The notes under the pieces: model-generated | Database searches by the model: none | What the model saw: only the letters and a program-made list of their open reading frames with translations | What the model was told of the DNA's origin: nothing | Made by a program: the position numbers and the translations under genes | Part shown: one piece after another, positions 1 through 64,000 of the stretch | How positions within the stretch are numbered: position 1 is the stretch's first letter | How the letters are laid out: each line of letters starts with the position of its first letter | From: Thioalkalivibrio sp. ALJT | GTDB lineage: Bacteria; Pseudomonadota; Gammaproteobacteria; Ectothiorhodospirales; Ectothiorhodospiraceae | DNA: 64,000 nucleotides | Direction: 5' to 3' | Assembly (NCBI RefSeq): GCF_000381825.1 | Contig: NZ_KB907121.1 | Coordinates: 392,001-456,000, forward strand

Positions 1-564
1 TATCTCGGTGCCTACGGTATCCCCTATCACTTCGTCTCCGAGCCCATCGCCGAACTCGCCGGCGAGCATATGGACAACGACTCGTTCTGTTCCTTCTGCT
101 CGCGCATGAAGCGTGGCCTGATGTATCGCACCGCGCGTGAGCACGGTTACAACGTGCTGGCGCTGGGCCAGCACCTGGACGACCTCGCCGAGAGCTTCAT
201 GATGAGTGCTTTCCATGGTGGCCAGTTGCGCACCATGAAGGCGCATTATGCGATCGACGCCGGCGACCTGCGGGTCATCCGCCCGCTGGTCTATGTACGC
301 GAACGCCAGACCCGCGACTTCGCCGCGGCCGCCGGGCTGCCGGTAATCCTGGATAACTGCCCGGCCTGCTTCGCGATGCCTACCCAGCGCGAGCACATGA
401 AGCAGCTGCTTGCCCGGGAGGAGGCCCGGCACCCGCGCCTGTTTCGCAACCTGCGTACCACCCTGAAGCCGTTGATGACCGAGGGTGGTATTCCGCCCCG
501 GGACCCGGCCAAGACCCCTCACCACGAGCGATCTGCCCATGGCCCGACGTCGGCATCTGCGTGA
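1..564 (+). CDS. TtcA-family PP-loop tRNA thiolation protein (5' partial)
   Basis: The open frame runs in from the left edge, so the start is missing. The visible part carries the CSFCSRMKRG cysteine pair, the ALGQHLDD block and a later NCPAC motif. These match the C-terminal half of TtcA-type adenine nucleotide alpha hydrolases, which thiolate cytidine 32 of tRNA using ATP and an Fe-S cluster. The divergence from classical TtcA (GQHLDD instead of GHHRDD) leaves open a paralogue with another substrate. The 3' end overlaps the next gene by 26 nt, so the two are probably cotranscribed. Confidence 0.75.
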   Translation, partial: YLGAYGIPYHFVSEPIAELAGEHMDNDSFCSFCSRMKRGLMYRTAREHGYNVLALGQHLDDLAESFMMSAFHGGQLRTMKAHYAIDAGDLRVIRPLVYVRERQTRDFAAAAGLPVILDNCPACFAMPTQREHMKQLLAREEARHPRLFRNLRTTLKPLMTEGGIPPRDPAKTPHHERSAHGPTSASA

Positions 565-1444
565 CCGCGTGATTGGACTGGGGCTGCGCCTGCTCGCGCG
601 CCTGCCATTGCGCGTGAACCACGCCCTGGGGGCGCTGCTGGGCGGGCTGGTCTGGTATCTGCCGACACGGGCGGCGGCCATCACCCGGACCAACCTGGCG
701 CTTTGCTTCCCGGAAAAGGACCGGACCTGGCGCCGTCGAGTGGGGCGGCGCTCCCTGATCGCCATGGGCCAGGCCCTGACCGAGTCGCCCTGGCTGTGGC
801 AATCCAGCCCCGAGACCCTGGGCCGACTGGCAGCGCGTCCGCCCGACTATGCCGCGCTGGCCCGGCGCGAGGATGGTCGCGCCCTGTTTCTGTGCGCCCC
901 GCATCTCGGCTCCTGGGAATTTGCCGGCCTGGATGCCGCGCGCCACGGTGCGATGGCGACCTTGTACAGCCCGTTCAAGACGCCGGAGATCGATCGCTGG
1001 GTGCGTGAGGCCCGCGCCTCCACGGGTGCCGAGCTGGCCCCGGCCGATCGCAGCGGCCTGCGCATCCTCCAGCAGGCCCGCGATCGTGGCGAGATCATCG
1101 GTATCCTGCCCGACCAGAGCCCGAAGGGTGCGTCCGGTCAGCACGCCTCGTTCTTCGGGCGCCCCGCCCTGACCATGACCCTGCTCCCGCGCCTGCTGCG
1201 CGGCCGTACCGATCACGTGGTGTTCCTGTTCGCCGAACGCCTGCCGAAGGGCCGGGGCTTTCGCTATCACGAGATCGAGGCCGGGCCGGAGGTTGCCGAC
1301 CGGGACTTTGCCCGTGCGGCGGCGGCGATCAATGCCCATGTCGAGGCCCTGGTGCGGCGCCGCCCGGAGCAGTACAACTGGGCCTACAAGCGCTTCAACC
1401 CGCCACCGGAAGGCTGGTCCGACCCCTACCGACGTGGCGCGTAG
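539..1444 (+). CDS. Lysophospholipid/lipid A acyltransferase (LpxL/HtrB-like)
   Basis: A 301-residue protein of the LpxL/LpxM/HtrB family, which transfers acyl chains to the lipid A precursor at the inner membrane. The catalytic HX4E motif is visible as HLGSWE at residues 122-127. A basic N-terminus is followed by a hydrophobic stretch (about residues 20-40) that would anchor it, and the family-typical QYNWAYKRF lies near the C-terminus. I chose the ATG that begins MARRRHLRD, because upstream codons add only non-conserved residues inside the preceding gene. It converges on hslU with 33 nt between them. Which acyl position it modifies cannot be told. Confidence 0.85.
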   Translation: MARRRHLRDRVIGLGLRLLARLPLRVNHALGALLGGLVWYLPTRAAAITRTNLALCFPEKDRTWRRRVGRRSLIAMGQALTESPWLWQSSPETLGRLAARPPDYAALARREDGRALFLCAPHLGSWEFAGLDAARHGAMATLYSPFKTPEIDRWVREARASTGAELAPADRSGLRILQQARDRGEIIGILPDQSPKGASGQHASFFGRPALTMTLLPRLLRGRTDHVVFLFAERLPKGRGFRYHEIEAGPEVADRDFARAAAAINAHVEALVRRRPEQYNWAYKRFNPPPEGWSDPYRRGA

Positions 1445-1477
1445 CGCGGAGTCTGCGGCCGCACCCTGCCACGGCGA

Positions 1478-2809
1478 TCAGAGGATGTAGCGCGACAGGT
1501 CCTCGTCCTCCACCAGATCGCCCAGGCGTTCATCGACGAACGCACGGTCCACAACCACCGCGCCATTCACGTCCGGGGCGCGATAGGCGACATCCCGCAG
1601 CAGGCGCTCCAGCACGGTATGCAGACGCCGGGCGCCGATATTCTCGGTGCGTGCGTTCACGTCATGGGCGATCTCGGCGAGGCGGCGCACGCCGTCGTCT
1701 TCGAAGCGCAGTTCCACGCCCTCGGTCTTCATCAGCTCCACGTACTGCTCGGTCAGCGAGGCGGTGGGCTCGGTCAGGATGCGCACGAAGGCATCTGCCG
1801 ACAGCGCATCCAGCTCCACGCGGATCGGCAGCCGACCCTGCAGCTCCGGCACCAGGTCGGAGGGCCTGGACAGGTGGAAGGCGCCGGAGGCGATGAACAG
1901 GATGTGGTCGGTGCGTACCATGCCCAGTTTGGTGGAGACCGTGGTGCCCTCGATCAGCGGCAGCAGGTCGCGCTGCACACCTTCGCGGGAGACCTCGCCG
2001 CCGGATTTCTCGTTGCCCTTGGCGACCTTGTCGATCTCGTCGAGAAACACGATGCCGCTCTGCTCGACGCGGTCGATGGCCTTCAGTTTCAGCTCTTCTT
2101 CGTTGATCAGGCGCGCGGCCTCTTCCTCGATCAGCAGCTTGTTGGCCTCCGCGATCTTCAGCCGCCGCGACCGGGTCTTCTGGCCACCGAGGTTCTGGAA
2201 CATCGACTGCAGCTGGTTGGCCATCTCCTCCATGCCCGGTGGGGTCATGATCTCCACGCCGTGCGGATTCTGCTGGACCTCGATGTCGATCTCGCGCTCG
2301 TCCAGATCGCCCTCGCGCAGGCGCTTGCGCAGCTTCTGCCGGGTCTCGCTGTTGGCGTCGTCCGAGGGCGATTCGGTGAAGCCGGCGTTGCGCGGGCGCG
2401 GCAGCAGGGCATCGAGGATGCGTTCTTCCGCTGCGTCTTCGGCCTTCACGCGGTTTTCCTTGATCGCCTCTTCGCGCAGCTGCTTGACGGCGGCCTCGGC
2501 CAGATCGCGGATGATGGATTCAACATCGCGGCCGACATAGCCAACCTCGGTGAACTTGGTCGCCTCGATCTTGATGAACGGCGCGCGCGCGAGCCTGGCC
2601 AGACGCCGGGCGATCTCGGTCTTGCCGACTCCGGTCGGGCCGATCATCAGGATGTTCTTGGGGGTGACCTCCGGTTGCAGCTCGGCCGGCAGCTGGCGGC
2701 GGCGCCAGCGGTTGCGCAGGGCGATGGCGACGGAGCGCTTGGCCTCGTCCTGGCCGATGATGTAGCGGTCCAGTTCCTGGACGATCTCGCGGGGGGTCAT
2801 GTCGGTCAT
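1478..2809 (-). CDS. hslU: ATP-dependent protease ATPase subunit HslU (ClpY)
   Basis: A 443-residue AAA+ unfoldase that feeds proteins to the HslV peptidase in the cytoplasm. The Walker A motif is GPTGVGKT (residues 57-64), the pore-loop GYVGRD lies at about 90-95, and the Walker B block is VFLDEID near 254-260. An acidic I-domain of about 130 residues separates the two Walker motifs. The C-terminal EDLSRYIL is the conserved tail that docks into HslV. Length and ends match the family. It lies 64 nt downstream of hslV on the same strand, the usual hslVU order. Confidence 0.97.
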
Positions 2810-2873
2810 GGCAAACGGGCCTTGATTCGAAGGGATTGAGGAGGCGCGGTCGCGCGGCCGGGTTGGCCGACGG

Positions 2874-3416
2874 TCACTCGGCGTCCAGGCTCTCCAGGGT
2901 CAGGTTGTGGTTGGTGTAGACACAGATATCGGCCGCGATATTCAGGGACTTTTCCACGATGTCGCGGGCCGGCAGATCGGTGTTCTGTAACAGCGCCTGT
3001 GCGGAGGCCTGGGCGTAGGGGCCGCCGGAGCCAATCGCGATCAGCGCGTTCTCCGGCTCGATCACGTCGCCGTTACCGGAGATCACGAAGGAGTTGTCGC
3101 GGTCGGAAACGGCCAGCAGGGCCTCCAGCTTGCGCAGGGCGCGGTCGGTGCGCCAGTCCTTGGCCAGTTCCACTGCGGCGCGGGTGATGTTGCCGGAGTG
3201 CTTCTCCAGCATGCCCTCGAAGCGCTCGAACAGGGTGAAGGCGTCGGCCGTGCCTCCGGCAAAGCCGGCCAGGATGCGATCGTGATAGACCCGGCGCACC
3301 TTGCGCGCGTTGCCCTTCATCACGGTGTTACCCAGTGATACCTGGCCGTCGCCGCCAAGGGTAACGGCGCCATTGCGGCGGACGCAGACAATGGTGGTGC
3401 CGCGAAACTGTTCCAC
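2874..3416 (-). CDS. hslV: HslV peptidase subunit of the HslUV protease
   Basis: A 180-residue proteasome-like threonine peptidase. The active-site threonine is in [11 protein letters not shown]: residue 7 would become Thr1 after removal of a short MEQFRG propeptide. The GGDGQVSLG block that follows is diagnostic. Translation appears to start at GTG, preceded by an AGGAG ribosome site. The hexapeptide before the threonine is longer than in Escherichia coli HslV, where only Met is removed, so self-processing is expected. It sits between xerC and hslU in one minus-strand run. Confidence 0.96.
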
Positions 3417-3482
3417 GGGATTCTCCTGTTCGGCTGTGTGTCGGGGGCGTGGTGTAGCTGCCCGGGTTTGGCCGCGAGCGAA

Positions 3483-4415
3483 TCAGCGGCTCCGGCGGGC
3501 CCGCGGATGCGCGGCATCATACACCTCTGACAGGTGCTGATAGTCGAGATGGGTATAGATCTGGGTGGTTTCAAGGTTTGCGTGACCCAGAAGTTCCTGG
3601 ATGGCCCGCAGGTCGCCGCTGGATTCCAGCAGATGGCTGGCAAACGCATGGCGCAGCCGGTGCGGGTGCAGGCGCACGTCCAGCCCGGCGCGGCGTCCCG
3701 CCTCGGCGACGCGGCGCTGCACCGCGCGGTTGCCGATGCGCGGGCCGCGACGGCTGACGAAGACCGCCCGCTCGTCCGGCGCTGCCCAGTCCCCCCGGTG
3801 CCGCAACCAGGTGCGCAGGGCCTCGCGCGCTTTGCGCCCCACCGGCACGCTGCGCTCGCGCCGGCCCTTGCCGAGCACCCGCACTAGTCCCGCGTCCAGG
3901 TCGAGATCGGTCAGATCCAGTCCGGTGAGTTCCGACAGGCGCAGGCCGGAAGAGTACAGCAGTTCCAGCATGGCCTGGTCGCGCAGCGCCAGGACCGGGT
4001 CCGGCCCCTCGCTGGTGGTCAGGGCCTGCTGGGTCTGATCCACGTCGAGGTCGCGCGGGAGGGCGCGCCCCGCGCGTGGTCCGCGCAGCCCGGCGGCCGG
4101 ATTCGCCGCCATGCGCCGGTGTTCGACCTGATAGGCAAAGAATCCGCGCGCGGCGGACAGGAAGCGCTGGATGGAGCGCGGATGACGGCCTTCACGCGCT
4201 CGTTGTCCGGCGATGCGCCGCATGTCTGCGGCCTTCAGCTCGGACCATGGACCCGTGTGCAGGCGCCGCAGCTGCGTCAGATCACACCGGTAGGCCTGGA
4301 GGGTATGCGGCGAAAGGCCGCGAACGTCGCTCAGGTGGCGCAGAAATTCCGTGATATCTGCATCCTGCGCGCCCCCGGCCGCCGTGTCAGGCCGCGGCGT
4401 GGGTCCGCTCAACAT
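3483..4415 (-). CDS. xerC: Tyrosine recombinase XerC
   Basis: A 310-residue site-specific recombinase that, with XerD, resolves chromosome dimers at dif. An N-terminal SAM-like core-binding domain (LSPHTLQAYRCDL) precedes the catalytic domain. The latter shows Arg in SSGLRLSELTGLD, HRLRHAFASHLL, LGHANLETTQIYTHLD and the terminal nucleophile Tyr. The start inside the end of the DUF484 gene gives a 29-nt overlap and implies translational coupling. The order dapF-DUF484-xerC supports XerC over XerD. Confidence 0.95.
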   Translation of the reverse strand: MLSGPTPRPDTAAGGAQDADITEFLRHLSDVRGLSPHTLQAYRCDLTQLRRLHTGPWSELKAADMRRIAGQRAREGRHPRSIQRFLSAARGFFAYQVEHRRMAANPAAGLRGPRAGRALPRDLDVDQTQQALTTSEGPDPVLALRDQAMLELLYSSGLRLSELTGLDLTDLDLDAGLVRVLGKGRRERSVPVGRKAREALRTWLRHRGDWAAPDERAVFVSRRGPRIGNRAVQRRVAEAGRRAGLDVRLHPHRLRHAFASHLLESSGDLRAIQELLGHANLETTQIYTHLDYQHLSEVYDAAHPRARRSR

Positions 4416-5124
4416 GGCAGCGGATCGATTCGGCCAGCAGGTCGCCGATATGGGTGACGAAATAGGTCCCCATGTCGGGCTGAAAGCGGTCGGCCGATTC
4501 GCTGGCCAGGCCGAGCACGCCAATGCGGTCGCTCTCGGTGCCAAGCGGCATCAGGATCGCCGAACCGATGCCCTCGGCGGCGTCGAACAGGACATCCAGC
4601 ATCTCCGCCGGCACGCGTCCGCACTGGGCCTTGCCGCGGGCGAACAGCGGGTCAAAGGTGGCGAGGTCGCTGCTGTCCAGTGCGTGCAGCGGGTCGACCT
4701 CGCGATCGGCCAGGCGGATGCTGACGCGCTCGGCGCCCAGCTCGTTGCGCAGGGCGTCCTGGGTCAGCGCGAGTACCGCATCGAGGTTCTCGGCACGCAT
4801 CAGGGTCTTGGCCAGTTCATGCAGGTGCTGGCCCATGCGTTCGTTATCGCGGGCACGCTCGACCAGCTCGGCCATGTGCTGTTCCATCGCGCGGTGTTTT
4901 TCGCGCAGCAGGCTCACCTGGCGTTCCACGAGCGAGACCGCCGCGCCGCTGGGGTGCGGCAGGCGCAGGATATCCAGCAATGGCAGGTGGTCCTGGAAGA
5001 AATCGGGGTGGTCGCGCAGGTACGTCTCGACGTCGGCCTCGGTGATGGCCCTGGTGTTGTTGTCCGTCGCCCGTGGCCTGGCGGCCTTGGTGCCAGTGGA
5101 GGCGTTGGAGGGTTGCCCAGTCAT
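4387..5124 (-). CDS. DUF484 family GAF-like protein
   Basis: A 245-residue cytoplasmic protein of the DUF484 (YigA-like) family. An N-terminal [24 protein letters not shown] motif precedes a helical, probably coiled-coil stretch ([21 protein letters not shown]), then a GAF-like sensor fold. Biochemical function is not established. Its start codon shares ATGA with the dapF stop and its end overlaps xerC, so the three genes form a tightly coupled unit. The same order in other gammaproteobacteria suggests, but does not prove, a link to XerC or cell division. Confidence 0.9.
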
Positions 5125-5957
5125 AGATCGATCCAGCCGTTGAATACCGTGGTGGCCGGCCCGGTCAGCCAAACCGGCGCCTCGGCCTGTCCGCTCCAGC
5201 TTAGCACAAGGACCCCGCCCGGCAGCGAGACCTCGACGTCTGCGTCGACCAGCTCGCGTCGGCGCAGGATGGCCATCGCGGCCGCGGCACCGGAGCCGCA
5301 GGCCAGGGTCTCGCCGACCCCGCGCTCGAACACCCGCAGGTCGACGTGGGCGCGGTCGCGCACATGCGCGAAGCCGACATTGACCCGGCGCGGGAAGCTC
5401 TCGTGGCGTTCGATCACCGGGCCGATTTCCGCCACCGGGGCGCGCGCGACGTCGTCCACCAGGATCAGGGCATGCGGGTTGCCCATGGATACCGCGCCCA
5501 GCGTGATCGGGTGGCCCTCAACCTGCAGGGTATAGGCCGGGGCTTCGCGCTCGGCCCGCAGCGGGATGCGCTCGGGCGCGAATATCGGGGCGCCCATGTT
5601 GACGCGCACGCGCTCGTCGTCCTCGACATGCAGCACGATGCGCCCGCCCAGGGTCTCCACCGGGATCTCGCGGGCCGCGGTCAGGCCCTGCTCGCGCACG
5701 AAGCGGGCGAAGCAGCGCGCGCCGTTGCCGCACTGCTCCACCTCGGAGCCGTCGGCATTGAAGATGCGGTAGCGAAACAGGGCCTGCTCCGGATCGTCCG
5801 GGGCTTCCACCAGCAGGACCTGGTCGCAGCCGACGCCGAAGTGGCGATCCGCCAGATGACGCAGCGTCGCCTCGTCCAGGCGGACGGCCTGGCGCGTGCC
5901 GTCGATGACCACGAAGTCATTGCCCAGCCCGTGCATCTTGGTGAACTCCAGGCGCAT
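5121..5957 (-). CDS. dapF: Diaminopimelate epimerase
   Basis: A 278-residue PLP-independent epimerase converting LL- to meso-diaminopimelate for lysine and peptidoglycan synthesis. The N-terminus [19 protein letters not shown] is classical. The two catalytic cysteines lie in EQCGNGARC and TLACGSGA. The chosen ATG overlaps the upstream methyltransferase stop by one base (TGATG), indicating coupling. Longer upstream reading adds only non-conserved residues within the methyltransferase gene. lysA, two genes upstream, performs the next step of the pathway. Confidence 0.97.
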
Positions 5958-6631
5958 CAGGGCGTTTCCGGCAGGTGTCCGAAGATGATCATGTGCCGAT
6001 CCGAGGCGACATGTACGGTAAAGCCGTCGAGCCCGGCAGCGGCCAGTTGTTCGCGCACCTCGTCGGGTGTGAAGGCCGCGTGCAGGGAATGTTCGAAGTC
6101 GCGGCGGAGTACTTCCGGGTCGTCGGCTGCGTACTGTGCAACCAGGGCCTTGACCGCGGCCTCCGAGTCCGGCCGCCGCAGGTCCATCACGAACACGGCC
6201 GCGCCGGGCGTGCCATCGCGGCGGATGGCCTGCCACAGGGCCGCGGGTGTATGCAGATGATGCAGCAGGGAATTGCTGATGATCGTGGCATACGGGGCTC
6301 GCGGACCGCGCGCCTCGGGCAGGCAGCCTTCGCCCAGATTGACGCGCCGTGCGGCCGGGTGGCCGGCCATCAGGGCTTTGCCGGCGGCCAGCATCGCGGG
6401 CGCACCATCAAGGCCGTCCACCTCGCAGGCCGGATAGCGCGCGGCGAAGCGCAGGGAGACATCGCCCGGCCCGCAGCCGAGGTCGAGCACGGGGCCGCTG
6501 ACCGGGCCGGGGAAGGCCTCGGCAAAGGCGTCCACGAAACCTTCGTGCGGGGCGGCGAAGTCGGCCTCGGCATAGGCACGGGCCTGGTCCGGCTCCAGCA
6601 TCAGCTCCGGTTCCGGGCGGCGCGGGATCAC
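5957..6631 (-). CDS. Class I SAM-dependent methyltransferase, substrate unknown
   Basis: A 224-residue Rossmann methyltransferase. Motif I is [15 protein letters not shown] at about residue 50, followed by an acidic SAM-ribose position and [15 protein letters not shown], which resembles motif IV of the methyltransferase-11/25 group. No substrate can be assigned. It is wedged between lysA and dapF with ATGA and TGATG overlaps on either side, so it is cotranscribed with lysine/DAP genes. A CmoA-like or small-molecule role is possible, but nothing visible decides. Confidence 0.8.
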
Positions 6632-7917
6632 GGGTGCACGCTCCCGGGTGCAGCGTCGTCTTCGGCATCCCGGGGCAGCATGCTCTCGCGCATCATCAGG
6701 TGATCGATCTGCTCGCGGCGGTTGATGATCTGAAAGTGGTCGCCGTCGACCATGATCTCCGGCGGGCGCGGGCGCGAGTTGTAGTTGCCGGCCATCACAA
6801 AGCCGTAGGCCCCGGCCGAGCGCACGGCGAGCACGTCGCCCGCGGCCAGGGCCAGCTCGCGCTCGCGGCCGAGGAAGTCGCCGGTCTCGCAGACCGGGCC
6901 GACGATGTCGTAGGTGCGGGGCTCGGTGTCCTTGCGCTGCACGACCGGGATGATCTCCTGCCAGGCGCCGTACAGGGCCGGGCGCAGCAGGTCGTTCATT
7001 GCCCCGTCGACGATCGCGAAGTCGTGGGCCTCGGTGTGCTTCAGGTACTCCACCCGGGTCAGGAACACGCCGGCGTTGGCCGCGATCGCGCGCCCCGGCT
7101 CCAGCAGCACCTTCAGTGGGCGCTCGCCCATCACCTCGCGCAGCGCGCTGGCCCAGGCGTCCGGTTCCGGCGGGGTCTCGTCGCGGTAGCGCACGCCCAG
7201 TCCGCCGCCGACATCGATATGTTCGAGCTCGATGCCGTCCGCAGCCAGTCGGTCGACCAGCGCCAGCACGCGTTTCAGGGCATCGGTGAACGGATCGATC
7301 CGGGTCAGCTGCGAGCCGATGTGGAAATCGACGCCGGTGGCCTCCAGGTGCTGGCTGTCACGTACCCGGGCATACAGCGCCGGCGCCTCTTCGATAGCGA
7401 CGCCGAACTTGTTCTCGCGCAGGCCGGTGGCGATATAGGGATGGGTCTCGGCGTCGACGTCCGGATTCACGCGGATCGAGACCGGCGCGGTCACGCCCAT
7501 CTCGGCTGCAACGGCCTCGATGCGTTCCAGCTCCGGGCCGGACTCGACGTTGAAGCAGTGGATGCCGACCTCGAGTGCCCGGCGCATCTCGGCCGCGGTC
7601 TTGCCGACGCCGGAGAACACCACCTTCGCCGGGTCGCCGCCGGCGCGCAGCACGCGTTCCAGTTCGCCACCGGAGACGATGTCGAAGCCGGCGCCCAGGC
7701 GCGCCAGCACGTTCAGCACCCCCAGCGCGGAGTTGGCCTTCACCGCGAAGCAGACCTGGTGCGGCGTGCCGATCAGCGCCTCGCTGAAGGCGCGATAGTG
7801 ACGCTCCAGCGTGGCGCGCGAATACACGTAGGCCGGTGTGCCCACCAGCTGAGCCAGGTGGTCCAGCGCCACGCCTTCGCAGTAGAGGGTGTCGCCGTGA
7901 AAGTCGAAGTAGTCCAT
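6628..7917 (-). CDS. lysA: Diaminopimelate decarboxylase
   Basis: A 429-residue fold-type III PLP enzyme that decarboxylates meso-DAP to L-lysine. The PLP lysine is K60 in CFAVKANSALGVL. HIGSQL, the glycine-rich HIDVGGGLGVRY and the GPVCETGDFLG cysteine block at the dimer interface are all present. The C-terminus carries about 20 extra residues. Upstream lies lptM and downstream a methyltransferase, with ATGA overlap. Length and motifs are standard. Confidence 0.97.
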   Translation of the reverse strand: MDYFDFHGDTLYCEGVALDHLAQLVGTPAYVYSRATLERHYRAFSEALIGTPHQVCFAVKANSALGVLNVLARLGAGFDIVSGGELERVLRAGGDPAKVVFSGVGKTAAEMRRALEVGIHCFNVESGPELERIEAVAAEMGVTAPVSIRVNPDVDAETHPYIATGLRENKFGVAIEEAPALYARVRDSQHLEATGVDFHIGSQLTRIDPFTDALKRVLALVDRLAADGIELEHIDVGGGLGVRYRDETPPEPDAWASALREVMGERPLKVLLEPGRAIAANAGVFLTRVEYLKHTEAHDFAIVDGAMNDLLRPALYGAWQEIIPVVQRKDTEPRTYDIVGPVCETGDFLGRERELALAAGDVLAVRSAGAYGFVMAGNYNSRPRPPEIMVDGDHFQIINRREQIDHLMMRESMLPRDAEDDAAPGSVHP

Positions 7918-8049
7918 CTAGCGCTCCTCGGTTGCCTCGTCATCGGGCAGGAAGAGATCGCCCTTCTGCCCGCAGGAGGCGAGCATCTGCATGGTGCCGA
8001 GCACGATAACGACGGCGATCAGGAGCCATTGGGCCTTGCAGGAAAACAT
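7918..8049 (-). CDS. lptM: LPS translocon maturation chaperone LptM-like lipoprotein
   Basis: A 43-residue lipoprotein. A hydrophobic signal (WLLIAVVIVLG) leads to a lipobox whose cysteine is followed by GQKGDLFLP, the hallmark CGQKGPLYLP-type sequence of LptM (YifL). In E. coli LptM binds LptD and promotes its correct disulfide formation in the outer membrane. It ends immediately before lysA, in the synteny usual for lptM near lysA/dapF. An in-frame ATG seven codons upstream is an alternative start. Confidence 0.85.
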   Translation of the reverse strand: MFSCKAQWLLIAVVIVLGTMQMLASCGQKGDLFLPDDEATEER

Positions 8050-8338
8050 GGTGCACGTCCGGGGTTGCATTGCATCAAAGGGGGTAGTGTGCCATTGATA
8101 CCCCGTTGTCTTCAGGTCCCGGGTGGATTTGTTCATCCATGATTCAGGCAGGCCTGCGACGATCACGGTGCAAGATTTCGCAAAGGTCCCGTGTAACGGG
8201 TCTGCTGCGGAGCTCGGTCCGCAGGGAATACAACCCTGCTGGATGCCGTCAAGAGTACTAGGCGTCACGTCGGTTCTGCCGCGAGGAACGCCGCCGGAAT
8301 GTTCCGGAACTGATCCAACAAGATGAGAGGAGATCTCC
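8050..8338. other. Divergent intergenic region between lptM and soxY
   Basis: A 289-base spacer between divergent genes that must hold the promoters of both the lysine block and soxYZ. I see no clear sigma-54 element like the one before soxXA, and no copy of the soxXA upstream palindrome. The most conspicuous element is a CCGGAA-TG-TTCCGG palindrome about 30 nt before soxY, listed separately. No gene is apparent. Confidence 0.5.
8294..8307 (+). promoter_or_regulatory. Palindrome before soxY, possible operator
   Basis: CCGGAA and TTCCGG arms are separated by two bases. The site lies 31 nt upstream of the soxY start, where it could be a repressor site or form part of the leader. No regulator can be named from the sequence. 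Confidence 0.3.
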
Positions 8339-8809
8339 ATGATTAGCACCAAGCGCCGTGTCTTCCTGAAAGGCACCCTCGCTGCCGGTACCGTCGGTGT
8401 TGCCGTCGGCGCCGGCCTGCTGGCTCCGAGCAAGCTGTTGGCCGCCTGGCCGTCCGAAGCCTTCGCCGCCGAAGGTATTGCCGCTGCGATGGAAGCCGTC
8501 ACCGGTTCCAGCGACGTGCCGGATGGCGATGTCGAACTGAGCGCCCCGGAAATCGCCGAAAACGGCGCCGTGGTTCCGGTTTCGATCTCCACGGGCATGG
8601 ACAACGTGACCGAAATGGCCGTGTTCGTTGAGCTCAACAACCAGCCGCTGACCGCCCACTACGTCCTGGGTGATGGCGCGCACGCCAACATCTCCGGTCG
8701 TATCCGCATGGGTGAGTCCTCCAACGTGATCGCCGTCGCGAAGTCCGGGGACTCCTGGTACAAGACGGTTCAAGAAGTGAAGGTCACGGTCGGTGGTTGC
8801 GGCGGCTAA
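8339..8809 (+). CDS. soxY: Thiosulfate oxidation carrier protein SoxY
   Basis: A 156-residue subunit of the SoxYZ carrier, which holds sulfur intermediates on a C-terminal cysteine during periplasmic thiosulfate oxidation. The C-terminus GGCGG (Cys154) is the diagnostic swinging arm. The N-terminus has a twin-arginine signal (KRRVFLKGTLAAG) consistent with export as a folded complex; tatABC is 5 kb away. A GAGGAG ribosome site precedes the ATG. soxZ follows by 46 nt, forming a two-gene operon closed by a terminator. Confidence 0.97.
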   Translation: MISTKRRVFLKGTLAAGTVGVAVGAGLLAPSKLLAAWPSEAFAAEGIAAAMEAVTGSSDVPDGDVELSAPEIAENGAVVPVSISTGMDNVTEMAVFVELNNQPLTAHYVLGDGAHANISGRIRMGESSNVIAVAKSGDSWYKTVQEVKVTVGGCGG

Positions 8810-8855
8810 CGCCGGACCCGAATCGCTGATCCGAACACTACTGGAGATTTAAGAT

Positions 8856-9140
8856 ATGTCTATTCGAGTTCGCGCCCAGGAAAGCAACGGCGTTATCAAT
8901 ATTCGTGCGCTGATGAGCCACGACATGCTGGTCCCGGAAGATGACGGTGGCCCGCACTTCATCGAGACCGTGGAAATCAAGCGTAACGGCACGACGGCCC
9001 TTACCGCCAACTGGCAGTTCACCGTTTCGCGCAACCCGTTCCTGCAGGCTGAGATCGACGGCGCCTCCGGCGACACCGTCACCATCACCTGGAAGGACAA
9101 CAAGGGCGAATCCGACTCGAGCGAAGTCGAAGTTCGCTAA
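8856..9140 (+). CDS. soxZ: Thiosulfate oxidation carrier complex protein SoxZ
   Basis: A 94-residue partner of SoxY with an immunoglobulin-like beta fold. Conserved elements are IRALMSHDM near the start, FIETVEIKRNG, SRNPFLQAEI and the terminal DTVTITWKDNKGE. It has no signal peptide, as is usual: SoxZ is exported with the Tat-targeted SoxY. soxXA lies about 26 kb away and no soxB or soxCD is in the window, which fits the split sox gene sets of Ectothiorhodospiraceae. Confidence 0.97.
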   Translation: MSIRVRAQESNGVINIRALMSHDMLVPEDDGGPHFIETVEIKRNGTTALTANWQFTVSRNPFLQAEIDGASGDTVTITWKDNKGESDSSEVEVR

Positions 9141-9168
9141 AACACGGGGGTTACGCCCCTTGTGGAAG

Positions 9169-9194
9169 AGCCGGGGCTGGTCCCCGGCTTTTTT
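9169..9194 (+). terminator. Rho-independent terminator of soxYZ
   Basis: A perfect 8-bp stem, AGCCGGGG/CCCCGGCT, with a five-base loop is followed directly by six T residues. It lies 29 nt after the soxZ stop. Confidence 0.92.
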
Positions 9195-9424
9195 GTGCCC
9201 GGGATCTGTCGGATTGGGGCGGTCGGCGCGAGCGCAGGGCAGGAGAGCGAGGCCTTTTTCGGTCTCTCGAGGCGCACGGCAGGTACGAGGTACCGGGAGA
9301 TAGCGGACAAGGGGCCGCCCTCCCGGCGTGCGCCGCAGATCAATCCCTCATCCGACCGTGTCCTTGCACCCGTGCGGCGTAGTTGTGGCCTACACTCGAG
9401 AGAGGTCTTTTCGTGAGGCATGCC

Positions 9425-9796
9425 ATGGTCCCCGATGCCCCCGCTTCCCCCGCCCCCGAGACATCCCCGCGCCCGGCCCTGTTGCTGGAGCCCCACCAGC
9501 CGTTGTGGCAACGGCTGCCGAAAAGGGACGCCCAGGGGCGGCGCCTGGCGGACTTCATGATGCTCATTCCCGGCCTGCGTCAGCGCCCGCGGGACCAGAT
9601 CCATGCCCGTGCCCTTGCCATCGAGCGTGTACTGAGCGGGTACGGTGGTGACGTGGTGTTCGTCGAGCTCAACCTGAAGCTGAACACCTTGTGGGTTTCC
9701 CTCTGCGCGCGCCCGGGGCTTTGCAGCGAGCTGCCGGCGGCCATTCGCGATGCGGTGCCGGAGGCCCTGCTGGTGGGTCCGCGGCTGCAGCGCTAA
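9425..9796 (+). CDS. Hypothetical protein between soxZ and hisB
   Basis: A 123-residue soluble protein that I do not recognise. The N-terminal 25 residues are rich in Pro and Ala and look disordered. The remainder looks alpha/beta with a hydrophobic core ([25 protein letters not shown]) and two cysteines. There is no signal peptide or membrane segment. The ATG is chosen for the GAGG six bases upstream; an earlier in-frame ATG lacks one. It precedes hisB by 134 nt on the same strand, so cotranscription with the his genes is possible. Confidence 0.65.
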
Positions 9797-9930
9797 ACAG
9801 CGCTTTCCGGGTTTGCCCGGCCTGCGGCGGCTCTCCCTCGGGGTGCGCTGACCCCGGTATCCGCGCGGGTCGCATACCGGGCGGGCGCCAGCCTTGCTAC
9901 ACTGGCGTTTTACCGTGCCCGAACCGGAAC

Positions 9931-10524
9931 ATGACTGAACGTACCGCATCTGTCCGCCGCGACACCCTGGAGACCCGGATTGCCGTCGAGCTGAACCTCG
10001 ACGGTACCGGCAAAAGCCACCTCGAGACCGGCATTCCATTCCTCGATCACATGCTGGACCAGGTGGCGCGCCACGGCCTGGTGGATCTGGATGTGCGTGC
10101 CGAAGGCGACCTGCACATCGATGCCCACCACACCGTGGAGGACATCGGCATTACCCTGGGACAGGCGCTGGCCCGGGCCCTGGGCGACAAGAAGGGCATT
10201 CGCCGTTACGGCCATGCCTATGTGCCTCTGGACGAGGCGCTGTCCCGCGTGGTGATCGACTTTTCCGGTCGGCCCGGGCTGGAGATGCACGCTGATTTTC
10301 GCCGCTCGCATATCGGCGAGTTTGATGTTGACCTGTTTCACGAATTCTTCCAGGGGCTGGTCAACCACGGCTGGATGACACTGCATATCGATTGCCTGCG
10401 CGGCAACAATGCGCATCATGTTGCCGAGACCATCTTCAAGGCCTTCGGACGGGCCCTGCGTGTGGCGGCGGAAATGGATCCGCGTTCGGTGGGCCTGATG
10501 CCTTCCACCAAGGGCACTCTGTAA
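9931..10524 (+). CDS. hisB: Imidazoleglycerol-phosphate dehydratase
   Basis: A 197-residue monofunctional HisB, step six of histidine synthesis. Metal-binding histidine clusters DAHHTVED and NNAHHVAE are present with the [11 protein letters not shown] block. The fused phosphatase domain of enteric HisB is absent, as is normal outside enterics. I chose the start giving [10 protein letters not shown], because residues upstream of it are not conserved. It opens the run hisB-H-A-F-E. Confidence 0.97.
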
Positions 10525-10535
10525 AGGGCCCGGCC

Positions 10536-11192
10536 ATGGAAACTGTTGCCGTCATCGACTACGGCATGGGCAACCTGCACTCGGTGGTCCGTGCGCTGGA
10601 GCACGAGGCCACCGGTACCCAGCGCATCCTGCTGACGGATGACCCGGACGTGCTGTGTGCGGCCGACCGCCTGGTCTTCCCCGGCCAGGGCGCGGCCGGC
10701 GACGCGATGCAGGCGCTTGCGCGTCGCGGGCTGGACCGGCTCCTCCCGGAGCTGACGGCGGATCGCCCTTTCCTCGGCCTGTGCCTGGGCCAGCAGATCC
10801 TGATGCAGCACAGCCAGGAGAGCGGTGGGGTTGATCTGCTTGGGCTCCTGCCGGGCGAGGTTGTCCGCTTTCCCGATATGCAGGGGGCTGACGGGCGGCG
10901 CCTGAAGATTCCGCACATGGGCTGGAACCGGGTGATGCCCGCGGGCGAGCACCCGCTGTGGCATGGCCTGCCCGCGACGCCCTGGTTCTATTTCGTGCAC
11001 AGTTATCGCGTCCAGCCGGCGGACGCGCAGGATGTCGCCGGGCGTACCGATTATGGCGAGACCTTTGCCTCGGCACTGGCGCGGGGCTCGCTGTTCACCA
11101 TGCAGTGCCACCCGGAAAAGAGTGCGGCCTGTGGGCTGCGTCTGCTGCACAACTTTCTGCGCTGGGACGGAGACGGTCCCGGCACCACGTGA
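10536..11192 (+). CDS. hisH: Imidazole glycerol phosphate synthase, glutaminase subunit
   Basis: A 218-residue class I glutamine amidotransferase that supplies ammonia to HisF. The nucleophile elbow GLCLGQQ contains the catalytic Cys, and the His/Glu pair sits in QCHPEKS. MGWNRV and FVHSYR are family signatures. It starts 11 nt after hisB. Confidence 0.97.
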
Positions 11193-11202
11193 GGAGTCGA
11201 GA

Positions 11203-11934
11203 ATGCTGGTCATCCCCGCCATCGATCTGAAGGAAGGGAAGTGCGTCCGTCTGCGCCAGGGCAAGATGGAGGATTCCACCGTGTTCGGCGAAGATCCCGT
11301 CGAGATGGCCCGCCGCTGGGTGGATGCTGGTGCCGAACGCCTGCATATCGTGGATCTGGACGGCGCCTTCGCCGGCCAGCCGCGCAATGCCGCCGCGGTG
11401 CATGCCATTGCCGAGGCCTTCCCCGATCTGCCGATCCAGATCGGCGGTGGCGTGCGTGACGAAGACACGGTCCAGGCCTATCTCGATGCCGGTGTCGAGT
11501 TCGTGATCATCGGCACTCGCGCGGTCAGCGCGCCGCACTTCGTGAACGATCTGTGCCTGGAGTTTCCCGGGCGCATCATCGTGGGGCTGGACGCAAAAGA
11601 CGGCAAGCTGGCCGTGGATGGCTGGTCGAAGCTGTCCCACCACGACGTGATCGACCTGGCCCAGCACTTCGAGGCCGACGGCGTGGTCGCATTCGTCTAC
11701 ACCGACATCAGTCGTGATGGCATGATGAAAGGCCCGAACGTCGAGGCGACGGCGCGCCTGGCCGCGAACGTAAGGGTGCCGGTCATCGCCTCCGGCGGCA
11801 TCAGCTCGCTGGATGACCTCCGTAACCTGGCTGCCTGCGAGGACGAGGGCATCACCGGCGCAATCGTCGGGCGAGCCCTGTACGAAGGCGCGTTTACCCT
11901 GGAAATGGCCCGCAAGGCGGCCTCCGGAGCCTGA
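11203..11934 (+). CDS. hisA: ProFAR isomerase HisA
   Basis: A 243-residue TIM-barrel enzyme, the fourth step of histidine synthesis. Catalytic aspartates are in [13 protein letters not shown] and [10 protein letters not shown]. Phosphate-binding loops IGGGVRD and ASGGISS occur at the halves of the barrel, reflecting the internal duplication shared with HisF. A GAGGAG site lies just upstream and hisF begins one base after the stop. Confidence 0.97.
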
Positions 11935-11935
11935 A

Positions 11936-12730
11936 ATGCTTGCCAAGCGCGTGATCCCCTGTCTCGACGTGGACGCCGGCCGTGTGGTCAAGGGCGTCAA
12001 CTTCGTCGGCATCCGTGATGCCGGCGACCCGGTGGAGATTGCGCGCCGCTACAACGCACAGGGCGCGGACGAAATCACCTTTCTCGACATCACCGCCTCC
12101 AGCGACGACCGCGACACCATCCTGCATGTGGTCGAGGCGGTCGCGAGCGAGGTCTTCATCCCGTTGACCGTTGGCGGGGGCGTGCGCGCGGTGGAGGACA
12201 TCCGGCGTCTGCTGAATGCCGGCGCCGACAAGGTGTCGATCAACACCGCGGCGGTGCATCGCCCCGAGCTGGTCCGCGAGGCCGCCGACTGGGTCGGCAG
12301 CCAGTGCATCGTGGTCGCGATTGACGCCAAGCAGGTGAGTGAGGGGAATGAACCGCCGCGCTGGGAAGTCTTCACGCATGGAGGGCGCCGTGAAACCGGT
12401 CTGGATGCGGTCGAGTGGGCGCAGCGCATGGAGGCCCTGGGGGCCGGCGAGATCCTGCTGACCAGCATGGATCGCGACGGTACCCGCATCGGATTCGATC
12501 TGCCCCTGACCCGTGCCGTGAGTGATGCGGTCGGGATCCCGGTCATCGCCTCCGGTGGTGTCGGCGAGCTGCAGCACCTGGTCGAGGGCGTCACCGAGGG
12601 CCACGCCGATGCAGTGCTGGCGGCCAGCATCTTCCATTTTGGTCAGCACACGGTGGGCGAGGCCAAGGACGCCATGGTGACAGCCGGCGTGCCGGTGCGG
12701 CCCAACGACGCCGGGCTGGTCGCGGCATGA
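11936..12730 (+). CDS. hisF: Imidazole glycerol phosphate synthase, cyclase subunit
   Basis: A 264-residue TIM barrel that cyclises the HisH-aminated intermediate. [15 protein letters not shown] and [10 protein letters not shown] hold the two catalytic aspartates. VGGGVR and ASGGVGE are the phosphate loops. Its stop overlaps hisE (ATGA). The C-terminal extension is slightly longer than the typical ~256 residues. Confidence 0.97.
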
Positions 12731-13095
12731 GCGTCTCGAAAGCCCCGGGCGGCGCTGGTGTCGAGGTCCTGTCCGCGCTCGCCGAGGTCATCGAGCAACG
12801 CCGCCAGGCCGACCCGGAACAGTCTTATGTGGCCAGGCTCCATGCCCGCGGTCTGGACGAGATGCTGAAGAAACTGGGCGAAGAATCCGCCGAGGCGCTG
12901 ATCGCCGCCAAGAATGACGACACCGATGCCCTGGTATCGGAAATGGCCGACCTGTGGTTTCATGCCCTGGTGGTTCTTGTGGCGCGCGGGCGGCACCCCG
13001 ACGACGTCCTCGATGAACTGGCACGCCGCTTCGGCCTGTCCGGAGTTGCCGAAAAGGCGGCACGGGAAACCAGCGGGCGCCGATCCGACCATTAG
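12727..13095 (+). CDS. hisE: Phosphoribosyl-ATP pyrophosphatase
   Basis: A 122-residue all-alpha NTP pyrophosphohydrolase, the second step of histidine synthesis. The metal-binding helices are [14 protein letters not shown] and [13 protein letters not shown]. It is HisE alone: no HisI cyclohydrolase domain is fused, and no hisI lies between hisF and hisE where gammaproteobacterial operons usually carry it. The stop is followed directly by a short palindrome listed separately. Confidence 0.96.
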
Positions 13096-13122
13096 AGAAG
13101 CGCTGATCAATCAGCGTTTCCT
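13096..13122. repeat. Short palindrome after hisE, related to the MITE ends
   Basis: A near-perfect palindrome with arms resembling GAAGCGCTGAT and ATCAGCGTTTC begins at the base after the hisE stop. Its GACGCTGATT-like core matches the ends of the 243-bp element after tatC. It could be a solo remnant of the same repeat family, or act as a transcript hairpin. Confidence 0.5.
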
Positions 13123-13213
13123 GAATTAGAGCCGCGTTGTTGATTACGGGTCTGCCCCCATTCAGGCTAACGCAAAGCTCTCACGCAAAGTTGAGTAACC
13201 GGAGACAGAGTTC

Positions 13214-13504
13214 ATGGGTATTGGTGGCATCAGCATTTGGCAGCTTCTTATTATTCTTCTGATCGTCGTACTGCTGTTCGGCACCAAGAAGCTGCGCAAC
13301 ATGGGCGGCGATATCGGCTCGGCGATGAAAAATTTCCGCCAGGCCGTCAAAGACCCGGACGCTGACGAGAAGAAGGACGGTGAAAACGGCGAGCCGCGCG
13401 AGGTCGAAGATCAGACCGAAGACAACGGCCGGGTGGTCGATGCCGAGGTGAAGAAGAGCGGCCAGCAGGACTCCGAAGCCTCGCAGTCGGACAAGAAGTC
13501 CTGA
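13214..13504 (+). CDS. tatA: Sec-independent translocase subunit TatA
   Basis: A 96-residue protein with a short N-terminal membrane helix ([15 protein letters not shown]), the hinge FG and an amphipathic helix ([17 protein letters not shown]). These features define TatA, which forms the pore for folded proteins. The second half is a highly acidic, unstructured tail. A GGAGA site precedes the ATG. tatB and tatC follow. Tat-dependent SoxY and the periplasmic binding protein in this window are likely clients. Confidence 0.95.
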
Positions 13505-13546
13505 GGCCGGATGCCTGCGTGGCGGTCGGGTGAGCGGCGGTAGCCC

Positions 13547-14197
13547 ATGTTCGATATCGGCTTCTGGGAAATCATCATCATCGTACTGGTGGCGCTGCTG
13601 GTCGTCGGGCCGGAGCGCCTGCCCGGTCTTGCGCGCGAAATCGGGCGCTGGGTCGGCAAGACCCGACGTTTCGTGCACAGCGTGCGTTCCGATTTTGAAC
13701 AGGAACTGCAGACCGACGAGCTGCGCAACATGCTCAAGAGTCAGGACCGCGAGATCCGTCAGCTCAAAAGCATGATGGACGAGACCGAGACCAGCCTGCG
13801 CGAGGATATCGAACATACCGAGCGCGGCCTGCGCGAAGATCTCGAGGGCACGTCCACGCCGCGCAAGGCGCGCTCCGACACGGACCCGAAGGCCCCGGCG
13901 GAGGGCCAGGGCGCCGGGCGCGCGGGCGATGCCGATACGGATGCCGATGCTGCCGATTCCGATGAACCCTGTCGCGTGCCGACCCGGGGCAGCCTGGACG
14001 GTAACCTGATGACCGACGACCCGGCGCTCGCCGCCGACCAGAAGGCACGTGCCGCAGACGGCCAGCGCCCGAAACCGAAGAAGCCCGCCGTGCGCGCGCG
14101 CCGGACCCCGGACCCGGCTGTTACTGCGCCGGGGGCGGAGGCTGACGGCAAGGCTGATCCTGCAACCGACGACCACACCCCCGACAAGCACTCATGA
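13547..14197 (+). CDS. tatB: Sec-independent translocase subunit TatB with long acidic tail
   Basis: A 216-residue protein beginning MFDIGFWEIIIIVLVALLVVGPERLP, the TatB signature with a membrane-embedded Glu and the GPERLP hinge. The amphipathic helix GLAREIGRWVGKTRR follows, then a coiled-coil stretch with many Arg/Glu pairs to about residue 105. The last ~110 residues are low-complexity and rich in Asp, Ala, Pro and Lys. TatB is usually 140-180 residues, so the tail is long. Its end overlaps tatC by ATGA. Confidence 0.95.
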   Translation: MFDIGFWEIIIIVLVALLVVGPERLPGLAREIGRWVGKTRRFVHSVRSDFEQELQTDELRNMLKSQDREIRQLKSMMDETETSLREDIEHTERGLREDLEGTSTPRKARSDTDPKAPAEGQGAGRAGDADTDADAADSDEPCRVPTRGSLDGNLMTDDPALAADQKARAADGQRPKPKKPAVRARRTPDPAVTAPGAEADGKADPATDDHTPDKHS

Positions 14198-15333
14198 GCC
14201 AGACGAAACCGGGGGACGAGCCGAGTCCGGAGGCGACCGAGACCCTGCTCTCGCATCTGATCGAGCTGCGAGATCGCATCCTCAGGATGTTCATTGCCAT
14301 CCTGGTGGTGTTCCTGGTCCTGTTCCCGTTCGCCAACCCGATCTATACCTGGCTGGCCGGTCCGCTGATGCAGCATCTGCCGGAAGGCACCAGCATGATC
14401 GCGATCGACGTGGCCGCGCCGTTCCTGATCCCGTTCAAGCTGACCCTGCTGCTGGCGGTGGTCATCAGTATCCCGTATCTGCTCTATCAGCTCTGGTCCT
14501 TCGTGGCGCCGGGCCTGTACGCCCACGAGAAAAGCATGGCCCTGCCGCTGGTCGCGTCCTCGACCGCATTGTTTTATCTCGGCATGGCCTTCGCCTATTT
14601 CGTGGTCTTCCCGCTGATCTTTGCCTTCTTCACCGCGACGGCGCCCGAAGGGGTGTCGGTGATGACCGACATCTCGCGATACCTGTCGTTCGTGATCATG
14701 TTGTTCATCGCGTTCGGCATCGCCTTCGAGGTGCCGGTGGCCACCATCCTGCTGGTCTCGATGGGCGCGACGACCCCGGAAAAGCTGGCCCAGAAACGGC
14801 CCTACGTGATCGTCGGCGTGTTCCTGGTGGGCATGGTCCTGACGCCGCCGGATATCATTTCGCAGACCCTGCTGGCGCTGCCGATGTGGCTGTTGTTCGA
14901 GGTGGGTCTGATCCTGTCGCGGATGATGGAACGCAAGAAGGCCCGGCGGCGGACCGACGCGGAGGACGCCAGCGGCGCCGATCCTGATGGACCGGATGAC
15001 GATGGCCCGGGGGGTGGCAGCCAGCCTCCTGCTGGCGGCAGTGGCGGCAGTGGCGGCAGTGGCGGTGGTGGCTCCGACGCCAGGGCTGCTGCGGCCTCGG
15101 GCGCCGGGGCCTCGGCCTCGCCTTCCCGTGAAGCGACCACGACGGCCGCGGCGCGCACCGGCTACACCCCGTTGACCGATGACGAGATGGATGCCGAGCT
15201 CGACCGCATCGAGGAAGAGCAGGCAGAGCTCCGGCGTCAGCGCCAGATGCGTCGGGACCCTGGTCGCCATGAGGGCGCCGACCATGGGGGCGACGCCGCG
15301 TCACCGGAAACCGACCCGGGCCGCGATCGCTAG
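14194..15333 (+). CDS. tatC: Sec-independent translocase subunit TatC with C-terminal extension
   Basis: A 379-residue protein. Residues 1 to about 255 are the six-helix TatC core, the receptor for twin-arginine signals, with HLIELRDRI near the start and SFVAPGLYAHEK. The remaining ~120 residues are not part of the family: a Gly-Ser linker encoded by three 9-bp repeats, an Ala-rich stretch, then a charged helix (DAELDRIEEEQAELRRQR) and a polar tail. The stop codon TAG overlaps the first bases of a MITE-like repeat, so the tail's end may have been set by the insertion. Confidence 0.94.
   Translation: MSQTKPGDEPSPEATETLLSHLIELRDRILRMFIAILVVFLVLFPFANPIYTWLAGPLMQHLPEGTSMIAIDVAAPFLIPFKLTLLLAVVISIPYLLYQLWSFVAPGLYAHEKSMALPLVASSTALFYLGMAFAYFVVFPLIFAFFTATAPEGVSVMTDISRYLSFVIMLFIAFGIAFEVPVATILLVSMGATTPEKLAQKRPYVIVGVFLVGMVLTPPDIISQTLLALPMWLLFEVGLILSRMMERKKARRRTDAEDASGADPDGPDDDGPGGGSQPPAGGSGGSGGSGGGGSDARAAAASGAGASASPSREATTTAAARTGYTPLTDDEMDAELDRIEEEQAELRRQRQMRRDPGRHEGADHGGDAASPETDPGRDR
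15034..15060 (+). repeat. Three 9-bp tandem repeats encoding Gly-Gly-Ser
   Basis: The unit GGCGGCAGT occurs three times in a row, followed by a GGCGGTGGTGGC variant. The unit keeps frame, so copy-number change would lengthen or shorten the TatC linker by whole GGS steps. Confidence 0.85.
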
Positions 15334-15574
15334 GGAGACGCTGATTGAATCGCAGGTCCGCGTGGGTGCCCGCCAGTTTTTGGAGACAAGCGATCCGAGA
15401 CAAGACGTGTCGTGCAGCGGGTAGTGGTTCTACCCGCCCGTTGTTGATCAAGCACGGGCGCGCGCACGGCGTTGCGGTTCACCTGTAGCAGAATGACTGC
15501 ACGGCCGTCACCGCGCATTAAACGCACGCAAAAGCGACTCGAGCGCGGACGTGCGATTCAATCAGCGTCTCCCT
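15332..15574. mobile_element. MITE-like element with 31-bp terminal inverted repeats
   Basis: The two ends are inverted repeats of 31 bp with a single mismatch, each beginning AGGGAGACGCTGATT when read from outside. The 243-bp element has no transposase and no convincing gene. Inside it a perfect 8-bp hairpin GCGGGTAG/CTACCCGC spans 15417-15437, and GAGACAAG occurs twice in the left half. I see no clear target-site duplication. The left end overlaps the tatC stop codon. The parent transposon family cannot be named from here. Confidence 0.75.
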
Positions 15575-15781
15575 GGGCGGATCTGCTGCGCGTGCGGGAG
15601 AGGGGCCCCTTTTCCGCTCTCCCGCCCCACGCCCGCGACGATCGCCCCAACCCGACAGGCTCCCGGAGAAACACGGAGCCGTGTTTCCGTAACGCGCACC
15701 CGGGTGTACAGGGTCGCCCTTCGCTCATCGGAACTTGCTAAAATGCGCGGGTAATTCATTGACCCAGGGATAGAACCCGCG
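15575..15781. promoter_or_regulatory. Leader and promoter region of gpmI
   Basis: There is no gene here. A 9-bp stem, GCGGGAGAG/CTCTCCCGC, spans 15594-15625. A second perfect dyad, GAAACACGG-AG-CCGTGTTTC, spans 15668-15687 and could be an operator. A TAAAAT -10-like box lies at 15739-15744, about 38 nt before gpmI, without a good -35 match. Confidence 0.4.
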
Positions 15782-17332
15782 ATGGCAGACCCGCGCCCGA
15801 CCCCCCGCCGCCCCGTCCTGCTGATCATCATGGACGGGGTGGGTGTAAACCCCGCGAAGCTGAACAATGCCTTTGCCGAGGCCGATACGCCGCGGCTGGA
15901 TGAATACCTGTCCTCCCACGCCCACACCACACTGGATGCCTGTGGACGCGCGGTGGGATTGCCCGATGGCCAGATGGGCAACTCCGAGGTCGGTCATCTG
16001 ACGCTGGGTGCAGGTACCGTCATCAATCAGGACCTGGTGCGGATTGACGACTCCATTGCCGATGGCAGCTTTTATGAAAACGACGCGCTCGTCAGCGCCG
16101 CGCGCGCCGCGGTCGCGAAGGACCAGCCGCTGCATTTGATCGGTCTGGTCTCCGATGGAGGCGTGCACTCGCATATCCGTCACCTGCGCGCGCTGGTGGA
16201 GATCTGCCAGCGTGAAGGCGCTCGACCCATGGTGCACATGATCACTGACGGTCGGGACACTGCGCCGCGTTCGGCCCTCAACTATCTCGACCCGCTGGAG
16301 GAAGAGCTGGCGAATGCCGGCGGCGGGATCGCCACCGTGTGCGGGCGCTACTACGCAATGGACCGCGACAAGCGCTGGCAGCGAACCGAAAAGGCATTCC
16401 GCGCGATTGCCTATGCCGAGGGCGCACCCGTCGCATCGGCGCGCGAGGCCATCGAGGCCGCCTACGCCGCCGGCGAAGACGACGAGTTCATCAACCCCCG
16501 AATCGTGAACGGCGGTGCGCCGCTGGGCCAGGACGCCGTCTGCGTCCTGTTCAACTTCCGTAACGACCGGCCGCGGCAGCTGACGGCTGCCCTGGGCATG
16601 GACGATTTCGACGGCTTCGATCGCGGTGATTACCACCCGGTGTCGGAGACCTGCCTGACCGAGTACGACCCCCGTTTCCTGTCGCCGATTGCCTTCCCGC
16701 CGGAGCGCCCGTCGACCACGCTGGGTAGTACCATCGCCTCCGCCGGCATCCCCCAGTTCCACTGCGCCGAGACCGAGAAGTATGCCCACGTGACCTTCTT
16801 CTTCAACGGTGGCAAGGAAGCGCCCTACGCCGGAGAACAGCGTGTGATGGTGCCCTCGCCCTCGGTGGATACCTATGACGAGCAGCCCGAGATGAGCGCC
16901 AGGCAGGTAGCCGACGAGACCATCGAGGCGATGCAGAGCGGGCGCTACGGTTTCATCCTCGTCAACTTTGCTAATGGCGACATGGTGGGCCACACCGCCA
17001 AGCGCGAGGCCCTGATCGAGGCCGTTCAGACCCTGGACCGTGAGGTCGGGCGGGTACTGGATGCGGCGAAGCAGCTCGACTATTCCGCGATCGTGACCGC
17101 CGATCATGGCAACTGCGACGAATACATCGACCCGGTGACCGGCGCCCCGCACACCCAGCACACCATCTATCCGGTGATGTGCATGATCACCGATACGCAG
17201 CGCTGGCGCCTGCGCACCGGCGGCGGGCTGGCCGATGTCGCCCCGACCGTGCTGCAGCTGATGGGCGTGCCCAAGCCTGCGGCCATGGGCGGCCGCAGCC
17301 TGTTGCTCGAGGAAGTCCCGGAATCGGCGTGA
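15782..17332 (+). CDS. gpmI: 2,3-bisphosphoglycerate-independent phosphoglycerate mutase
   Basis: A 516-residue Mn-dependent enzyme interconverting 3- and 2-phosphoglycerate. The phosphatase-like metal site begins LLIIMDGVG, and the phosphoserine nucleophile is Ser68 in GQMGNSEVGH. ITDGRDTAPRS, NFRNDRPRQL, NGDMVGHT and TADHGNCDEY complete the bimetal centre. Length is typical (about 510). A cupin gene starts five nt after the stop. Confidence 0.97.
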   Translation: MADPRPTPRRPVLLIIMDGVGVNPAKLNNAFAEADTPRLDEYLSSHAHTTLDACGRAVGLPDGQMGNSEVGHLTLGAGTVINQDLVRIDDSIADGSFYENDALVSAARAAVAKDQPLHLIGLVSDGGVHSHIRHLRALVEICQREGARPMVHMITDGRDTAPRSALNYLDPLEEELANAGGGIATVCGRYYAMDRDKRWQRTEKAFRAIAYAEGAPVASAREAIEAAYAAGEDDEFINPRIVNGGAPLGQDAVCVLFNFRNDRPRQLTAALGMDDFDGFDRGDYHPVSETCLTEYDPRFLSPIAFPPERPSTTLGSTIASAGIPQFHCAETEKYAHVTFFFNGGKEAPYAGEQRVMVPSPSVDTYDEQPEMSARQVADETIEAMQSGRYGFILVNFANGDMVGHTAKREALIEAVQTLDREVGRVLDAAKQLDYSAIVTADHGNCDEYIDPVTGAPHTQHTIYPVMCMITDTQRWRLRTGGGLADVAPTVLQLMGVPKPAAMGGRSLLLEEVPESA

Positions 17333-17337
17333 GCGCG

Positions 17338-17697
17338 ATGATGCACACACGTTACCGCGAGATCCTGGCCTTCGAGACCAAGGATGGCTCCGAGATTCGT
17401 GAGCTGATGCACCCGGCTACACATGGCAACGCGGCCCAGAGCCTGGCCGAGGCCGTGGTGGAGCCGGGTACTGCCACGCTGCTGCACCGTCATGCGCGCA
17501 CCGAGGAGCTCTACCACGTGACACGCGGTCAGGGGGAGATGCGACTGGGTGACACGACCTTCACGGTGACGGCGGGCGATACGGTCTGCATTGCGCCCGG
17601 CACCCCGCACAACATCCGCAATAACGGCACGGAGCCGCTGCACATCCTGTGCAGTTGTTCGCCGGCGTACTCGCACGACGACACCGAGCTTCTCTAG
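17338..17697 (+). CDS. Small cupin-domain protein
   Basis: A 119-residue single-domain cupin. Motif 1 is HRHARTEELYHVTRGQGEM, with two His and a Glu as metal ligands. Motif 2 is GDTVCIAPGTPHNIRN, with the third His. Such proteins bind metal and may be isomerases, dioxygenases or sensors; the substrate is unknown. Two adjacent ATG codons could start it. It follows gpmI closely and is probably cotranscribed. Confidence 0.85.
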   Translation: MMHTRYREILAFETKDGSEIRELMHPATHGNAAQSLAEAVVEPGTATLLHRHARTEELYHVTRGQGEMRLGDTTFTVTAGDTVCIAPGTPHNIRNNGTEPLHILCSCSPAYSHDDTELL

Positions 17698-17739
17698 TCC
17701 CCGGCTACCGCGGCGTTATCCGCGCCATTGCGAGGCCGC

Positions 17740-18375
17740 CTAAACGCCGTACTCGGCGCGATAGGCGCGCAGGGCGTCCAGGTGCTCCGGCGCGCGCCCG
17801 GTTGCCTCGAGCATCGCGACCAGATCGCCCAGCCGCGCGACGCGGATCACCTGCAGGTCCAGTTCGGCCTCGACCTCCTGGATGGCCGAGCGCTCGTCGC
17901 GCCCGCGTTCCTCGCGGTCCAGGGCAATCGCCACGCCCACCGGCGTGGCACCTGCTGCACGGATCAGGTCCACCGACTCGCGGATGGCGGTGCCGGCGGT
18001 GATCACGTCGTCCACGATCAGCACGCGCCCGGCCAGCGGCGCGCCGACGATATTGCCGCCTTCGCCATGGTCCTTCGCCTCCTTGCGGTTAAAGGCCCAG
18101 GGGCGGTCCATGCCGTGATCGCGATAAAGCGCCTCGGTCACTGCCGCCGCCAGTGGGATGCCCTTGTACGCAGGACCAAAGACCAGATCGAACTCGACGC
18201 CGGAATCGACGATGGCGCGGGCATAGAATTCGCCCAGGCGCGCCAGATCGGAACCCCGGTTGAACAGCCCGGCGTTGAAGAAGTAGGGGCTGATGCGCCC
18301 GGACTTCAGTGTGAACTCGCCAAAGCGCAGGACATCGCGTTGCAGGGCGTATTCCAGAAAGGCGTGGGCGGTCAT
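17740..18375 (-). CDS. pyrE: Orotate phosphoribosyltransferase
   Basis: A 211-residue enzyme of pyrimidine synthesis joining orotate to PRPP. The PRPP loop is [24 protein letters not shown] and [13 protein letters not shown] carry the flexible catalytic loop with its lysines. I prefer the ATG that gives [11 protein letters not shown]; a second ATG six codons upstream is possible. It converges on the cupin gene and diverges from xthA. Confidence 0.96.
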
Positions 18376-18489
18376 CGGGGCGGCTCCGGTCATGAAACGT
18401 CGTATTCTGACACACCCGCCCGCGGCTTCGGCAGCCGTGCGGTCCCGGGGCCTTTTCCGCGCCCGCGCGCACGGGTATTGTTCCCCGCC

Positions 18490-19263
18490 ATGCGCATACT
18501 CTCAATGAACGCCAACGGCATCCGTGCCGCCGCCCGCAAGGGCTTCTTCGACTGGCTCCCGTCCACCGCGGCCGATGTGGTCTGCATCCAGGAGACCAAG
18601 GCCCAGATCCATCAGATCCAGGGCGAGCCGTTCCACCCGCCCGGTCACCACTGCGCCTACGTCGACGCGGTCAAGCCCGGCTACAGCGGCGTAGCCCTGT
18701 ACAGCCGCCGCCAGCCGGATGAGGTGATCACCCGCATCGGCTTCGAGGAGGCCGACAACGAGGGCCGCTATGCCGAGATGCGGTTTGGCAACCTGTCGGT
18801 GGTGTCGCTGTATCTGCCCTCGGGTTCCTCCGGCGATCATCGCCAGGACTCCAAGTGGCGCTTCCTCGAGTTCTTCCGCCCCTGGCTGGCCGAACGCATG
18901 CAGGACGGGCGGGAATGGGTCATCTGCGGCGACTGGAACATCGCCCACAAGGAGATCGACCTCACCAACTACCGGTCCAACCGCAAGAACTCCGGCTTCC
19001 TGCCCGAGGAGCGAGCCTGGCTGGATCACCTGTTCGACGAGATCGGCATGGTCGACGTGTTCCGCCGCCTGGACGAGCGTCCCAAGCAGTACACCTGGTG
19101 GTCCAACCGGGGCCAGGCCTGGGCCAAGAATGTCGGCTGGCGCATCGACTACCAGATCGCGACCCCCGGCATCGCCGCCACCGCGCGCGATCCGTACATC
19201 CACACCGCCGATCGCTTCTCCGATCACGCGCCGTTCTGGATCGACTATGACTACCAGCCCTGA
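18490..19263 (+). CDS. xthA: Exodeoxyribonuclease III-type AP endonuclease
   Basis: A 257-residue member of the EEP nuclease fold that repairs abasic sites. [16 protein letters not shown] (catalytic Glu), [12 protein letters not shown] (Asp/Asn) and [11 protein letters not shown] (catalytic Asp-His) occur in the usual order. The order beside pyrE is common in gammaproteobacteria. The start is the ATG giving [10 protein letters not shown]. Confidence 0.94.
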
Positions 19264-19281
19264 CCGGGGTCTGTGCCGCGC

Positions 19282-20691
19282 ATGACCACAGCCGCCGAAG
19301 CGCAGCGGCCTCCGCGCCGCGACTGGCGTGCGGCGCTGGCGGTTTACCGCCACCCGCGGGTCATCGGGATGCTGTTTCTGGGCTTTGCCGCCGGGTTGCC
19401 GCTGCTGCTGACCGGCGGCACCTTCACTGCCTGGCTGCGCGACCTGGGCGTCGAGCTGGCCTCCATCGGCTTCCTGTCCTGGGTCGGCATGGCCTACAGC
19501 ATCAAGGTATTCTGGGCCCCGATCGTGGACCGGATGCCGCTGCCGTTCCTGACCCGAATCTTCGGGCGCCGGCGGGCCTGGATGCTGGCAGCTCAGGCCA
19601 CCATCATGCTGGGGCTGTTCGGCATTGCCTTCACCGACCCCACCGAGCAGCTGTGGCTGGTCGCTGTCTGGGCCGTGCTGACCGCCTTCGGGGCCGCGAC
19701 CCAGGACATCGCCATCGATGCCTACCGCATCGAGGCCGTCAGCCAGGAGCGCCAGGGCGCAATGGCCGCCGCCTACGTGTTCGGCTACCGCGTGGCGTTG
19801 CTGACCGCCGGGGCCGGGGCGCTGCATATTGCCGCGGCCGGTAGCTGGAGTCTGTCCTACGCCACCATGGCGGCGCTGATGCTGGTGGGCGTGATCTGTA
19901 CCCTGATCGTCCGCGAGCCCGAGGTGGCCCGGCGCGACTCCGCCACGGCCCGACTTGAGGACCGCGTGGTCCACTACCTCAACAACACCTCCGATACGGG
20001 CTGGTGGCGCGGCCTGAAGGCCTGGTTCATCGGGGCGGTGATCTGCCCGTTCGTCGAGTTCTGGCAGCGCTTCGGAAAGACCGCCCTGGTGGTGATCGCC
20101 TTCATCGCCGTGTTCCGCATCAGCGATATCTTCATGGGCGTGATGGCCAATCCGTTCTATCTGGACATCGGCTTCACCAAGGACGAGATCGCCAACATCG
20201 CCGCGGCCTTCGGCCTGGCCATGACCCTGACCGGCGCGGCCCTCGGTGGCCTGCTGGTGGTGCGCTTCGGCATCATGCGCATGCTCATTGCCACCGCAAT
20301 CCTGGCCCCGCTGACCAACCTGACCTTCTCCTGGCTGGCGACCCTGGGACCGGAGACCTACGGGCTGGTGTTCGCCATCATGGCCGACAACCTGTCCGGG
20401 GGCATGGCCATATCGGTGTTCATCGCCTACCTCTCCAGCCTCACCAACAGCGCCTACACCGCTACCCAGTACGCCCTGTTCAGCTCCATCATGACGCTGC
20501 CGGGGCAGTTCCTCGCCGGCTTCACCGGCGTACTCGCCGAACACATCGGCTGGTTCTGGTTCTTCGCCAGCTCCGCCCTCATCGGCATCCCCACCATCCT
20601 GCTCGCCTTGGCCCTGATGCGCTGTGCCAACCCCGACCACATGCCCCAGCCCGGCCGCCCGGCCGCTACGGAATCCCCCGCTCGCGACTAG
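19282..20691 (+). CDS. AmpG-like MFS permease
   Basis: A 469-residue protein with about 12 hydrophobic segments, of the AmpG family that imports GlcNAc-anhydro-muropeptides during wall recycling. The N-terminal GFAAGLPLLLTGGTFTAWLR is the AmpG signature, with DxxxxxxAYRIEA in the middle. A cytoplasmic loop of about 70 residues lies between helices 6 and 7. A GTG three codons upstream could also start it. Muropeptide specificity follows from the family and is not shown directly. Confidence 0.85.
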   Translation: MTTAAEAQRPPRRDWRAALAVYRHPRVIGMLFLGFAAGLPLLLTGGTFTAWLRDLGVELASIGFLSWVGMAYSIKVFWAPIVDRMPLPFLTRIFGRRRAWMLAAQATIMLGLFGIAFTDPTEQLWLVAVWAVLTAFGAATQDIAIDAYRIEAVSQERQGAMAAAYVFGYRVALLTAGAGALHIAAAGSWSLSYATMAALMLVGVICTLIVREPEVARRDSATARLEDRVVHYLNNTSDTGWWRGLKAWFIGAVICPFVEFWQRFGKTALVVIAFIAVFRISDIFMGVMANPFYLDIGFTKDEIANIAAAFGLAMTLTGAALGGLLVVRFGIMRMLIATAILAPLTNLTFSWLATLGPETYGLVFAIMADNLSGGMAISVFIAYLSSLTNSAYTATQYALFSSIMTLPGQFLAGFTGVLAEHIGWFWFFASSALIGIPTILLALALMRCANPDHMPQPGRPAATESPARD

Positions 20692-20878
20692 CAAGCCTGC
20701 CGGTTATGGACGAGCAGTGCGAACGTAGAACGAGAGTCGGGCTGTTGAGGTGTGCGGCAAGTGGAAGGTAACGAGAAGAGCGGAACAGGGGATCGCTCTT
20801 AGGTATCCGCATACGGACCCGCTTGGAACTCGCCAGGTTCCTGGCCCGACGGTATGTACCACGCGTTCACATGGGCAC
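20692..20878. other. Intergenic spacer between convergent genes
   Basis: The spacer separates the AmpG-like gene from the porin terminator. I see no gene, promoter or repeat in it. Confidence 0.5.
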
Positions 20879-20907
20879 AAAAAAGCCCGCACCGAAAGGT
20901 GCGGGCT
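20879..20907 (-). terminator. Rho-independent terminator of the porin gene
   Basis: A perfect 10-bp stem, AGCCCGCACC/GGTGCGGGCT, with a four-base loop. On the minus strand it is followed by six U residues and lies 25 nt past the porin stop. Confidence 0.93.
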
Positions 20908-20931
20908 GATGGTGCTTCCGGGTTGGCGGGA

Positions 20932-21987
20932 TTAGAAGCTGTAGTGCATACCCACCATGAACACGTTGTTGCTGCCGTCACCCGGGCCAAAGCCGGCCGG
21001 GTCGCTCCCGGTGTCGCGGGCCTTGAGTTCCGGCACGGCGCCGGTGGATTCTTCTTCGTAGTAGTACTCGGCGAACAGGGTCAGGCCGTCCATCCAGTTA
21101 AAGGCATAGCCCAGGTGGAAGACGTCTTCACCATAGTTATCCACATTGGCGTAGGTGCCGTGGAAGACATGCTGACCCATGGTGTAGGACGCATAGATAT
21201 TGGCGGCAATATCCCCGTCGTCGCCGAAGGTGCCGGCGTCCTGGTCGCTGTCGATGTACTCCACCTTCGCGCCCATGGCCCACGGACCCATGCTGTGCAT
21301 CGCCGAGACACCCCAGATTCGGGTGTTTGCTACGCCGTTGGCATCGTCGACCCCGATCGAAAGCGTCGTGTCACCGAAGCTGTACGAACCGGTCAGCTGG
21401 TAGCGGTCGTCCGGAGATCCGGAGGCGTCATTGTTCCCGGCATTCGCGCTGTAGGACGCGGCGAAGGAGAAGCCGTTGAGGTCCGGCGAGTAGTACATCA
21501 CGCTGTTGCTTTCGCGGAACGTGGTGTAGGTCGCGAAGCCACTCTGGTAGGAGTAGAACATGTCCACCGGGAACGCGATGGCGTTGTAGTACGGCAGCCA
21601 GTCGCGGCCGTATGCAACGGTACCGAAGGCCCCGCTGAGCCCGACCTTGCCGATCCGGATATCTTCATCTTCACCGTTGAAGGGATCCTGGATCTTGCCG
21701 TTGGCGAGATCGATCGGCACTTCCAATTGTGCGAAGGCGTTGAGGTCCGGGTTGACCTCGTAGTTGGCGTTAAAGCCCATGCGCGAATAGGCGTCACGGA
21801 AACCGTCATAGCTGTCGACGCCTTCCGGGTCGGCCGCTTCATACTGCAGGCGCAGAGAACCGTAGAAATCGAACTCTACGCCGCCGGCACCTTCCTGCTG
21901 TGCAAAGGCGGCATTCGGGCCCAGGAGCAGGGCCAGGGTAACGGCACCGGACAGGGGCGCCAGGGTCCAGCGGGTCGTGTTTTTCAT
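20932..21987 (-). CDS. Outer-membrane general porin
   Basis: A 351-residue trimeric-porin-like beta barrel. A signal peptide of about 29 residues ends AAFA before QQEGAG. The mature part begins VEFDFYGSLRLQYEAADPEG, typical of Gram-negative porins, with alternating hydrophobic strands and the terminal aromatic SF pair needed for barrel assembly. The loops are rich in Asp and Glu, as expected in a halophile. It is transcribed away from the marR operon and has its own promoter and terminator. Confidence 0.9.
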   Translation of the reverse strand: MKNTTRWTLAPLSGAVTLALLLGPNAAFAQQEGAGGVEFDFYGSLRLQYEAADPEGVDSYDGFRDAYSRMGFNANYEVNPDLNAFAQLEVPIDLANGKIQDPFNGEDEDIRIGKVGLSGAFGTVAYGRDWLPYYNAIAFPVDMFYSYQSGFATYTTFRESNSVMYYSPDLNGFSFAASYSANAGNNDASGSPDDRYQLTGSYSFGDTTLSIGVDDANGVANTRIWGVSAMHSMGPWAMGAKVEYIDSDQDAGTFGDDGDIAANIYASYTMGQHVFHGTYANVDNYGEDVFHLGYAFNWMDGLTLFAEYYYEEESTGAVPELKARDTGSDPAGFGPGDGSNNVFMVGMHYSF

Positions 21988-22078
21988 TGCGAATCCTCTT
22001 GATGGTAAGGCGTTTTGGCGGCTGTCCGCGACGCTCCCGGGCGCATCCGGCAGGCGTCCGGGACGTTGCGCAGTGCTA

Positions 22079-22107
22079 TTTATAAGCAAAATCTAATTCG
22101 TTGTAAA
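22079..22107 (-). promoter_or_regulatory. Sigma-70 promoter of the porin gene
   Basis: On the minus strand TTTACA (-35) is separated by exactly 17 bases from TATAAA (-10), in an AT-rich pocket of otherwise GC-rich DNA. The -10 lies 92 nt before the porin ATG. Confidence 0.75.
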
Positions 22108-22223
22108 CAAGCCACGCGAATTTAGCATATCGTTGCTCTTTTGCAACGCTTTCTTGGCATACCTCGGCCTGCCGGGCTTCGGTGCTGCCCGGGAAGGCCA
22201 TTTTTGGGCACCCGTTTGGCGCA

Positions 22224-22255
22224 CATCGGACGATATTTAGCGGGCATCGGACGAT
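22224..22255 (+). promoter_or_regulatory. Tandem CATCGGACGAT direct repeats
   Basis: Two exact 11-bp copies are spaced 21 bp start to start (two helical turns). They lie between the divergent porin and marR genes. The spacing suggests cooperative protein binding on one face of the DNA. The binding protein is unknown. Confidence 0.5.
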
Positions 22256-22287
22256 TCCGCCACCCGGATGCGCGCTTGCAACCGAAC

Positions 22288-22305
22288 TATTTTTGTACAA
22301 AAATA
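22288..22305 (+). promoter_or_regulatory. Palindromic operator before marR
   Basis: A perfect 18-bp palindrome, TATTTTTGTACAAAAATA, made of two 8-bp half-sites separated by two bases. It lies 30 nt before the MarR-family start. The layout matches, as I recall it, the EctR1 operator of haloalkaliphilic methanotrophs (TATTTAGT-GT-ACTATATA), so autoregulation is likely. Confidence 0.65.
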
Positions 22306-22335
22306 ACCAGCCAGACGCGAATAACGAGAAAACCC

Positions 22336-22860
22336 ATGTTGCCGAGCCAGGCCGCCCAATCCGATCCGGAGTCCGAACCGAACCGCAGCACCGAGCCGGA
22401 TGTCGTGCGTTCGGTGATCCGCCAGCTGCGCGTGATCATCCGGGCATTGCAGGGGCACTCGCGCATGGTAGAACGTGCCTGTGGTATCAGTGCATCGCAG
22501 CTGTGGGCCTTGTGGGAGCTGCAACGCACGCCCGGGCTCAACGTCAGTGATCTCTCGCGGCGGTTGTCGGTGCATGCCTCGACCACCTCGAACCTCCTCG
22601 ACAAGCTGGAACAGCGCGGCCTGATCGAGCGGCGCCGTCCGGAAAAGGATCAGCGCATCGTCCGGCTGTACGTGACCGACCCGGGCATGGAGTTGCTCGA
22701 TCGTGCCCCGGCAGCCCCCCAGGGCGAGCTCAACCGTGCCCTCCAGTCGTTGCCGATCGGACGTCTGGACGAGCTGAACCAGAGTCTGGACCTGCTGGTC
22801 GAAGCCATGAACACCACCGAGCCGCGCGCCGGTCTGCAGCCGTTCGACGGCAAGTCCTGA
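22336..22860 (+). CDS. MarR-family regulator, EctR/CosR-like
   Basis: A 174-residue dimeric winged-helix repressor. The first helix, RQLRVIIRALQGHSRMVERACGISASQLWALWEL, follows the pattern of EctR/CosR proteins that control osmolyte genes. The wing region LSVHASTTSNLLDKLEQRGLIERRRPEKDQR is classical MarR. The N-terminal ~30 residues and C-terminal ~20 look disordered. A strong palindrome precedes the gene. It heads a plus-strand run of eight genes with small gaps and is the likely regulator of them. Assignment to EctR/CosR is by pattern from memory. Confidence 0.8.
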   Translation: MLPSQAAQSDPESEPNRSTEPDVVRSVIRQLRVIIRALQGHSRMVERACGISASQLWALWELQRTPGLNVSDLSRRLSVHASTTSNLLDKLEQRGLIERRRPEKDQRIVRLYVTDPGMELLDRAPAAPQGELNRALQSLPIGRLDELNQSLDLLVEAMNTTEPRAGLQPFDGKS

Positions 22861-22868
22861 GGTCTGCG

Positions 22869-23273
22869 ATGTATCCGTTGCGTTGCGTGCTGTTGCTGCT
22901 GGTGCTCGGGCTGCCGCTGGCGGCACATGCAGGACCGGCCTTTGACGCAACCCCCGAACGTTCCACCGACGGAGGCTTTGCCCTGAGCTGGGAGGCGGAT
23001 GGCGCCGTGGCGCTGGAGCAGGCCTCCGGCCCGGATCACGCCGACGCGCGCATCATCTACACAGGCCACGACGCCAGCACCGTGATCAGCGGTCTGCCCG
23101 ATGGCGAATACCGCTTCCGCCTGCGTGCCAGCGACGCCGACGACTGGTCGGACACGGCCACGGTCCGCGTCGAGCATCACAGCCTGGCCCGCGCCTTCGG
23201 CTTCTTTGTGCTGGGGGGGGGCGTCTTTCTGGTCCTGATCGTGGCCATCCTGCGCGGTCGCCCACGCGGCTGA
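22869..23273 (+). CDS. Membrane-anchored periplasmic fibronectin III-like protein
   Basis: A 134-residue protein that starts eight bases after marR. A signal peptide (LLLLVLGLPLAAHAG) leads to a beta-sandwich-like region of about 80 residues with the fibronectin III-type ending GLPDGEYRFRLRASDADDWSD. A C-terminal membrane helix (FGFFVLGGGVFLVLIVAIL) ends in a basic tail. A run of nine G residues lies in the codons of that helix and could slip. Function is unknown; position suggests it belongs to the same operon. Confidence 0.75.
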   Translation: MYPLRCVLLLLVLGLPLAAHAGPAFDATPERSTDGGFALSWEADGAVALEQASGPDHADARIIYTGHDASTVISGLPDGEYRFRLRASDADDWSDTATVRVEHHSLARAFGFFVLGGGVFLVLIVAILRGRPRG

Positions 23274-23342
23274 ATTCACCTGCCTCGCCCCGTCGATCCG
23301 CGTGTACCGCGACCGGGGTCGGTGGCCCCATCGGAGAACACG

Positions 23343-24584
23343 ATGCACGAAATCAAGATCAACATGCAGCGCCTGCAGCAGGACATCAACGATCTGGGAC
23401 AGATCGGGCGCGACGCCGAGCGCGGTCTGCACCGCCGCGCCTTCAGCGAGGGTGATCGCGCCGGCCGCGAGTGGTTTCGCAGTCGACTGGAGGCTGCCGG
23501 CCTGGATGTCTGGCAGGACGGCGCTGCCAACCTGCATGGCCGACTCGACTACGACGGCAAGCGCCCGGTGGTCGCGATGGGTTCGCATCTCGATACCGTC
23601 CCCGGGGGCGGCCCGCTGGATGGTGCCCTGGGGGTGCTGATCGGGCTGGAGGTACTGCGCACGGCCAAGGACCACGCGGTCGATCTGGAATACCCCCTCG
23701 AGGTGATCGACTTCACCGACGAGGAAGGCCGCTTTGGCGGCATGTTCGGTTCCCAGGCAATGGCCGGCAAGCTCACCCCGGAGAGCATCAGCCATGCCCG
23801 TGATCTCGAAGGCATCACGCTGGTCGAGGCCATGGCCCGCTGGGGCCTGAATGCCGACGACGCCCTCAGTGCGCGCCGTGACCCGCACACCCTGCATGCC
23901 TTCATCGAGACCCATATCGAGCAGGGCCCGGTGCTGGATCGCCGGGGCTTAAGCGTGGGCGTGGTCGAGGCCATCACTGGCCTGTTCAAGTGGGAGGTGC
24001 GCCTGAAGGGGCAGCCGAACCATGCCGGCACCACGCCGATGGACATGCGCATCGACGCCTTCCAGGGGCTGGCCGAGTTCGGTGGCGAGATCAATCGCCT
24101 GCTGGAGGAACACGGCAGCCCGAACTCGCGCGCGACCATCGGTCGCGTGGAGCTCGCCCCGGGTGCGGCGAACACCGTGCCGGGCATGGCGACCTTCTCC
24201 TTCGAGGTGCGCGATACCGACGAGAAGGTCCTGACCGCGCTGGCTCACGCCGCCCGGCGCACGCTGTCCAGCCTCGCGCGTCGGCGCGACCTGATGTTCG
24301 AGTTCGACGTGCTCTCCGAGATCGACCCGGTGCGCTGTGACACGGGCATCGTGCAGACCATCGAGGCGACCGCCGAACGCATGGGCCTGGAATACCTGAC
24401 CATGCCCAGCGGGGCGGCACACGACACCCAGAGCATGAGCGCCATCACGCGCACCGGCATGATCTTCGTGCCAAGCCTGCAGGGGCGTAGCCATTCCGCG
24501 GCGGAATGGACAAACTGGGAGGACATCGAGACCGGGGCCAATCTGACGCTGCAAAGCGCCCTGGCCCTGGCTGCCCGTTCGTGA
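23343..24584 (+). CDS. M20-family N-carbamoyl-amino-acid amidohydrolase
   Basis: A 413-residue Zn hydrolase of the hydantoinase/carbamoylase group (AmaB, allantoate amidohydrolase). Metal ligands are visible: His82 and Asp84 in GSHLDTVPGGG, the DEEGRFGG pair (Glu127/128) and His191 in THIEQGPVLD. GQPNHAGTTPMDMR belongs to the dimerisation lid. Such enzymes cut the carbamoyl group from N-carbamoyl amino acids, giving the amino acid, CO2 and ammonia. A GGAG site supports the start. The context suggests N-carbamoylglutamine as substrate (inference). Confidence 0.87.
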   Translation: MHEIKINMQRLQQDINDLGQIGRDAERGLHRRAFSEGDRAGREWFRSRLEAAGLDVWQDGAANLHGRLDYDGKRPVVAMGSHLDTVPGGGPLDGALGVLIGLEVLRTAKDHAVDLEYPLEVIDFTDEEGRFGGMFGSQAMAGKLTPESISHARDLEGITLVEAMARWGLNADDALSARRDPHTLHAFIETHIEQGPVLDRRGLSVGVVEAITGLFKWEVRLKGQPNHAGTTPMDMRIDAFQGLAEFGGEINRLLEEHGSPNSRATIGRVELAPGAANTVPGMATFSFEVRDTDEKVLTALAHAARRTLSSLARRRDLMFEFDVLSEIDPVRCDTGIVQTIEATAERMGLEYLTMPSGAAHDTQSMSAITRTGMIFVPSLQGRSHSAAEWTNWEDIETGANLTLQSALALAARS

Positions 24585-24622
24585 GGACCCCCTCCTATCA
24601 CCGCGACTCGAGGACGCCCGGC

Positions 24623-25366
24623 ATGGCCAACAACGACAACGTTTCCCCGCTCACCGATTACGACTCGCTGGACCCGCTGCGCGAGCAGTATCAGGACAGC
24701 CTGATCACGAACCCGGTGCTGCGCCAGGAGCTGCGAGAGCACCATGTCGCCCTGCTGTGCATCGACTTGCAGTACCTCGATGCCGCGCGTGGTCACGGCG
24801 TGTTCGCCGACTCGGTGCAGTCCGGTGTGCCACCCGAGGCCCAGGAATACTATTTCAACCGCCTGGAGCAGACCGTGCTGCCGAACGTGCGCCGGCTGCA
24901 GGATGCATTCCGCGAGCAGGGGCTGGAGGTGATCCACACGCGCATCCGTTCGCTGACCCGCGACGGCCGTGACCGCAGCCCGGGCCACAAACGCCTTAAC
25001 CTGCATGCCGCGCCGGGTTCGAAGGACGCCGAATTCGTCGAGCAGGTGGCGCCGGTGGGCGACGAGATCGTGCTGGACAAGACCGCCAGCGGGGTCTTCA
25101 ATTCCACTAACCTGCACTACATCCTGCGCAACCTGAACATCTCGGCGCTGTTCATCGTGGGTGTGTACTCGAACGAATGCGTATCCACTGCCGTACGCGA
25201 TGCCTGCGACCTCGGTTTTTATGTCACGCTGATGGACGATGCCACTGCGACCGTGACCCCGGAGATGCAAAAGGCAACGATCACCACCATCAAGGACCGC
25301 TACGCGCGGGTGATGACCACCGATGAGGCCATCCGCGAGATCACGAAGGTGAAGGAGGCCTCGTGA
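24623..25366 (+). CDS. Isochorismatase-fold cysteine hydrolase, probable amidase
   Basis: A 247-residue cysteine hydrolase with the full triad: Asp48 in CIDLQYLD, Lys153 in LDKTASGVFNSTNL and nucleophile Cys186 in YSNECVSTAVRDA. Relatives include nicotinamidase, N-carbamoylsarcosine amidase and ureidoacrylate amidase, all of which cleave small amides. The N-terminal ~35 residues extend beyond most family members. It lies between the carbamoylase and a symporter, with a GTGA overlap into the latter. A role in removing a C1 amide from a carbamoyl amino-acid amide is inferred. Confidence 0.83.
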   Translation: MANNDNVSPLTDYDSLDPLREQYQDSLITNPVLRQELREHHVALLCIDLQYLDAARGHGVFADSVQSGVPPEAQEYYFNRLEQTVLPNVRRLQDAFREQGLEVIHTRIRSLTRDGRDRSPGHKRLNLHAAPGSKDAEFVEQVAPVGDEIVLDKTASGVFNSTNLHYILRNLNISALFIVGVYSNECVSTAVRDACDLGFYVTLMDDATATVTPEMQKATITTIKDRYARVMTTDEAIREITKVKEAS

Positions 25367-26829
25367 ACGGCCTGGACGCCCCGATCCTGCCGACTCCGGT
25401 CGCCTGGGGGCTGCTGATCGCATTCAGCATCCTCTGGGTGGCGCTGGGCTGGTGGCTGGGGCGGCACAATCGCAGCGCCGAAGACCACATGCTGGCGGGG
25501 CGCAACGTCGGGATGGCGCTGGCCACTGCGACTGCGATGGCGACCTGGGTCACCGCCAATACCACGATGACGGCCCCGCAGCTGGCGCTGCAGCTGGGGG
25601 TCTGGGGCATGCTCGGGTATTCGCTGGGGGCGCTGGGCCTGATCCTGTTCGCGCCACTGGCGCGCCGCATCCGCGAGCTGATGCCGCGCGGTTTTACCTC
25701 CGGAGACTTCATCCGTCTGCGCTACGGTACCTTTACCTGGCGCGTGTTCCTGGTGGTGTCGCTGATCTACGCCTTCGGCTGGCTGGTCTCGATGGCCATG
25801 GCCGGCGGGGTGCTGATCAATGCCCTGGCCGGCATCGACTACCGAGTGGGCATGACCGTGATCCTGACCGTCTGTGTGGTGTACACCCTGCTTGGCGGGC
25901 TGCGCGCGGTCATCGGGACCGATTTCATCCAGACCGTCATCATTATCGCCGGCGCGGCGTTCATCGCCTGGCTAACCATCGACCGGGTCGGCTTCGAGGC
26001 GATCCACTTCAACCTGATGGAAGAGCGTCCGGAGCTGCTGAACCTGTTGTTCCCGGCCGCAATCATGTTCCTGTTCAACAACCTGTTGTTCGGAGTGGGC
26101 GAGATCTTCCACTCCAACGTCTGGTGGTCGCGCGCGTTCGCCTTTGGCCGCAACGTCGGCTTTCGTGCCTACCTGCTGGGTGGCCTGTTGTGGCTGCCGA
26201 TCCCGATTGTGGCGGGCTTTATCGCCCTGGCCACGCCGGCGCTGGGCATCAATGTGCCTGCCGCCGACATGGTCGGGCCGCTGGTGGCCGCCGAGGTGCT
26301 CGGCCTGACCGGGGCGATCGTGGTCTTCATCGTGGTGTTCGCCGCGCTGGCCTCCAGTCTCGACTCCCTGCTGGCGGCGACCTCGGACCTGGTCACCCGG
26401 GATATCTACCGCGGCCACATCCGCCCGCAGGCCAGCGAACAGAATCAGTTCCGGGCGACCAAGGTCATCGTGGTCCTGCTGGGCCTGCTGACCTGGCTGG
26501 CCGCCAGCTATCGTGGCGAGCTGCCGATCATCGGATCTCTGGCCGAGCTGCTGTATTTCACCGGCGCCTTTGTTGCCTCCGCGATCTGGCCGATCGTGGC
26601 CGGTCTGTACTGGCGGCGGGCCAACCCCCGGGGGGCGGCCTGGTCGATGATCCTGGGGTCGGGCATCGGGCTGGCCAGCTACTTCCTGATCGGTTTCTAC
26701 GTCGCGGCGCTCGTCGGCGCGGCGGTGTCGCTGGCGGTGATGGTGCTCAGCACCTGGCTGGCCCCGCGCCCGTTCGACTGGGACCGTCTGGCGCGGGATG
26801 ATGTCCAACCGAAGGGGAGCCCGGCATGA
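25363..26829 (+). CDS. Sodium:solute symporter (SSS family)
   Basis: A 488-residue permease with about 13 hydrophobic helices. It starts at a GTG overlapping the previous stop. AEDHMLAGRNVGMALATATAMATW is the SSS first-helix signature, and the core with ASSLDSLLAATSDLVTRD matches the DUR3-like urea/solute branch. Sodium-coupled uptake suits a halo-alkaliphile. The operon suggests the substrate is the compound handled by the flanking hydrolases and synthetases. Its stop overlaps the next small gene by ATGA. Confidence 0.88.
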   Translation: MNGLDAPILPTPVAWGLLIAFSILWVALGWWLGRHNRSAEDHMLAGRNVGMALATATAMATWVTANTTMTAPQLALQLGVWGMLGYSLGALGLILFAPLARRIRELMPRGFTSGDFIRLRYGTFTWRVFLVVSLIYAFGWLVSMAMAGGVLINALAGIDYRVGMTVILTVCVVYTLLGGLRAVIGTDFIQTVIIIAGAAFIAWLTIDRVGFEAIHFNLMEERPELLNLLFPAAIMFLFNNLLFGVGEIFHSNVWWSRAFAFGRNVGFRAYLLGGLLWLPIPIVAGFIALATPALGINVPAADMVGPLVAAEVLGLTGAIVVFIVVFAALASSLDSLLAATSDLVTRDIYRGHIRPQASEQNQFRATKVIVVLLGLLTWLAASYRGELPIIGSLAELLYFTGAFVASAIWPIVAGLYWRRANPRGAAWSMILGSGIGLASYFLIGFYVAALVGAAVSLAVMVLSTWLAPRPFDWDRLARDDVQPKGSPA

Positions 26830-26948
26830 CGATCTCGAGTACGGCCCTGATGTTCATCGTGGTGGTGGCCACCGGAGTGGCCACACTGACCCCGATCCTG
26901 CTGCTGGCCCTGTTTATTCGCGACTGGAAAAAAGGATGCCTCTGGTGA
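26826..26948 (+). CDS. 40-residue single-helix membrane peptide
   Basis: A short gene lying in the junction between symporter and carbamoyltransferase. It overlaps the symporter stop by ATGA and runs into the next start. It encodes a peptide with one membrane helix (MFIVVVATGVATLTPILLLALFI) and a basic end (RDWKKG). Small SSS-associated subunits are known in other transporters, so it may be an accessory subunit. Translational coupling supports it being real. Confidence 0.65.
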   Translation: MTISSTALMFIVVVATGVATLTPILLLALFIRDWKKGCLW

Positions 26949-28018
26949 ATTACACCGAAGATCCCTTGCACGCTCTCCATCCCAAGGACGGTGCCGCCGG
27001 TACGAACCGCCCGCGGGCGTTGCTCACCGCGGTGGAGGAAGACCCGGATCCGCTACTGAAGCTGGCGGCCGCACACGTGGTCTCCAGCCAGCAGTTCACG
27101 CGTCCCGAACTGCTGCAGCTGTTCCGGCTCGCAGCACAGTACGAGACCACCCCGGCGCTGATGCACCTGCCGCTGGCGGGCAAGATCCTGATCAGCGCGT
27201 TTTACGAGCCGTCCACTCGCACGCGGCTGTCGTTCGAGAGCGCCTGGCATCGTCTGGGCGGGGCGGTGATGTCGATCACCGACCCCAGGAGCACCGGCAT
27301 CGCCAAGGGCGAGTCGCTGGCGGATATCGCCGAGATGTTCAACAACTATGGCGATGTGCTGGTGCTGCGCTCCTCGGATGCCGAGGCGGCGCACAACATG
27401 CTCGAGAACCTGCGCATCCCGCTGGTCAACGCCGGCAACGGCATCGACGAGCACCCGACCCAGGCCCTGGCGGACGTCTACACCCTGGCCAAGTGGCGGC
27501 CCGAGCTGTTCACCGGCCCGGTAGCGCCGGAGGATCGCATCCGGGTCGGGATCATTGGCGTCCCCTCGCGCATGCGCACGGTGCGCTCGCTGCTGCGCCT
27601 GCTGAGCCTGTTCCCCGAGGCGATCGAGGAGGTCGTGCTCGTCTCGCGCGAGGACGAGAACTTCGATTCCGGCCAGCGCGAGGAACTGGAGGACGCCGGC
27701 CTGAACCTGCGCGTGGTGCACGACCTGGACCCGGTACTGCCGGACCTGGACGTGGTGTACATCAACGCCATCGCCTGGGTGGGCGATACCTTCGAGTCCA
27801 TGGGCGAGGGGCTGAAGCTGGACCGCAACTCCCCGCTGAAGAAGGGCGCGATCATCATGCACCCGCTGGCGCGCGGTGCGGAGCTGTCCACCGACCTCGA
27901 TGACACCCCGCACAACTGGTACTTCGCCCAGGCGCGCGGGGCGGTGTTCGTGCGCATGGCGCTGCTGACCAGTGTGGTCCGCCGCATCAGCGCGGTCATG
28001 GACACCCCGGAAGACTGA
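26936..28018 (+). CDS. ATCase-like carbamoyltransferase, non-aspartate acceptor likely
   Basis: A 360-residue member of the aspartate/ornithine carbamoyltransferase superfamily. Carbamoyl-phosphate residues are intact: STRTR at 93-97 and HPTQ at 173-176. Acceptor-side motifs differ from PyrB: the expected RVQKER region reads AIAWVGDTFES, and HPLPR is HPLAR (309-313). This argues for carbamoylation of an amine other than aspartate. The start could instead be GTG at 26945, which has a better-placed AGGA site. The neighbouring amidotransferase and carbamoylase suggest glutamine as acceptor (inference). Confidence 0.85.
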   Translation: MPLVNYTEDPLHALHPKDGAAGTNRPRALLTAVEEDPDPLLKLAAAHVVSSQQFTRPELLQLFRLAAQYETTPALMHLPLAGKILISAFYEPSTRTRLSFESAWHRLGGAVMSITDPRSTGIAKGESLADIAEMFNNYGDVLVLRSSDAEAAHNMLENLRIPLVNAGNGIDEHPTQALADVYTLAKWRPELFTGPVAPEDRIRVGIIGVPSRMRTVRSLLRLLSLFPEAIEEVVLVSREDENFDSGQREELEDAGLNLRVVHDLDPVLPDLDVVYINAIAWVGDTFESMGEGLKLDRNSPLKKGAIIMHPLARGAELSTDLDDTPHNWYFAQARGAVFVRMALLTSVVRRISAVMDTPED

Positions 28019-28113
28019 ACCTCGCACTGAACTGAACCGCGAGTGGCGTGGCGCGCCGGAACGGACCGGGCCGCGCCCCGCTCGCACTGAACGAATAATC
28101 AAGGAGACATGCC

Positions 28114-30132
28114 ATGTGTGGCATCGCCGGAATCTTTCACGCCGACCCCAACCGCAAGGTCGACCCGCAGACCCTGGTCAATATGGCCGCGATTCAGTAC
28201 CACCGCGGTCCCGACGGCTTCGGCTACAAGACGCAGGACGATCGTGGCGTGGGGTTCTCGCACGCCCGGTTGTCGATCATCGACCTGGACGAGAACCGCG
28301 GCCGCCAGCCGTTCTGCATGAGCGACGGCTCCATCATGACCGCGGTCAACGGCGAGCTGTACGACTACAAGCGCATTCGTACCGACCTGACCTCGCGCGG
28401 GGTGAAGTTCCACACCAAGAGCGATTCCGAGATGGTCATGCACCTGTACCGGCGCGAGGGCCTGGAAGACGCGATCAAGCACTTCCGTGGCGAATTCGCA
28501 ATCTCCCTGTATGACCGCGAGCATGATCGCCTGGTGCTGATCCGGGACCGCTTCGGCGTCAAGCCGCTGTACTTCACCGAGGCCAACGGCAGCTTCGTAT
28601 TCGGCTCCGAGCTGAAGGTGCTGTTCGCCAACCCCGATGTGCCGCGCCGGTTCGCCGACGCCGGCCTGTACCACCAGCTGATGCAAACCATGGTCCCGGG
28701 CACCACCGCCTTCGAGGGCATCCAGCAGGTCAAGCCCGGCCACATGGTGATTGTTGAACGCGCCCACGGCAAGCTGAAGGTGCGCCAGGAGAAGTACTGG
28801 GACATGGACTTCCCGCTGGCCAGCGAGCGCCCGCCGGAGGAGGACGCCGACGAGAACGCCTGGATCGAAGGGGTGCGCGAACAGCTGATGGAGGCCGTCC
28901 AGCTGCGCCTGGAGGCCGACGTGCCGGTCGCCTGCTACCTCTCCGGCGGGATCGACTCCTGCATCACCCTGGGCCTGGCCTCGGCCAGCCAGCAGGCGCC
29001 GGTCAAGGCTTTTACCATCGGCTTCGACAACGACGCCTACGACGAGACCGCGATCGCCCGCGAGATGGCCGAGAGCGTCGGCGCCGACCAGGACATCCTG
29101 CGCCTGGATGCCGACCACCTCTACGACAACTTCGAAGAGGCCCTGTGGCACGCCGAGCGTACCATCTACAACACCCTCGGCGTGGCCAAGCTGCTGATGA
29201 GCCGGCACGTGAACGAGGCCGGCTACAAGGTGGTGGTCACCGGCGAAGGCTCGGACGAGCTGTTCGGTGGCTACCCGGCCTTCCGCCGCGACATGTTCCT
29301 GCACGGCCTGGACACCCTGCCGGAGGCCGAACGCGCCGCCTGGCAGCAGATGCTGAACGAGTCCAACGAGCTGTTCTCCGGCGCGATGCTGGCCGAGGAC
29401 GAGGTCGATGACCCGGAGTTCACGAAGATGATGGGCTTCACCCCGTCCTGCCTGCAGCCCTGGCTGGCGGCGGCCGAGCACGTGCCCGGCCTGCTGGCGC
29501 CGGAGCGCCGCGAGCGCATGCAGGGCTACCAGCCCGGCCGTGCGATCGCCGGCGCCCTGGATGACGACATGCTGGAAGGCCGCCATCCGCTGGACAAGGC
29601 TCAGTACGTGTGGATCAAGACCATGCTGGAAGGCCAGATCCTGACCTGGGGTGGCGACCGCATGGACATGGCGAATTCCATGGAGGCCCGCCCGCCGTTT
29701 CTCGACCATCACCTGGCCGAGTTCTGCGCCCACCTCCCGCCGACCCTGCGCATCAAGGGCCGCACCGAGAAGTACGTGCTGCGCGAATCGATGAAGGGCC
29801 TGCTGCCCAAGGTGCTCTACGAGCGCGAGAAGTTCGCGTTCATGGCCCCGCCCGCGCACACCGATCCGGTCAAGTGGGCGGCAATGAAGGCCCTGGCCGA
29901 TCGCTACCTGGCGCCGGAGAAGGTGGCCGAGGCCGGCCTGCTGGACCCGGAGGGTGTGCGCCGCGTATTCGAGATCCACGAGGACGAGAACACCCCGGCG
30001 GCCACCCAGGTCCAGCTGGACGCGGTGATCAACCACATGATCGGGGTGCAGGTGCTGCACGAGAAGTTCGTCGCCACCGACATCCCGGCACTGGCGCAGC
30101 AGAAGGCCGACGAGTTCGGCTGGCGTCCCTGA
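28114..30132 (+). CDS. AsnB-type glutamine-dependent amidotransferase
   Basis: A 672-residue class II asparagine synthetase homologue. Cys2 of MCGIAGIFH is the glutaminase nucleophile. The PP-loop SGGIDS (277-282) activates a carboxylate with ATP. GEGSDELFGGYPAFRR and the REKFAFMAPP block are conserved. It is longer than E. coli AsnB (554 residues), with extra sequence between the synthetase motifs. A good AAGGAG site precedes the ATG. Relatives include the NAGGN amidotransferase, which forms a terminal amide, so amidation of a carbamoyl amino acid is plausible. Plain asparagine synthesis is the alternative. Confidence 0.88.
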   Translation: MCGIAGIFHADPNRKVDPQTLVNMAAIQYHRGPDGFGYKTQDDRGVGFSHARLSIIDLDENRGRQPFCMSDGSIMTAVNGELYDYKRIRTDLTSRGVKFHTKSDSEMVMHLYRREGLEDAIKHFRGEFAISLYDREHDRLVLIRDRFGVKPLYFTEANGSFVFGSELKVLFANPDVPRRFADAGLYHQLMQTMVPGTTAFEGIQQVKPGHMVIVERAHGKLKVRQEKYWDMDFPLASERPPEEDADENAWIEGVREQLMEAVQLRLEADVPVACYLSGGIDSCITLGLASASQQAPVKAFTIGFDNDAYDETAIAREMAESVGADQDILRLDADHLYDNFEEALWHAERTIYNTLGVAKLLMSRHVNEAGYKVVVTGEGSDELFGGYPAFRRDMFLHGLDTLPEAERAAWQQMLNESNELFSGAMLAEDEVDDPEFTKMMGFTPSCLQPWLAAAEHVPGLLAPERRERMQGYQPGRAIAGALDDDMLEGRHPLDKAQYVWIKTMLEGQILTWGGDRMDMANSMEARPPFLDHHLAEFCAHLPPTLRIKGRTEKYVLRESMKGLLPKVLYEREKFAFMAPPAHTDPVKWAAMKALADRYLAPEKVAEAGLLDPEGVRRVFEIHEDENTPAATQVQLDAVINHMIGVQVLHEKFVATDIPALAQQKADEFGWRP

Positions 30133-30316
30133 CCGGGCCCGGCGCCCTCTGCGCTTCGCCAGAAGCGGTATCTCGTCAGTGCTTGCTGGTGGTTGCTGGG
30201 TGCGGTGGTGGCCGTGCAACCCGAACCGGGACGGCTGGACGGGGGATTCCCGTAACGGGGCTCTGCCCGCAAGTGCCCGGCCGGACCGAGCACGCTCGCT
30301 CTGGGCCGTGGCGCGA

Positions 30317-32011
30317 TCAGTAGCCGTTGGTCCGATCCTGCAGCGCTTCGCGGTCCTGGCGCAGTGGCAGCCGAATCCGTACCTGACCTCCGGGCCCCGG
30401 CCCGAGATCGATATCGCCGTCGTGGGCGCGGACCACCCGTAGCACGCTGGCCAGCCCCAGCCCGGTTCCGCCCCGCTTGGTGGTGAAGAACGGCTCGAAC
30501 ACCTGCTCGCGTTCGCTGGCGGCAAAACCGGGACCCTCGTCCAGGACCTCGATGCGGCAATCCCCGGCGCCTTCAGTGATTCGCACGCGGACGGGCCTGT
30601 GCGGCGCCGCCTGGGCGGCATTGTCGATCAGGTTGTCCAGCATCTGCTCGGTCAGGAGCGGATCCAGTTCCACCGGTGACAGCCCGGTACTCGTCTCCGG
30701 TTCCAGGATTACGGGGATCTGCCAGCGCCGTGACTGGCGCGCGGCCACCCCGGCCACCAGCGCATGCGGGTCCATCGGCTGGATCCGGGGCGTGACGGGC
30801 CGGCCGTATTCCAGCAATTCCTGGACCGTGCGGGAGCAGCGTTCGCAGTGGTGGTCGATCATGTTCACCATCTCCTGCTGCCGTTCGCCCAGCGTGCCTT
30901 CGCGCTGGAGGGTCGCGGTCACACTGCTGATCACGGTCAGGGGGTTGTTGATGTCGTGCGCGACGCGGGCGGCCACCCGCCCGATCGCGGACAGCTGCTC
31001 TTGGTGCTGCAGCCGGCGCTCGATATCGCGCAAGCGCGCCAGGTCGCGCGACATGTCATTGAACGCCAGCACTAGGCGGGAGAACTCGCCGGAGCCGGGG
31101 GGAAGCGGTGCCTGATATCCAAACTCCCCGCGGGCGATGCGCCCCAGATGCTCGACAAGGGCCCCGACCGGGCGCAGCTGGATGCGCAGCACCACCACCA
31201 GCGCAAAGGCCAGCAGCACCGCGGCAATCGCCAGGGTGATGGTGAGCAGGGTCTTGACCTCGTCCAGCGCGCGCGCGACCGTGTCCGGTGCCCTGACGTC
31301 CAGGGCCGCGCGCGACGGATCGCGGTCGTCGGTCAGTTCGATCCGGCGGGTATCGGGCCCCACCGAGACCCCGGCGGCGGGCTCGATTCGCGCGGAGTGG
31401 GTCTCGCGCAGGGATGTCACGAGTTCTTCGAGCGGCGTGGCCGTCACCAACCAGGCGATATTCACATTGTTGTGTTCGATCGCTGCCTGACCGACCAGCC
31501 AGAAGCTGCCGTCGGCGAACACTACGGCGGCGCCTTCCCGCTCCCCTTGCGGCGGGAATATGACCGAGTCCGACGGACGGCTGGAGGCGATCTCGCGCTG
31601 GTCACTGGCGGCCCACAGCGATACGCGTTGCAGTTCGAATGCCTCGGCCTGCCGGCTCACGGCTGCCGCAGGGTGGTGCTGTTCACCTTCCAGATAGAGG
31701 TGATAATAGGTGCTGTTGATCAGGTCGGAGTCGCGGGCCAGCAAGCCGGTCAGGCTGGACAACCGTCGCAGTTCGTCCTGGATGCGTCCGTCCACCTGAT
31801 CCGCCAGGCGGTCGAGTCGCTCCTGGTGCAGGTCGTCGAACTGGCGGCTGACGACCTGATCAATGCCCAGGAACAGGGCGCTGTGGATAATGGCGGTGAC
31901 CGTAATCACGCCCAGGATCACGCGGATCAGCAGGGATCTTCGGCGTCTTGGCGTTTGCGTCTGGCCGCGGTGGAGCGACCATCGTCCGGGAATTACCGCT
32001 TCCGACATCAT
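30317..32011 (-). CDS. Membrane sensor histidine kinase
   Basis: A 564-residue kinase. Helix 1 (about 27-50) and helix 2 (about 255-280) bracket a ~200-residue periplasmic sensor domain of no recognised family. HAMP follows, then a HisKA domain with phospho-acceptor His352 in ARVAHDINNPLT, of the NtrB-like type. The ATPase domain shows DNLIDNAAQAA (N box), DEGPGF and GGTGLGLASV. It lies downstream of the binding-protein gene on the same strand and diverges from an NtrC-type regulator, its probable partner. Confidence 0.9.
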   Translation of the reverse strand: MMSEAVIPGRWSLHRGQTQTPRRRRSLLIRVILGVITVTAIIHSALFLGIDQVVSRQFDDLHQERLDRLADQVDGRIQDELRRLSSLTGLLARDSDLINSTYYHLYLEGEQHHPAAAVSRQAEAFELQRVSLWAASDQREIASSRPSDSVIFPPQGEREGAAVVFADGSFWLVGQAAIEHNNVNIAWLVTATPLEELVTSLRETHSARIEPAAGVSVGPDTRRIELTDDRDPSRAALDVRAPDTVARALDEVKTLLTITLAIAAVLLAFALVVVLRIQLRPVGALVEHLGRIARGEFGYQAPLPPGSGEFSRLVLAFNDMSRDLARLRDIERRLQHQEQLSAIGRVAARVAHDINNPLTVISSVTATLQREGTLGERQQEMVNMIDHHCERCSRTVQELLEYGRPVTPRIQPMDPHALVAGVAARQSRRWQIPVILEPETSTGLSPVELDPLLTEQMLDNLIDNAAQAAPHRPVRVRITEGAGDCRIEVLDEGPGFAASEREQVFEPFFTTKRGGTGLGLASVLRVVRAHDGDIDLGPGPGGQVRIRLPLRQDREALQDRTNGY

Positions 32012-32094
32012 TCAACTCTCGCAGACGGGACACTCGGGCCAGGCCGTGCAGGGTCCCTGGCATGCATTCGGGCGGCGCCGGATCGTGGCAGGAC

Positions 32095-33051
32095 TCAGAT
32101 GGTTTGCGGCAGGCGATACCCCGCCTCCTGGGCGGAGACCGGAATCAGCCGGTGCGCCAAAACGGCCTGCCCGGCCGGGCTGTACAGGTAATCGAAGAAC
32201 GGGCGCATTACCGCCTCCTGCCACCGGTCGGATACCACCGTCAGCGGGCCGTGGAGGGGATACTCGCCCGCCTGAACCGTTGCCGCGGACGGCTCGATCC
32301 CGTCGATCTTCAGGGCGCGCAGTTCGCCCCGCTTGATGCGCTCGGCCGCGAACACCCAGCTTACAACGCCGATGGAGGACTCGAAGCGTGCCAGGGTGTC
32401 GGTCAGGTGTTCGTCGGTATCGATACTCATGCCGCGGGGGGACCACTGCTGGGCATTGTCGAACAGGACGTCGCGAACCGGTTCGCGGTAGTCCGGGCAG
32501 TGGTCGCGATAGAGCACGGCGATCGGCCGGTCTGGCCCGCCTACGTCCGACCAGCGGCGAACCCGGCCTGCCATCACGGCCTTCAAGTCGTCCAGCGCCA
32601 GCCCGTCGACTCCGACCTCGGGGTGGGTCACCACGACTTTGAGGTCCCGGGCGACCAGCAAGTGGAAGAAATCTCGCGCCCGGGTGTCCTCCACCGGGCA
32701 GCAGAGCCCTCCCAGATGGGCGGTCCGCTGCTGCACCGCCCCGATCCCGTCATCGCACCCGCCACCGTAGACCACAAACGGGCGTCCGGTGTCGTCGCGA
32801 TAGTGCTTGGCCAGTTCGCGGAACGCGCCGTAGGTCAGAAGGTGGGTACCCTGGTAGACCAGTTCGCCATTCGTACGATGGTCGACGGGCTGGGGCGCGC
32901 CCTGCGAGCCGGCGCAATTGCATCCGCCCTGAGCCAGTCCGGCCTGCCAGTCGGCGGTTTCGGGGCTCAGTGCGCGCGCGATGCCATGTCCCAGCAGCGG
33001 CCCGAGTACGGCTACGGCAGCCGCATTACGGATGAACACGCGACGATTCAT
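32095..33051 (-). CDS. Cysteine-rich PstS-like periplasmic binding protein, Tat-exported
   Basis: A 318-residue protein with a twin-arginine signal (NRRVFIRNAAAVAVLG) and a phosphate-binding-protein-like fold (type II PBP; DDLKAVMAGRVRRWSDVGG is the PstS pattern). It has six cysteines: 44 and 46 (CNC), 99, 117 and 118 (CC), and 185. These are unusual for PstS and suggest thiol or metal chemistry. No ABC transporter genes are near. It precedes the histidine kinase on the same strand, so I infer a ligand-presenting partner of the sensor. Confidence 0.78.
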   Translation of the reverse strand: MNRRVFIRNAAAVAVLGPLLGHGIARALSPETADWQAGLAQGGCNCAGSQGAPQPVDHRTNGELVYQGTHLLTYGAFRELAKHYRDDTGRPFVVYGGGCDDGIGAVQQRTAHLGGLCCPVEDTRARDFFHLLVARDLKVVVTHPEVGVDGLALDDLKAVMAGRVRRWSDVGGPDRPIAVLYRDHCPDYREPVRDVLFDNAQQWSPRGMSIDTDEHLTDTLARFESSIGVVSWVFAAERIKRGELRALKIDGIEPSAATVQAGEYPLHGPLTVVSDRWQEAVMRPFFDYLYSPAGQAVLAHRLIPVSAQEAGYRLPQTI

Positions 33052-33128
33052 GCATAGACTCTTTTCAAGCTTGGACTTTTGTTCTACACCGTTTCCCAGC
33101 CGCACGTCCAACCCAACCCGGAACCCCG

Positions 33129-34610
33129 ATGCCTGAATCCCCGTCGAATTCTTTCAAGGAATCAACGTCCGCAGCGCCTATCCATCATGGGGATGCGGAC
33201 AGGCCGATCCGGGTCCTCGTACTCGAGGACGAGCCTGATGTGGCCCGCATGCTGAGCTGGGCCATCAAGGACAGTGGGCGCTACGAGGTGACACTGAACA
33301 GCGACGCGTCTGCTCTAGAGGACTCGCTGGATGAGGTGGAGCCGGATCTGGTCCTGACCGATCTCATGATGCCGGGTCGCGATGGCTTCGACGTGATCCA
33401 GACCGTCAAGGAGCGCGACCCCGACCTCCCGGTGGTCGTCATCAGTGCCTATGCCAGTCTGGAAAATGCGGTCGAAGCCGTGCGCATGGGTGCCTTCGAC
33501 TTTCTCCCGAAACCGTTTCGGCCCGAGAACATCGAGCTGATGCTGGCAAAGGTGCAGCGCACCCATGACCTGCGACTGCGCGCCGATCGAGCCACCCGCT
33601 CGGCCCAGTCCTGCGACCCCTGCCTGAGCGCGTTGCGCGGTTCCAGCCCGATCATGCAGCGCCTGCGCGAATGGATCCTCAAGGTCCGCGACACCCAGGC
33701 CAATGTCGTGATCGAAGGCGAGAGCGGGACCGGCAAGGAACTCGTGGCGCAGGCGTTACATGCAGGTCGCGGGCCCTTCGTCGCGATTAATGTGGCCGCG
33801 ATTCCCCAGGACCTGGCCGAGGCAGAGTTGTTTGGCTATCGACGCGGCGCATTCACCGGGGCCGACCGCGATCATCCGGGGTTGCTGGTCGAGGCCTCCG
33901 GCGGCGTACTGTTCCTCGACGAAATCAACGCCATGCCCCTGGGCCTTCAGGCCAAGCTGTTGCGGACCCTCCAGAACCGCAGCGTGCGTGCGCTCGGCTG
34001 CACCGAGGATCGCCCACTGGATTTCCGGCTGGTTACCGCCACCAACCAGCCGCTGGAACAGGCGGTCGAGGAGGGCACCTTCCGGCGCGACCTGTTCCAC
34101 CGGATCAATGTCCTCGGCGTGCAGCTGCCGCCACTGCGGGATCGCACGGAAGACATCCCCGAGCTGGCCGAGAGCTTCGTGCAGCGCTATGCCCGCACCC
34201 ACGGACGACCGGTAGTGCGGCGCCTTGCCCCGGAGGCCATCAGCGCCCTGCTCGGCTATGAGTGGCCGGGCAATGTCCGGGAACTGGAGAACTTCATCGA
34301 GCAGGCCGTGATCCTGTGCCCCGACGGGCTGACCAGCCTGCCGCTGGACGTGTTTCCCGATGCCATTGGCGGCGGGGGCTGGCGGGCCGGCGCGGAGCCC
34401 GGTCTGCCCGACCCCGGCGATACGGGTGCAACGCTGGCCGCCGTCGAGCGCCGCTACATCGAGGCGGTGCTCCGCGAGACCGGCAACAACAAGGCCCAGG
34501 CCGCCCGGGTGCTGGGCATCGACTACAAGACCCTGCTGCGCAAGCTCGCCGCGTGGAAGGACGACCCGCGTGGCGCCTCCCCGGAGGATCCGTCCGAACC
34601 ACCTCTCTGA
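33129..34610 (+). CDS. NtrC-family sigma-54 response regulator
   Basis: A 493-residue activator with three domains. The receiver carries phospho-acceptor Asp78 in LTDLMMPG. The AAA+ domain has Walker A GESGTGKE (197-204) and the sigma-54-contacting GAFTGA loop (240-245). A C-terminal Fis-type helix-turn-helix contains NNKAQAARVLGIDYKTLLRKL. It is divergent from the binding protein/kinase pair, 77 nt away, and upstream of soxXA. A sigma-54 promoter and paired palindromes lie between it and soxX. It is therefore the likely activator of those genes. Confidence 0.93.
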   Translation: MPESPSNSFKESTSAAPIHHGDADRPIRVLVLEDEPDVARMLSWAIKDSGRYEVTLNSDASALEDSLDEVEPDLVLTDLMMPGRDGFDVIQTVKERDPDLPVVVISAYASLENAVEAVRMGAFDFLPKPFRPENIELMLAKVQRTHDLRLRADRATRSAQSCDPCLSALRGSSPIMQRLREWILKVRDTQANVVIEGESGTGKELVAQALHAGRGPFVAINVAAIPQDLAEAELFGYRRGAFTGADRDHPGLLVEASGGVLFLDEINAMPLGLQAKLLRTLQNRSVRALGCTEDRPLDFRLVTATNQPLEQAVEEGTFRRDLFHRINVLGVQLPPLRDRTEDIPELAESFVQRYARTHGRPVVRRLAPEAISALLGYEWPGNVRELENFIEQAVILCPDGLTSLPLDVFPDAIGGGGWRAGAEPGLPDPGDTGATLAAVERRYIEAVLRETGNNKAQAARVLGIDYKTLLRKLAAWKDDPRGASPEDPSEPPL

Positions 34611-34692
34611 AGTCGTGCGTCCGCAGGCTTTCGGGCCTGGAATCTCTTTCGTATGTAACGGGTGGACCACCGTACGAGTCGCTTCCGGCTTG

Positions 34693-34709
34693 TGGGGCAT
34701 TTTGCCCCA
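34693..34709 (+). promoter_or_regulatory. Upstream activator site 1 before soxX
   Basis: A perfect palindrome, TGGGGCATTTTGCCCCA. Its centre is about 120 bp upstream of the predicted soxXA transcription start, a usual place for an enhancer bound by an NtrC-type activator. Confidence 0.7.
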
Positions 34710-34725
34710 ATCGCTCGCCATGGGT

Positions 34726-34742
34726 GAGGGCCAAATGCCCCA
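34726..34742 (+). promoter_or_regulatory. Upstream activator site 2 before soxX
   Basis: GAGGGCCAAATGCCCCA matches the reverse complement of site 1 at 14 of 17 positions. The two centres are 33 bp apart, about three helical turns, so both sites face the same side. Confidence 0.65.
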
Positions 34743-34794
34743 GGCGCCCTCCGTGCCTTTCTCTTCCGCCCGCATCCTCACTGGACTTTATTGA

Positions 34795-34811
34795 TTGGCA
34801 CGCACCCTGCA
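34795..34811 (+). promoter_or_regulatory. Sigma-54 promoter of soxXA
   Basis: TTGGCACGCACCCTGCA fits the -24/-12 consensus TGGCACG-N4-TTGCA with a single change. It lies 79 nt before soxX and downstream of the two palindromes. Confidence 0.85.
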
Positions 34812-34890
34812 TCGGGGACGTTGGGTCGGGCGCCGCGTACGTGCGTCATGCGGGCCCAGATGAAACCAATAACAACAGGAGACACCCACG

Positions 34891-35445
34891 ATGATGAGGA
34901 GTGCGCTGTTTCTGGCCGGTGGTCTGACAATGCTGGCCGTGCCATTCGCCGTCGCCGATTCGCCGAACTCGACTGCGGGGCTTCCGGGCAATGCGCTGAT
35001 CGACGAGAGCCTGGACGTCAAGACCGCCTGGCCCTACCCGACCGAAGGCGCGGGGACCTATGAACTGCGGGCACACGGGCGAGATCTGCGCCAGTGGCTG
35101 AGCCTTAGCTATGAGGATCGACGCGGGATACCGGAGCCCACGGAGGTTGCCTTCGAGGGCCCGGTAAATGGCGACCCGGAGCGTGGCAAGGAGATCTTTA
35201 CGACCACGGCCGAAGGCAACTGTGTGGCTTGCCACTATGTCGAGGGGGTTGCGCAGACCGGAACCGTCGGCCCCTCGCTGGCCGATTACGCGGCTCGCGG
35301 CATGCCTGACGAATACACCTATCAGATGCTCTATGACGCGCGCGTCTTCTACGAGGGAACGCTGATGCCGCCGTTCGGTGCCTTCAACAATCTCACTGAA
35401 CAGGAAATCCACGACGTCATGGCGTATATGGCGACCCTCAAGTAA
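34891..35445 (+). CDS. soxX: Cytochrome c subunit SoxX
   Basis: A 184-residue periplasmic monohaem cytochrome. A signal peptide of about 22 residues ends AVA before DSPNS. The haem site is CVACH at 111-115, and the axial Met is Met159 in GTLMPPFGAF. SoxX and SoxA form the haem enzyme that links thiosulfate to SoxY. The N-terminal part is longer than in minimal SoxX. Two ATG codons in tandem are available, with AGGAG upstream. soxA follows by 21 nt. Confidence 0.93.
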   Translation: MMRSALFLAGGLTMLAVPFAVADSPNSTAGLPGNALIDESLDVKTAWPYPTEGAGTYELRAHGRDLRQWLSLSYEDRRGIPEPTEVAFEGPVNGDPERGKEIFTTTAEGNCVACHYVEGVAQTGTVGPSLADYAARGMPDEYTYQMLYDARVFYEGTLMPPFGAFNNLTEQEIHDVMAYMATLK

Positions 35446-35466
35446 CCCGCAAAAGGAGAGTTCAGA

Positions 35467-36372
35467 ATGAAACAAAAGCAGATTGCGGTTACCGGCGCAG
35501 CAGCGCTCGCGCTCGCCCTCTCCGGGGCATGGATCGTTCAGGCCACCGCTGATGAAACCGTTTACCGCGAATACCAGCCCATGCTGGACTATGGCGATGA
35601 TCCGCACGTGTCGGACGACCATACCGGGACCTACAAGTACTGGAAGGATCGCGCAGCGCTCGATGCCGCCATGGTCGCCTCGCAAAGCGACCAGTGGAAG
35701 ACCAACTGGAAGTTCATGGACCCGCCTTTCGACCAGTCGCTGCACGGTGGGCACCTGGCCGAGGATCGTGGGGCTTTCCTGTTCGCGGAGCTCAATGACA
35801 ATGGCGCCTTCGCGGCCTGTCTGGGGGCGGAAGATGGTGACCTGACCGGGCTGCGCGCCACGCAATATCCGCAGTTCAACGAAGAGCTGGGCCGGATCAT
35901 GAACCTGGAGATGATGATCGAGCATTGCGCCGCCGAGAAGGGCAAGACGCTCAAGCACGGCAGTTACGACAACTCCGCGATCTCGGTGTATGTCGCCACC
36001 CACAGCAACGGCATGCCGATCGAAATCGACGTCACCGAAGGCGAACTCAAGAAGGCCTACAAGCGGGGGCAGGAGCGGTTCCATCTGCGGACTGGCCGCA
36101 TGAACCTGGCCTGCGCCAGCTGCCACACGACAACGGCCGGCGAGCGTCTGCGCGGTCAGGCACTGACCACTCATTACGGTGACGCGGCCCACTGGCCGAC
36201 CTATCGCACAAAGGACGAACTGCAGTCGCTGCAGGTGCGGTTTACCGAATGCAACCGAAACTCCGGAACCCAGCCGTTGCAGCTTGGTGCCGATGCCTAC
36301 AACGACATCGAAGTGTTTTTGAATGCGCTTAGCAGTGGCTACGAGGTCGCGGTACCGAGCGCGCGAGACTGA
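35467..36372 (+). CDS. soxA: L-cysteine S-thiosulfotransferase subunit SoxA
   Basis: A 301-residue periplasmic cytochrome that conjugates thiosulfate to the SoxY cysteine. The signal peptide is about 28 residues (ending VQATA). Only one haem motif is present, CASCH at 216-220. Cys262 in FTECNRN is the cysteine that becomes the persulfide haem ligand. The N-terminal haem of dihaem SoxA is missing: its region keeps two single cysteines but no CXXCH, so this is the monohaem type. It closes the soxXA operon. Confidence 0.93.
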   Translation: MKQKQIAVTGAAALALALSGAWIVQATADETVYREYQPMLDYGDDPHVSDDHTGTYKYWKDRAALDAAMVASQSDQWKTNWKFMDPPFDQSLHGGHLAEDRGAFLFAELNDNGAFAACLGAEDGDLTGLRATQYPQFNEELGRIMNLEMMIEHCAAEKGKTLKHGSYDNSAISVYVATHSNGMPIEIDVTEGELKKAYKRGQERFHLRTGRMNLACASCHTTTAGERLRGQALTTHYGDAAHWPTYRTKDELQSLQVRFTECNRNSGTQPLQLGADAYNDIEVFLNALSSGYEVAVPSARD

Positions 36373-36411
36373 CCTCCTGGCAGGGAAGCCGCAACCCCGG
36401 CACGGGTACTT

Positions 36412-36444
36412 GGGCCAGTAGTTTCACTGCTGGCCCTTTTCTTT
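36412..36444 (+). terminator. Terminator of soxXA
   Basis: A 10-bp stem, GGGCCAGTAG/CTGCTGGCCC, with one wobble pair and a five-base loop is followed by TTTTCTTT. It lies 40 nt after the soxA stop. Confidence 0.85.
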
Positions 36445-36477
36445 GGGCCTCGCGCATCCTCCGGATGCGCGAGGCCC
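36445..36477. repeat. Perfect 15-bp hairpin directly after the soxA terminator
   Basis: The arms GGGCCTCGCGCATCC and GGATGCGCGAGGCCC pair perfectly around a three-base loop. No T run follows on either strand, so it is not a classical terminator. It may block exonucleases or act as a transcription barrier between soxXA and glnA. Confidence 0.75.
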
Positions 36478-36532
36478 ATCTATTTCGCGCGGCCGCCGCG
36501 TATGGGGTCCGCGGTAGGCGGTCCAACGGGCA

Positions 36533-36570
36533 CAAAAAAGCCGCCGGCCCCGGAGAGGGCGCAGCGGCGG
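36533..36570 (-). terminator. Probable terminator of glnA
   Basis: On the minus strand an imperfect GC-rich stem (CCGCCG with CGGCGG and an inner GCCC/GGGC) is followed by six U residues. Confidence 0.55.
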
Positions 36571-36607
36571 ATGGCCTCGCGGCCCCGAGGGGCCGGAAGC
36601 GGGTGCC

Positions 36608-38017
36608 TTACAGGCTGTAGTACATGTCGAACTCGATCGGATGGGTGGTCATGCGCATCTGCGTGACGTCTTCCATCTTCAGGTCGATGTAGGCATCGAT
36701 CATGTCGTCGGTGAACACGCCACCCTGGGTCAGGAACTCGCGATCCTGGTTCAGGGCTTCCAGCGCCTGGTCCAGCGAATGGCAGACCTGCGGGATGCCC
36801 TTTTCCTCTTCCGGCGGCAGGTCGTAGAGGTTCTTGTCCATCGCGTCGCCCGGGTGGATCTTGTTCTGGATGCCGTCCAGGCCGGCCATCAGCATCGCGG
36901 CGAACGCGAGGTACGGGTTGGCGGTGGAGTCCGGGAAGCGCAGCTCGATGCGGCGCGCCTTCGGGTTCATCACGAACGGGATGCGCAGCGAGGCCGAGCG
37001 ATTACGCGCGGAGTAGGCCAGCATCACCGGCGCCTCGAAGCCCGGCACCAGACGCTTGTAGCTGTTGGTGGACGGGTTGGTGAAGGCGTTCAGTGCGCGG
37101 GCGTGCTTGATGATGCCGCCGATGTAGTACAGCGCGGTCTCGGACAGGCCGCCGTAGAGATCGCCGGAGAACAGGTTCTTGCCGTCCTTGGACAGCGACT
37201 GGTGCACGTGCATGCCCGAGCCGTTGTCGCCAACGATCGGCTTGGGCATGAAGGTCGCGGTCTTGCCGTGGATGTGGGCCACGTTCTGCACCACGTATTT
37301 CAGGACCTGTACCTCGTCGGCCTTCTGCGTCAGGGTCGCCGGGCCCACGCCGATCTCGCACTGGCCGGCGGTCGCCACCTCGTGGTGGTGCACCTCGGTG
37401 ACGAGGCCCATTTCGGTCATCACTTCGCACATGGTGGAGCGCAGGTCATGCAGGCTGTCGACCGGCGGGACCGGGAAGTAGCCACCCTTCACGCCCGGAC
37501 GGTGACCGATGTTGCCGTCGTCGTACACGCGCTCGGAGTTCCAGGAGGCCTCCTCGGAATCGACACGGCAGTAGGAACCGGACAGGCTGGAGCCCCACTT
37601 CACGTCGTCGAACACGAAGAATTCGTTTTCCGGACCGAACAGAGCGGTGTCGGCGATGCCGGTGCTCTGCAGGTAGGCCTCGGCGCGGCGCGCCAGGGAG
37701 CGCGGGCAGCGGTCATAGCCCTGCATGGTGGCCGGCTCGACCACATCGCAGCGGATGTTCATGGTCATGTCTTCGAAGAAGGGGTCGATCACGGCCGACT
37801 CGGCGTCCGGCATCAGGATCATGTCGGACTCGTTGATCCCCTTCCAGCCGGAGATCGATGAGCCGTCGAACATCTTGCCTTCCTCGAAGGTCTCTTCGTC
37901 GATGTCGTGGGCCGGCATGGTCACATGCTGTTCCTTGCCCTTGGAGTCGGTAAAGCGGAAGTCGACAAAGCGCACTTCCTTTTCCTTGATCTGGTTCAGC
38001 ACGTCGGCTGCGGACAT
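36608..38017 (-). CDS. glnA: Glutamine synthetase type I
   Basis: A 469-residue dodecameric enzyme condensing glutamate and ammonia. [32 protein letters not shown], the ATP-binding [11 protein letters not shown] and the NRSASLRIP region are standard. The adenylylation tyrosine is in [10 protein letters not shown], so activity is probably adjusted by GlnE. The start giving [12 protein letters not shown] has an AAGGAG site. A sigma-54 promoter and two NtrC sites lie upstream, predicting induction when nitrogen is short. Confidence 0.97.
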
Positions 38018-38098
38018 GGGGATCTCCTTGGTCTTCACTTGAGTCTTCGATTTTGACCGGCCGGCCTGTCGGCCCCTGCACGGCTTCGTAGGACATTA

Positions 38099-38114
38099 TG
38101 CAGGCATCATGCCA
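38099..38114 (-). promoter_or_regulatory. Sigma-54 promoter of glnA
   Basis: Read on the minus strand, TGGCATGATGCCTGCA carries GG and GC at the -24 and -12 positions of the TGGCACG-N4-TTGCA consensus. It lies 82 nt before the glnA ATG. Confidence 0.78.
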
Positions 38115-38178
38115 TCCGGCCCGATTCGGCCCGGGCGCGCGAAAAACGGGCACCCCGGGTGCCACGCCGCATCCTTTC

Positions 38179-38217
38179 TGCACCATTTTGGTGCCTTATA
38201 CGCACAATCATGGTGCC
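38179..38217 (-). promoter_or_regulatory. Two NtrC binding sites upstream of glnA
   Basis: One site, TGCACCATTTTGGTGCC, is close to the NtrC consensus TGCACCAAAATGGTGCA. The second reads GCACAATCATGGTGC and fits GCAC-N5-TGGTGC exactly. Centres are about 22 bp apart, near -100 and -120 from the predicted start. Confidence 0.85.
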
Positions 38218-38235
38218 TGGCGGGGTGTGCCGCAC

Positions 38236-39453
38236 CTAATGAGTGCATGGGCGATAGAGTAGCGTGACCTCGCCCAGCATGTCGCCCACCTGCGGGTGGG
38301 CGTGCAGCCGGTCGGCCAGGGCCCGGGCCCGCGCCTCCAGGTCCGGAGCCGCGGTTGCCCCGTCAAGGCGCAGGGTCAGCGTCATGTGCACCCGGCCACC
38401 CAGGTAGTGCAGGGACAGGTGCTCCACCGCGTCCAGCTCCGGGCTGTCGGCCCAGGCCTCGCGCAGGGCCTCCACCAGTACCGGCCGTAACGGCAGCGTC
38501 GAACTGCGCGCCTGCTCCGCGTCATTTTCCGGGTCTACGTGCACCGTGATGTCGTTGACCCGGTCATGCTCGTCGGTCACCGAATGGAACACCGCATCAG
38601 CGATCCGATGCCCCTCGGAGACCGAGATCATCGGCGCGACCTGGATGTGCACGTCCACGACGACATCGCTGCCATGGCGTCGTGTGCGCAGCATGTGTGC
38701 GTCTTTTACCCCGGGCACGTCCACGATGGTGCGATGGATGCGTTGCACCTGGTCCGGCTCCAGCGCGGTGTCGATCAACTCCGCCGCGGCACGCACGATC
38801 AGCCGCCCGGCGACATGCAGGATGAACAGGGCAACGATCAGTGCGGCCAGGGCATCGGCCCACGGAAAGCCCGCCACCGCCGCCCCGACACCCACCAGCA
38901 CGAACAGCGAGGAGATCGCATCCGTGCGGTGATGCCAGGCATTGGCCTCCAGCATGCGCGACTGGTGGCGGCGTGCCACCCGTTGGGTGTACTGGTACAG
39001 GCCTTCCTTCGCCACCAGGGTGAGCGCGGCGAAGGCGACCGCGGCCGTGGCCGGTGCGGTCAGGGGCTCCGCGCCGAGCAGGCGGCTGCCGGCGGTCCAG
39101 GCGATGGCCAGCCCCGCGAACGTCAGAAACAGGCCCACGATTACGGTGGCCAGGGTCTCGATGCGGGCATGGCCGTAGGGGTGATCCGCGTCTGGCGAGG
39201 CCGCGGCCTTGCGCGCGGCGAACAGCACCACCCCGTCGGTGATCAGGTCGGACAGGGTGTGGACACCGTCGGCCACCAGCGCCTGCGAGTTCAGCAGCCA
39301 GCCGCTGATCAGCTGCGCCAGCGCCAGGCCAGCATTGACCACCGCGCCGACCAGCGTCACCCGGCGCGTCGCGCGGTAGCGCGGGCCGTTCTCTGACGGA
39401 GCCGGGGCTCCGGAGTTGGCGAGGGGATCGCTCAGGGTGGCTCTCCCGGTCAA
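38236..39453 (-). CDS. Cation diffusion facilitator transporter
   Basis: A 405-residue CDF-family exporter of divalent metals using the proton or cation gradient. The metal-site motifs [12 protein letters not shown] (helix 2) and [14 protein letters not shown] (helix 5, HHRTD) are intact. Six membrane helices are followed by a cytoplasmic domain with VDVHIQVAP. The C-terminus has an additional ~100-residue domain beyond minimal CDF proteins. Specificity (Zn, Fe or Co) cannot be read. Its end abuts the glnA control region. Confidence 0.88.
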
Positions 39454-39573
39454 GGCGGGCTCTCAGTATGGCCGCGTGGCCGGCGCAAGCAAAGCCATCG
39501 GCGGCCACGAGCGGTGGCCGAGGCCGGAGCCCGGCCGATATACTGTCCGCTTTGCCCTTACTCGGGATCGCCC

Positions 39574-40518
39574 ATGGCGCACGAACGCAAACCGTCCAGC
39601 AGCAGCCCCACCTTCCAGGACCTGATCCGGCGTCTGCAGGATTACTGGAACGAGCACGGCTGCGTGGCCCTGCAGCCCTACGACATGGAGATGGGGGCCG
39701 GTACCTTTCATCCGGCGACCTTCCTGCGCTCGATCGGGCCGGAGCCGTGGCGTGCGGCCTATGTGCAGCCCAGCCGCCGTCCTACCGACGGGCGCTACGG
39801 CGACAACCCCAACCGCCTGCAGCACTACTACCAGTTCCAGGTGCTGCTGAAGCCGTCGCCACCGGACATCCAGGATCTCTACCTCGGCTCCCTGGAGGCG
39901 CTGGGCTTCGACACGCTCACCCATGATGTCCGCTTCGTCGAGGACAACTGGGAGTCTCCGACCCTTGGCGCCTGGGGCCTCGGGTGGGAGGTCTGGCTGA
40001 ACGGCATGGAGGTCACCCAGTTCACGTACTTCCAGCAGGTGGGCGGGCTGGACTGCCACCCGGTGTCCGGCGAGATCACCTACGGGCTGGAGCGCCTGGC
40101 GATGTATCTGCAGGGGGTCGAAAGCGTCTATGACCTGGTCTGGACGATCGGACCGGATGGGCGTGCGATCACCTACGGCGACGTCTATCACCAGAACGAG
40201 GTGGAGCAGTCCACCTACAACTTCGAGCATGCCGACCGTGATGCCCTGTTCGCTGCCTTCGACCAGCATGCGAGCGAGAGCGACCGCATGATCGAGCTGG
40301 GCCTGCCGCTGCCGGCCTACGAGCAGATGCTGCGCGCCTCGCACAGCTTCAACCTGCTGGATGCCCGGGGCGCGATCTCGGTCACTGAGCGTCAGCGCTA
40401 TATCCTGCGCGTGCGTGAACTGTCGCGAAACGTCGCGCAGAAGTACTACGAGTCGCGCGAGGCCCTGGGCTTCCCGCTGTGCGCCGACGACGACACCAAC
40501 AAGCCCGACGCCGCCTGA
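39574..40518 (+). CDS. glyQ: Glycyl-tRNA synthetase alpha subunit
   Basis: A 314-residue class II synthetase subunit that activates glycine. [32 protein letters not shown], the [16 protein letters not shown] block and [14 protein letters not shown] are invariant features. The chosen ATG gives MAHERKPSS. It partners glyS 61 nt downstream in the tetrameric bacterial enzyme. Confidence 0.97.
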
Positions 40519-40579
40519 ACCTATTTTCCGGATCGCGCGCCCTTGCGCGCGGTCGTGATGGACCCGACACGGACCCGAC

Positions 40580-42661
40580 ATGGCTGAAGCCCGCGAACTC
40601 CTGATCGAACTCGGCACCGAGGAGCTGCCCCCCACCGCCCTGCCGCGCCTGCGTGACGCCCTGGCCGACGGCCTGGTCACCCGCCTGCGCGAGGCCGGGC
40701 TGGAACCGGGCGCGCCCGAGGTCTTCGCCACCCCGCGGCGGCTGGCCGTGCTGTTCCCCGACGTGCCCGCGCGTCAGCCGGACCAGTTGCAGGAGCGTCG
40801 CGGCCCGGCCGTGGCCGCCGCCTTCGACGCCGCTGGCGAGCCGACCAAAGCGGTGCTGGGCTTTGCCCGCTCCTGCGGCGTGGAGGTCGAACGTCTGGAA
40901 CGCGAGACCACCGACAAGGGCGAATACCTGGTCTTCCGCCAGATGCAGCCGGGGCGCGCCCTCGGCGAGCTGCTGCCGGAGATGCTGGAGGCCGCGCTGG
41001 AGGCCCTGCCCACGCCCAAGCGCATGCGCTGGGGCAGCAGCCGCACCGAGTTCGTGCGCCCCGCGCACTGGCTGGTGGTCCTGCACGGGACCGAGGTGCT
41101 GGAGATGACAGTGCTGGAACAGACTGCAGGCCGGGCCACGCACGGCCACCGCTTCCACCAGCCCGGCGCGCTGGAGCTCAAGCGCGGCAACGACTATGCC
41201 GAGCGGCTGCGCAGCCCGGGCTTTGTCGAGCCGTCGTTCGAGTCGCGGCGCGAGAACATCCTGGCCCAGGTGCACGAACAGGCCAGGGCCCTGGGTGGGC
41301 GTGCACTGGTGGATGCCGACCTGCTGGACGAGGTGACCGCGCTGGTGGAGTGGCCGGTGGCCCTGACCGGCGGCTTCGACCCGCGTTTCCTGGATGTCCC
41401 GCAGGAAGCGTTGATCTCCACCATGCAGGACAACCAGAAATACTTCCCGGTGGTCGACGAGGCCGGGCGCATGCAGCCGCACTTCATCGTGATCAGCAAC
41501 ATCGAGTCGCGCGACCCGCATGCGGTGCGCGACGGCAACGAGCGCGTGCTGCGCCCGCGCTTCGCCGATGCCGAATTCTTCTGGCAGCAGGACCGCAAGA
41601 AGCGCCTGGAGGAACGGCTGGACGCGCTGGACTCCGTGGTGTTCGAAAAGCGCCTGGGCACGCTGCGCGACAAGTCCGTGCGGCTGGAGGCCCTGATGCA
41701 GCGCCTGGCCGGCCTGATGGGGCTGGATGCCGATCTCGCCGCGCGCGCCGCGCGCCTGGCCAAGTGCGATCTCGTGACCCAGATGGTGTTCGAGTTCACC
41801 GAGCTGCAGGGCACGATGGGCCGCTACTACGCCCTGCACGACCGCGAGGACGACGCGGTCGCGGCCGCGATCGAGCAGCATTACTGGCCGCGCCAGTCCG
41901 GCTCCGAGCTGCCGGATGTCCCGCTGGCCCAGGCGCTGGCGCTGGCGGACCGGCTGGATACGCTGGCCGGGATCTTCGCGATCGGCAAGCAGCCCACCGG
42001 CACCAAGGACCCGTTCGCTCTGCGCCGCGCTGCGCTGGGGCTGGTGCGCATCCTGGTCGAGCGCGAGCTGCCGCTGGCCCTGACCCCGCTGCTGCAGGCG
42101 GCGGCCGAGCCGATCCGCGCGCGCGTGCCGGAGGCCGACCAGGCCGTGGAGCCGGTGCGCGAGTACATCCTGGAGCGCCTGCGCGGCTACCTGCTGGAGC
42201 AGGGCCAGGCGCACGAGACCATCGAGGCGGTGGCCGCGGTCGCGCCGGATACCCCGCTGGACTTCGTCCGCCGCGTGCGCGCGGTCAGCCTGTTCCGCGA
42301 GCGCCCGGAGGCCGAGGCCCTGGCCGCCGCAAACAAGCGCATCCACAACCTGCTGCGCAAGGCCGGTGAGGAGGCCGAGGCCGACCTCGACCCGGAGGCC
42401 CTGGCGCTGGAGGAGGAGCGGAGCCTATACCAGGGCCTGCAAGCGTTGCGCCCCGGCGTCGAGCAGGCGGTGGCCGACGGCGACTACCTGCATGCCCTGG
42501 GCGAGCTGGCGGGCCTGCGCGATCGGGTCGATACCTTCTTCGACCAGGTGATGGTGATGGCCGAGGATGCCGCCGAGCGGCGCAATCGCCTGGCCCTGCT
42601 GCGCGAGCTGCGCCGCGCCTTCGAGACCGTGGCCGACATCGGCCGCCTGGCCACGGGATAA
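40580..42661 (+). CDS. glyS: Glycyl-tRNA synthetase beta subunit
   Basis: A 693-residue partner of GlyQ responsible for tRNA binding. ELLIELGTEELPP at the start, RWGSS and FVRPAHWLVVL, DNQKYFPVVDE and the catalytic-domain region around EQHYWPRQSG are standard. The C-terminal anticodon-binding domain ends in FETVADIGRLA. Length and order are standard. Confidence 0.97.
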   Translation: MAEARELLIELGTEELPPTALPRLRDALADGLVTRLREAGLEPGAPEVFATPRRLAVLFPDVPARQPDQLQERRGPAVAAAFDAAGEPTKAVLGFARSCGVEVERLERETTDKGEYLVFRQMQPGRALGELLPEMLEAALEALPTPKRMRWGSSRTEFVRPAHWLVVLHGTEVLEMTVLEQTAGRATHGHRFHQPGALELKRGNDYAERLRSPGFVEPSFESRRENILAQVHEQARALGGRALVDADLLDEVTALVEWPVALTGGFDPRFLDVPQEALISTMQDNQKYFPVVDEAGRMQPHFIVISNIESRDPHAVRDGNERVLRPRFADAEFFWQQDRKKRLEERLDALDSVVFEKRLGTLRDKSVRLEALMQRLAGLMGLDADLAARAARLAKCDLVTQMVFEFTELQGTMGRYYALHDREDDAVAAAIEQHYWPRQSGSELPDVPLAQALALADRLDTLAGIFAIGKQPTGTKDPFALRRAALGLVRILVERELPLALTPLLQAAAEPIRARVPEADQAVEPVREYILERLRGYLLEQGQAHETIEAVAAVAPDTPLDFVRRVRAVSLFRERPEAEALAAANKRIHNLLRKAGEEAEADLDPEALALEEERSLYQGLQALRPGVEQAVADGDYLHALGELAGLRDRVDTFFDQVMVMAEDAAERRNRLALLRELRRAFETVADIGRLATG

Positions 42662-42670
42662 CGCCGCCGC

Positions 42671-43426
42671 ATGCTCCCCCTGGTCCGTGGCCTGTTGTTC
42701 CAGCTGGGATTCATCAGCTCCACGCTGGTGTTCGGCCTGTTGCTCCCGCCGCTGATCTGGCCGCTCTCGCCTGCCGCCCGCTACCGGGTGCTCACGCAGT
42801 GGGGGCGTTTCAACATCTGGTGGCTGCGCGTGACCTGCGGCATCGACTACCGGGTACGCGGCGCCGAACACATCGATCCTGCACGGCCGCATGTGGTGCT
42901 GTCCAAGCATCAGTCGGCCTGGGAGACCATCGCCTTCGTCGCGATCTTCCCGATGCAGACCTGGGTGCTCAAGCGCGAACTGATGCGCATCCCGCTGTTT
43001 GGCTGGACGCTGTCCATGCTGGACCCGGTCCCGATCGACCGCGAGGCCGGGCGGCAGGCGCTGGAGAACCTGGTCGCGAAGGGCCAGCAGCGTCTGGACC
43101 AGGGCCGCTGGGTGATCGTGTTTCCCGAAGGTACGCGCGTGGCCCCGGGCGAGCACGGGCGCTATCGCCAGGGCGGCGCGATGCTGGCGGCCCGCACCGG
43201 CTACCCGGTGCTGCCGGTGGCGCTCAACAGTGGCAGCTTCTGGCCGAAGAAGGGCCTCCGGCGCTACCCCGGTACCATCGACGTGGTCATCGGCCCGCCG
43301 CTCGCGACCGCCGGACGCAAGCCGGTGGAGGTGCTGGGCGAGGCCGAGGACTGGATCGAGACCACCATGGCCGGGATCGAGTCGCGTCCCGACCGTCCGT
43401 CATTGGAGCAAGCGCATGGAGAATGA
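42671..43426 (+). CDS. 1-acylglycerol-3-phosphate acyltransferase (PlsC family)
   Basis: A 251-residue membrane enzyme making phosphatidate. One or two N-terminal helices precede the catalytic HX4D-type motif HQSAWE (an HX4E variant), followed by KRELMRIPLFGW, FPEGTR and PVLPVALNSG, motifs I-IV of the family. In many gammaproteobacteria gmhB lies between glyS and this gene; it is absent here. It overlaps the next gene by 11 nt. Confidence 0.88.
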   Translation: MLPLVRGLLFQLGFISSTLVFGLLLPPLIWPLSPAARYRVLTQWGRFNIWWLRVTCGIDYRVRGAEHIDPARPHVVLSKHQSAWETIAFVAIFPMQTWVLKRELMRIPLFGWTLSMLDPVPIDREAGRQALENLVAKGQQRLDQGRWVIVFPEGTRVAPGEHGRYRQGGAMLAARTGYPVLPVALNSGSFWPKKGLRRYPGTIDVVIGPPLATAGRKPVEVLGEAEDWIETTMAGIESRPDRPSLEQAHGE

Positions 43427-44057
43427 ACCCGTGATCAGCGCGCCGCTGGTCGAATTGCGTGACCGGACCATTTACCGCATCGGGGATGGTTCGCCGGCGG
43501 TCTGGTTGATCGACGACCTGGAACTGGGCGGGATCCTGGTCAACGCACCGGCGTATTCGGAACCCCTGCTGACAGCGATCCGGACCATCACCAGCCCCGC
43601 GTACCTGTTCCTGCCCAGCCGCCTTGGCGCGCAGGACCTGGAGGCCTGGCGGGCGGCTGGCCTCGAGACCCTGGCGTTCGAGGCGGAGGCGCCGGCGATC
43701 CGGGCCGCAGGCGGCGAGATCGACATCGCGTTCAATCGCAAGCAGCGCCTGTCGCGCACCATCGACTTCCTGCCGATGGCTGGGGTGACCGAGGGTACCT
43801 GTGCCCTGCGTCTGAAGAATCTGCCAGGGGTGGTGTTCTTCGGGCCGGCGCTGGCACCGGGTGCCGATGGCTGGCCCACGCTGACCCAGAACCCGGAAGA
43901 TCACTCCTTCGAGGCGCGCCTGTTCGGCGCCCTGGGCGTGAAGGACCTGAAGTTCGCCTACGCCTTCTGCGACCGCTTCGATCCCGCCACCACGCAGTTC
44001 GGCCCCGACGCCGACCAGCACATCCAGGCCCGTATCGAGGCCGTGTTCGACGAGTAG
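43416..44057 (+). CDS. Hypothetical protein, possibly degenerate metallo-beta-lactamase fold
   Basis: A 213-residue soluble protein. The start (YRIGDGSPAVWLIDDLELGGILVNAP) and later FFGPALAP region follow the strand pattern of the MBL fold, but the HXHXDH metal motif is missing. No signal peptide or membrane helix. It overlaps the end of the plsC-like gene, with GGAGC upstream of the ATG, so it is coupled to it. I do not recognise a function. Confidence 0.7.
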   Translation: MENEPVISAPLVELRDRTIYRIGDGSPAVWLIDDLELGGILVNAPAYSEPLLTAIRTITSPAYLFLPSRLGAQDLEAWRAAGLETLAFEAEAPAIRAAGGEIDIAFNRKQRLSRTIDFLPMAGVTEGTCALRLKNLPGVVFFGPALAPGADGWPTLTQNPEDHSFEARLFGALGVKDLKFAYAFCDRFDPATTQFGPDADQHIQARIEAVFDE

Positions 44058-44120
44058 CGTTGCCGCTGGGGGCACTCCTCGACGATTGCCGCGGCGCTTG
44101 GCGCCTCGCAATGACGGGGG
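44058..44120. repeat. REP-like palindromic repeat
   Basis: The spacer between the MBL-like gene and tcdA contains GATTGCCGCGGCG and GCGAGGCGCC-type dyads ending in TCGCAATGACGG. This resembles the dispersed TCATTGCGAGG-type palindromes of many proteobacteria. A short related piece, CCATTGCGAGGC, lies near 17730. Confidence 0.45.
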
Positions 44121-44124
44121 TGGG

Positions 44125-44859
44125 TCAGGCGCGGGCGATCAGGTTCTGGATCACGTGCCCGGCGGCGGTCAGGCCGAAGATCGCGGGCAGGTAGGAGATG
44201 GTGCCGTTGACCGAGCGCGGGCGCCCGCCGCCATCGACCGGGCGGTGTTCGGTGCCTTTGCGCGGCTGTTCGATGGAGAACACCACCGGGTAGTCGAGCT
44301 GGGCATCCAGGCGCCGCAGGCGCTTGCGCATCTGGCGCGCCAGCGGGCATACGCGCGTCCCCGCCAGCGGCCCTACCCGTACACCGGTGGGGTCGATGCG
44401 GCCGCCGGCCCCCATGCTCGAGATCACTGCCTGGCCGCGCTGCTGGGCCGTGGCCACTAGGGCCGCCTTGCAGACAATGGAGTCGATCGCGTCGATGACG
44501 AAGTCGGCATCCTCCGGCACCAGATCGTGGAGGGTGTCGGGCCGCAGAAACTCGTGGCGGAGCGTGACCTCGATATCGGGGTCGATGTCACGGATGCGGC
44601 GGGTCATGATCTCGGTCTTGGGGCGGTCGACGGTAGAGCGCAGCGCCACCAGTTGCCGGTTCAGGTTGGAGGCCGCGACCACGTCATGGTCTGCCAGGGT
44701 GACGCGTCCCACGCCGGCGCGGGCGATCGCCTCGGCCGCGTAACTCCCCACCCCGCCCAGGCCGGCGATGAATACATGTCGATCGCGCAGGCTTGCGGTG
44801 ACGTCCGTGCCGAGCAGGAGGTCGGTGCGTTCGCGGTAGGGGTCAGGGTGCGTGGTCAT
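44125..44859 (-). CDS. tcdA: tRNA threonylcarbamoyladenosine dehydratase TcdA
   Basis: A 244-residue E1-like (ThiF/MoeB) enzyme that cyclises t6A37 of tRNA to ct6A using ATP. The nucleotide-binding loop GLGGVGSYAAE, NLNRQ and DAIDS lie in order, then the SSMGAGGRIDPT region. The C-terminal hydrophobic segment (YLPAIFGLTAAGHVIQNLI) would anchor it at the membrane. Its start overlaps the upstream tatD-like stop (TAATG). Confidence 0.92.
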   Translation of the reverse strand: MTTHPDPYRERTDLLLGTDVTASLRDRHVFIAGLGGVGSYAAEAIARAGVGRVTLADHDVVAASNLNRQLVALRSTVDRPKTEIMTRRIRDIDPDIEVTLRHEFLRPDTLHDLVPEDADFVIDAIDSIVCKAALVATAQQRGQAVISSMGAGGRIDPTGVRVGPLAGTRVCPLARQMRKRLRRLDAQLDYPVVFSIEQPRKGTEHRPVDGGGRPRSVNGTISYLPAIFGLTAAGHVIQNLIARA

Positions 44860-45638
44860 TAATCCGGGTCGCTCGAGAGCCGGAGGACCCGGCGTGCGTT
44901 CTGGGTCGTAATTATAGCCATCTCTGCCGCGTCCATGTCGCGCAGGCGCGCCAGGTGGCGGTTCACCTCGGCGGTCATCATCGGTTCATTGCGCCGGCCC
45001 TGGTGTCCGGCGAGGGGCTGATCCGGGGCATCGGTCTCCACCACCAGGGCCTCCAGCGGGGCCGCGCGCACCACGCGGTGCAGTCTCTTCGCCCGCTCGT
45101 AGGTCACCGGCCCGCCGATGCCCAGGCAGCAGCCAAGGTCGGTGGCCTGCAGGGCTTGCTGCGGCGAGCCGATGAAGGCATGCAGGATGCCGGTCACGCC
45201 GGGGTGCTCGCGCAAGCCCTTCAGCACCGCGTCCAGCGCGTGCCGGCTGTGGATGATCACCGGCAGGTCGCGCTCACGGGCGATGGCCAGTTGCCGCGTG
45301 TAAAACCGCCACTGGAGGTCCCGGTCCAGCCCGTCCTGGTAGCCATCGAGCCCGATCTCACCGATGGCGACGGCCTCCGGGTGCGTATCCAGCCAGGCCT
45401 CCAGGGCGTCGAGGTCCGCGTCCGCATGCGCCTGCAGGAAGATCGGGTGCAGGCCGTAGGCGACATGCAGGCCCGTGTGCTGTCGGTGCAGGGCCGCGAG
45501 GTCCGGCCAGCGCGCGCGGGTGACGCCGGGCAGGACCAGCTCCTTGACCCCGGCGGCGCGGGCGCGGTCCAGCACCGCCGGGCGATCCGGATCGAACGCA
45601 TCCAGGTCCAGGTGGACATGCGTATCGATCAGGTGCAC
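44859..45638 (-). CDS. TatD-family metal-dependent hydrolase
   Basis: A 259-residue TIM-barrel deoxyribonuclease-like hydrolase. Metal ligands: DTHVHLD at the start, GEIGLDGY, IIHSRHA, HAFIGS and ETDAPDQPL. TatD-like enzymes act as 3'-5' DNases, but cellular roles vary and this could be a YcfH/YjjV-type paralogue. It overlaps tcdA. Confidence 0.9.
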   Translation of the reverse strand: MHLIDTHVHLDLDAFDPDRPAVLDRARAAGVKELVLPGVTRARWPDLAALHRQHTGLHVAYGLHPIFLQAHADADLDALEAWLDTHPEAVAIGEIGLDGYQDGLDRDLQWRFYTRQLAIARERDLPVIIHSRHALDAVLKGLREHPGVTGILHAFIGSPQQALQATDLGCCLGIGGPVTYERAKRLHRVVRAAPLEALVVETDAPDQPLAGHQGRRNEPMMTAEVNRHLARLRDMDAAEMAIITTQNARRVLRLSSDPD

Positions 45639-45649
45639 TGGCGGTGGTC

Positions 45650-46684
45650 CTACGGACAGGGGTAGGTATAGCGGGCGTGGATGGCCTCGATGGCCTCCAG
45701 CACGGCATCGGACAGGGTGATGTCCGCGGTCACGATGTTCTCGCGCAGCTGCTCCATGGTGGTGGCCCCGATCAGGTTGCTGGTCACGAAGGGCTGCTGG
45801 TTGACGAAGGCCAGCGCCAGCTGCGTCGGGGTCAGGCCATGTTCGCGCGCCAGGCGGGCGTATTCCGCGGTCGCGGCCAGGCCGGATTCGTTGCTGTAGC
45901 GCTGGAAGCGCTCGAACCGCGTCAGGCGCGCCCCCGCGGGCTTCGCCCCGTCCAGATATTTGCCGGAGAGCATGCCGAAGGCCAGCGGCGAATAGGCCAG
46001 CAGGCCGGCCTCCTCGCGGATGGCCATCTCGGCCAGCCCCGCCTCGAAGCTGCGGTTGAGCAGGTTGTAGGGGTTCTGGATGGCGACGATGCGTTCGGAC
46101 AGGCCGCGGTCATGGGCGCGGATCCACTCCATGAAGCCCCACGGGGTCTCGTTGGAGATGCCGATGGTGCGCACGCGGCCGCTCTCGACCACGGCCTTCA
46201 ACGCGGCCGCGGTCTCCTCGATCGGGGTCGCGCTCTCGTCCGGCTTGTGGACGTAGCCGAGCTGGCCGAAGAAGTTGGTGGCGCGCGCCGGCCAGTGGAC
46301 CTGGTAGAGGTCCAGGTAGTCGGTCTGCAGGCGCTTGAGGCTTGCGTTCAGGGCCTGCTCGATGTGTTCGCGGTTCAGCTGCGGGCCGCCGCGCAGGTAG
46401 TCGATCATGCCGGGGCCGGCGACCTTGCTGGCCAGCACTATGCGGTCGCGGTTGCCGCGCGTTGCCAGCCAGTTGCCAATAAAGGTCTCGGTCAGGCCCT
46501 GGGTCTCCGCGCGCGGCGGGACCGGGTACATCTCGGCGGCATCGATCAGGTTCACGCCCTGGTCGAGTGCGTAGTCCAATTGTTCGTGGGCCTCGGCCTC
46601 GGTGTTCTGCTCGCCCCAGGTCATGGTGCCCAGGCCGATCAGGCCGACCTCGATGTCGGTGCGTCCCAGTTTGCGGTATTGCAT
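45650..46684 (-). CDS. tas: Tas-like aldo-keto reductase
   Basis: A 344-residue NADP-dependent reductase. MQYRKLGRTDIEVGLIGLGTMTWGEQN is the Tas signature. The catalytic set Asp (LIDAAEMY), Tyr, Lys (LASKVAGP) and His (YQVHWP) is intact. Physiological substrate is unknown. It lies 11 nt upstream of the tatD-like gene on the same strand. Confidence 0.88.
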   Translation of the reverse strand: MQYRKLGRTDIEVGLIGLGTMTWGEQNTEAEAHEQLDYALDQGVNLIDAAEMYPVPPRAETQGLTETFIGNWLATRGNRDRIVLASKVAGPGMIDYLRGGPQLNREHIEQALNASLKRLQTDYLDLYQVHWPARATNFFGQLGYVHKPDESATPIEETAAALKAVVESGRVRTIGISNETPWGFMEWIRAHDRGLSERIVAIQNPYNLLNRSFEAGLAEMAIREEAGLLAYSPLAFGMLSGKYLDGAKPAGARLTRFERFQRYSNESGLAATAEYARLAREHGLTPTQLALAFVNQQPFVTSNLIGATTMEQLRENIVTADITLSDAVLEAIEAIHARYTYPCP

Positions 46685-46711
46685 GGTGTCTCCCGGCTGC
46701 GGTCTGGCGTG

Positions 46712-47842
46712 TCAGGTGAACAGGGTGAGGACCCCGGTGTAGCCGTACAGGCGGTTGGCGAAGATCTCGCCATTGGCAAAGAAGCCGACCAGGGGCACAT
46801 CCCCCAGGCCCTTCTGCACGATCGCCAGTTCCGCGCCCTCCTGGACGAACTGATGGCGCCCGCGTCCGACGCAGGAGACATAGATGGCCCCGCGAATCCC
46901 GTTCGGGGCCCGGGCGCGGATCTGCTCCAGCATGCGTTCCAGATCCTCGATGGCGGCCTGACCGTCGCGGCGCACGAACAGGATCTCCGTGCCCGGCTCC
47001 AGCATCTCGCCGACCGCCAGTATCTCCTGGTCCAGATCCACCCCGATGATGTTGCGCACCCGGTAGTCGCCGGTGTCGGAGCCGGGGGTCGGGAAGCCGA
47101 CCAGGATGTACCCCAGCGCCCGCTCCAGGTCACGCGAGAGTACGTCGCCAATGATGCCCTTGAACGCCGGCAGGGCCTGCTGACCGTCCAGGCGCACGAT
47201 GATGTTGCGCCAGGTCTCGGTCAGTTCATGCTTGCCGGGTAGTGGGGTGCATCCCTGGGTGTGACGCGCGGCGATTGCCACATCGTCGCGCAGCGCCAGC
47301 CCGGTGATGCCCGAGGCGGCCACGCCATCGGCGATCTGCACCACCCCGTCATCGCCGGAATTGACCCCGCCGGTGGCAAACCAGGCGGTCTCTTCGTCGA
47401 TGGCGGTCAGGACCGCCTCCAGTCCTTCCATGCGCGGGTCGGCGTTCAGCAGCAGCCGGCCCGGGGTCTGCGGGTCGAGAAAGCCGTCCAGCTCGCGCCG
47501 GAGGGCCTCCAGCGAGCGTACCGGGCGGGCGATCACGCGCACGCTGGCGGCGGGCAGCTCCCCGACCATCAGGCTGACCCCGGCGGTTTCGTACAGCTCG
47601 GCCTGCGGGCCGATCACGGCCATGCCCATGCCGCCGACGAAATGCTCGATGTCCAGGGCTTCGCGCAGCTGCTGCAGCAGGCTGCGCGCATGGCGTGACA
47701 GGGCGTCGGAGACATAGATGAAGGCGATCCGGGTGTGCCCGTCCGGGCACGGCGGCAGGGTGCCCAGGCCGCTTACCAGGTCTGCGGCAAGCGCCTCGGG
47801 CGTGTTCCCGGTAGCGGATGTACTGCGGAAATTCGGGGTCAT
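46712..47842 (-). CDS. FIST-domain protein
   Basis: A 376-residue protein with FIST N (about residues 25-210) and FIST C (about 215-365) domains. FIST domains occur in bacterial sensory proteins and are thought to bind small ligands such as amino acids. There is no kinase or output domain, membrane helix or signal peptide here, so it stands alone. ATGA overlap with the preceding gene implies joint expression with an unknown protein. Confidence 0.8.
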   Translation of the reverse strand: MTPNFRSTSATGNTPEALAADLVSGLGTLPPCPDGHTRIAFIYVSDALSRHARSLLQQLREALDIEHFVGGMGMAVIGPQAELYETAGVSLMVGELPAASVRVIARPVRSLEALRRELDGFLDPQTPGRLLLNADPRMEGLEAVLTAIDEETAWFATGGVNSGDDGVVQIADGVAASGITGLALRDDVAIAARHTQGCTPLPGKHELTETWRNIIVRLDGQQALPAFKGIIGDVLSRDLERALGYILVGFPTPGSDTGDYRVRNIIGVDLDQEILAVGEMLEPGTEILFVRRDGQAAIEDLERMLEQIRARAPNGIRGAIYVSCVGRGRHQFVQEGAELAIVQKGLGDVPLVGFFANGEIFANRLYGYTGVLTLFT

Positions 47843-48297
47843 AAACCGAGATGCTCCAGCATGCTGAGGGCCTCGTTGTCGGTAACCGGCAGGACGTATT
47901 GCACCTGCGCAGTGCCATCTCCGGACAGGGTCAGGCGTGCATGATGGCGGGTGTCCAGCTCTTCCAGGAACCAGGCGATCTCGGAGGGATGCACCGCATG
48001 CTCGCCGCGGGTGAGGTGGCGCACCAGGAGGGTATCCTCGCGCATATCCAGGAACAGTGGTTGCGGCAGTTCCAGGGGCAGGATGTGGGTTTGTACCAGC
48101 CACTCCACCGGGGACGGGCGCCGCCGTGGCAGGGGGCGACTGTCGATCCGGAAATGCCCCCCGCCCCCGGGTTGTTTCAGAAGCTCCTCCAGCCAGTCGC
48201 CGGTAAAGCCTTGATGGACGATCAGGGATCGCCCGGTGTAGCGGTTGCGAAAGCGTTCCATTTGCTGGGCCGGCCGTGGCCCGAAGAGTCCGAACAC
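47839..48297 (-). CDS. Hypothetical protein coupled to the FIST gene
   Basis: A 152-residue soluble protein with a GTG start preceded by an AGGTGG site. It contains no recognisable motif. It is rich in His and Arg with no cysteine, and the central part looks alpha/beta. Its stop overlaps the FIST start by ATGA, suggesting shared function or expression. Confidence 0.65.
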   Translation of the reverse strand: MFGLFGPRPAQQMERFRNRYTGRSLIVHQGFTGDWLEELLKQPGGGGHFRIDSRPLPRRRPSPVEWLVQTHILPLELPQPLFLDMREDTLLVRHLTRGEHAVHPSEIAWFLEELDTRHHARLTLSGDGTAQVQYVLPVTDNEALSMLEHLGL

Positions 48298-48352
48298 GCC
48301 AAATCCACCTGATTGTACAAAGCCCGAATCGTAGCGGAATGGCGACCGTAAA

Positions 48353-48382
48353 CGAAAAAGGCCCCGCTTCAGCGGGGCCTGG
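48353..48382 (-). terminator. Rho-independent terminator of prk
   Basis: A strong stem, AGGCCCCGC/GCGGGGCCT, with a four-base loop is followed on the minus strand by five U residues. It lies just past the prk stop. Confidence 0.9.
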
Positions 48383-48404
48383 GAACTTCTCCGGCGATAC
48401 CGGA

Positions 48405-49295
48405 TCAGCCGCGACGCGACAGCATGTCGTGGATGATCGGCGCGAGGATGACCTCCATCGCGAAGCTCATCTTGCCGCCGGGCACCACGATGGTGTTCGG
48501 GCGCGACATGAACGAGTTCGGGAGCATGTTCAGCAGGTAGGGGAAGTCCACGCCGAGCTTGTTCGGGTCCTCGAAGCGGATCACCACCATGCTCTCGTCA
48601 GGCGTCGGAATGTCGCGGGCGATGAACGGGTTGGAGGTGTCCACGGTGGGCACGCGCTGGAAGTTGATGTCGGTGCGCGAGAACTGCGGGGTGATGTAGT
48701 TCACGTAGTCCGGCATGCGGCGCAGGATCGTGTCCACGATGGCCTCGGCGGAATAGCCGCGTTCGGCGTTGTCGCGGAAGATCTTCTGGATCCACTCGAG
48801 GTTCACGATCGGCACCACGCCGATACCCAGATCCACGTGCTGCGCGGCGTTCACTTCACCGTCGACCACCAGCCCGTGCAGGCCTTCGTAGAACATCAGG
48901 TCGGAACCCGGCTGGATCTCTTCCCACGGGGTGAACTCGCCCGGGCCGAGGTTGGTGCCCAGGCGCTCGTTGTGAGCGGCGGCTTCCTCGTCGGAGTGCA
49001 GGTAGTAGCGCTTCTCGCCCTGACCGGTCTCGCCGTAGGTCTTGAACAGGTCCTCGATGCGATCGAACAGGTTGGCCTCGGGGCCGAAATGCGAGAAGTG
49101 ATGATTGCCTTCGTCGCCGGCCTTCTGCATCGCCTCCTTCATCGCCTTGCGGTCATAGCGATGGAAGCTGTCGCCCTCGATCACCACCGGATTGATCTGC
49201 TCGCGTCGGAAGATGGACTCGAAGGAGCGCTTGACAGTGGAAGTGCCGGCACCCGAGGAACCGGTCACCGCGATCACGGGATGTTTCTGGGACAT
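48405..49295 (-). CDS. prk: Phosphoribulokinase
   Basis: A 296-residue kinase that phosphorylates ribulose 5-phosphate for Rubisco. The P-loop is GSSGAGTSTVKRSF (about residues 12-25), followed by EGDSFHRYDR and FYEGLHGLVVD, the proteobacterial octameric PRK pattern. It shows that the organism fixes CO2 by the Calvin cycle. A strong AAGGAG site precedes the ATG. It follows an SLC13-type transporter on the same strand. Confidence 0.95.
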   Translation of the reverse strand: MSQKHPVIAVTGSSGAGTSTVKRSFESIFRREQINPVVIEGDSFHRYDRKAMKEAMQKAGDEGNHHFSHFGPEANLFDRIEDLFKTYGETGQGEKRYYLHSDEEAAAHNERLGTNLGPGEFTPWEEIQPGSDLMFYEGLHGLVVDGEVNAAQHVDLGIGVVPIVNLEWIQKIFRDNAERGYSAEAIVDTILRRMPDYVNYITPQFSRTDINFQRVPTVDTSNPFIARDIPTPDESMVVIRFEDPNKLGVDFPYLLNMLPNSFMSRPNTIVVPGGKMSFAMEVILAPIIHDMLSRRG

Positions 49296-49365
49296 GGGTT
49301 TTCTCCTTGCAAACTGCGTTGCCTAAAGATGATGGAACGGGCGTGCGGGGCGCGCCGGCACCCCG

Positions 49366-51204
49366 CTAGAAAATGAGGTTCAGCATGATCAGGGCGACCA
49401 CGGCGAACAGGATGGTCATGATGCCGCCGGCCTTCATGTAGTCCTTCACCCGGTAGCCACCGGGGCCCATGATCAGGGCGTTCACCTGGTGGGTCGGGAT
49501 CAGGAAGGAGTTCGAGGTCGCGATCGCCACGGTCAGCGCGAACACGCGCGGGTCGGCGTCCATGCCTGCGGCCTGGGCGGCGATGGCGAAGTTGATCGCC
49601 AGCGGAACCAGCAGCACGGTCGCGCCGACGTTGGACATGACCAGGGTGAAGAAGGTGGCCAGCGCGAAGATCGTTGCCTGCAGGACCCAGGGCGGGACGG
49701 TCCCCAGCATGTCCAGGGTGTTCTGGGCGATCCAGGCGGCGGTGCCGGTGTTCTCCACCGCCATCCCCAGCGGTATCAGCGAGGCCAGCAGGAAGACCGT
49801 CTTCCAGCTCACCGAGCGATAGGCATCGTCGAGGCTGATGACCCCGGTCAGGATCATGCCCAGTGCCCCGGTCAGCAGTGCCACGGACAGCATGATGTCG
49901 GTGAACAGGATCAGGCCCACGGTCAGCGCGAGGAAAAACAGTGCATGTGGCACCTTGGAGGGGCGCAGCTCCTCGCGCGGGTAGTCGGAGGTGATCACCA
50001 CGAAGTCACGATCCTTCTCCAGGCGCACCAGCGATTCCCAGGTGCAGTGCACCACCAGGATGTCGCCATTCTCCAGCGGGATGTCGCGCAGGCCTTCACC
50101 GAAGGTCTCGTTTCCGCGCTGGATGCGCATCACCGACAGGCCGTAGGTCTGCCGCATGGCCAGCTCGGTCACGGTCTTGCCGGCGAGGTTGGAGCCGGGG
50201 GCGATGGCGACCTCGGCGACCCCGGAACGGCCGCTGTCCAGGGCATTCGCGAACACGTCCAGGCGGGTGGTCGGGCGCTTGCGCGAGCCCTCGCACAGCT
50301 TTTCCATGCGCGCGGGGCTGGACAGGATGGCCAGGTGCGAGTTGGCCTGGATCTCGTAGCCGGTCCAGGGCGCCATGCGCAACTCGTCGCGCACGTAGGT
50401 GCCGACGATCGCAACCCCGGTCTCGCGCTCGATCTCGGCCACGGTGCGGCCGACCAGCGGGTCCTTCTCCGGTATGAATACCTCGTGGATCTCGTAGGAC
50501 AGGCCGTATACGCGCTGGAAATAGTCCTGCGCGCTCTCGCGCTGCGCGGACTTGGACGTGACCGAGGGCAGCACGAAGCGTCCCAGCAGCACGAAGTAGA
50601 CGATGGTCGTGGCCAGCAGGGCCAGTCCGATCGGCGTCACGTCGAAGAGCTGGAAGGGCTCCATGTCCGCCGGCAGCAGGTCGTTCAGCAGGATCAGCGG
50701 GCTGGATCCGACCAGGGTGATGGTGCCGCCGACGATGGCGGCGAAGCCCATCGGCATCAGCAGGCGCGACAGCGGGATGCCGAGGCGGCTGGAGATGCGG
50801 CTCATCACCGGCATGAACAGTGCGGCCGCGCCGATGTTCTGCATAAAGCTCGAGATCACCCCGACGGTGCCGGAGACGGTCGGGATAATGCTCTTTTCGG
50901 TGGTGCCGCCCACGCGCATGATGAAGGCGGCCACCTTGTGCATCACGCCGGTCTTGTCCAGTCCGGCGCCGATGATCATCACCGCGATGATGGCGATCAC
51001 CGCATTGGACGCGAAACCACTGAACAACTCGTCCTGCGCGACCAGCAGCCCGAGCCCGGGCACCAGCGTCAGCAGCCCGAGCAGTACCATTACCGAGATG
51101 GCGGCCAGGTCCACGCGAATGACTTCCGTGACGAACAGGAAGATGGTGAACGCCAGTAGCGCGAGCACCACAATCATCTCGGTGGTCAGCGTAAGATTTT
51201 CCAT
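49366..51204 (-). CDS. SLC13/DASS-family anion transporter with TrkA-C domains
   Basis: A 612-residue sodium-coupled or anion permease. Two halves of membrane helices (about 1-200 and 400-610) flank a cytoplasmic insert of two TrkA-C domains. SSFMQNIGAAALFMP and MSNVGATVLLVPL are the repeated DASS signatures. The substrate may be sulfate, a dicarboxylate or inorganic carbon. Cotranscription with prk makes carbon or sulfate transport worth testing. It starts at the ATG giving MENLTLTTE. Confidence 0.88.
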   Translation of the reverse strand: MENLTLTTEMIVVLALLAFTIFLFVTEVIRVDLAAISVMVLLGLLTLVPGLGLLVAQDELFSGFASNAVIAIIAVMIIGAGLDKTGVMHKVAAFIMRVGGTTEKSIIPTVSGTVGVISSFMQNIGAAALFMPVMSRISSRLGIPLSRLLMPMGFAAIVGGTITLVGSSPLILLNDLLPADMEPFQLFDVTPIGLALLATTIVYFVLLGRFVLPSVTSKSAQRESAQDYFQRVYGLSYEIHEVFIPEKDPLVGRTVAEIERETGVAIVGTYVRDELRMAPWTGYEIQANSHLAILSSPARMEKLCEGSRKRPTTRLDVFANALDSGRSGVAEVAIAPGSNLAGKTVTELAMRQTYGLSVMRIQRGNETFGEGLRDIPLENGDILVVHCTWESLVRLEKDRDFVVITSDYPREELRPSKVPHALFFLALTVGLILFTDIMLSVALLTGALGMILTGVISLDDAYRSVSWKTVFLLASLIPLGMAVENTGTAAWIAQNTLDMLGTVPPWVLQATIFALATFFTLVMSNVGATVLLVPLAINFAIAAQAAGMDADPRVFALTVAIATSNSFLIPTHQVNALIMGPGGYRVKDYMKAGGIMTILFAVVALIMLNLIF

Positions 51205-51466
51205 GTGTCGATTCGTGTCCTGAAGGCCCGTGCCGGACGGCACGTGGCCGGAAGCCGAAGGTGGCGCATGTGCATGCCGGACCTGTCGGCCGGGGCGCGC
51301 CTTTCCCTTGAAAGCGCGGGATTATTTCATTCCGCGCGGCTTGACGCAAAAAACGCGCGCAGCGGGCCGGCGCGCCCGGGCCGGTTCCGGCCTTCCCGAG
51401 TACCGGTAGTGGCGTTTGTCGGTGTGTCGGTTATGCTGAGAAAAAACGATCAGGTGGAGACTTCGC

Positions 51467-52315
51467 ATGTCCGATTCCGACGCCCCGCTGTGCCGCTTCG
51501 AGACCATTCTCCTGGCGACCGACGGCTCCGAGTTCAGCGAATCCGCGGAGAGCGTGGCGCTGGATCTCGCGCAACGCTGCGGGGCGCGGCTGGTGATCGC
51601 GCGGATCATTCCCACGGACACCCAGCATGATGCCCTGTCACCGCCGCGTGGCGGCGAGGCGAGCAAGGTCGCCCAGGCGCATCTGGATGCGCTGGACAAG
51701 CGCGCTCGGGAGGTCGGGGTTGATGCCTCCATGGTCCTGCGTCACGGGGTCGACCGGCATCAGGAGATCGTGGCCATTGCCACGGACTTCAAGGCCAGCC
51801 TGATCGTCATCGGGCGCCGCGATCGCGGCGATCTCTCGCGCCTGATGGTCGGGGATGCCACGCGCAAGGTAATCGGCCTCGCCCCGTGCAACGTGATGGT
51901 GATTCCGCGCGGCTCCCAGGCGCCCCACCGCGGGTTGCTGGTGGGCACCGATGGTTCGGAACTCGGGGATCAGGCCGCGCGGGCCGCAATCGAGCTGTCC
52001 GGCCATTGTCAGTTGCCGTTGACGATCGTCTCGGTCGCGGTGCCGGGGCAGAACGAGGCCCGGCGCCAGGAGGGTGTGCAGGCCATCCAGCGTCTGCAGG
52101 CCGAGGCCCGCGAGAAGGGCCTGGAAGCGGATGCGACCTTCGAGGAGGGGCGTCCCGAGGGTACCCTGCTGGATGTGGCCGCGCGCGATCATCGCGACCT
52201 GATCGTACTGGGCAGCCATGGCCGCACCGGTCTCAAGCGCCTGCTGATGGGCAGCGTCTCCGAACGCGTGATTGGCGGTTCCGACGGCCCGGTGCTGGTG
52301 GTCAAGAACGTCTGA
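51467..52315 (+). CDS. Tandem universal-stress protein
   Basis: A 282-residue protein with two UspA domains. The first (about 1-145) begins ILLATDGSEFSESAE. The second (about 150-282) begins LLVGTDGSELGDQA and retains the ATP-binding GSHGRTGLKRLLMGSVSE, whereas the first domain has a less perfect GDATRK version. Function is stress tolerance, details unknown. It has its own ribosome site (GGTGGAG) and converges on trmB with 12 nt between. Confidence 0.9.
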   Translation: MSDSDAPLCRFETILLATDGSEFSESAESVALDLAQRCGARLVIARIIPTDTQHDALSPPRGGEASKVAQAHLDALDKRAREVGVDASMVLRHGVDRHQEIVAIATDFKASLIVIGRRDRGDLSRLMVGDATRKVIGLAPCNVMVIPRGSQAPHRGLLVGTDGSELGDQAARAAIELSGHCQLPLTIVSVAVPGQNEARRQEGVQAIQRLQAEAREKGLEADATFEEGRPEGTLLDVAARDHRDLIVLGSHGRTGLKRLLMGSVSERVIGGSDGPVLVVKNV

Positions 52316-52327
52316 CCACCGCCCGTC

Positions 52328-53056
52328 TCAGGCGGGAACGTCCGTGCGCCGGTAGAGCAGGTCGGCCACCCTGTGACCGCGGCGTTCCCCGCGGCGCTCG
52401 AACTTGGTTACCGGGCGTTCCGGCGGCCGCCCCGGGGCCGGTACCGGCCCCTCCGGCTCGAACCACGGCGCGCATTCCTCCAGCACCGCCATCATGTGCT
52501 CGGCGTACTCGGCCCAGTCGGTTGCCAGATGCAGCCGCCCGCCGGGGCGCATGCGCGCGGCCAGAAGGCGTACGAACGGCGGCTGGATCAGGCGGCGTTT
52601 GTGGTGCCGCTTCTTGTGCCAGGGGTCGGGGAAATAGACCTGTACCCCGTCCAGGGCCGCCGGCGCGATGTAGTGCTCCAGCAGTTCCACGGCATCGTGG
52701 TCACAGACGCGCACATTGGTCAGGCCCCGCCGCTCCACCTCGTGCAGCAGGTGCCCCACCCCCGGACGATGAACCTCGGTACCGATGTAATCGCGCTCCG
52801 GGTTCTGCGCGGCCTGCTCGGCCAGGCTCTCGCCATCACCAAAGCCGATTTCCAGCGTAACCGGCGCCGTGCGACCGAAGATGGCCGCCAGGTCCAGCGG
52901 TGCCGCGGGCGCCGGCAGGGCGAGCCCGAAGCGCGGCAGCAGCTCGTCCAGCGCCCGTTGCTGGCCCGGCGTCAGCCGCCCCTCGCGGCGCACGAAACTG
53001 CGGATGCGGCGATAAAACGGCTTGTCGTCGGAGGCAGAATCAGCAGACTCACTCAT
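52328..53056 (-). CDS. trmB: tRNA (guanine-N7-)-methyltransferase
   Basis: A 242-residue class I methyltransferase making m7G46 in tRNA. LEIGFGDGESLAEQAAQNPERDYIGTEVH is motif I plus the TrmB signature, with VYFPDPWHKKRHHKRRL as the catalytic and tRNA-binding stretch, and ATDWAEYAEHM. An N-terminal arginine-rich extension of about 35 residues is present. It begins two nt after the thiG stop. Confidence 0.95.
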   Translation of the reverse strand: MSESADSASDDKPFYRRIRSFVRREGRLTPGQQRALDELLPRFGLALPAPAAPLDLAAIFGRTAPVTLEIGFGDGESLAEQAAQNPERDYIGTEVHRPGVGHLLHEVERRGLTNVRVCDHDAVELLEHYIAPAALDGVQVYFPDPWHKKRHHKRRLIQPPFVRLLAARMRPGGRLHLATDWAEYAEHMMAVLEECAPWFEPEGPVPAPGRPPERPVTKFERRGERRGHRVADLLYRRTDVPA

Positions 53057-53058
53057 AC

Positions 53059-53865
53059 TCAGCTAAAGAACAGGCCGGTCTGTGGCGAGGAAGCCGAGGC
53101 GTAGCGGCGCGGCGCCATGCGCCCGGCGCGGAAGGCCTGACGCCCGGCAAGGATCGCGTGGCGCATGGCCGCGGCCATCATCACCGGGTCCTCGGCGGCG
53201 GCGATCGCGGTGTTCATCAGCACCCCGTCGCAGCCCAGCTCCATCGCGATCGCGGCGTCCGAGGCCGTGCCAACGCCGGCATCGACCAGCACCGGCACCG
53301 CCGCGTTTTCGACGATCTCACGGATGTTGTAGCGGTTCTGGATGCCCAGTCCGGAGCCGATGGGCGCGGCCAGCGGCATGATCGCCTGGCAGCCGATGTC
53401 CTCCAGGCGCCGGGCCAGCAGCGGGTCGTCGGTCGTATAGACCATCACGTCGAAGCCCTCGGCCACCAGAATCTCCGCGGACTTTACGGTCTCGAATGCG
53501 TCCGGGTACAGGGTCTTCTCGTCGCCCAGCACCTCCAGTTTCACCAGGTTGTGCCCGTCCAGCAGCTCGCGCGCCAGGCGGCAGGTGCGGATCGCGTCCT
53601 CGGCGTTGAAGCAGCCGGCGGTATTCGGCAGCAGCGTGTAGCGCTCCGGCGAGATCACATCCAGCAGGTTGGGCTCGTCCGGGTTCTGGCCGATGTTGGT
53701 GCGGCGGATCGCGACGGTCACGATCTCCGCGCCGCTGGCCTCGATGGCATCGCGGGTCTGGTCCAGGTCGCGATACTTGCCGGTGCCTACCAGCAGGCGG
53801 GAGGTGAACTCGCGCGAGCCCACACGGAAGAGGTCGTCGGCGGACGCGGCGGCCGATGCGGTCAT
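53059..53865 (-). CDS. thiG: Thiazole synthase ThiG
   Basis: A 268-residue TIM-barrel enzyme forming the thiamine thiazole from DXP, dehydroglycine and ThiS thiocarboxylate. The Schiff-base lysine lies in [29 protein letters not shown] and [12 protein letters not shown] are family blocks. I prefer the second in-frame ATG because AAGGA is six bases ahead of it; the first ATG is two codons upstream. Confidence 0.95.
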
Positions 53866-53922
53866 GGTCATTCCTTGGTTGAGGGTGGTTGCGGACAGGG
53901 CGGTCAGACGCGACGCATTCTC

Positions 53923-54129
53923 CTACCCGCCCCCGATCGCCTGCACGATTTCCACACGATCGCCGGGATGCAACGGGTGCGCGGCATGCTCGCTCCGCGG
54001 CACCAGTTCCGCGTTGACCTCCACCGCCAGGCGGCGCCCCTCCAGGCCGCGCGCCTCGATCAGCGCGGCCAGTGTGGGCGTGCGATCTTCGGGGAGTTCG
54101 AAGGGTTCACCGTTCAGCTGGATCTGCAT
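53923..54129 (-). CDS. thiS: Sulfur carrier protein ThiS
   Basis: A 68-residue ubiquitin-like sulfur carrier. It starts MQIQLNGEPFELPED and ends IVQAIGGG; family members end GG, and the carboxyl becomes the thiocarboxylate. It lies upstream of thiG. ThiF and ThiH/O are not adjacent. I looked for a TPP riboswitch in its short leader and saw none. Confidence 0.93.
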   Translation of the reverse strand: MQIQLNGEPFELPEDRTPTLAALIEARGLEGRRLAVEVNAELVPRSEHAAHPLHPGDRVEIVQAIGGG

Positions 54130-54195
54130 GGTTGGTCATCCGGCGTTCGAAGTCGTTGAGCCGGAGGCCGACAAGGCCTACAATCGCCGACTCAA

Positions 54196-54269
54196 GCGGG
54201 TGTAGTTCAATGGTAGAACGGGAGCTTCCCAAGCTCTTAATGTGGGTTCGATTCCCATCACCCGCTCCA
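54196..54269 (+). tRNA. tRNA-Gly (anticodon CCC)
   Basis: A cloverleaf with acceptor stem GCGGGTG/CACCCGC, D arm GTTCAATGGTAGAAC, anticodon arm GGAGC-TTCCCAA-GCTCT, T arm with GGTTCGATTCC and an encoded CCA end. The loop TTCCCAA gives anticodon CCC for GGG. Confidence 0.95.
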
Positions 54270-54637
54270 TTTTAGGGAAACCCGGACGAATGTACATGCT
54301 CGCGCGTCGCTCTCGAGCCGCGTTGTCGTGTGTGGGCAAGCGCCGCCCTGGTGCGCCCGGTCCTGCGTTGCCCCCCGAGAGGCTGTCCGTTGCATGACTC
54401 CAGTCCCGGCGGGTGGCCCCGTTACTCGCTGCACATCGCGCGTCGTCCCGGAAGGGCCGGGGGTATCCTGAAGCTGCTGCATCCATCCGCCTGATTGGCA
54501 ACGCGCCTCAGCCAGGCTCGAGGCCGTTCGGGCCCGGGTCCCCGGCCCCTCCTGTGGTTTCCGGCTCCCACGGGGCCGGGCCTGTCCTGCAAACGGGATA
54601 TGGACTTGATCCAGATCGTTGTTATATCGTCCGGCTC
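54270..54637. other. Spacer between tRNA-Gly and the Irr-like gene
   Basis: A 368-base spacer without a convincing gene. A TTATAT box lies about 10 bases before the Irr-like start but has no matching -35. I see no hairpin terminator for the tRNA. Confidence 0.5.
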
Positions 54638-55075
54638 ATGACTACAGCGCCCCACATCACGGACCTCCTGCCGGTGGACGATGCCCGTGCCCTGCTGCGC
54701 GAACATGCGATCTCCCCGACCGAGCAACGCGTCGAGATCGCGCGTGTGATGTTCGCCCGGCATCAGCACCTCAGCGCCGAACAGATCCTGGCGCAGCTGG
54801 TGCGCAATGCCTCGCGCGTATCCAAGGCCACGGTGTACAACACCCTGAACCTGTTCGCCGAGAAGGGTCTGGTGCGCGAGGTCCTGATTGATCCCACCAA
54901 GCTGTTTTACGATTCCAACCTGAATCCCCACCACCACCTGTTCCACACCGATACCGGCGAGCTGGAGGACGTGGACCCGGCGCATGTCGACCTCTCCAGC
55001 CTGCCACCGCTGCCGGAAGGCAAGGCCCTGCAGGGCGTGGACGTGATCATTCGGGTGGGGCGCCCGCGGTCCTGA
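54638..55075 (+). CDS. Fur-superfamily regulator, Irr-like
   Basis: A 145-residue metalloregulator. The winged helix has SKATVYNTLNLFAEKGLVREVL. The dimerisation half reads PHHHLFHTDTGELEDV, then SSLPPLPEGKALQGVDVIIRVGRP, which matches the haem-responsive Irr branch more than Fur. No cysteines are present, so the structural CXXC zinc site of Fur is missing. Irr integrates iron and haem status in alphaproteobacteria; an Irr-like protein here is less usual. It is monocistronic between two tRNAs. Confidence 0.82.
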   Translation: MTTAPHITDLLPVDDARALLREHAISPTEQRVEIARVMFARHQHLSAEQILAQLVRNASRVSKATVYNTLNLFAEKGLVREVLIDPTKLFYDSNLNPHHHLFHTDTGELEDVDPAHVDLSSLPPLPEGKALQGVDVIIRVGRPRS

Positions 55076-55160
55076 ATCGCGCCCGGGCAACATGGTCCGG
55101 GAAAACTCGTCGGGGCCCGGATTGTGGTTGCACGCGCCGCTCGCTATCATGGCGCGCTTC

Positions 55161-55236
55161 GCCGGTGTAGCTCAGTTGGTAGAGCAATCGATTCGTAATC
55201 GATAGGTCGGAGGTTCGACTCCTCTCGCCGGCACCA
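55161..55236 (+). tRNA. tRNA-Thr (anticodon CGT)
   Basis: The acceptor stem GCCGGTG pairs with CGCCGGC (one G-U), with D arm GCTCAGTTGGTAGAGC, anticodon stem ATCGA-TTCGTAA-TCGAT and T loop GGTTCGACTCC. The loop TTCGTAA gives CGT for ACG codons. CCA is encoded. Confidence 0.95.
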
Positions 55237-55293
55237 TCTTCCCCGTTTTGTTCCCGACCCGCGCTCTGGCGCCGGTCGGGAGCGGGATGGACG

Positions 55294-56595
55294 TCAGCCG
55301 CGCCGCTCCTGGCGCCGGCGCCCGCCCCCGGGTCTTCCCGAGCCGTTCCCCTGCCCCCGACCATTGCCACCGCGGCGGTCGTCGCGCGGTTTGCGTGGTC
55401 GCGGCTTTGGTTTGACCGCATCCTGGAACAGCCGCTCCGGGTCCACGCTCGTGGTGGGGATGCGTTCGCCCAGATAGCTTTCGATCTCCGGCAGGTAGAA
55501 GGCGGAGTCCTCGCAGCCGAAGCTGATCGCGTCACCCTCCGCGCCGGCGCGGGCGGTGCGTCCGATGCGATGGACGTAATCCTCGCCCGATTGCGGCAGA
55601 TCGAAATTGAACACGTGGGTGACCGCGGGGATATGCAGGCCGCGTGCGGCCACGTCAGTGGCGACCAGGAAGGTGTATTCCCCGGCGGCGAAGTGTTCCA
55701 GCAGCTTCGAGCGCTTCTTCTGGGGTACGTCGCCGGACAGCAGCGCGGCCTTCTGCCCGTTGGCGTTCAGCCAGTCGCAGACCTTCTCGGCCCCGTGTTT
55801 GGTGTTCACGAACACGATCGCGCGTTCCGGCGCGAGGTCGCGGGCCAGCCCCAGCAGCAGCGGGATCTTCTCTTCATTGGCCGGGTAGTAGATGGTCTGG
55901 CGCACGCGATCCGCGGTGAGGGTCTCGGCCTCCACCTGCACCTTCTCCGGGTTGTTCATGTGCTCGTAGGCCAGCTCCATCACGCGGAAGGAGAGCGTCG
56001 CCGAGAACAGCATCGACAGGCGCTCGGCAGCCGGGGCGCAGCGCCGCATCAGAAAGCGCACATCCTTGATGAAACCGAGATCGAACATGCGATCGGCCTC
56101 GTCCAGCACCACCACCTCGGTGCATTTGAGCCCGAAGACCTTCTGCTTGAAGTAGTCGATGATGCGCCCCGGCGTGCCAATCAGGATGTCGGCCCCCGCT
56201 TCCAGCTGTTCGCGCTGGCTGTCGTAGCCGGTACCGCCGTAGGCCAGTGCGAGTTTCAGTTCGGTATCGCGGCCCAGGGCCTCGGCGTCCTTGTGGATCT
56301 GGATCGCCAGCTCGCGGGTCGGCGCCAGGATCAGCGCGCGTACGTCGGTGGAACGGCGGCGCGCTGCGGGCTGCTGACGCAGCAGGCGGTTGAAGGTTGC
56401 GATCAGGAAGGCCGCGGTCTTTCCGGTGCCCGTCTGGGCCTGGCCTGCGACGTCGCGGCCGGCCAGCGCGACGGGCAGGGTTCGGGCCTGGATCGGGGTG
56501 CAGGTCTCGAAACCGGTGGCGCGGATGCCCGCCTGCACGGCCTCGGGCAGATCAAGCTGGTCGAAGCGGGGCGTTTCCTGCGCGGGCTCGGTCAT
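55294..56595 (-). CDS. rhlB: ATP-dependent RNA helicase RhlB
   Basis: A 433-residue DEAD-box helicase, a component of the RNA degradosome in enterics. Motif I AQTGTGKT, Ia [20 protein letters not shown] and [10 protein letters not shown] are present. [10 protein letters not shown] and [15 protein letters not shown] match RhlB. The C-terminal 50 residues are Arg/Gly-rich and bind RNA. It is divergent from trxA-rho, the same arrangement as in E. coli. Confidence 0.93.
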
Positions 56596-56700
56596 GTGAA
56601 TCCTCTGTTACTTGAACTGTCTGGCGATCATCGTCGATAGTAAGAAGCGTGCAGTCGGCATCGCGGGCTGCTTTCCCAACCCAAGTCATGAGGGCTCGGA

Positions 56701-57027
56701 GTGAGCGACAAAATTGTGTACACATCGGACGCCGGTTTTGACGAGGACGTCCTGAAGGCCGACCAGCCGGTCCTGGTGGACTACTGGGCGGAGTGGTGCG
56801 GCCCCTGCAAGATGATCGCCCCCATTCTGGACGAGATCGCCGAAGAATACGCCGGCAAGGTCAAGGTCGCCAAGTTGAATATCGACGAGAATCCGTCGAC
56901 CCCGCCGAAGTACGGCATCCGTGGTATCCCCACGCTCATGTTGTTCAAGGGTGGTGATGTCGAAGCCACCAAGGTCGGGGCCCTGTCCAAGTCGCAACTC
57001 ACCGCGTTCCTGGACCAGCACCTGTAA
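56701..57027 (+). CDS. trxA: Thioredoxin
   Basis: A 108-residue redox protein with the WCGPC active site (about residues 32-36), the buried Asp in LVDYWAEWC and cis-Pro in GIPTLMLF. It starts at GTG. It keeps cytoplasmic thiols reduced. It lies upstream of rho and divergent from rhlB. Confidence 0.96.
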
Positions 57028-57222
57028 GACCAGAAGGCCCGGTGCGGACAGCCGTCGCCGGGCCGCTCGGGTGCGAGTGCCCTCCGGGCTTGCCCCGAGA
57101 CGCCGGCTCGCTTACCATCGGGCACATTCGAACAGTCGCCAGTCTGTTCCCTCCTCCTTCCAGTCAATCCGTGCGGCCACCCCCGGTCGTCGATCATTCA
57201 CGTTGAATACAGCACCCCTCGC
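57028..57222 (+). promoter_or_regulatory. Long leader of rho
   Basis: A 195-base untranslated stretch before rho. It holds an inverted repeat (GGCCCGG/CCGGGCC) near 57033-57065 without a T run. Rho leaders are often sites of self-attenuation; the long leader fits, but no mechanism can be shown. Confidence 0.4.
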
Positions 57223-58482
<1,260 letters not shown>

Positions 58483-58663
58483 CCCGGCGCCTTTCGGCCT
58501 GACGCTTCACGCCGCGTACCCGGTGGCCGGCGCCGCCGGGGCCGCGGAGAAACCCGGTGTACGGGAAGACTGGACGTGTGCCAGAGCAGTCTGGGGTCCC
58601 GAACCTTCCGTTCTTCCTGCCTGCCTGTGAGCCGGTTTCCTGCCGTGTCGACCGCTGCAGGCT

Positions 58664-58912
58664 TCAGCCCGGTACCGGTTCGAAGCTGATCAGGCGGTCC
58701 AGCCGCCGCCACTGCCGTCGGCCCTCGGCATCCCGCAGGATCAGAAACTCGGCGCTGCGCCGGGTGCGCAGATCCAGGGGCCGCACTACCGCGATTCGGT
58801 CCATCTGTCCGCGCCGCCAGTGCGTGCGCAGAAACTGCCCGCGCAGGATTGCCAGCTCCAGCTCCGAGTAGCGTTCACAGGCGATGGGCGTATACGGCGG
58901 TGCCGGGTTCAT
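58664..58912 (-). CDS. rof: Rho inhibitor Rof (YaeO)-like protein
   Basis: An 82-residue Sm-like protein. YTPIACERYSELELAIL near the start and RRLDRLISFEPVP at the end match the Rof pattern (YxPIxCxxYxxLELA ... LDxIxSF). Rof binds the Rho hexamer and inhibits termination in E. coli. It lies 181 nt past rho, convergent with it. It shares an ATGA overlap with the preceding cysteine-rich gene, which in turn follows hemW. Confidence 0.8.
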   Translation of the reverse strand: MNPAPPYTPIACERYSELELAILRGQFLRTHWRRGQMDRIAVVRPLDLRTRRSAEFLILRDAEGRRQWRRLDRLISFEPVPG

Positions 58913-59103
58913 TCGCCTTCCCGACGGGCGCCGATTCGCGGCAGCTCCTCGTCCCCGGCATCCTCGCGCTGGAACACGATGGGGGCGCAGCATACCCCGC
59001 AATCCTCGATCCACTCGCGGTCGCCGCTGACCATGTCTACCGTGGTCTCGCCCGGCTCGCCACACCAGGGACAGGCAAAAGCGACAAACTCGACAGGGCG
59101 CAT
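58909..59103 (-). CDS. CPXCG-motif small cysteine-rich protein
   Basis: A 64-residue protein with CPWCGE at the start and DCGVCCAPIVF in the second half. The two cysteine pairs probably bind zinc. The family (CPXCG) is widespread but has no assigned function. Between hemW and rof on the minus strand, with ATGA overlap with rof. Confidence 0.85.
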   Translation of the reverse strand: MRPVEFVAFACPWCGEPGETTVDMVSGDREWIEDCGVCCAPIVFQREDAGDEELPRIGARREGE

Positions 59104-59105
59104 CG

Positions 59106-60317
59106 TCAATCCTCCTCCCGACTTGCGGGCCAGGCGATCGGCGTGGCGATCGCGTCTCGTGGCGTCCGTTCCGGCAGAAAGCGCTCCAGCACGTCATTGA
59201 GAAACGCAAGGCCCTTGTCCGTGGCCTGCAGGCGCTGCGCATCGGCAACCAGCAGCCCTTCGTCCCGCAACGCGGACAGCGCCGGTTCCAGGCGGGCGAG
59301 CGGCAGTCCGCAGCGGGCCTCGAAGCTCGCAGCCGGCACCCCGTCCACCAGGCGCAGCGCATTCAGTAGGAACTCGAACGGCCGCTCCTGCGGCGGGACC
59401 GGGTGGTCCTGGTGCTGCTGTGGCGCGGCCATGTACGCCTCCGGCTGGCGTGGCTTGGTCCGCCGCAGGATGCGGCCCTCGTGCACCTGGGTCAGTTTGC
59501 CGTGGGCCCCGGCACCGATCCCCAGGTAGTCGCCGAACATCCAGTAGTTGCGGTTGTGGCGGCAGGCCTGTCCGGGGCGGGCGTAGCCGGATACCTCGTA
59601 TCGAGTATAGCCAGCCGCTGCCAGTTGCGATTGCCCGCGAGCAAACAGTTCCTCGACGAGCGTGTCCTCCGGCAGTTCCGGGGGGCGGGCCGCAAAGTAG
59701 GTGTTCGGTTCCAGGGTGAGCTGATACCAGGAGATATGCCCCGGGTCCTGCGCGATCGCCGCCTCCAGGTCCGCGAGTCCGGCTGCCAGCGTCTGTCCCG
59801 GCAACCCGAACATCAGGTCCAGATTGATCGCCTCGAAGCCGGCGGCACGGGCGTGTTCCACCGCGCTGCGTGCCTCTGCCGCACCATGGATGCGCCCGAG
59901 GCGTGCGAGCATCGTGTCATCGAAGCTCTGAATGCCCAAAGACAGCCGATTGACCCCCGCCTCGCGATAGCCGCGGAAGTAGGCGCGGTCGGCGGTGCCG
60001 GGGTTCGCCTCCAGCGTGACCTCGCCGTCGGGACGCAGCGGCAGGCGGGCCCGCAGGCCGGACAGCAGCGTATCCAGTGCCTCGGGCGGAAACAGGCTGG
60101 GGGTGCCGCCGCCGATGAAGACACTCTCCAGACGGCGCCCCCAGATATCCGGGAGCTGCGCCTCCAGGTCGTGCAGCAGGGCCTCCACGTACGCCGCGAA
60201 CGGGGCCTCGCCGCGCGGCTGGTGCGAGTTGAAGTCGCAGTACGGGCACTTGCGCACGCACCAGGGCAGGTGCACGTACAGCGCAAGTGGCGGCGGCTGA
60301 GTCAGGGCGGCGTTCAT
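59106..60317 (-). CDS. hemW: HemW, radical-SAM haem chaperone
   Basis: A 403-residue radical-SAM protein with cluster motif CVRKCPYCDFNSH (CX3CX2C). It was long annotated as oxygen-independent coproporphyrinogen oxidase, but HemW proteins lack the additional N-terminal residues of HemN and bind haem. FIGGGTPSLF and GIQSFDD follow, with a C-terminal HemN-type domain. It starts at the ATG giving MNAALTQPP. Confidence 0.92.
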   Translation of the reverse strand: MNAALTQPPPLALYVHLPWCVRKCPYCDFNSHQPRGEAPFAAYVEALLHDLEAQLPDIWGRRLESVFIGGGTPSLFPPEALDTLLSGLRARLPLRPDGEVTLEANPGTADRAYFRGYREAGVNRLSLGIQSFDDTMLARLGRIHGAAEARSAVEHARAAGFEAINLDLMFGLPGQTLAAGLADLEAAIAQDPGHISWYQLTLEPNTYFAARPPELPEDTLVEELFARGQSQLAAAGYTRYEVSGYARPGQACRHNRNYWMFGDYLGIGAGAHGKLTQVHEGRILRRTKPRQPEAYMAAPQQHQDHPVPPQERPFEFLLNALRLVDGVPAASFEARCGLPLARLEPALSALRDEGLLVADAQRLQATDKGLAFLNDVLERFLPERTPRDAIATPIAWPASREED

Positions 60318-60443
60318 GTGCGAAGCATAGGCGAGGGGTCGGGTGGCGTCGAAAGCACCCAGGGAAACGCGGATCGCAGCAGGCCCAGGGCGCTCCGTCT
60401 GCTGGCCCCGATCTCGGCCTCGGTGCCGGGCGGGGCCGGCGGG

Positions 60444-61064
60444 TCAGGCCGGTGTCGCGTTCGTGCCGGCGCGCAGGGCAGCCACGAGCTGCTGCAGGGC
60501 CTGACCGCGATGGCTCAGGCGGTTCTTGGTTTCCGGGGGCAGCTCGGCCGAGGTGCAGCCTTCCTGGGGCACGAAGAACAGCGGATCGTAGCCAAAGCCC
60601 TCGGCGCCGCTGGCCTGTTCCGCGATGCGCCCGGGCCATACCCCCTGGGCGATGATCGGTGCCGGGTCCTCGGCGTGCTCCAGGTACACCACGACCGCAC
60701 GGAACCGTGCGCCGCGCTGTTCCGGCGGAACGCCGGCCAGTGCCTCCAGCAGCTTGGCGTTGTTGGCCGCGTCGTTGGCATCCGCCCCGGCATAGCGCGA
60801 GGAGTAGATTCCCGGCTGGCCGCGCAGGGCATCGACCTCCAGCCCGGAATCGTCCGCGATCGCGGGCAATCCGGTATGGCGTGCCGCGTTGCGGGCCTTC
60901 AGGATGGCATTCTCGACAAAGGTCAGCCCGGTCTCCGCGGCCTCGGGCACCGCGTGCTCCGACTGCGGCTCCACCGCCAGCCCCAGCGGTTCCAGCAGGG
61001 CGCGGATCTCGCGCAGCTTGCCGGGGTTGCCGGTGGCCAGGACGACGCGGCGCGCATCAGCCAT
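60444..61064 (-). CDS. rdgB: dITP/XTP pyrophosphatase
   Basis: A 206-residue house-cleaning enzyme that removes deaminated purine nucleotides. [39 protein letters not shown] and [12 protein letters not shown] are the substrate- and metal-binding motifs. Starts three bases after the rph stop and lies in the run rph-rdgB-hemW. Confidence 0.96.
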
Positions 61065-61067
61065 GGC

Positions 61068-61787
61068 TCAGCCCTCGGCCAGGACGGCGCGCTGGGCCTC
61101 GCAGATCTGCTGGATGCCCTGCTCGCCCAGGTCCAGCATCTGGTCCAGCTCGTCGCGGCGGAAGGCGTGGCCCTCGGCCGTGCCTTGGATCTCGATCACG
61201 CCGCCGGCCTCGTTCATCACCAGGTTCAGATCGGTCTCGGCCTGCGAGTCCTCGTCGTAGTCGAGATCCAGCACCGGTTCGCCCCCGAAGATCCCCACCG
61301 AGATCGCGGCCACCTGGCCGTGCAGCGGGTTCTTGCGGATCAGGCCCTGTTCGCGCGCCTTGCGGATGGCGTCGTGCAGTGCGACATAGGCGCCGCTGAT
61401 GGAGGCGGTGCGGGTGCCGCCATCGGCCTGAATGACGTCGCAGTCCACGATGATCTGGCGCTCGCCCATCGCCTCCAGGTCGACCACGGCGCGCAACGAA
61501 CGCCCGATCAGCCGCTGAATCTCCATGGTGCGCCCGCCCAGTTTGCCGCGCGCGGCCTCGCGTACCATGCGGTCATGGGTGGAGCGCGGCAGCATGCTGT
61601 ACTCGGCGGTGACCCAGCCGCGGCCCTTGTTCTTCAGCCACGGCGGCACGCGCGACTCCACCGTGGCGTTGCACAGCACGCGAGTATCGCCAAACTCGAC
61701 CAGTACCGACCCCTCCGCGTGGCGGGTGAAATGGCGGGTAAAACGCACGGGGCGCATCGCGTCGGCGGTTCGGCCACTGGGTCGCAT
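61068..61787 (-). CDS. rph: Ribonuclease PH
   Basis: A 239-residue phosphorolytic exonuclease trimming tRNA 3' ends. It begins [16 protein letters not shown], with the [16 protein letters not shown] stretch and [16 protein letters not shown] near the active site. Its promoter must lie in the 83-nt divergent gap with yicC, as in many gammaproteobacteria. Confidence 0.97.
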
Positions 61788-61870
61788 GCTGGGATCCTTG
61801 CTAGATTTGGGAGGGGCGCAGTATACGGGCCACCACCGTCATCCGCAGCAGGGGCACCACGGAGGGGAAC

Positions 61871-62734
61871 ATGATTGCCAGCATGACCGGGTTTTCCCGA
61901 CACGCCGTCACACTGGATGCGGGCGTGTTCGACTGGGAGCTGAAAAGCGTCAACCATCGTTATCTGGAGTTGCGCGTTCATCTGCCCGATCACCTGCGGT
62001 CGCTGGAGGGCGCGGTGCGCAATCGTCTCAAGGCGCGCCTGGCGCGCGGCAAGGTGGATGTGGCGCTACGGGATCGCGGTCAGGCCGAGGCGTCGCCGGC
62101 GGCCTTCGATCACGACCGGGTGCGGGTGCTCGCGGATGCCTGTGCCGAGATCGCGGGCATGTTGCCGCAGTCTGCCCCCGTCTCGCCGCTGGAGGTGCTG
62201 CGCTGGCCGGGCATCCTGCAGGGCCACGAGGATGTGAGCGAGGCCCTGGCCGAACCGCTGCTGGCGGGGTTTGATGCCGCGCTGGATGCCCTGGTGGCGA
62301 TGCGCGCCGCCGAGGGTGCGGCCCTGGCCGACGGCATGCGCACGCGCCTGGATGCCTTGCTGGAGCACTGCCGCGCGATCCAGGCACGGCGCCAGCCGAT
62401 GCTGGACGAGCAGCGCAGGCGTATCCTTGCCCGCATCCACGAGCTGGACCTGAACCTCGATTCGCGGCGGCTGGAACAGGAAGTGGCCCTGCTGGCTCAG
62501 CGCATGGATATTGCCGAGGAGCTGGACCGCATCGAGGGGCACGTGGCCGCAGTGCGCGACACCCTGGACGGCAACGGCCCCGCTGGCCGCCGGCTCGACT
62601 TCCTGATGCAGGAATTCAACCGCGAGGCCAACACCATCGCGTCGAAGTCGCATGACCTGGAGATCACCCGCGCCACCGTGGAGATGAAGGTCCTGATCGA
62701 GCAGCTGCGCGAACAGGTGCAGAACCTGGAATAG
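61871..62734 (+). CDS. yicC: YicC-family endoribonuclease
   Basis: A 287-residue protein of the YicC/YloC family. It begins MIASMTGFSRHAVTLDAGVFDWELKSVNHRYLE, the signature block, and ends with NREANTIASKSHDLEITRATVEMKVLIEQLREQVQN. E. coli YicC is a manganese-dependent endoribonuclease that acts on small RNAs. It is divergent from rph, the conserved context. Confidence 0.94.
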   Translation: MIASMTGFSRHAVTLDAGVFDWELKSVNHRYLELRVHLPDHLRSLEGAVRNRLKARLARGKVDVALRDRGQAEASPAAFDHDRVRVLADACAEIAGMLPQSAPVSPLEVLRWPGILQGHEDVSEALAEPLLAGFDAALDALVAMRAAEGAALADGMRTRLDALLEHCRAIQARRQPMLDEQRRRILARIHELDLNLDSRRLEQEVALLAQRMDIAEELDRIEGHVAAVRDTLDGNGPAGRRLDFLMQEFNREANTIASKSHDLEITRATVEMKVLIEQLREQVQNLE

Positions 62735-62738
62735 CGTG

Positions 62739-62978
62739 ATGCGCCGGTTTCGTCTGCGCCTGGCCATCTCGCACCAGGAGATGGAGGACTACTACGCCGG
62801 CCGCGCGGCGGTGGTGTTCGCACAGGCCGACACGGGTGAAAGCGTGCAGTTTCCGGCCCGCCTGCTGCGCGAGCATCTGGACCAGCGCGGTGTGCATGGC
62901 GTGTTCGAGCTGATCACTGACGACGACTACCGGCTGCGTGCCTTCCGGCGGCTCCCGTCGGCACCGTCAGGCCCTTGA
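62739..62978 (+). CDS. DUF2835 family protein
   Basis: A 79-residue protein. The pattern YYAGRAAVVFAQADTGESVQFPARLLREHL then GVHGVFELITDDDYRLRAFRRL matches DUF2835, a small family found in gammaproteobacteria with no known function. A GTG one codon upstream is an alternative start. It follows yicC by four nt and is probably cotranscribed. Confidence 0.85.
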   Translation: MRRFRLRLAISHQEMEDYYAGRAAVVFAQADTGESVQFPARLLREHLDQRGVHGVFELITDDDYRLRAFRRLPSAPSGP

Positions 62979-63043
62979 AAACGCGGCGCCTGCCTCTATA
63001 TCGAAGGGTGAGTCAGATGACACTTGCAGAAGGAGGCAATGCC

Positions 63044-63475
63044 ATGAACATGACCCGTTACGAACCGTTCAGCCTGCTCGGTCAGCTCTCGCGCGAACTC
63101 GGGCGCATGCCGGACATGCCCGGCACCGAGGATTCCGCCGCGACCTCCGACTGGGCGCCTGCGGTGGATATCCGCGAAGAGACCGATGCCTACGTGCTGC
63201 ATGCCGATATCCCCGGGGTGGACCCGAAGGACATCGAACTGCACATGGAGGACGGCGTGTTGACCCTGCGCGGCGAGCGCAGGCACGAGAGTGAGGAAGA
63301 GAAGGACGGCTACAAGCGCATCGAGCGCGTACGCGGTACCTTCTTCCGGCGCTTCTCGTTGCCGGATACCGCGGATGCCGACAATATCTCCGCGCGCAGC
63401 GAGAACGGCGTGCTGGAGGTGCGCATCCCGAAGCAGGCCCGCGTGCAGCCGCGTCGGATCCAGATCGAGAGCTGA
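63044..63475 (+). CDS. Hsp20-family small heat-shock protein
   Basis: A 143-residue alpha-crystallin chaperone. The central domain runs about residues 40-130 with WAPAVDIREETDAYVLHADIPGVD and the terminal GVLEVRIPK. The I-X-I tail is PRRIQIES. A strong AAGGAGG site supports this start. It is followed by a terminator and then a DnaJ-like gene, so heat-shock genes are adjacent. Confidence 0.93.
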   Translation: MNMTRYEPFSLLGQLSRELGRMPDMPGTEDSAATSDWAPAVDIREETDAYVLHADIPGVDPKDIELHMEDGVLTLRGERRHESEEEKDGYKRIERVRGTFFRRFSLPDTADADNISARSENGVLEVRIPKQARVQPRRIQIES

Positions 63476-63533
63476 TCCGGCCCCCGCGACCGGCGGGCGA
63501 TGCCCGCCGGGGCATGAACATGGGCGCTGCCCC

Positions 63534-63564
63534 GGGGCCCACCCGCGGTGGCGCCCCGTTTTTT
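63534..63564 (+). terminator. Terminator of hsp20
   Basis: A 10-bp GC stem (GGGGCCCACC with GGTGG-C-GCCCC, one bulge) and a CGC loop followed by six T residues. Confidence 0.8.
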
Positions 63565-63632
63565 CTGGCTGGGGGAACCCGGGGTACGGACGCGAGCGTG
63601 TACAGTAATCCGAGTTCCCCCTGAGGAAGGCC

Positions 63633-64000
63633 ATGGAATACAAGGACTATTACAAGATCCTCGGTGTGAGCCGCGATGCCAGCCAGGACGCGATCAAGAA
63701 GGCCTACCGCAAGCTGGCGCGCAAGTACCACCCGGACGTCAGCAAGGACCCTGACGCCGAGACCCGCATCAAGGAGGTCAACGAGGCCTACGAGGCCCTG
63801 GGCGACCCGGAAAAGCGCAAGGCCTACGACCAGCTGGGTTCCAGCTGGCGTCAGGGGCAGGACTTCCGCCCGCCGCCTGGCTGGAATCAGCAGGGCGGGG
63901 CCCGTGGCGGTGCCGGTGCCGACTTCGGCGGCTTCTCGGATTTCTTCGATTCGATCTTCGGTGGCGGGATGGGCGGTGGCCGCCGCCGTGGCGGCGGGGC
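63633..64000 (+). CDS. cbpA: DnaJ-like co-chaperone, CbpA type (3' partial)
   Basis: The gene runs off the right edge. The J domain (about residues 1-70) includes [30 protein letters not shown] with the HPD tripeptide that stimulates DnaK. A Gly/Phe-rich region begins around residue 85 ([18 protein letters not shown]). No zinc-finger sequence is visible yet, favouring CbpA over DnaJ, but the downstream part is needed. It sits 157 nt after hsp20. Confidence 0.85.

Follow-up and report, generated by a model that had tools for sequence, protein, structure and literature searches.

A predicted sigma-54 promoter with paired operators before an accessory soxXA pair, conserved with a kinase, a PstS-like periplasmic protein and an NtrC-type regulator

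INTRODUCTION

Control of sox genes by sigma-54 has been described in Acidithiobacillus. The TspS/TspR system of A. caldus and A. thiooxidans is sigma-54 dependent, lies upstream of the sox-II cluster and has the UAS TGTCCCAAATGGGACA (PMC6335251), and a second account is in agreement (PMC12194929), both papers being used here in excerpt. Excerpts of other papers place a further sigma-54 regulator next to soxY in T. sulfidiphilus (PMC6382920) and, in Thioalkalivibrio, a sigma-54 regulator and a kinase beside a sulfur-oxidation operon, that of thiocyanate dehydrogenase (PMC5744179, PMC5328954). Together with TspS/TspR, these cases make sigma-54 control of sulfur genes a recurring theme. In the available extract of a further study, the PhnD-like domains of TtrS and ThsS are proposed to sense tetrathionate and thiosulfate (PMC5408782).

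Here, we analyzed a window (the whole stretch of DNA under study, 64,000 nucleotides) in which soxX and soxA follow the gene of an NtrC-type regulator. A first-pass annotation had regarded sigma-54 control of these genes as unusual, a view that the Acidithiobacillus precedent contradicts. For this particular soxXA, no description of sigma-54 control was found among the listed matches from the open literature, as far as their extracts go, and excerpts of a temperature study of Thioalkalivibrio had nothing on expression of the locus. The locus shares with TspS/TspR (in A. caldus beside the sox-II genes soxXYZA-hyp-soxB) a kinase and a sigma-54 regulator next to sox genes, a palindromic operator upstream of a -24/-12 element and, in the two genomes examined, an adjacent gene for a periplasmic binding protein. 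It differs in having its own operator and recognition helix, two operator copies against the one seen there, and a PstS-like protein with soxXA alone in place of a PhnD-like protein with soxXYZA. ThsS/ThsR and TtrS/TtrR resemble it in that the recognition of a sulfur oxyanion on behalf of the kinase is proposed to rest with a periplasmic binding-protein fold (PMC5408782, in extract), but there the PhnD-like domain belongs to the kinase itself, whereas here the PstS-like protein is separate. The regulator and kinase of the thiocyanate dehydrogenase system lie beside a different operon, and that kinase is described with a GAF domain, which a Pfam scan did not find in the kinase studied here.

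RESULTS

The locus and its accessory soxXA

The host is a sulfur bacterium of soda lakes and is closely related to Thioalkalivibrio sp. ALJ16. Its genome (G000; 2.66 Mb) encodes rpoN, and the window lies within contig C1. The gene order is kinase (-), PstS-like protein (-), NtrC-type regulator (+), soxX (+), soxA (+) and glutamine synthetase (-). Identity to the ALJ16 locus (G023) is 100% for SoxX, 99.7% for SoxA, 98.9% for the kinase, 97.9% for the periplasmic protein and 96.8% for the regulator. The features are as follows.

30317 to 32011, - strand: sensor histidine kinase with HAMP, HisKA and HATPase_c (Pfam); H-box ARVAHDINN, residue 348
32095 to 33051, - strand: orphan PstS-like periplasmic binding protein with GGGCDD, LCCP and HC motifs (PBP_like_2; fold)
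33129 to 34610, + strand: NtrC-type response regulator, probable activator of soxXA (Pfam, motifs, clade)
34624 to 34639, + strand: terminator-like stem 3' of the regulator gene, tail GAATCTCTTT (pattern scan)
34693 to 34709, no strand assigned: palindrome 1, TGGGGCATTTTGCCCCA, 0 mismatches, proposed enhancer site
34726 to 34742: palindrome 2, TGGGGCATTTGGCCCTC read on the - strand, 14/17 to palindrome 1
34795 to 34811, + strand: predicted sigma-54 -24/-12 promoter TTGGCACGCACCCTGCA (motif match, best score of the window)
34891 to 35445, + strand: accessory soxX, one CxxCH (TIGR04485, 79.1 bits, cut-off 61)
35467 to 36372, + strand: accessory soxA, one CxxCH, RFTEC near the C terminus (TIGR04484, 178.9 bits, cut-off 110)

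SoxX and SoxA both score above the NCBIfam equivalog cut-offs; the single CxxCH of SoxA is at residue 216. Since G000 encodes another SoxA (contig C15) and SoxB on C4 and C2, the soxXA of the window is an accessory copy. For ALJ16, one extra soxX and one extra soxA have been counted, and the function of additional soxX copies was called unclear (PMC6382920, in excerpt). The accessory status, the conserved periplasmic protein and the beta-propeller targets in relatives described below had escaped the first reading of the window.

That reading had noted an adjacent NtrC-type regulator with an intact GAFTGA. We found the GAFTGA in an AAA+ domain with Walker A, together with a receiver carrying its Asp and an HTH_8 domain. 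The periplasmic sensor region of the kinase has no assigned family, its dCache_1 match being below threshold (E 0.056).

The predicted promoter and its paired palindromes

The first-pass annotation had proposed a -24/-12 promoter for soxXA, preceded by a palindrome and a 14/17 match to it, 33 bp apart, at about -120 and -85. These elements are all present. The starts of the two palindromes are 33 bp apart, and if the GC at 34809-34810 is the -12 element, +1 is predicted near 34821, which puts their centres (34701 and 34734) at about -120 and -87. Allowing up to 3 mismatches, palindrome 1 has three matches in the window, all at these two places and one of them being palindrome 1 itself on the - strand, against a mean of 0.13 in shuffled windows, none of 100 of which reached three. 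It is the sole place in the window to score 12/12, 10/12 being reached by nine places.

The promoter match has GG and GC with 10 bases between them and tops both strands of the window by weighted score (16/17; the next score, 14, occurs at three places). Taken alone it is weak evidence, near chance: at least one relaxed match (at most 1 mismatch) occurs in 32 of 100 shuffles, with 0.36 expected per window.

A relaxed paired-site pattern, which misses some likely pairs in relatives, occurs once in G000, at this locus. Upstream of the other SoxA gene and both SoxB genes (approximate positions), the palindrome scores at most 8/12 and the -24/-12 element at most 13/17. We rejected the possibility that the palindrome is a dispersed repeat: at up to 3 mismatches, G000 contains 4 matches on the forward strand, 1 of which belongs to this locus, and 5 on the reverse strand, 2 of which do, a control with the reversed pattern giving 2 and 3. 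One off-locus match, at G000:C12:31071-31087, has 2 mismatches. A second terminator-like stem (34742-34758) lies between palindrome 2 and the promoter and could shield soxXA against read-through.

The module and its footprint in relatives

The periplasmic protein is a better marker of the module than SoxX. A SoxX search of 58 genomes gave 43 matches at E≤0.001, only five of them below 1e-60, and a search for the periplasmic protein in 47 genomes of the family gave 12 at E≤0.001, nine of which were at E≤1.6e-65. With a profile, 38 of 369 genomes of the class matched at E≤1e-30, and only G000, G023, G170 and G253 (the latter two from other families) exceeded 360 bits, the next-best score being 140. 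A collection of named genomes yielded 11 loci, eight at ≥40% identity: Thioalkalivibrio ALJ16, ALJ7 and ALJ24, T. denitrificans ALJD, T. sulfidiphilus ALJ17, Kmv18, a Burkholderiales and STE_6. These eight, with G000, G012, G034, G170 and G253, make up the 13 places compared.

Kinase, periplasmic protein and regulator occur together on one contig in 11 of the 13, and the two exceptions arise because contig ends break them. The T. denitrificans trio is split over two contigs, the Burkholderiales assembly has no regulator on the stretch available, which ends just past the kinase, and the STE_6 kinase is cut by a contig end. The kinase, the orphan PstS-like protein and the NtrC-type activator form a conserved trio.

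The first-pass annotation had suggested looking for the palindrome in relatives. We scored a region as passing if it had two sites 32 to 34 bp apart (on a 12-position consensus derived from the window site, one at ≥10 and the other at ≥8), followed by a -24/-12 element at ≥13/17. Ten of 13 target regions beside the regulator pass: soxX in the window, ALJ16, ALJ7, T. denitrificans, ALJ17, Kmv18 and G170, soxA in STE_6, and a beta-propeller gene in ALJ24 and G012. ALJ16 and ALJ7 are near relatives, and setting both aside leaves eight of the ten. The distance from second site to promoter varies from 39 to 110 bp. The cobW region of ALJ17 has a site pair without a -24/-12 element scoring 13, and G253 and G034 have neither a pair by this consensus nor the following -24/-12 element; -24/-12-like sites and TATGG-type half-sites were noted post hoc in the last two. 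As a control, 4555 overlapping 450-bp tiles from 22 loci gave 21 with a pair and three full passes, two of which overlap one place in ALJ7, the third (L131) not being at a known target; 2000 shuffles of the window region gave six pairs and no full pass.

The relaxed pair pattern by itself is not enriched, since it gave 18 places (in 15 of the 47 family genomes) against 29 for the reversed control. What gives it weight is the location of these places, since eight of them coincide with module targets, in seven genomes. It misses the pairs of the ALJ7 beta-propeller gene and of STE_6.

Targets of the switch

Of the 12 places with a regulator, 10 have sox genes next to it, and in the other two, ALJ24 and G012, the beta-propeller gene takes their place. 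ALJ7 has both soxXA and the beta-propeller gene, each with its own sites. Its beta-propeller gene shares 72% identity with the G012 gene that stands under such sites. It lies 3' of the kinase gene in convergent orientation and is preceded by a second palindrome pair with 33-bp spacing and a -24/-12 element (L057:13553-13660, - strand). This place, hit unplanned among the control tiles, is likely a further target. In T. denitrificans, the beta-propeller gene is directly 3' of soxA, and searches of G000 and ALJ16 gave no match to it at E≤0.001.

ALJ17 has a second pair, 34 bp apart and with only a weak -24/-12 element (L126, about 5570-5690, - strand), before genes for a CobW-type GTPase and a beta-propeller protein 33 to 36% identical to that of G012. 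In G253 (L131:8809-11312), the regulator is divergent from an apparent soxY-soxZ-soxA-soxX (soxY and soxZ assigned by eye), with a -24/-12-like site, CTGGCCCGGGGCATGCA. We dropped the identification of the beta-propeller protein as thiocyanate dehydrogenase, none of its six PDB matches being so named in a PDB copy that may lack one.

A periplasmic protein with cysteines in its ligand loops

The serine, threonine and arginine loops of PstS bind phosphate. The periplasmic protein resembles PstS proteins in fold and overall alignment, and they are its best structural matches (predicted structure with mean pLDDT 81.3, from 7 sequences). It departs from them in scoring 66.4 bits with the curated PstS-family model, far under the cut-off of 206.6, in the lack of transporter genes in a scan of eight neighbouring ORFs, and in carrying cysteines at the aligned ligand-loop positions. 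In alignment to solved PstS chains, Cys99 and Cys117 correspond to Ser, Cys118 to Arg and Cys185 to Gly. With such a score and such loops, we dropped its identity as an ordinary phosphate receptor. By eye, its N terminus has a Tat-like RR motif.

The GGGCDD, LCCP and HC motifs are invariant in all 12 module homologues. Loop cysteines as such are not unique to the module, because the 28 outgroup proteins compared have the first Cys of LCC and a further one in the first loop (GCG-type); Cys99, Cys118 and Cys185 are, in this comparison, limited to module proteins. The wider PstS-like family of the class has another cysteine pair (GCG-type loop 1, CR loop 3; L072-L097). The natural reading of cysteines in these loops is that phosphate would not be the ligand and that the thiols matter. 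The four invariant cysteines suggest a thiol-based sensor, which would probably be an accessory sensor for the kinase, and a reactive or reduced sulfur compound or a soft metal would suit as its ligand.

Alternative explanations and the relation to TspS/TspR

We prefer the reading that the accessory soxXA would have a sigma-54 promoter, driven by the adjacent NtrC-type regulator at the paired palindromes, and put its probability at about 0.85.

The alternative that survives best is that the system is TspS/TspR itself, the regulator being an ortholog of the Acidithiobacillus one whose operator has drifted. The TspR operator occurs, at up to 1 mismatch, in 14 of 369 genomes of the class, and had no match at this threshold in G000. 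It is exact in two, G072 and G217, which from their gene order are probably Acidithiobacillus: a kinase and a regulator precede soxXYZA-hyp-soxB, with -24/-12 sites CTGGCACGCGAAATGCA and TTGGCACAAAACATGCT found by eye. As a check on the method, both show the regulator, then the operator and -24/-12 element, before soxXYZA. A gene for a PhnD-like periplasmic protein directly precedes their TspS-type kinase (L169:5390-6277; L170, about 5917-6800); the L169 protein matches Phosphonate-bd at 154 bits, and the excerpts of the TspS/TspR papers make no mention of it (PMC6335251, PMC12194929). The logic of kinase, sigma-54 regulator, operator, -24/-12 element and sox genes is thus common to both systems, as is the adjacent binding-protein gene.

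We built a tree of 39 regulators, 10 from the module, 2 TspR-type and 27 others from G000, G072 and G170. Of the 30 sigma-54 activator loci fetched for it, L178 and L182 were dropped (failed P-loop pattern). The T. denitrificans regulator, which is partial, and that of ALJ16, which is nearly identical, were left out. Module regulators form one clade (100/99), with G253, G034 and STE_6 as a side branch, and TspR-type regulators another (100/100). The clades are not neighbours, the nearest row outside the module being another G000 regulator (80/89), although constraining both as one clade was not rejected (AU p 0.089). The regulators are 39 to 40% identical, and the operators (TGGGGC-N5-GCCCCA against the TspR sequence) and binding-protein families (PstS-like against PhnD-like) also differ. 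The recognition helix IDYKTLLRKL, common to all 10 module regulators compared, is ISRKQLRTKM in the TspR type, a difference that fits that of the operators. GAFTGA is exact in nine of these 10, the G170 regulator matching neither the GAFTGA pattern nor one Walker A pattern. On this balance we consider identity with TspS/TspR unlikely. Binding proteins encoded separately next to sox-linked kinases may have more than one origin.

We regard as improbable that the promoter depends on sigma-54 with the palindromes bound by another enhancer-binding protein of the cell. G000 has candidates, with 17 PF00158 matches (13 with E below 1e-48), but the sites travel with the module regulator, preceding in ALJ24 and G012 another gene that adjoins it, and the recognition helix is identical in the 10 module regulators compared. 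Least probable is that the palindromes are hairpins or a terminator, with transcription of soxXA either starting at an overlooked sigma-70 promoter or continuing from the regulator gene by read-through, an idea that draws on the two terminator-like stems in 34550-34950 (0.3 expected, pattern scan) and on the capacity of the region to fold as RNA, but which we rejected: neither palindrome is among the terminator-like hits, a pattern scan of 34550-34950 found no sigma-70-like site, the predicted fold does not stand out (z -1.05; equalled by 32 of 200 shuffles), and the 32- to 34-bp spacing followed by a -24/-12 element recurs in relatives.

DISCUSSION

Sigma-54 control of the accessory soxXA by the adjacent regulator, as the first-pass annotation proposed, is strongly supported by the layout in relatives; its view that such control is unusual did not stand, given TspS/TspR. 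The sequence itself shows the sites and their spacing, the match to the promoter, the intact motifs, the linkage of the genes and their conservation, and for a case made from sequence the sigma-54 promoter with paired operators is well supported. We suggest that the kinase, probably informed by the PstS-like protein encoded between it and the regulator, would phosphorylate the latter. The regulator would then bind the two 17-bp palindromes, at about -120 and -87 relative to the start, as an enhancer. Their 33-bp spacing is about three turns and would place both on one face of the DNA, and the AAA+ ring of the regulator would remodel the sigma-54 polymerase held at 34795-34811.

What the system senses can be addressed by a tentative proposal, against which we think the odds lean somewhat. 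The periplasmic protein could have exchanged its phosphate loops for a set of four cysteines, with which it would capture, or react with, reduced sulfur species. Through the kinase, the signal would reach a distinct sigma-54 activator and switch on the accessory SoxXA together with a beta-propeller protein of the periplasm. Relatives have one of these or both, and they could be parts of one unrecognised periplasmic sulfur-oxidation pathway. On this view, the locus would encode a thiol-based sensor with three components, for sulfur or else for a soft metal.

The mode of control has a precedent, and what is new is the distinct operator and regulator clade, as well as the regulon of accessory soxXA and beta-propeller gene and the periplasmic partner with cysteine loops. 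The sensing of external reduced sulfur by sulfur oxidisers has been called poorly understood (PMC11582611, in excerpt). The locus offers a self-contained unit of a kinase, a separate periplasmic protein with a conserved cysteine set, an activator and a defined operator, and genome sequences suffice to read off the targets of that operator. It gives the extra soxXA copies, whose role was called unclear (PMC6382920, in excerpt), a regulatory context, and it connects them with a beta-propeller protein without assigned function.
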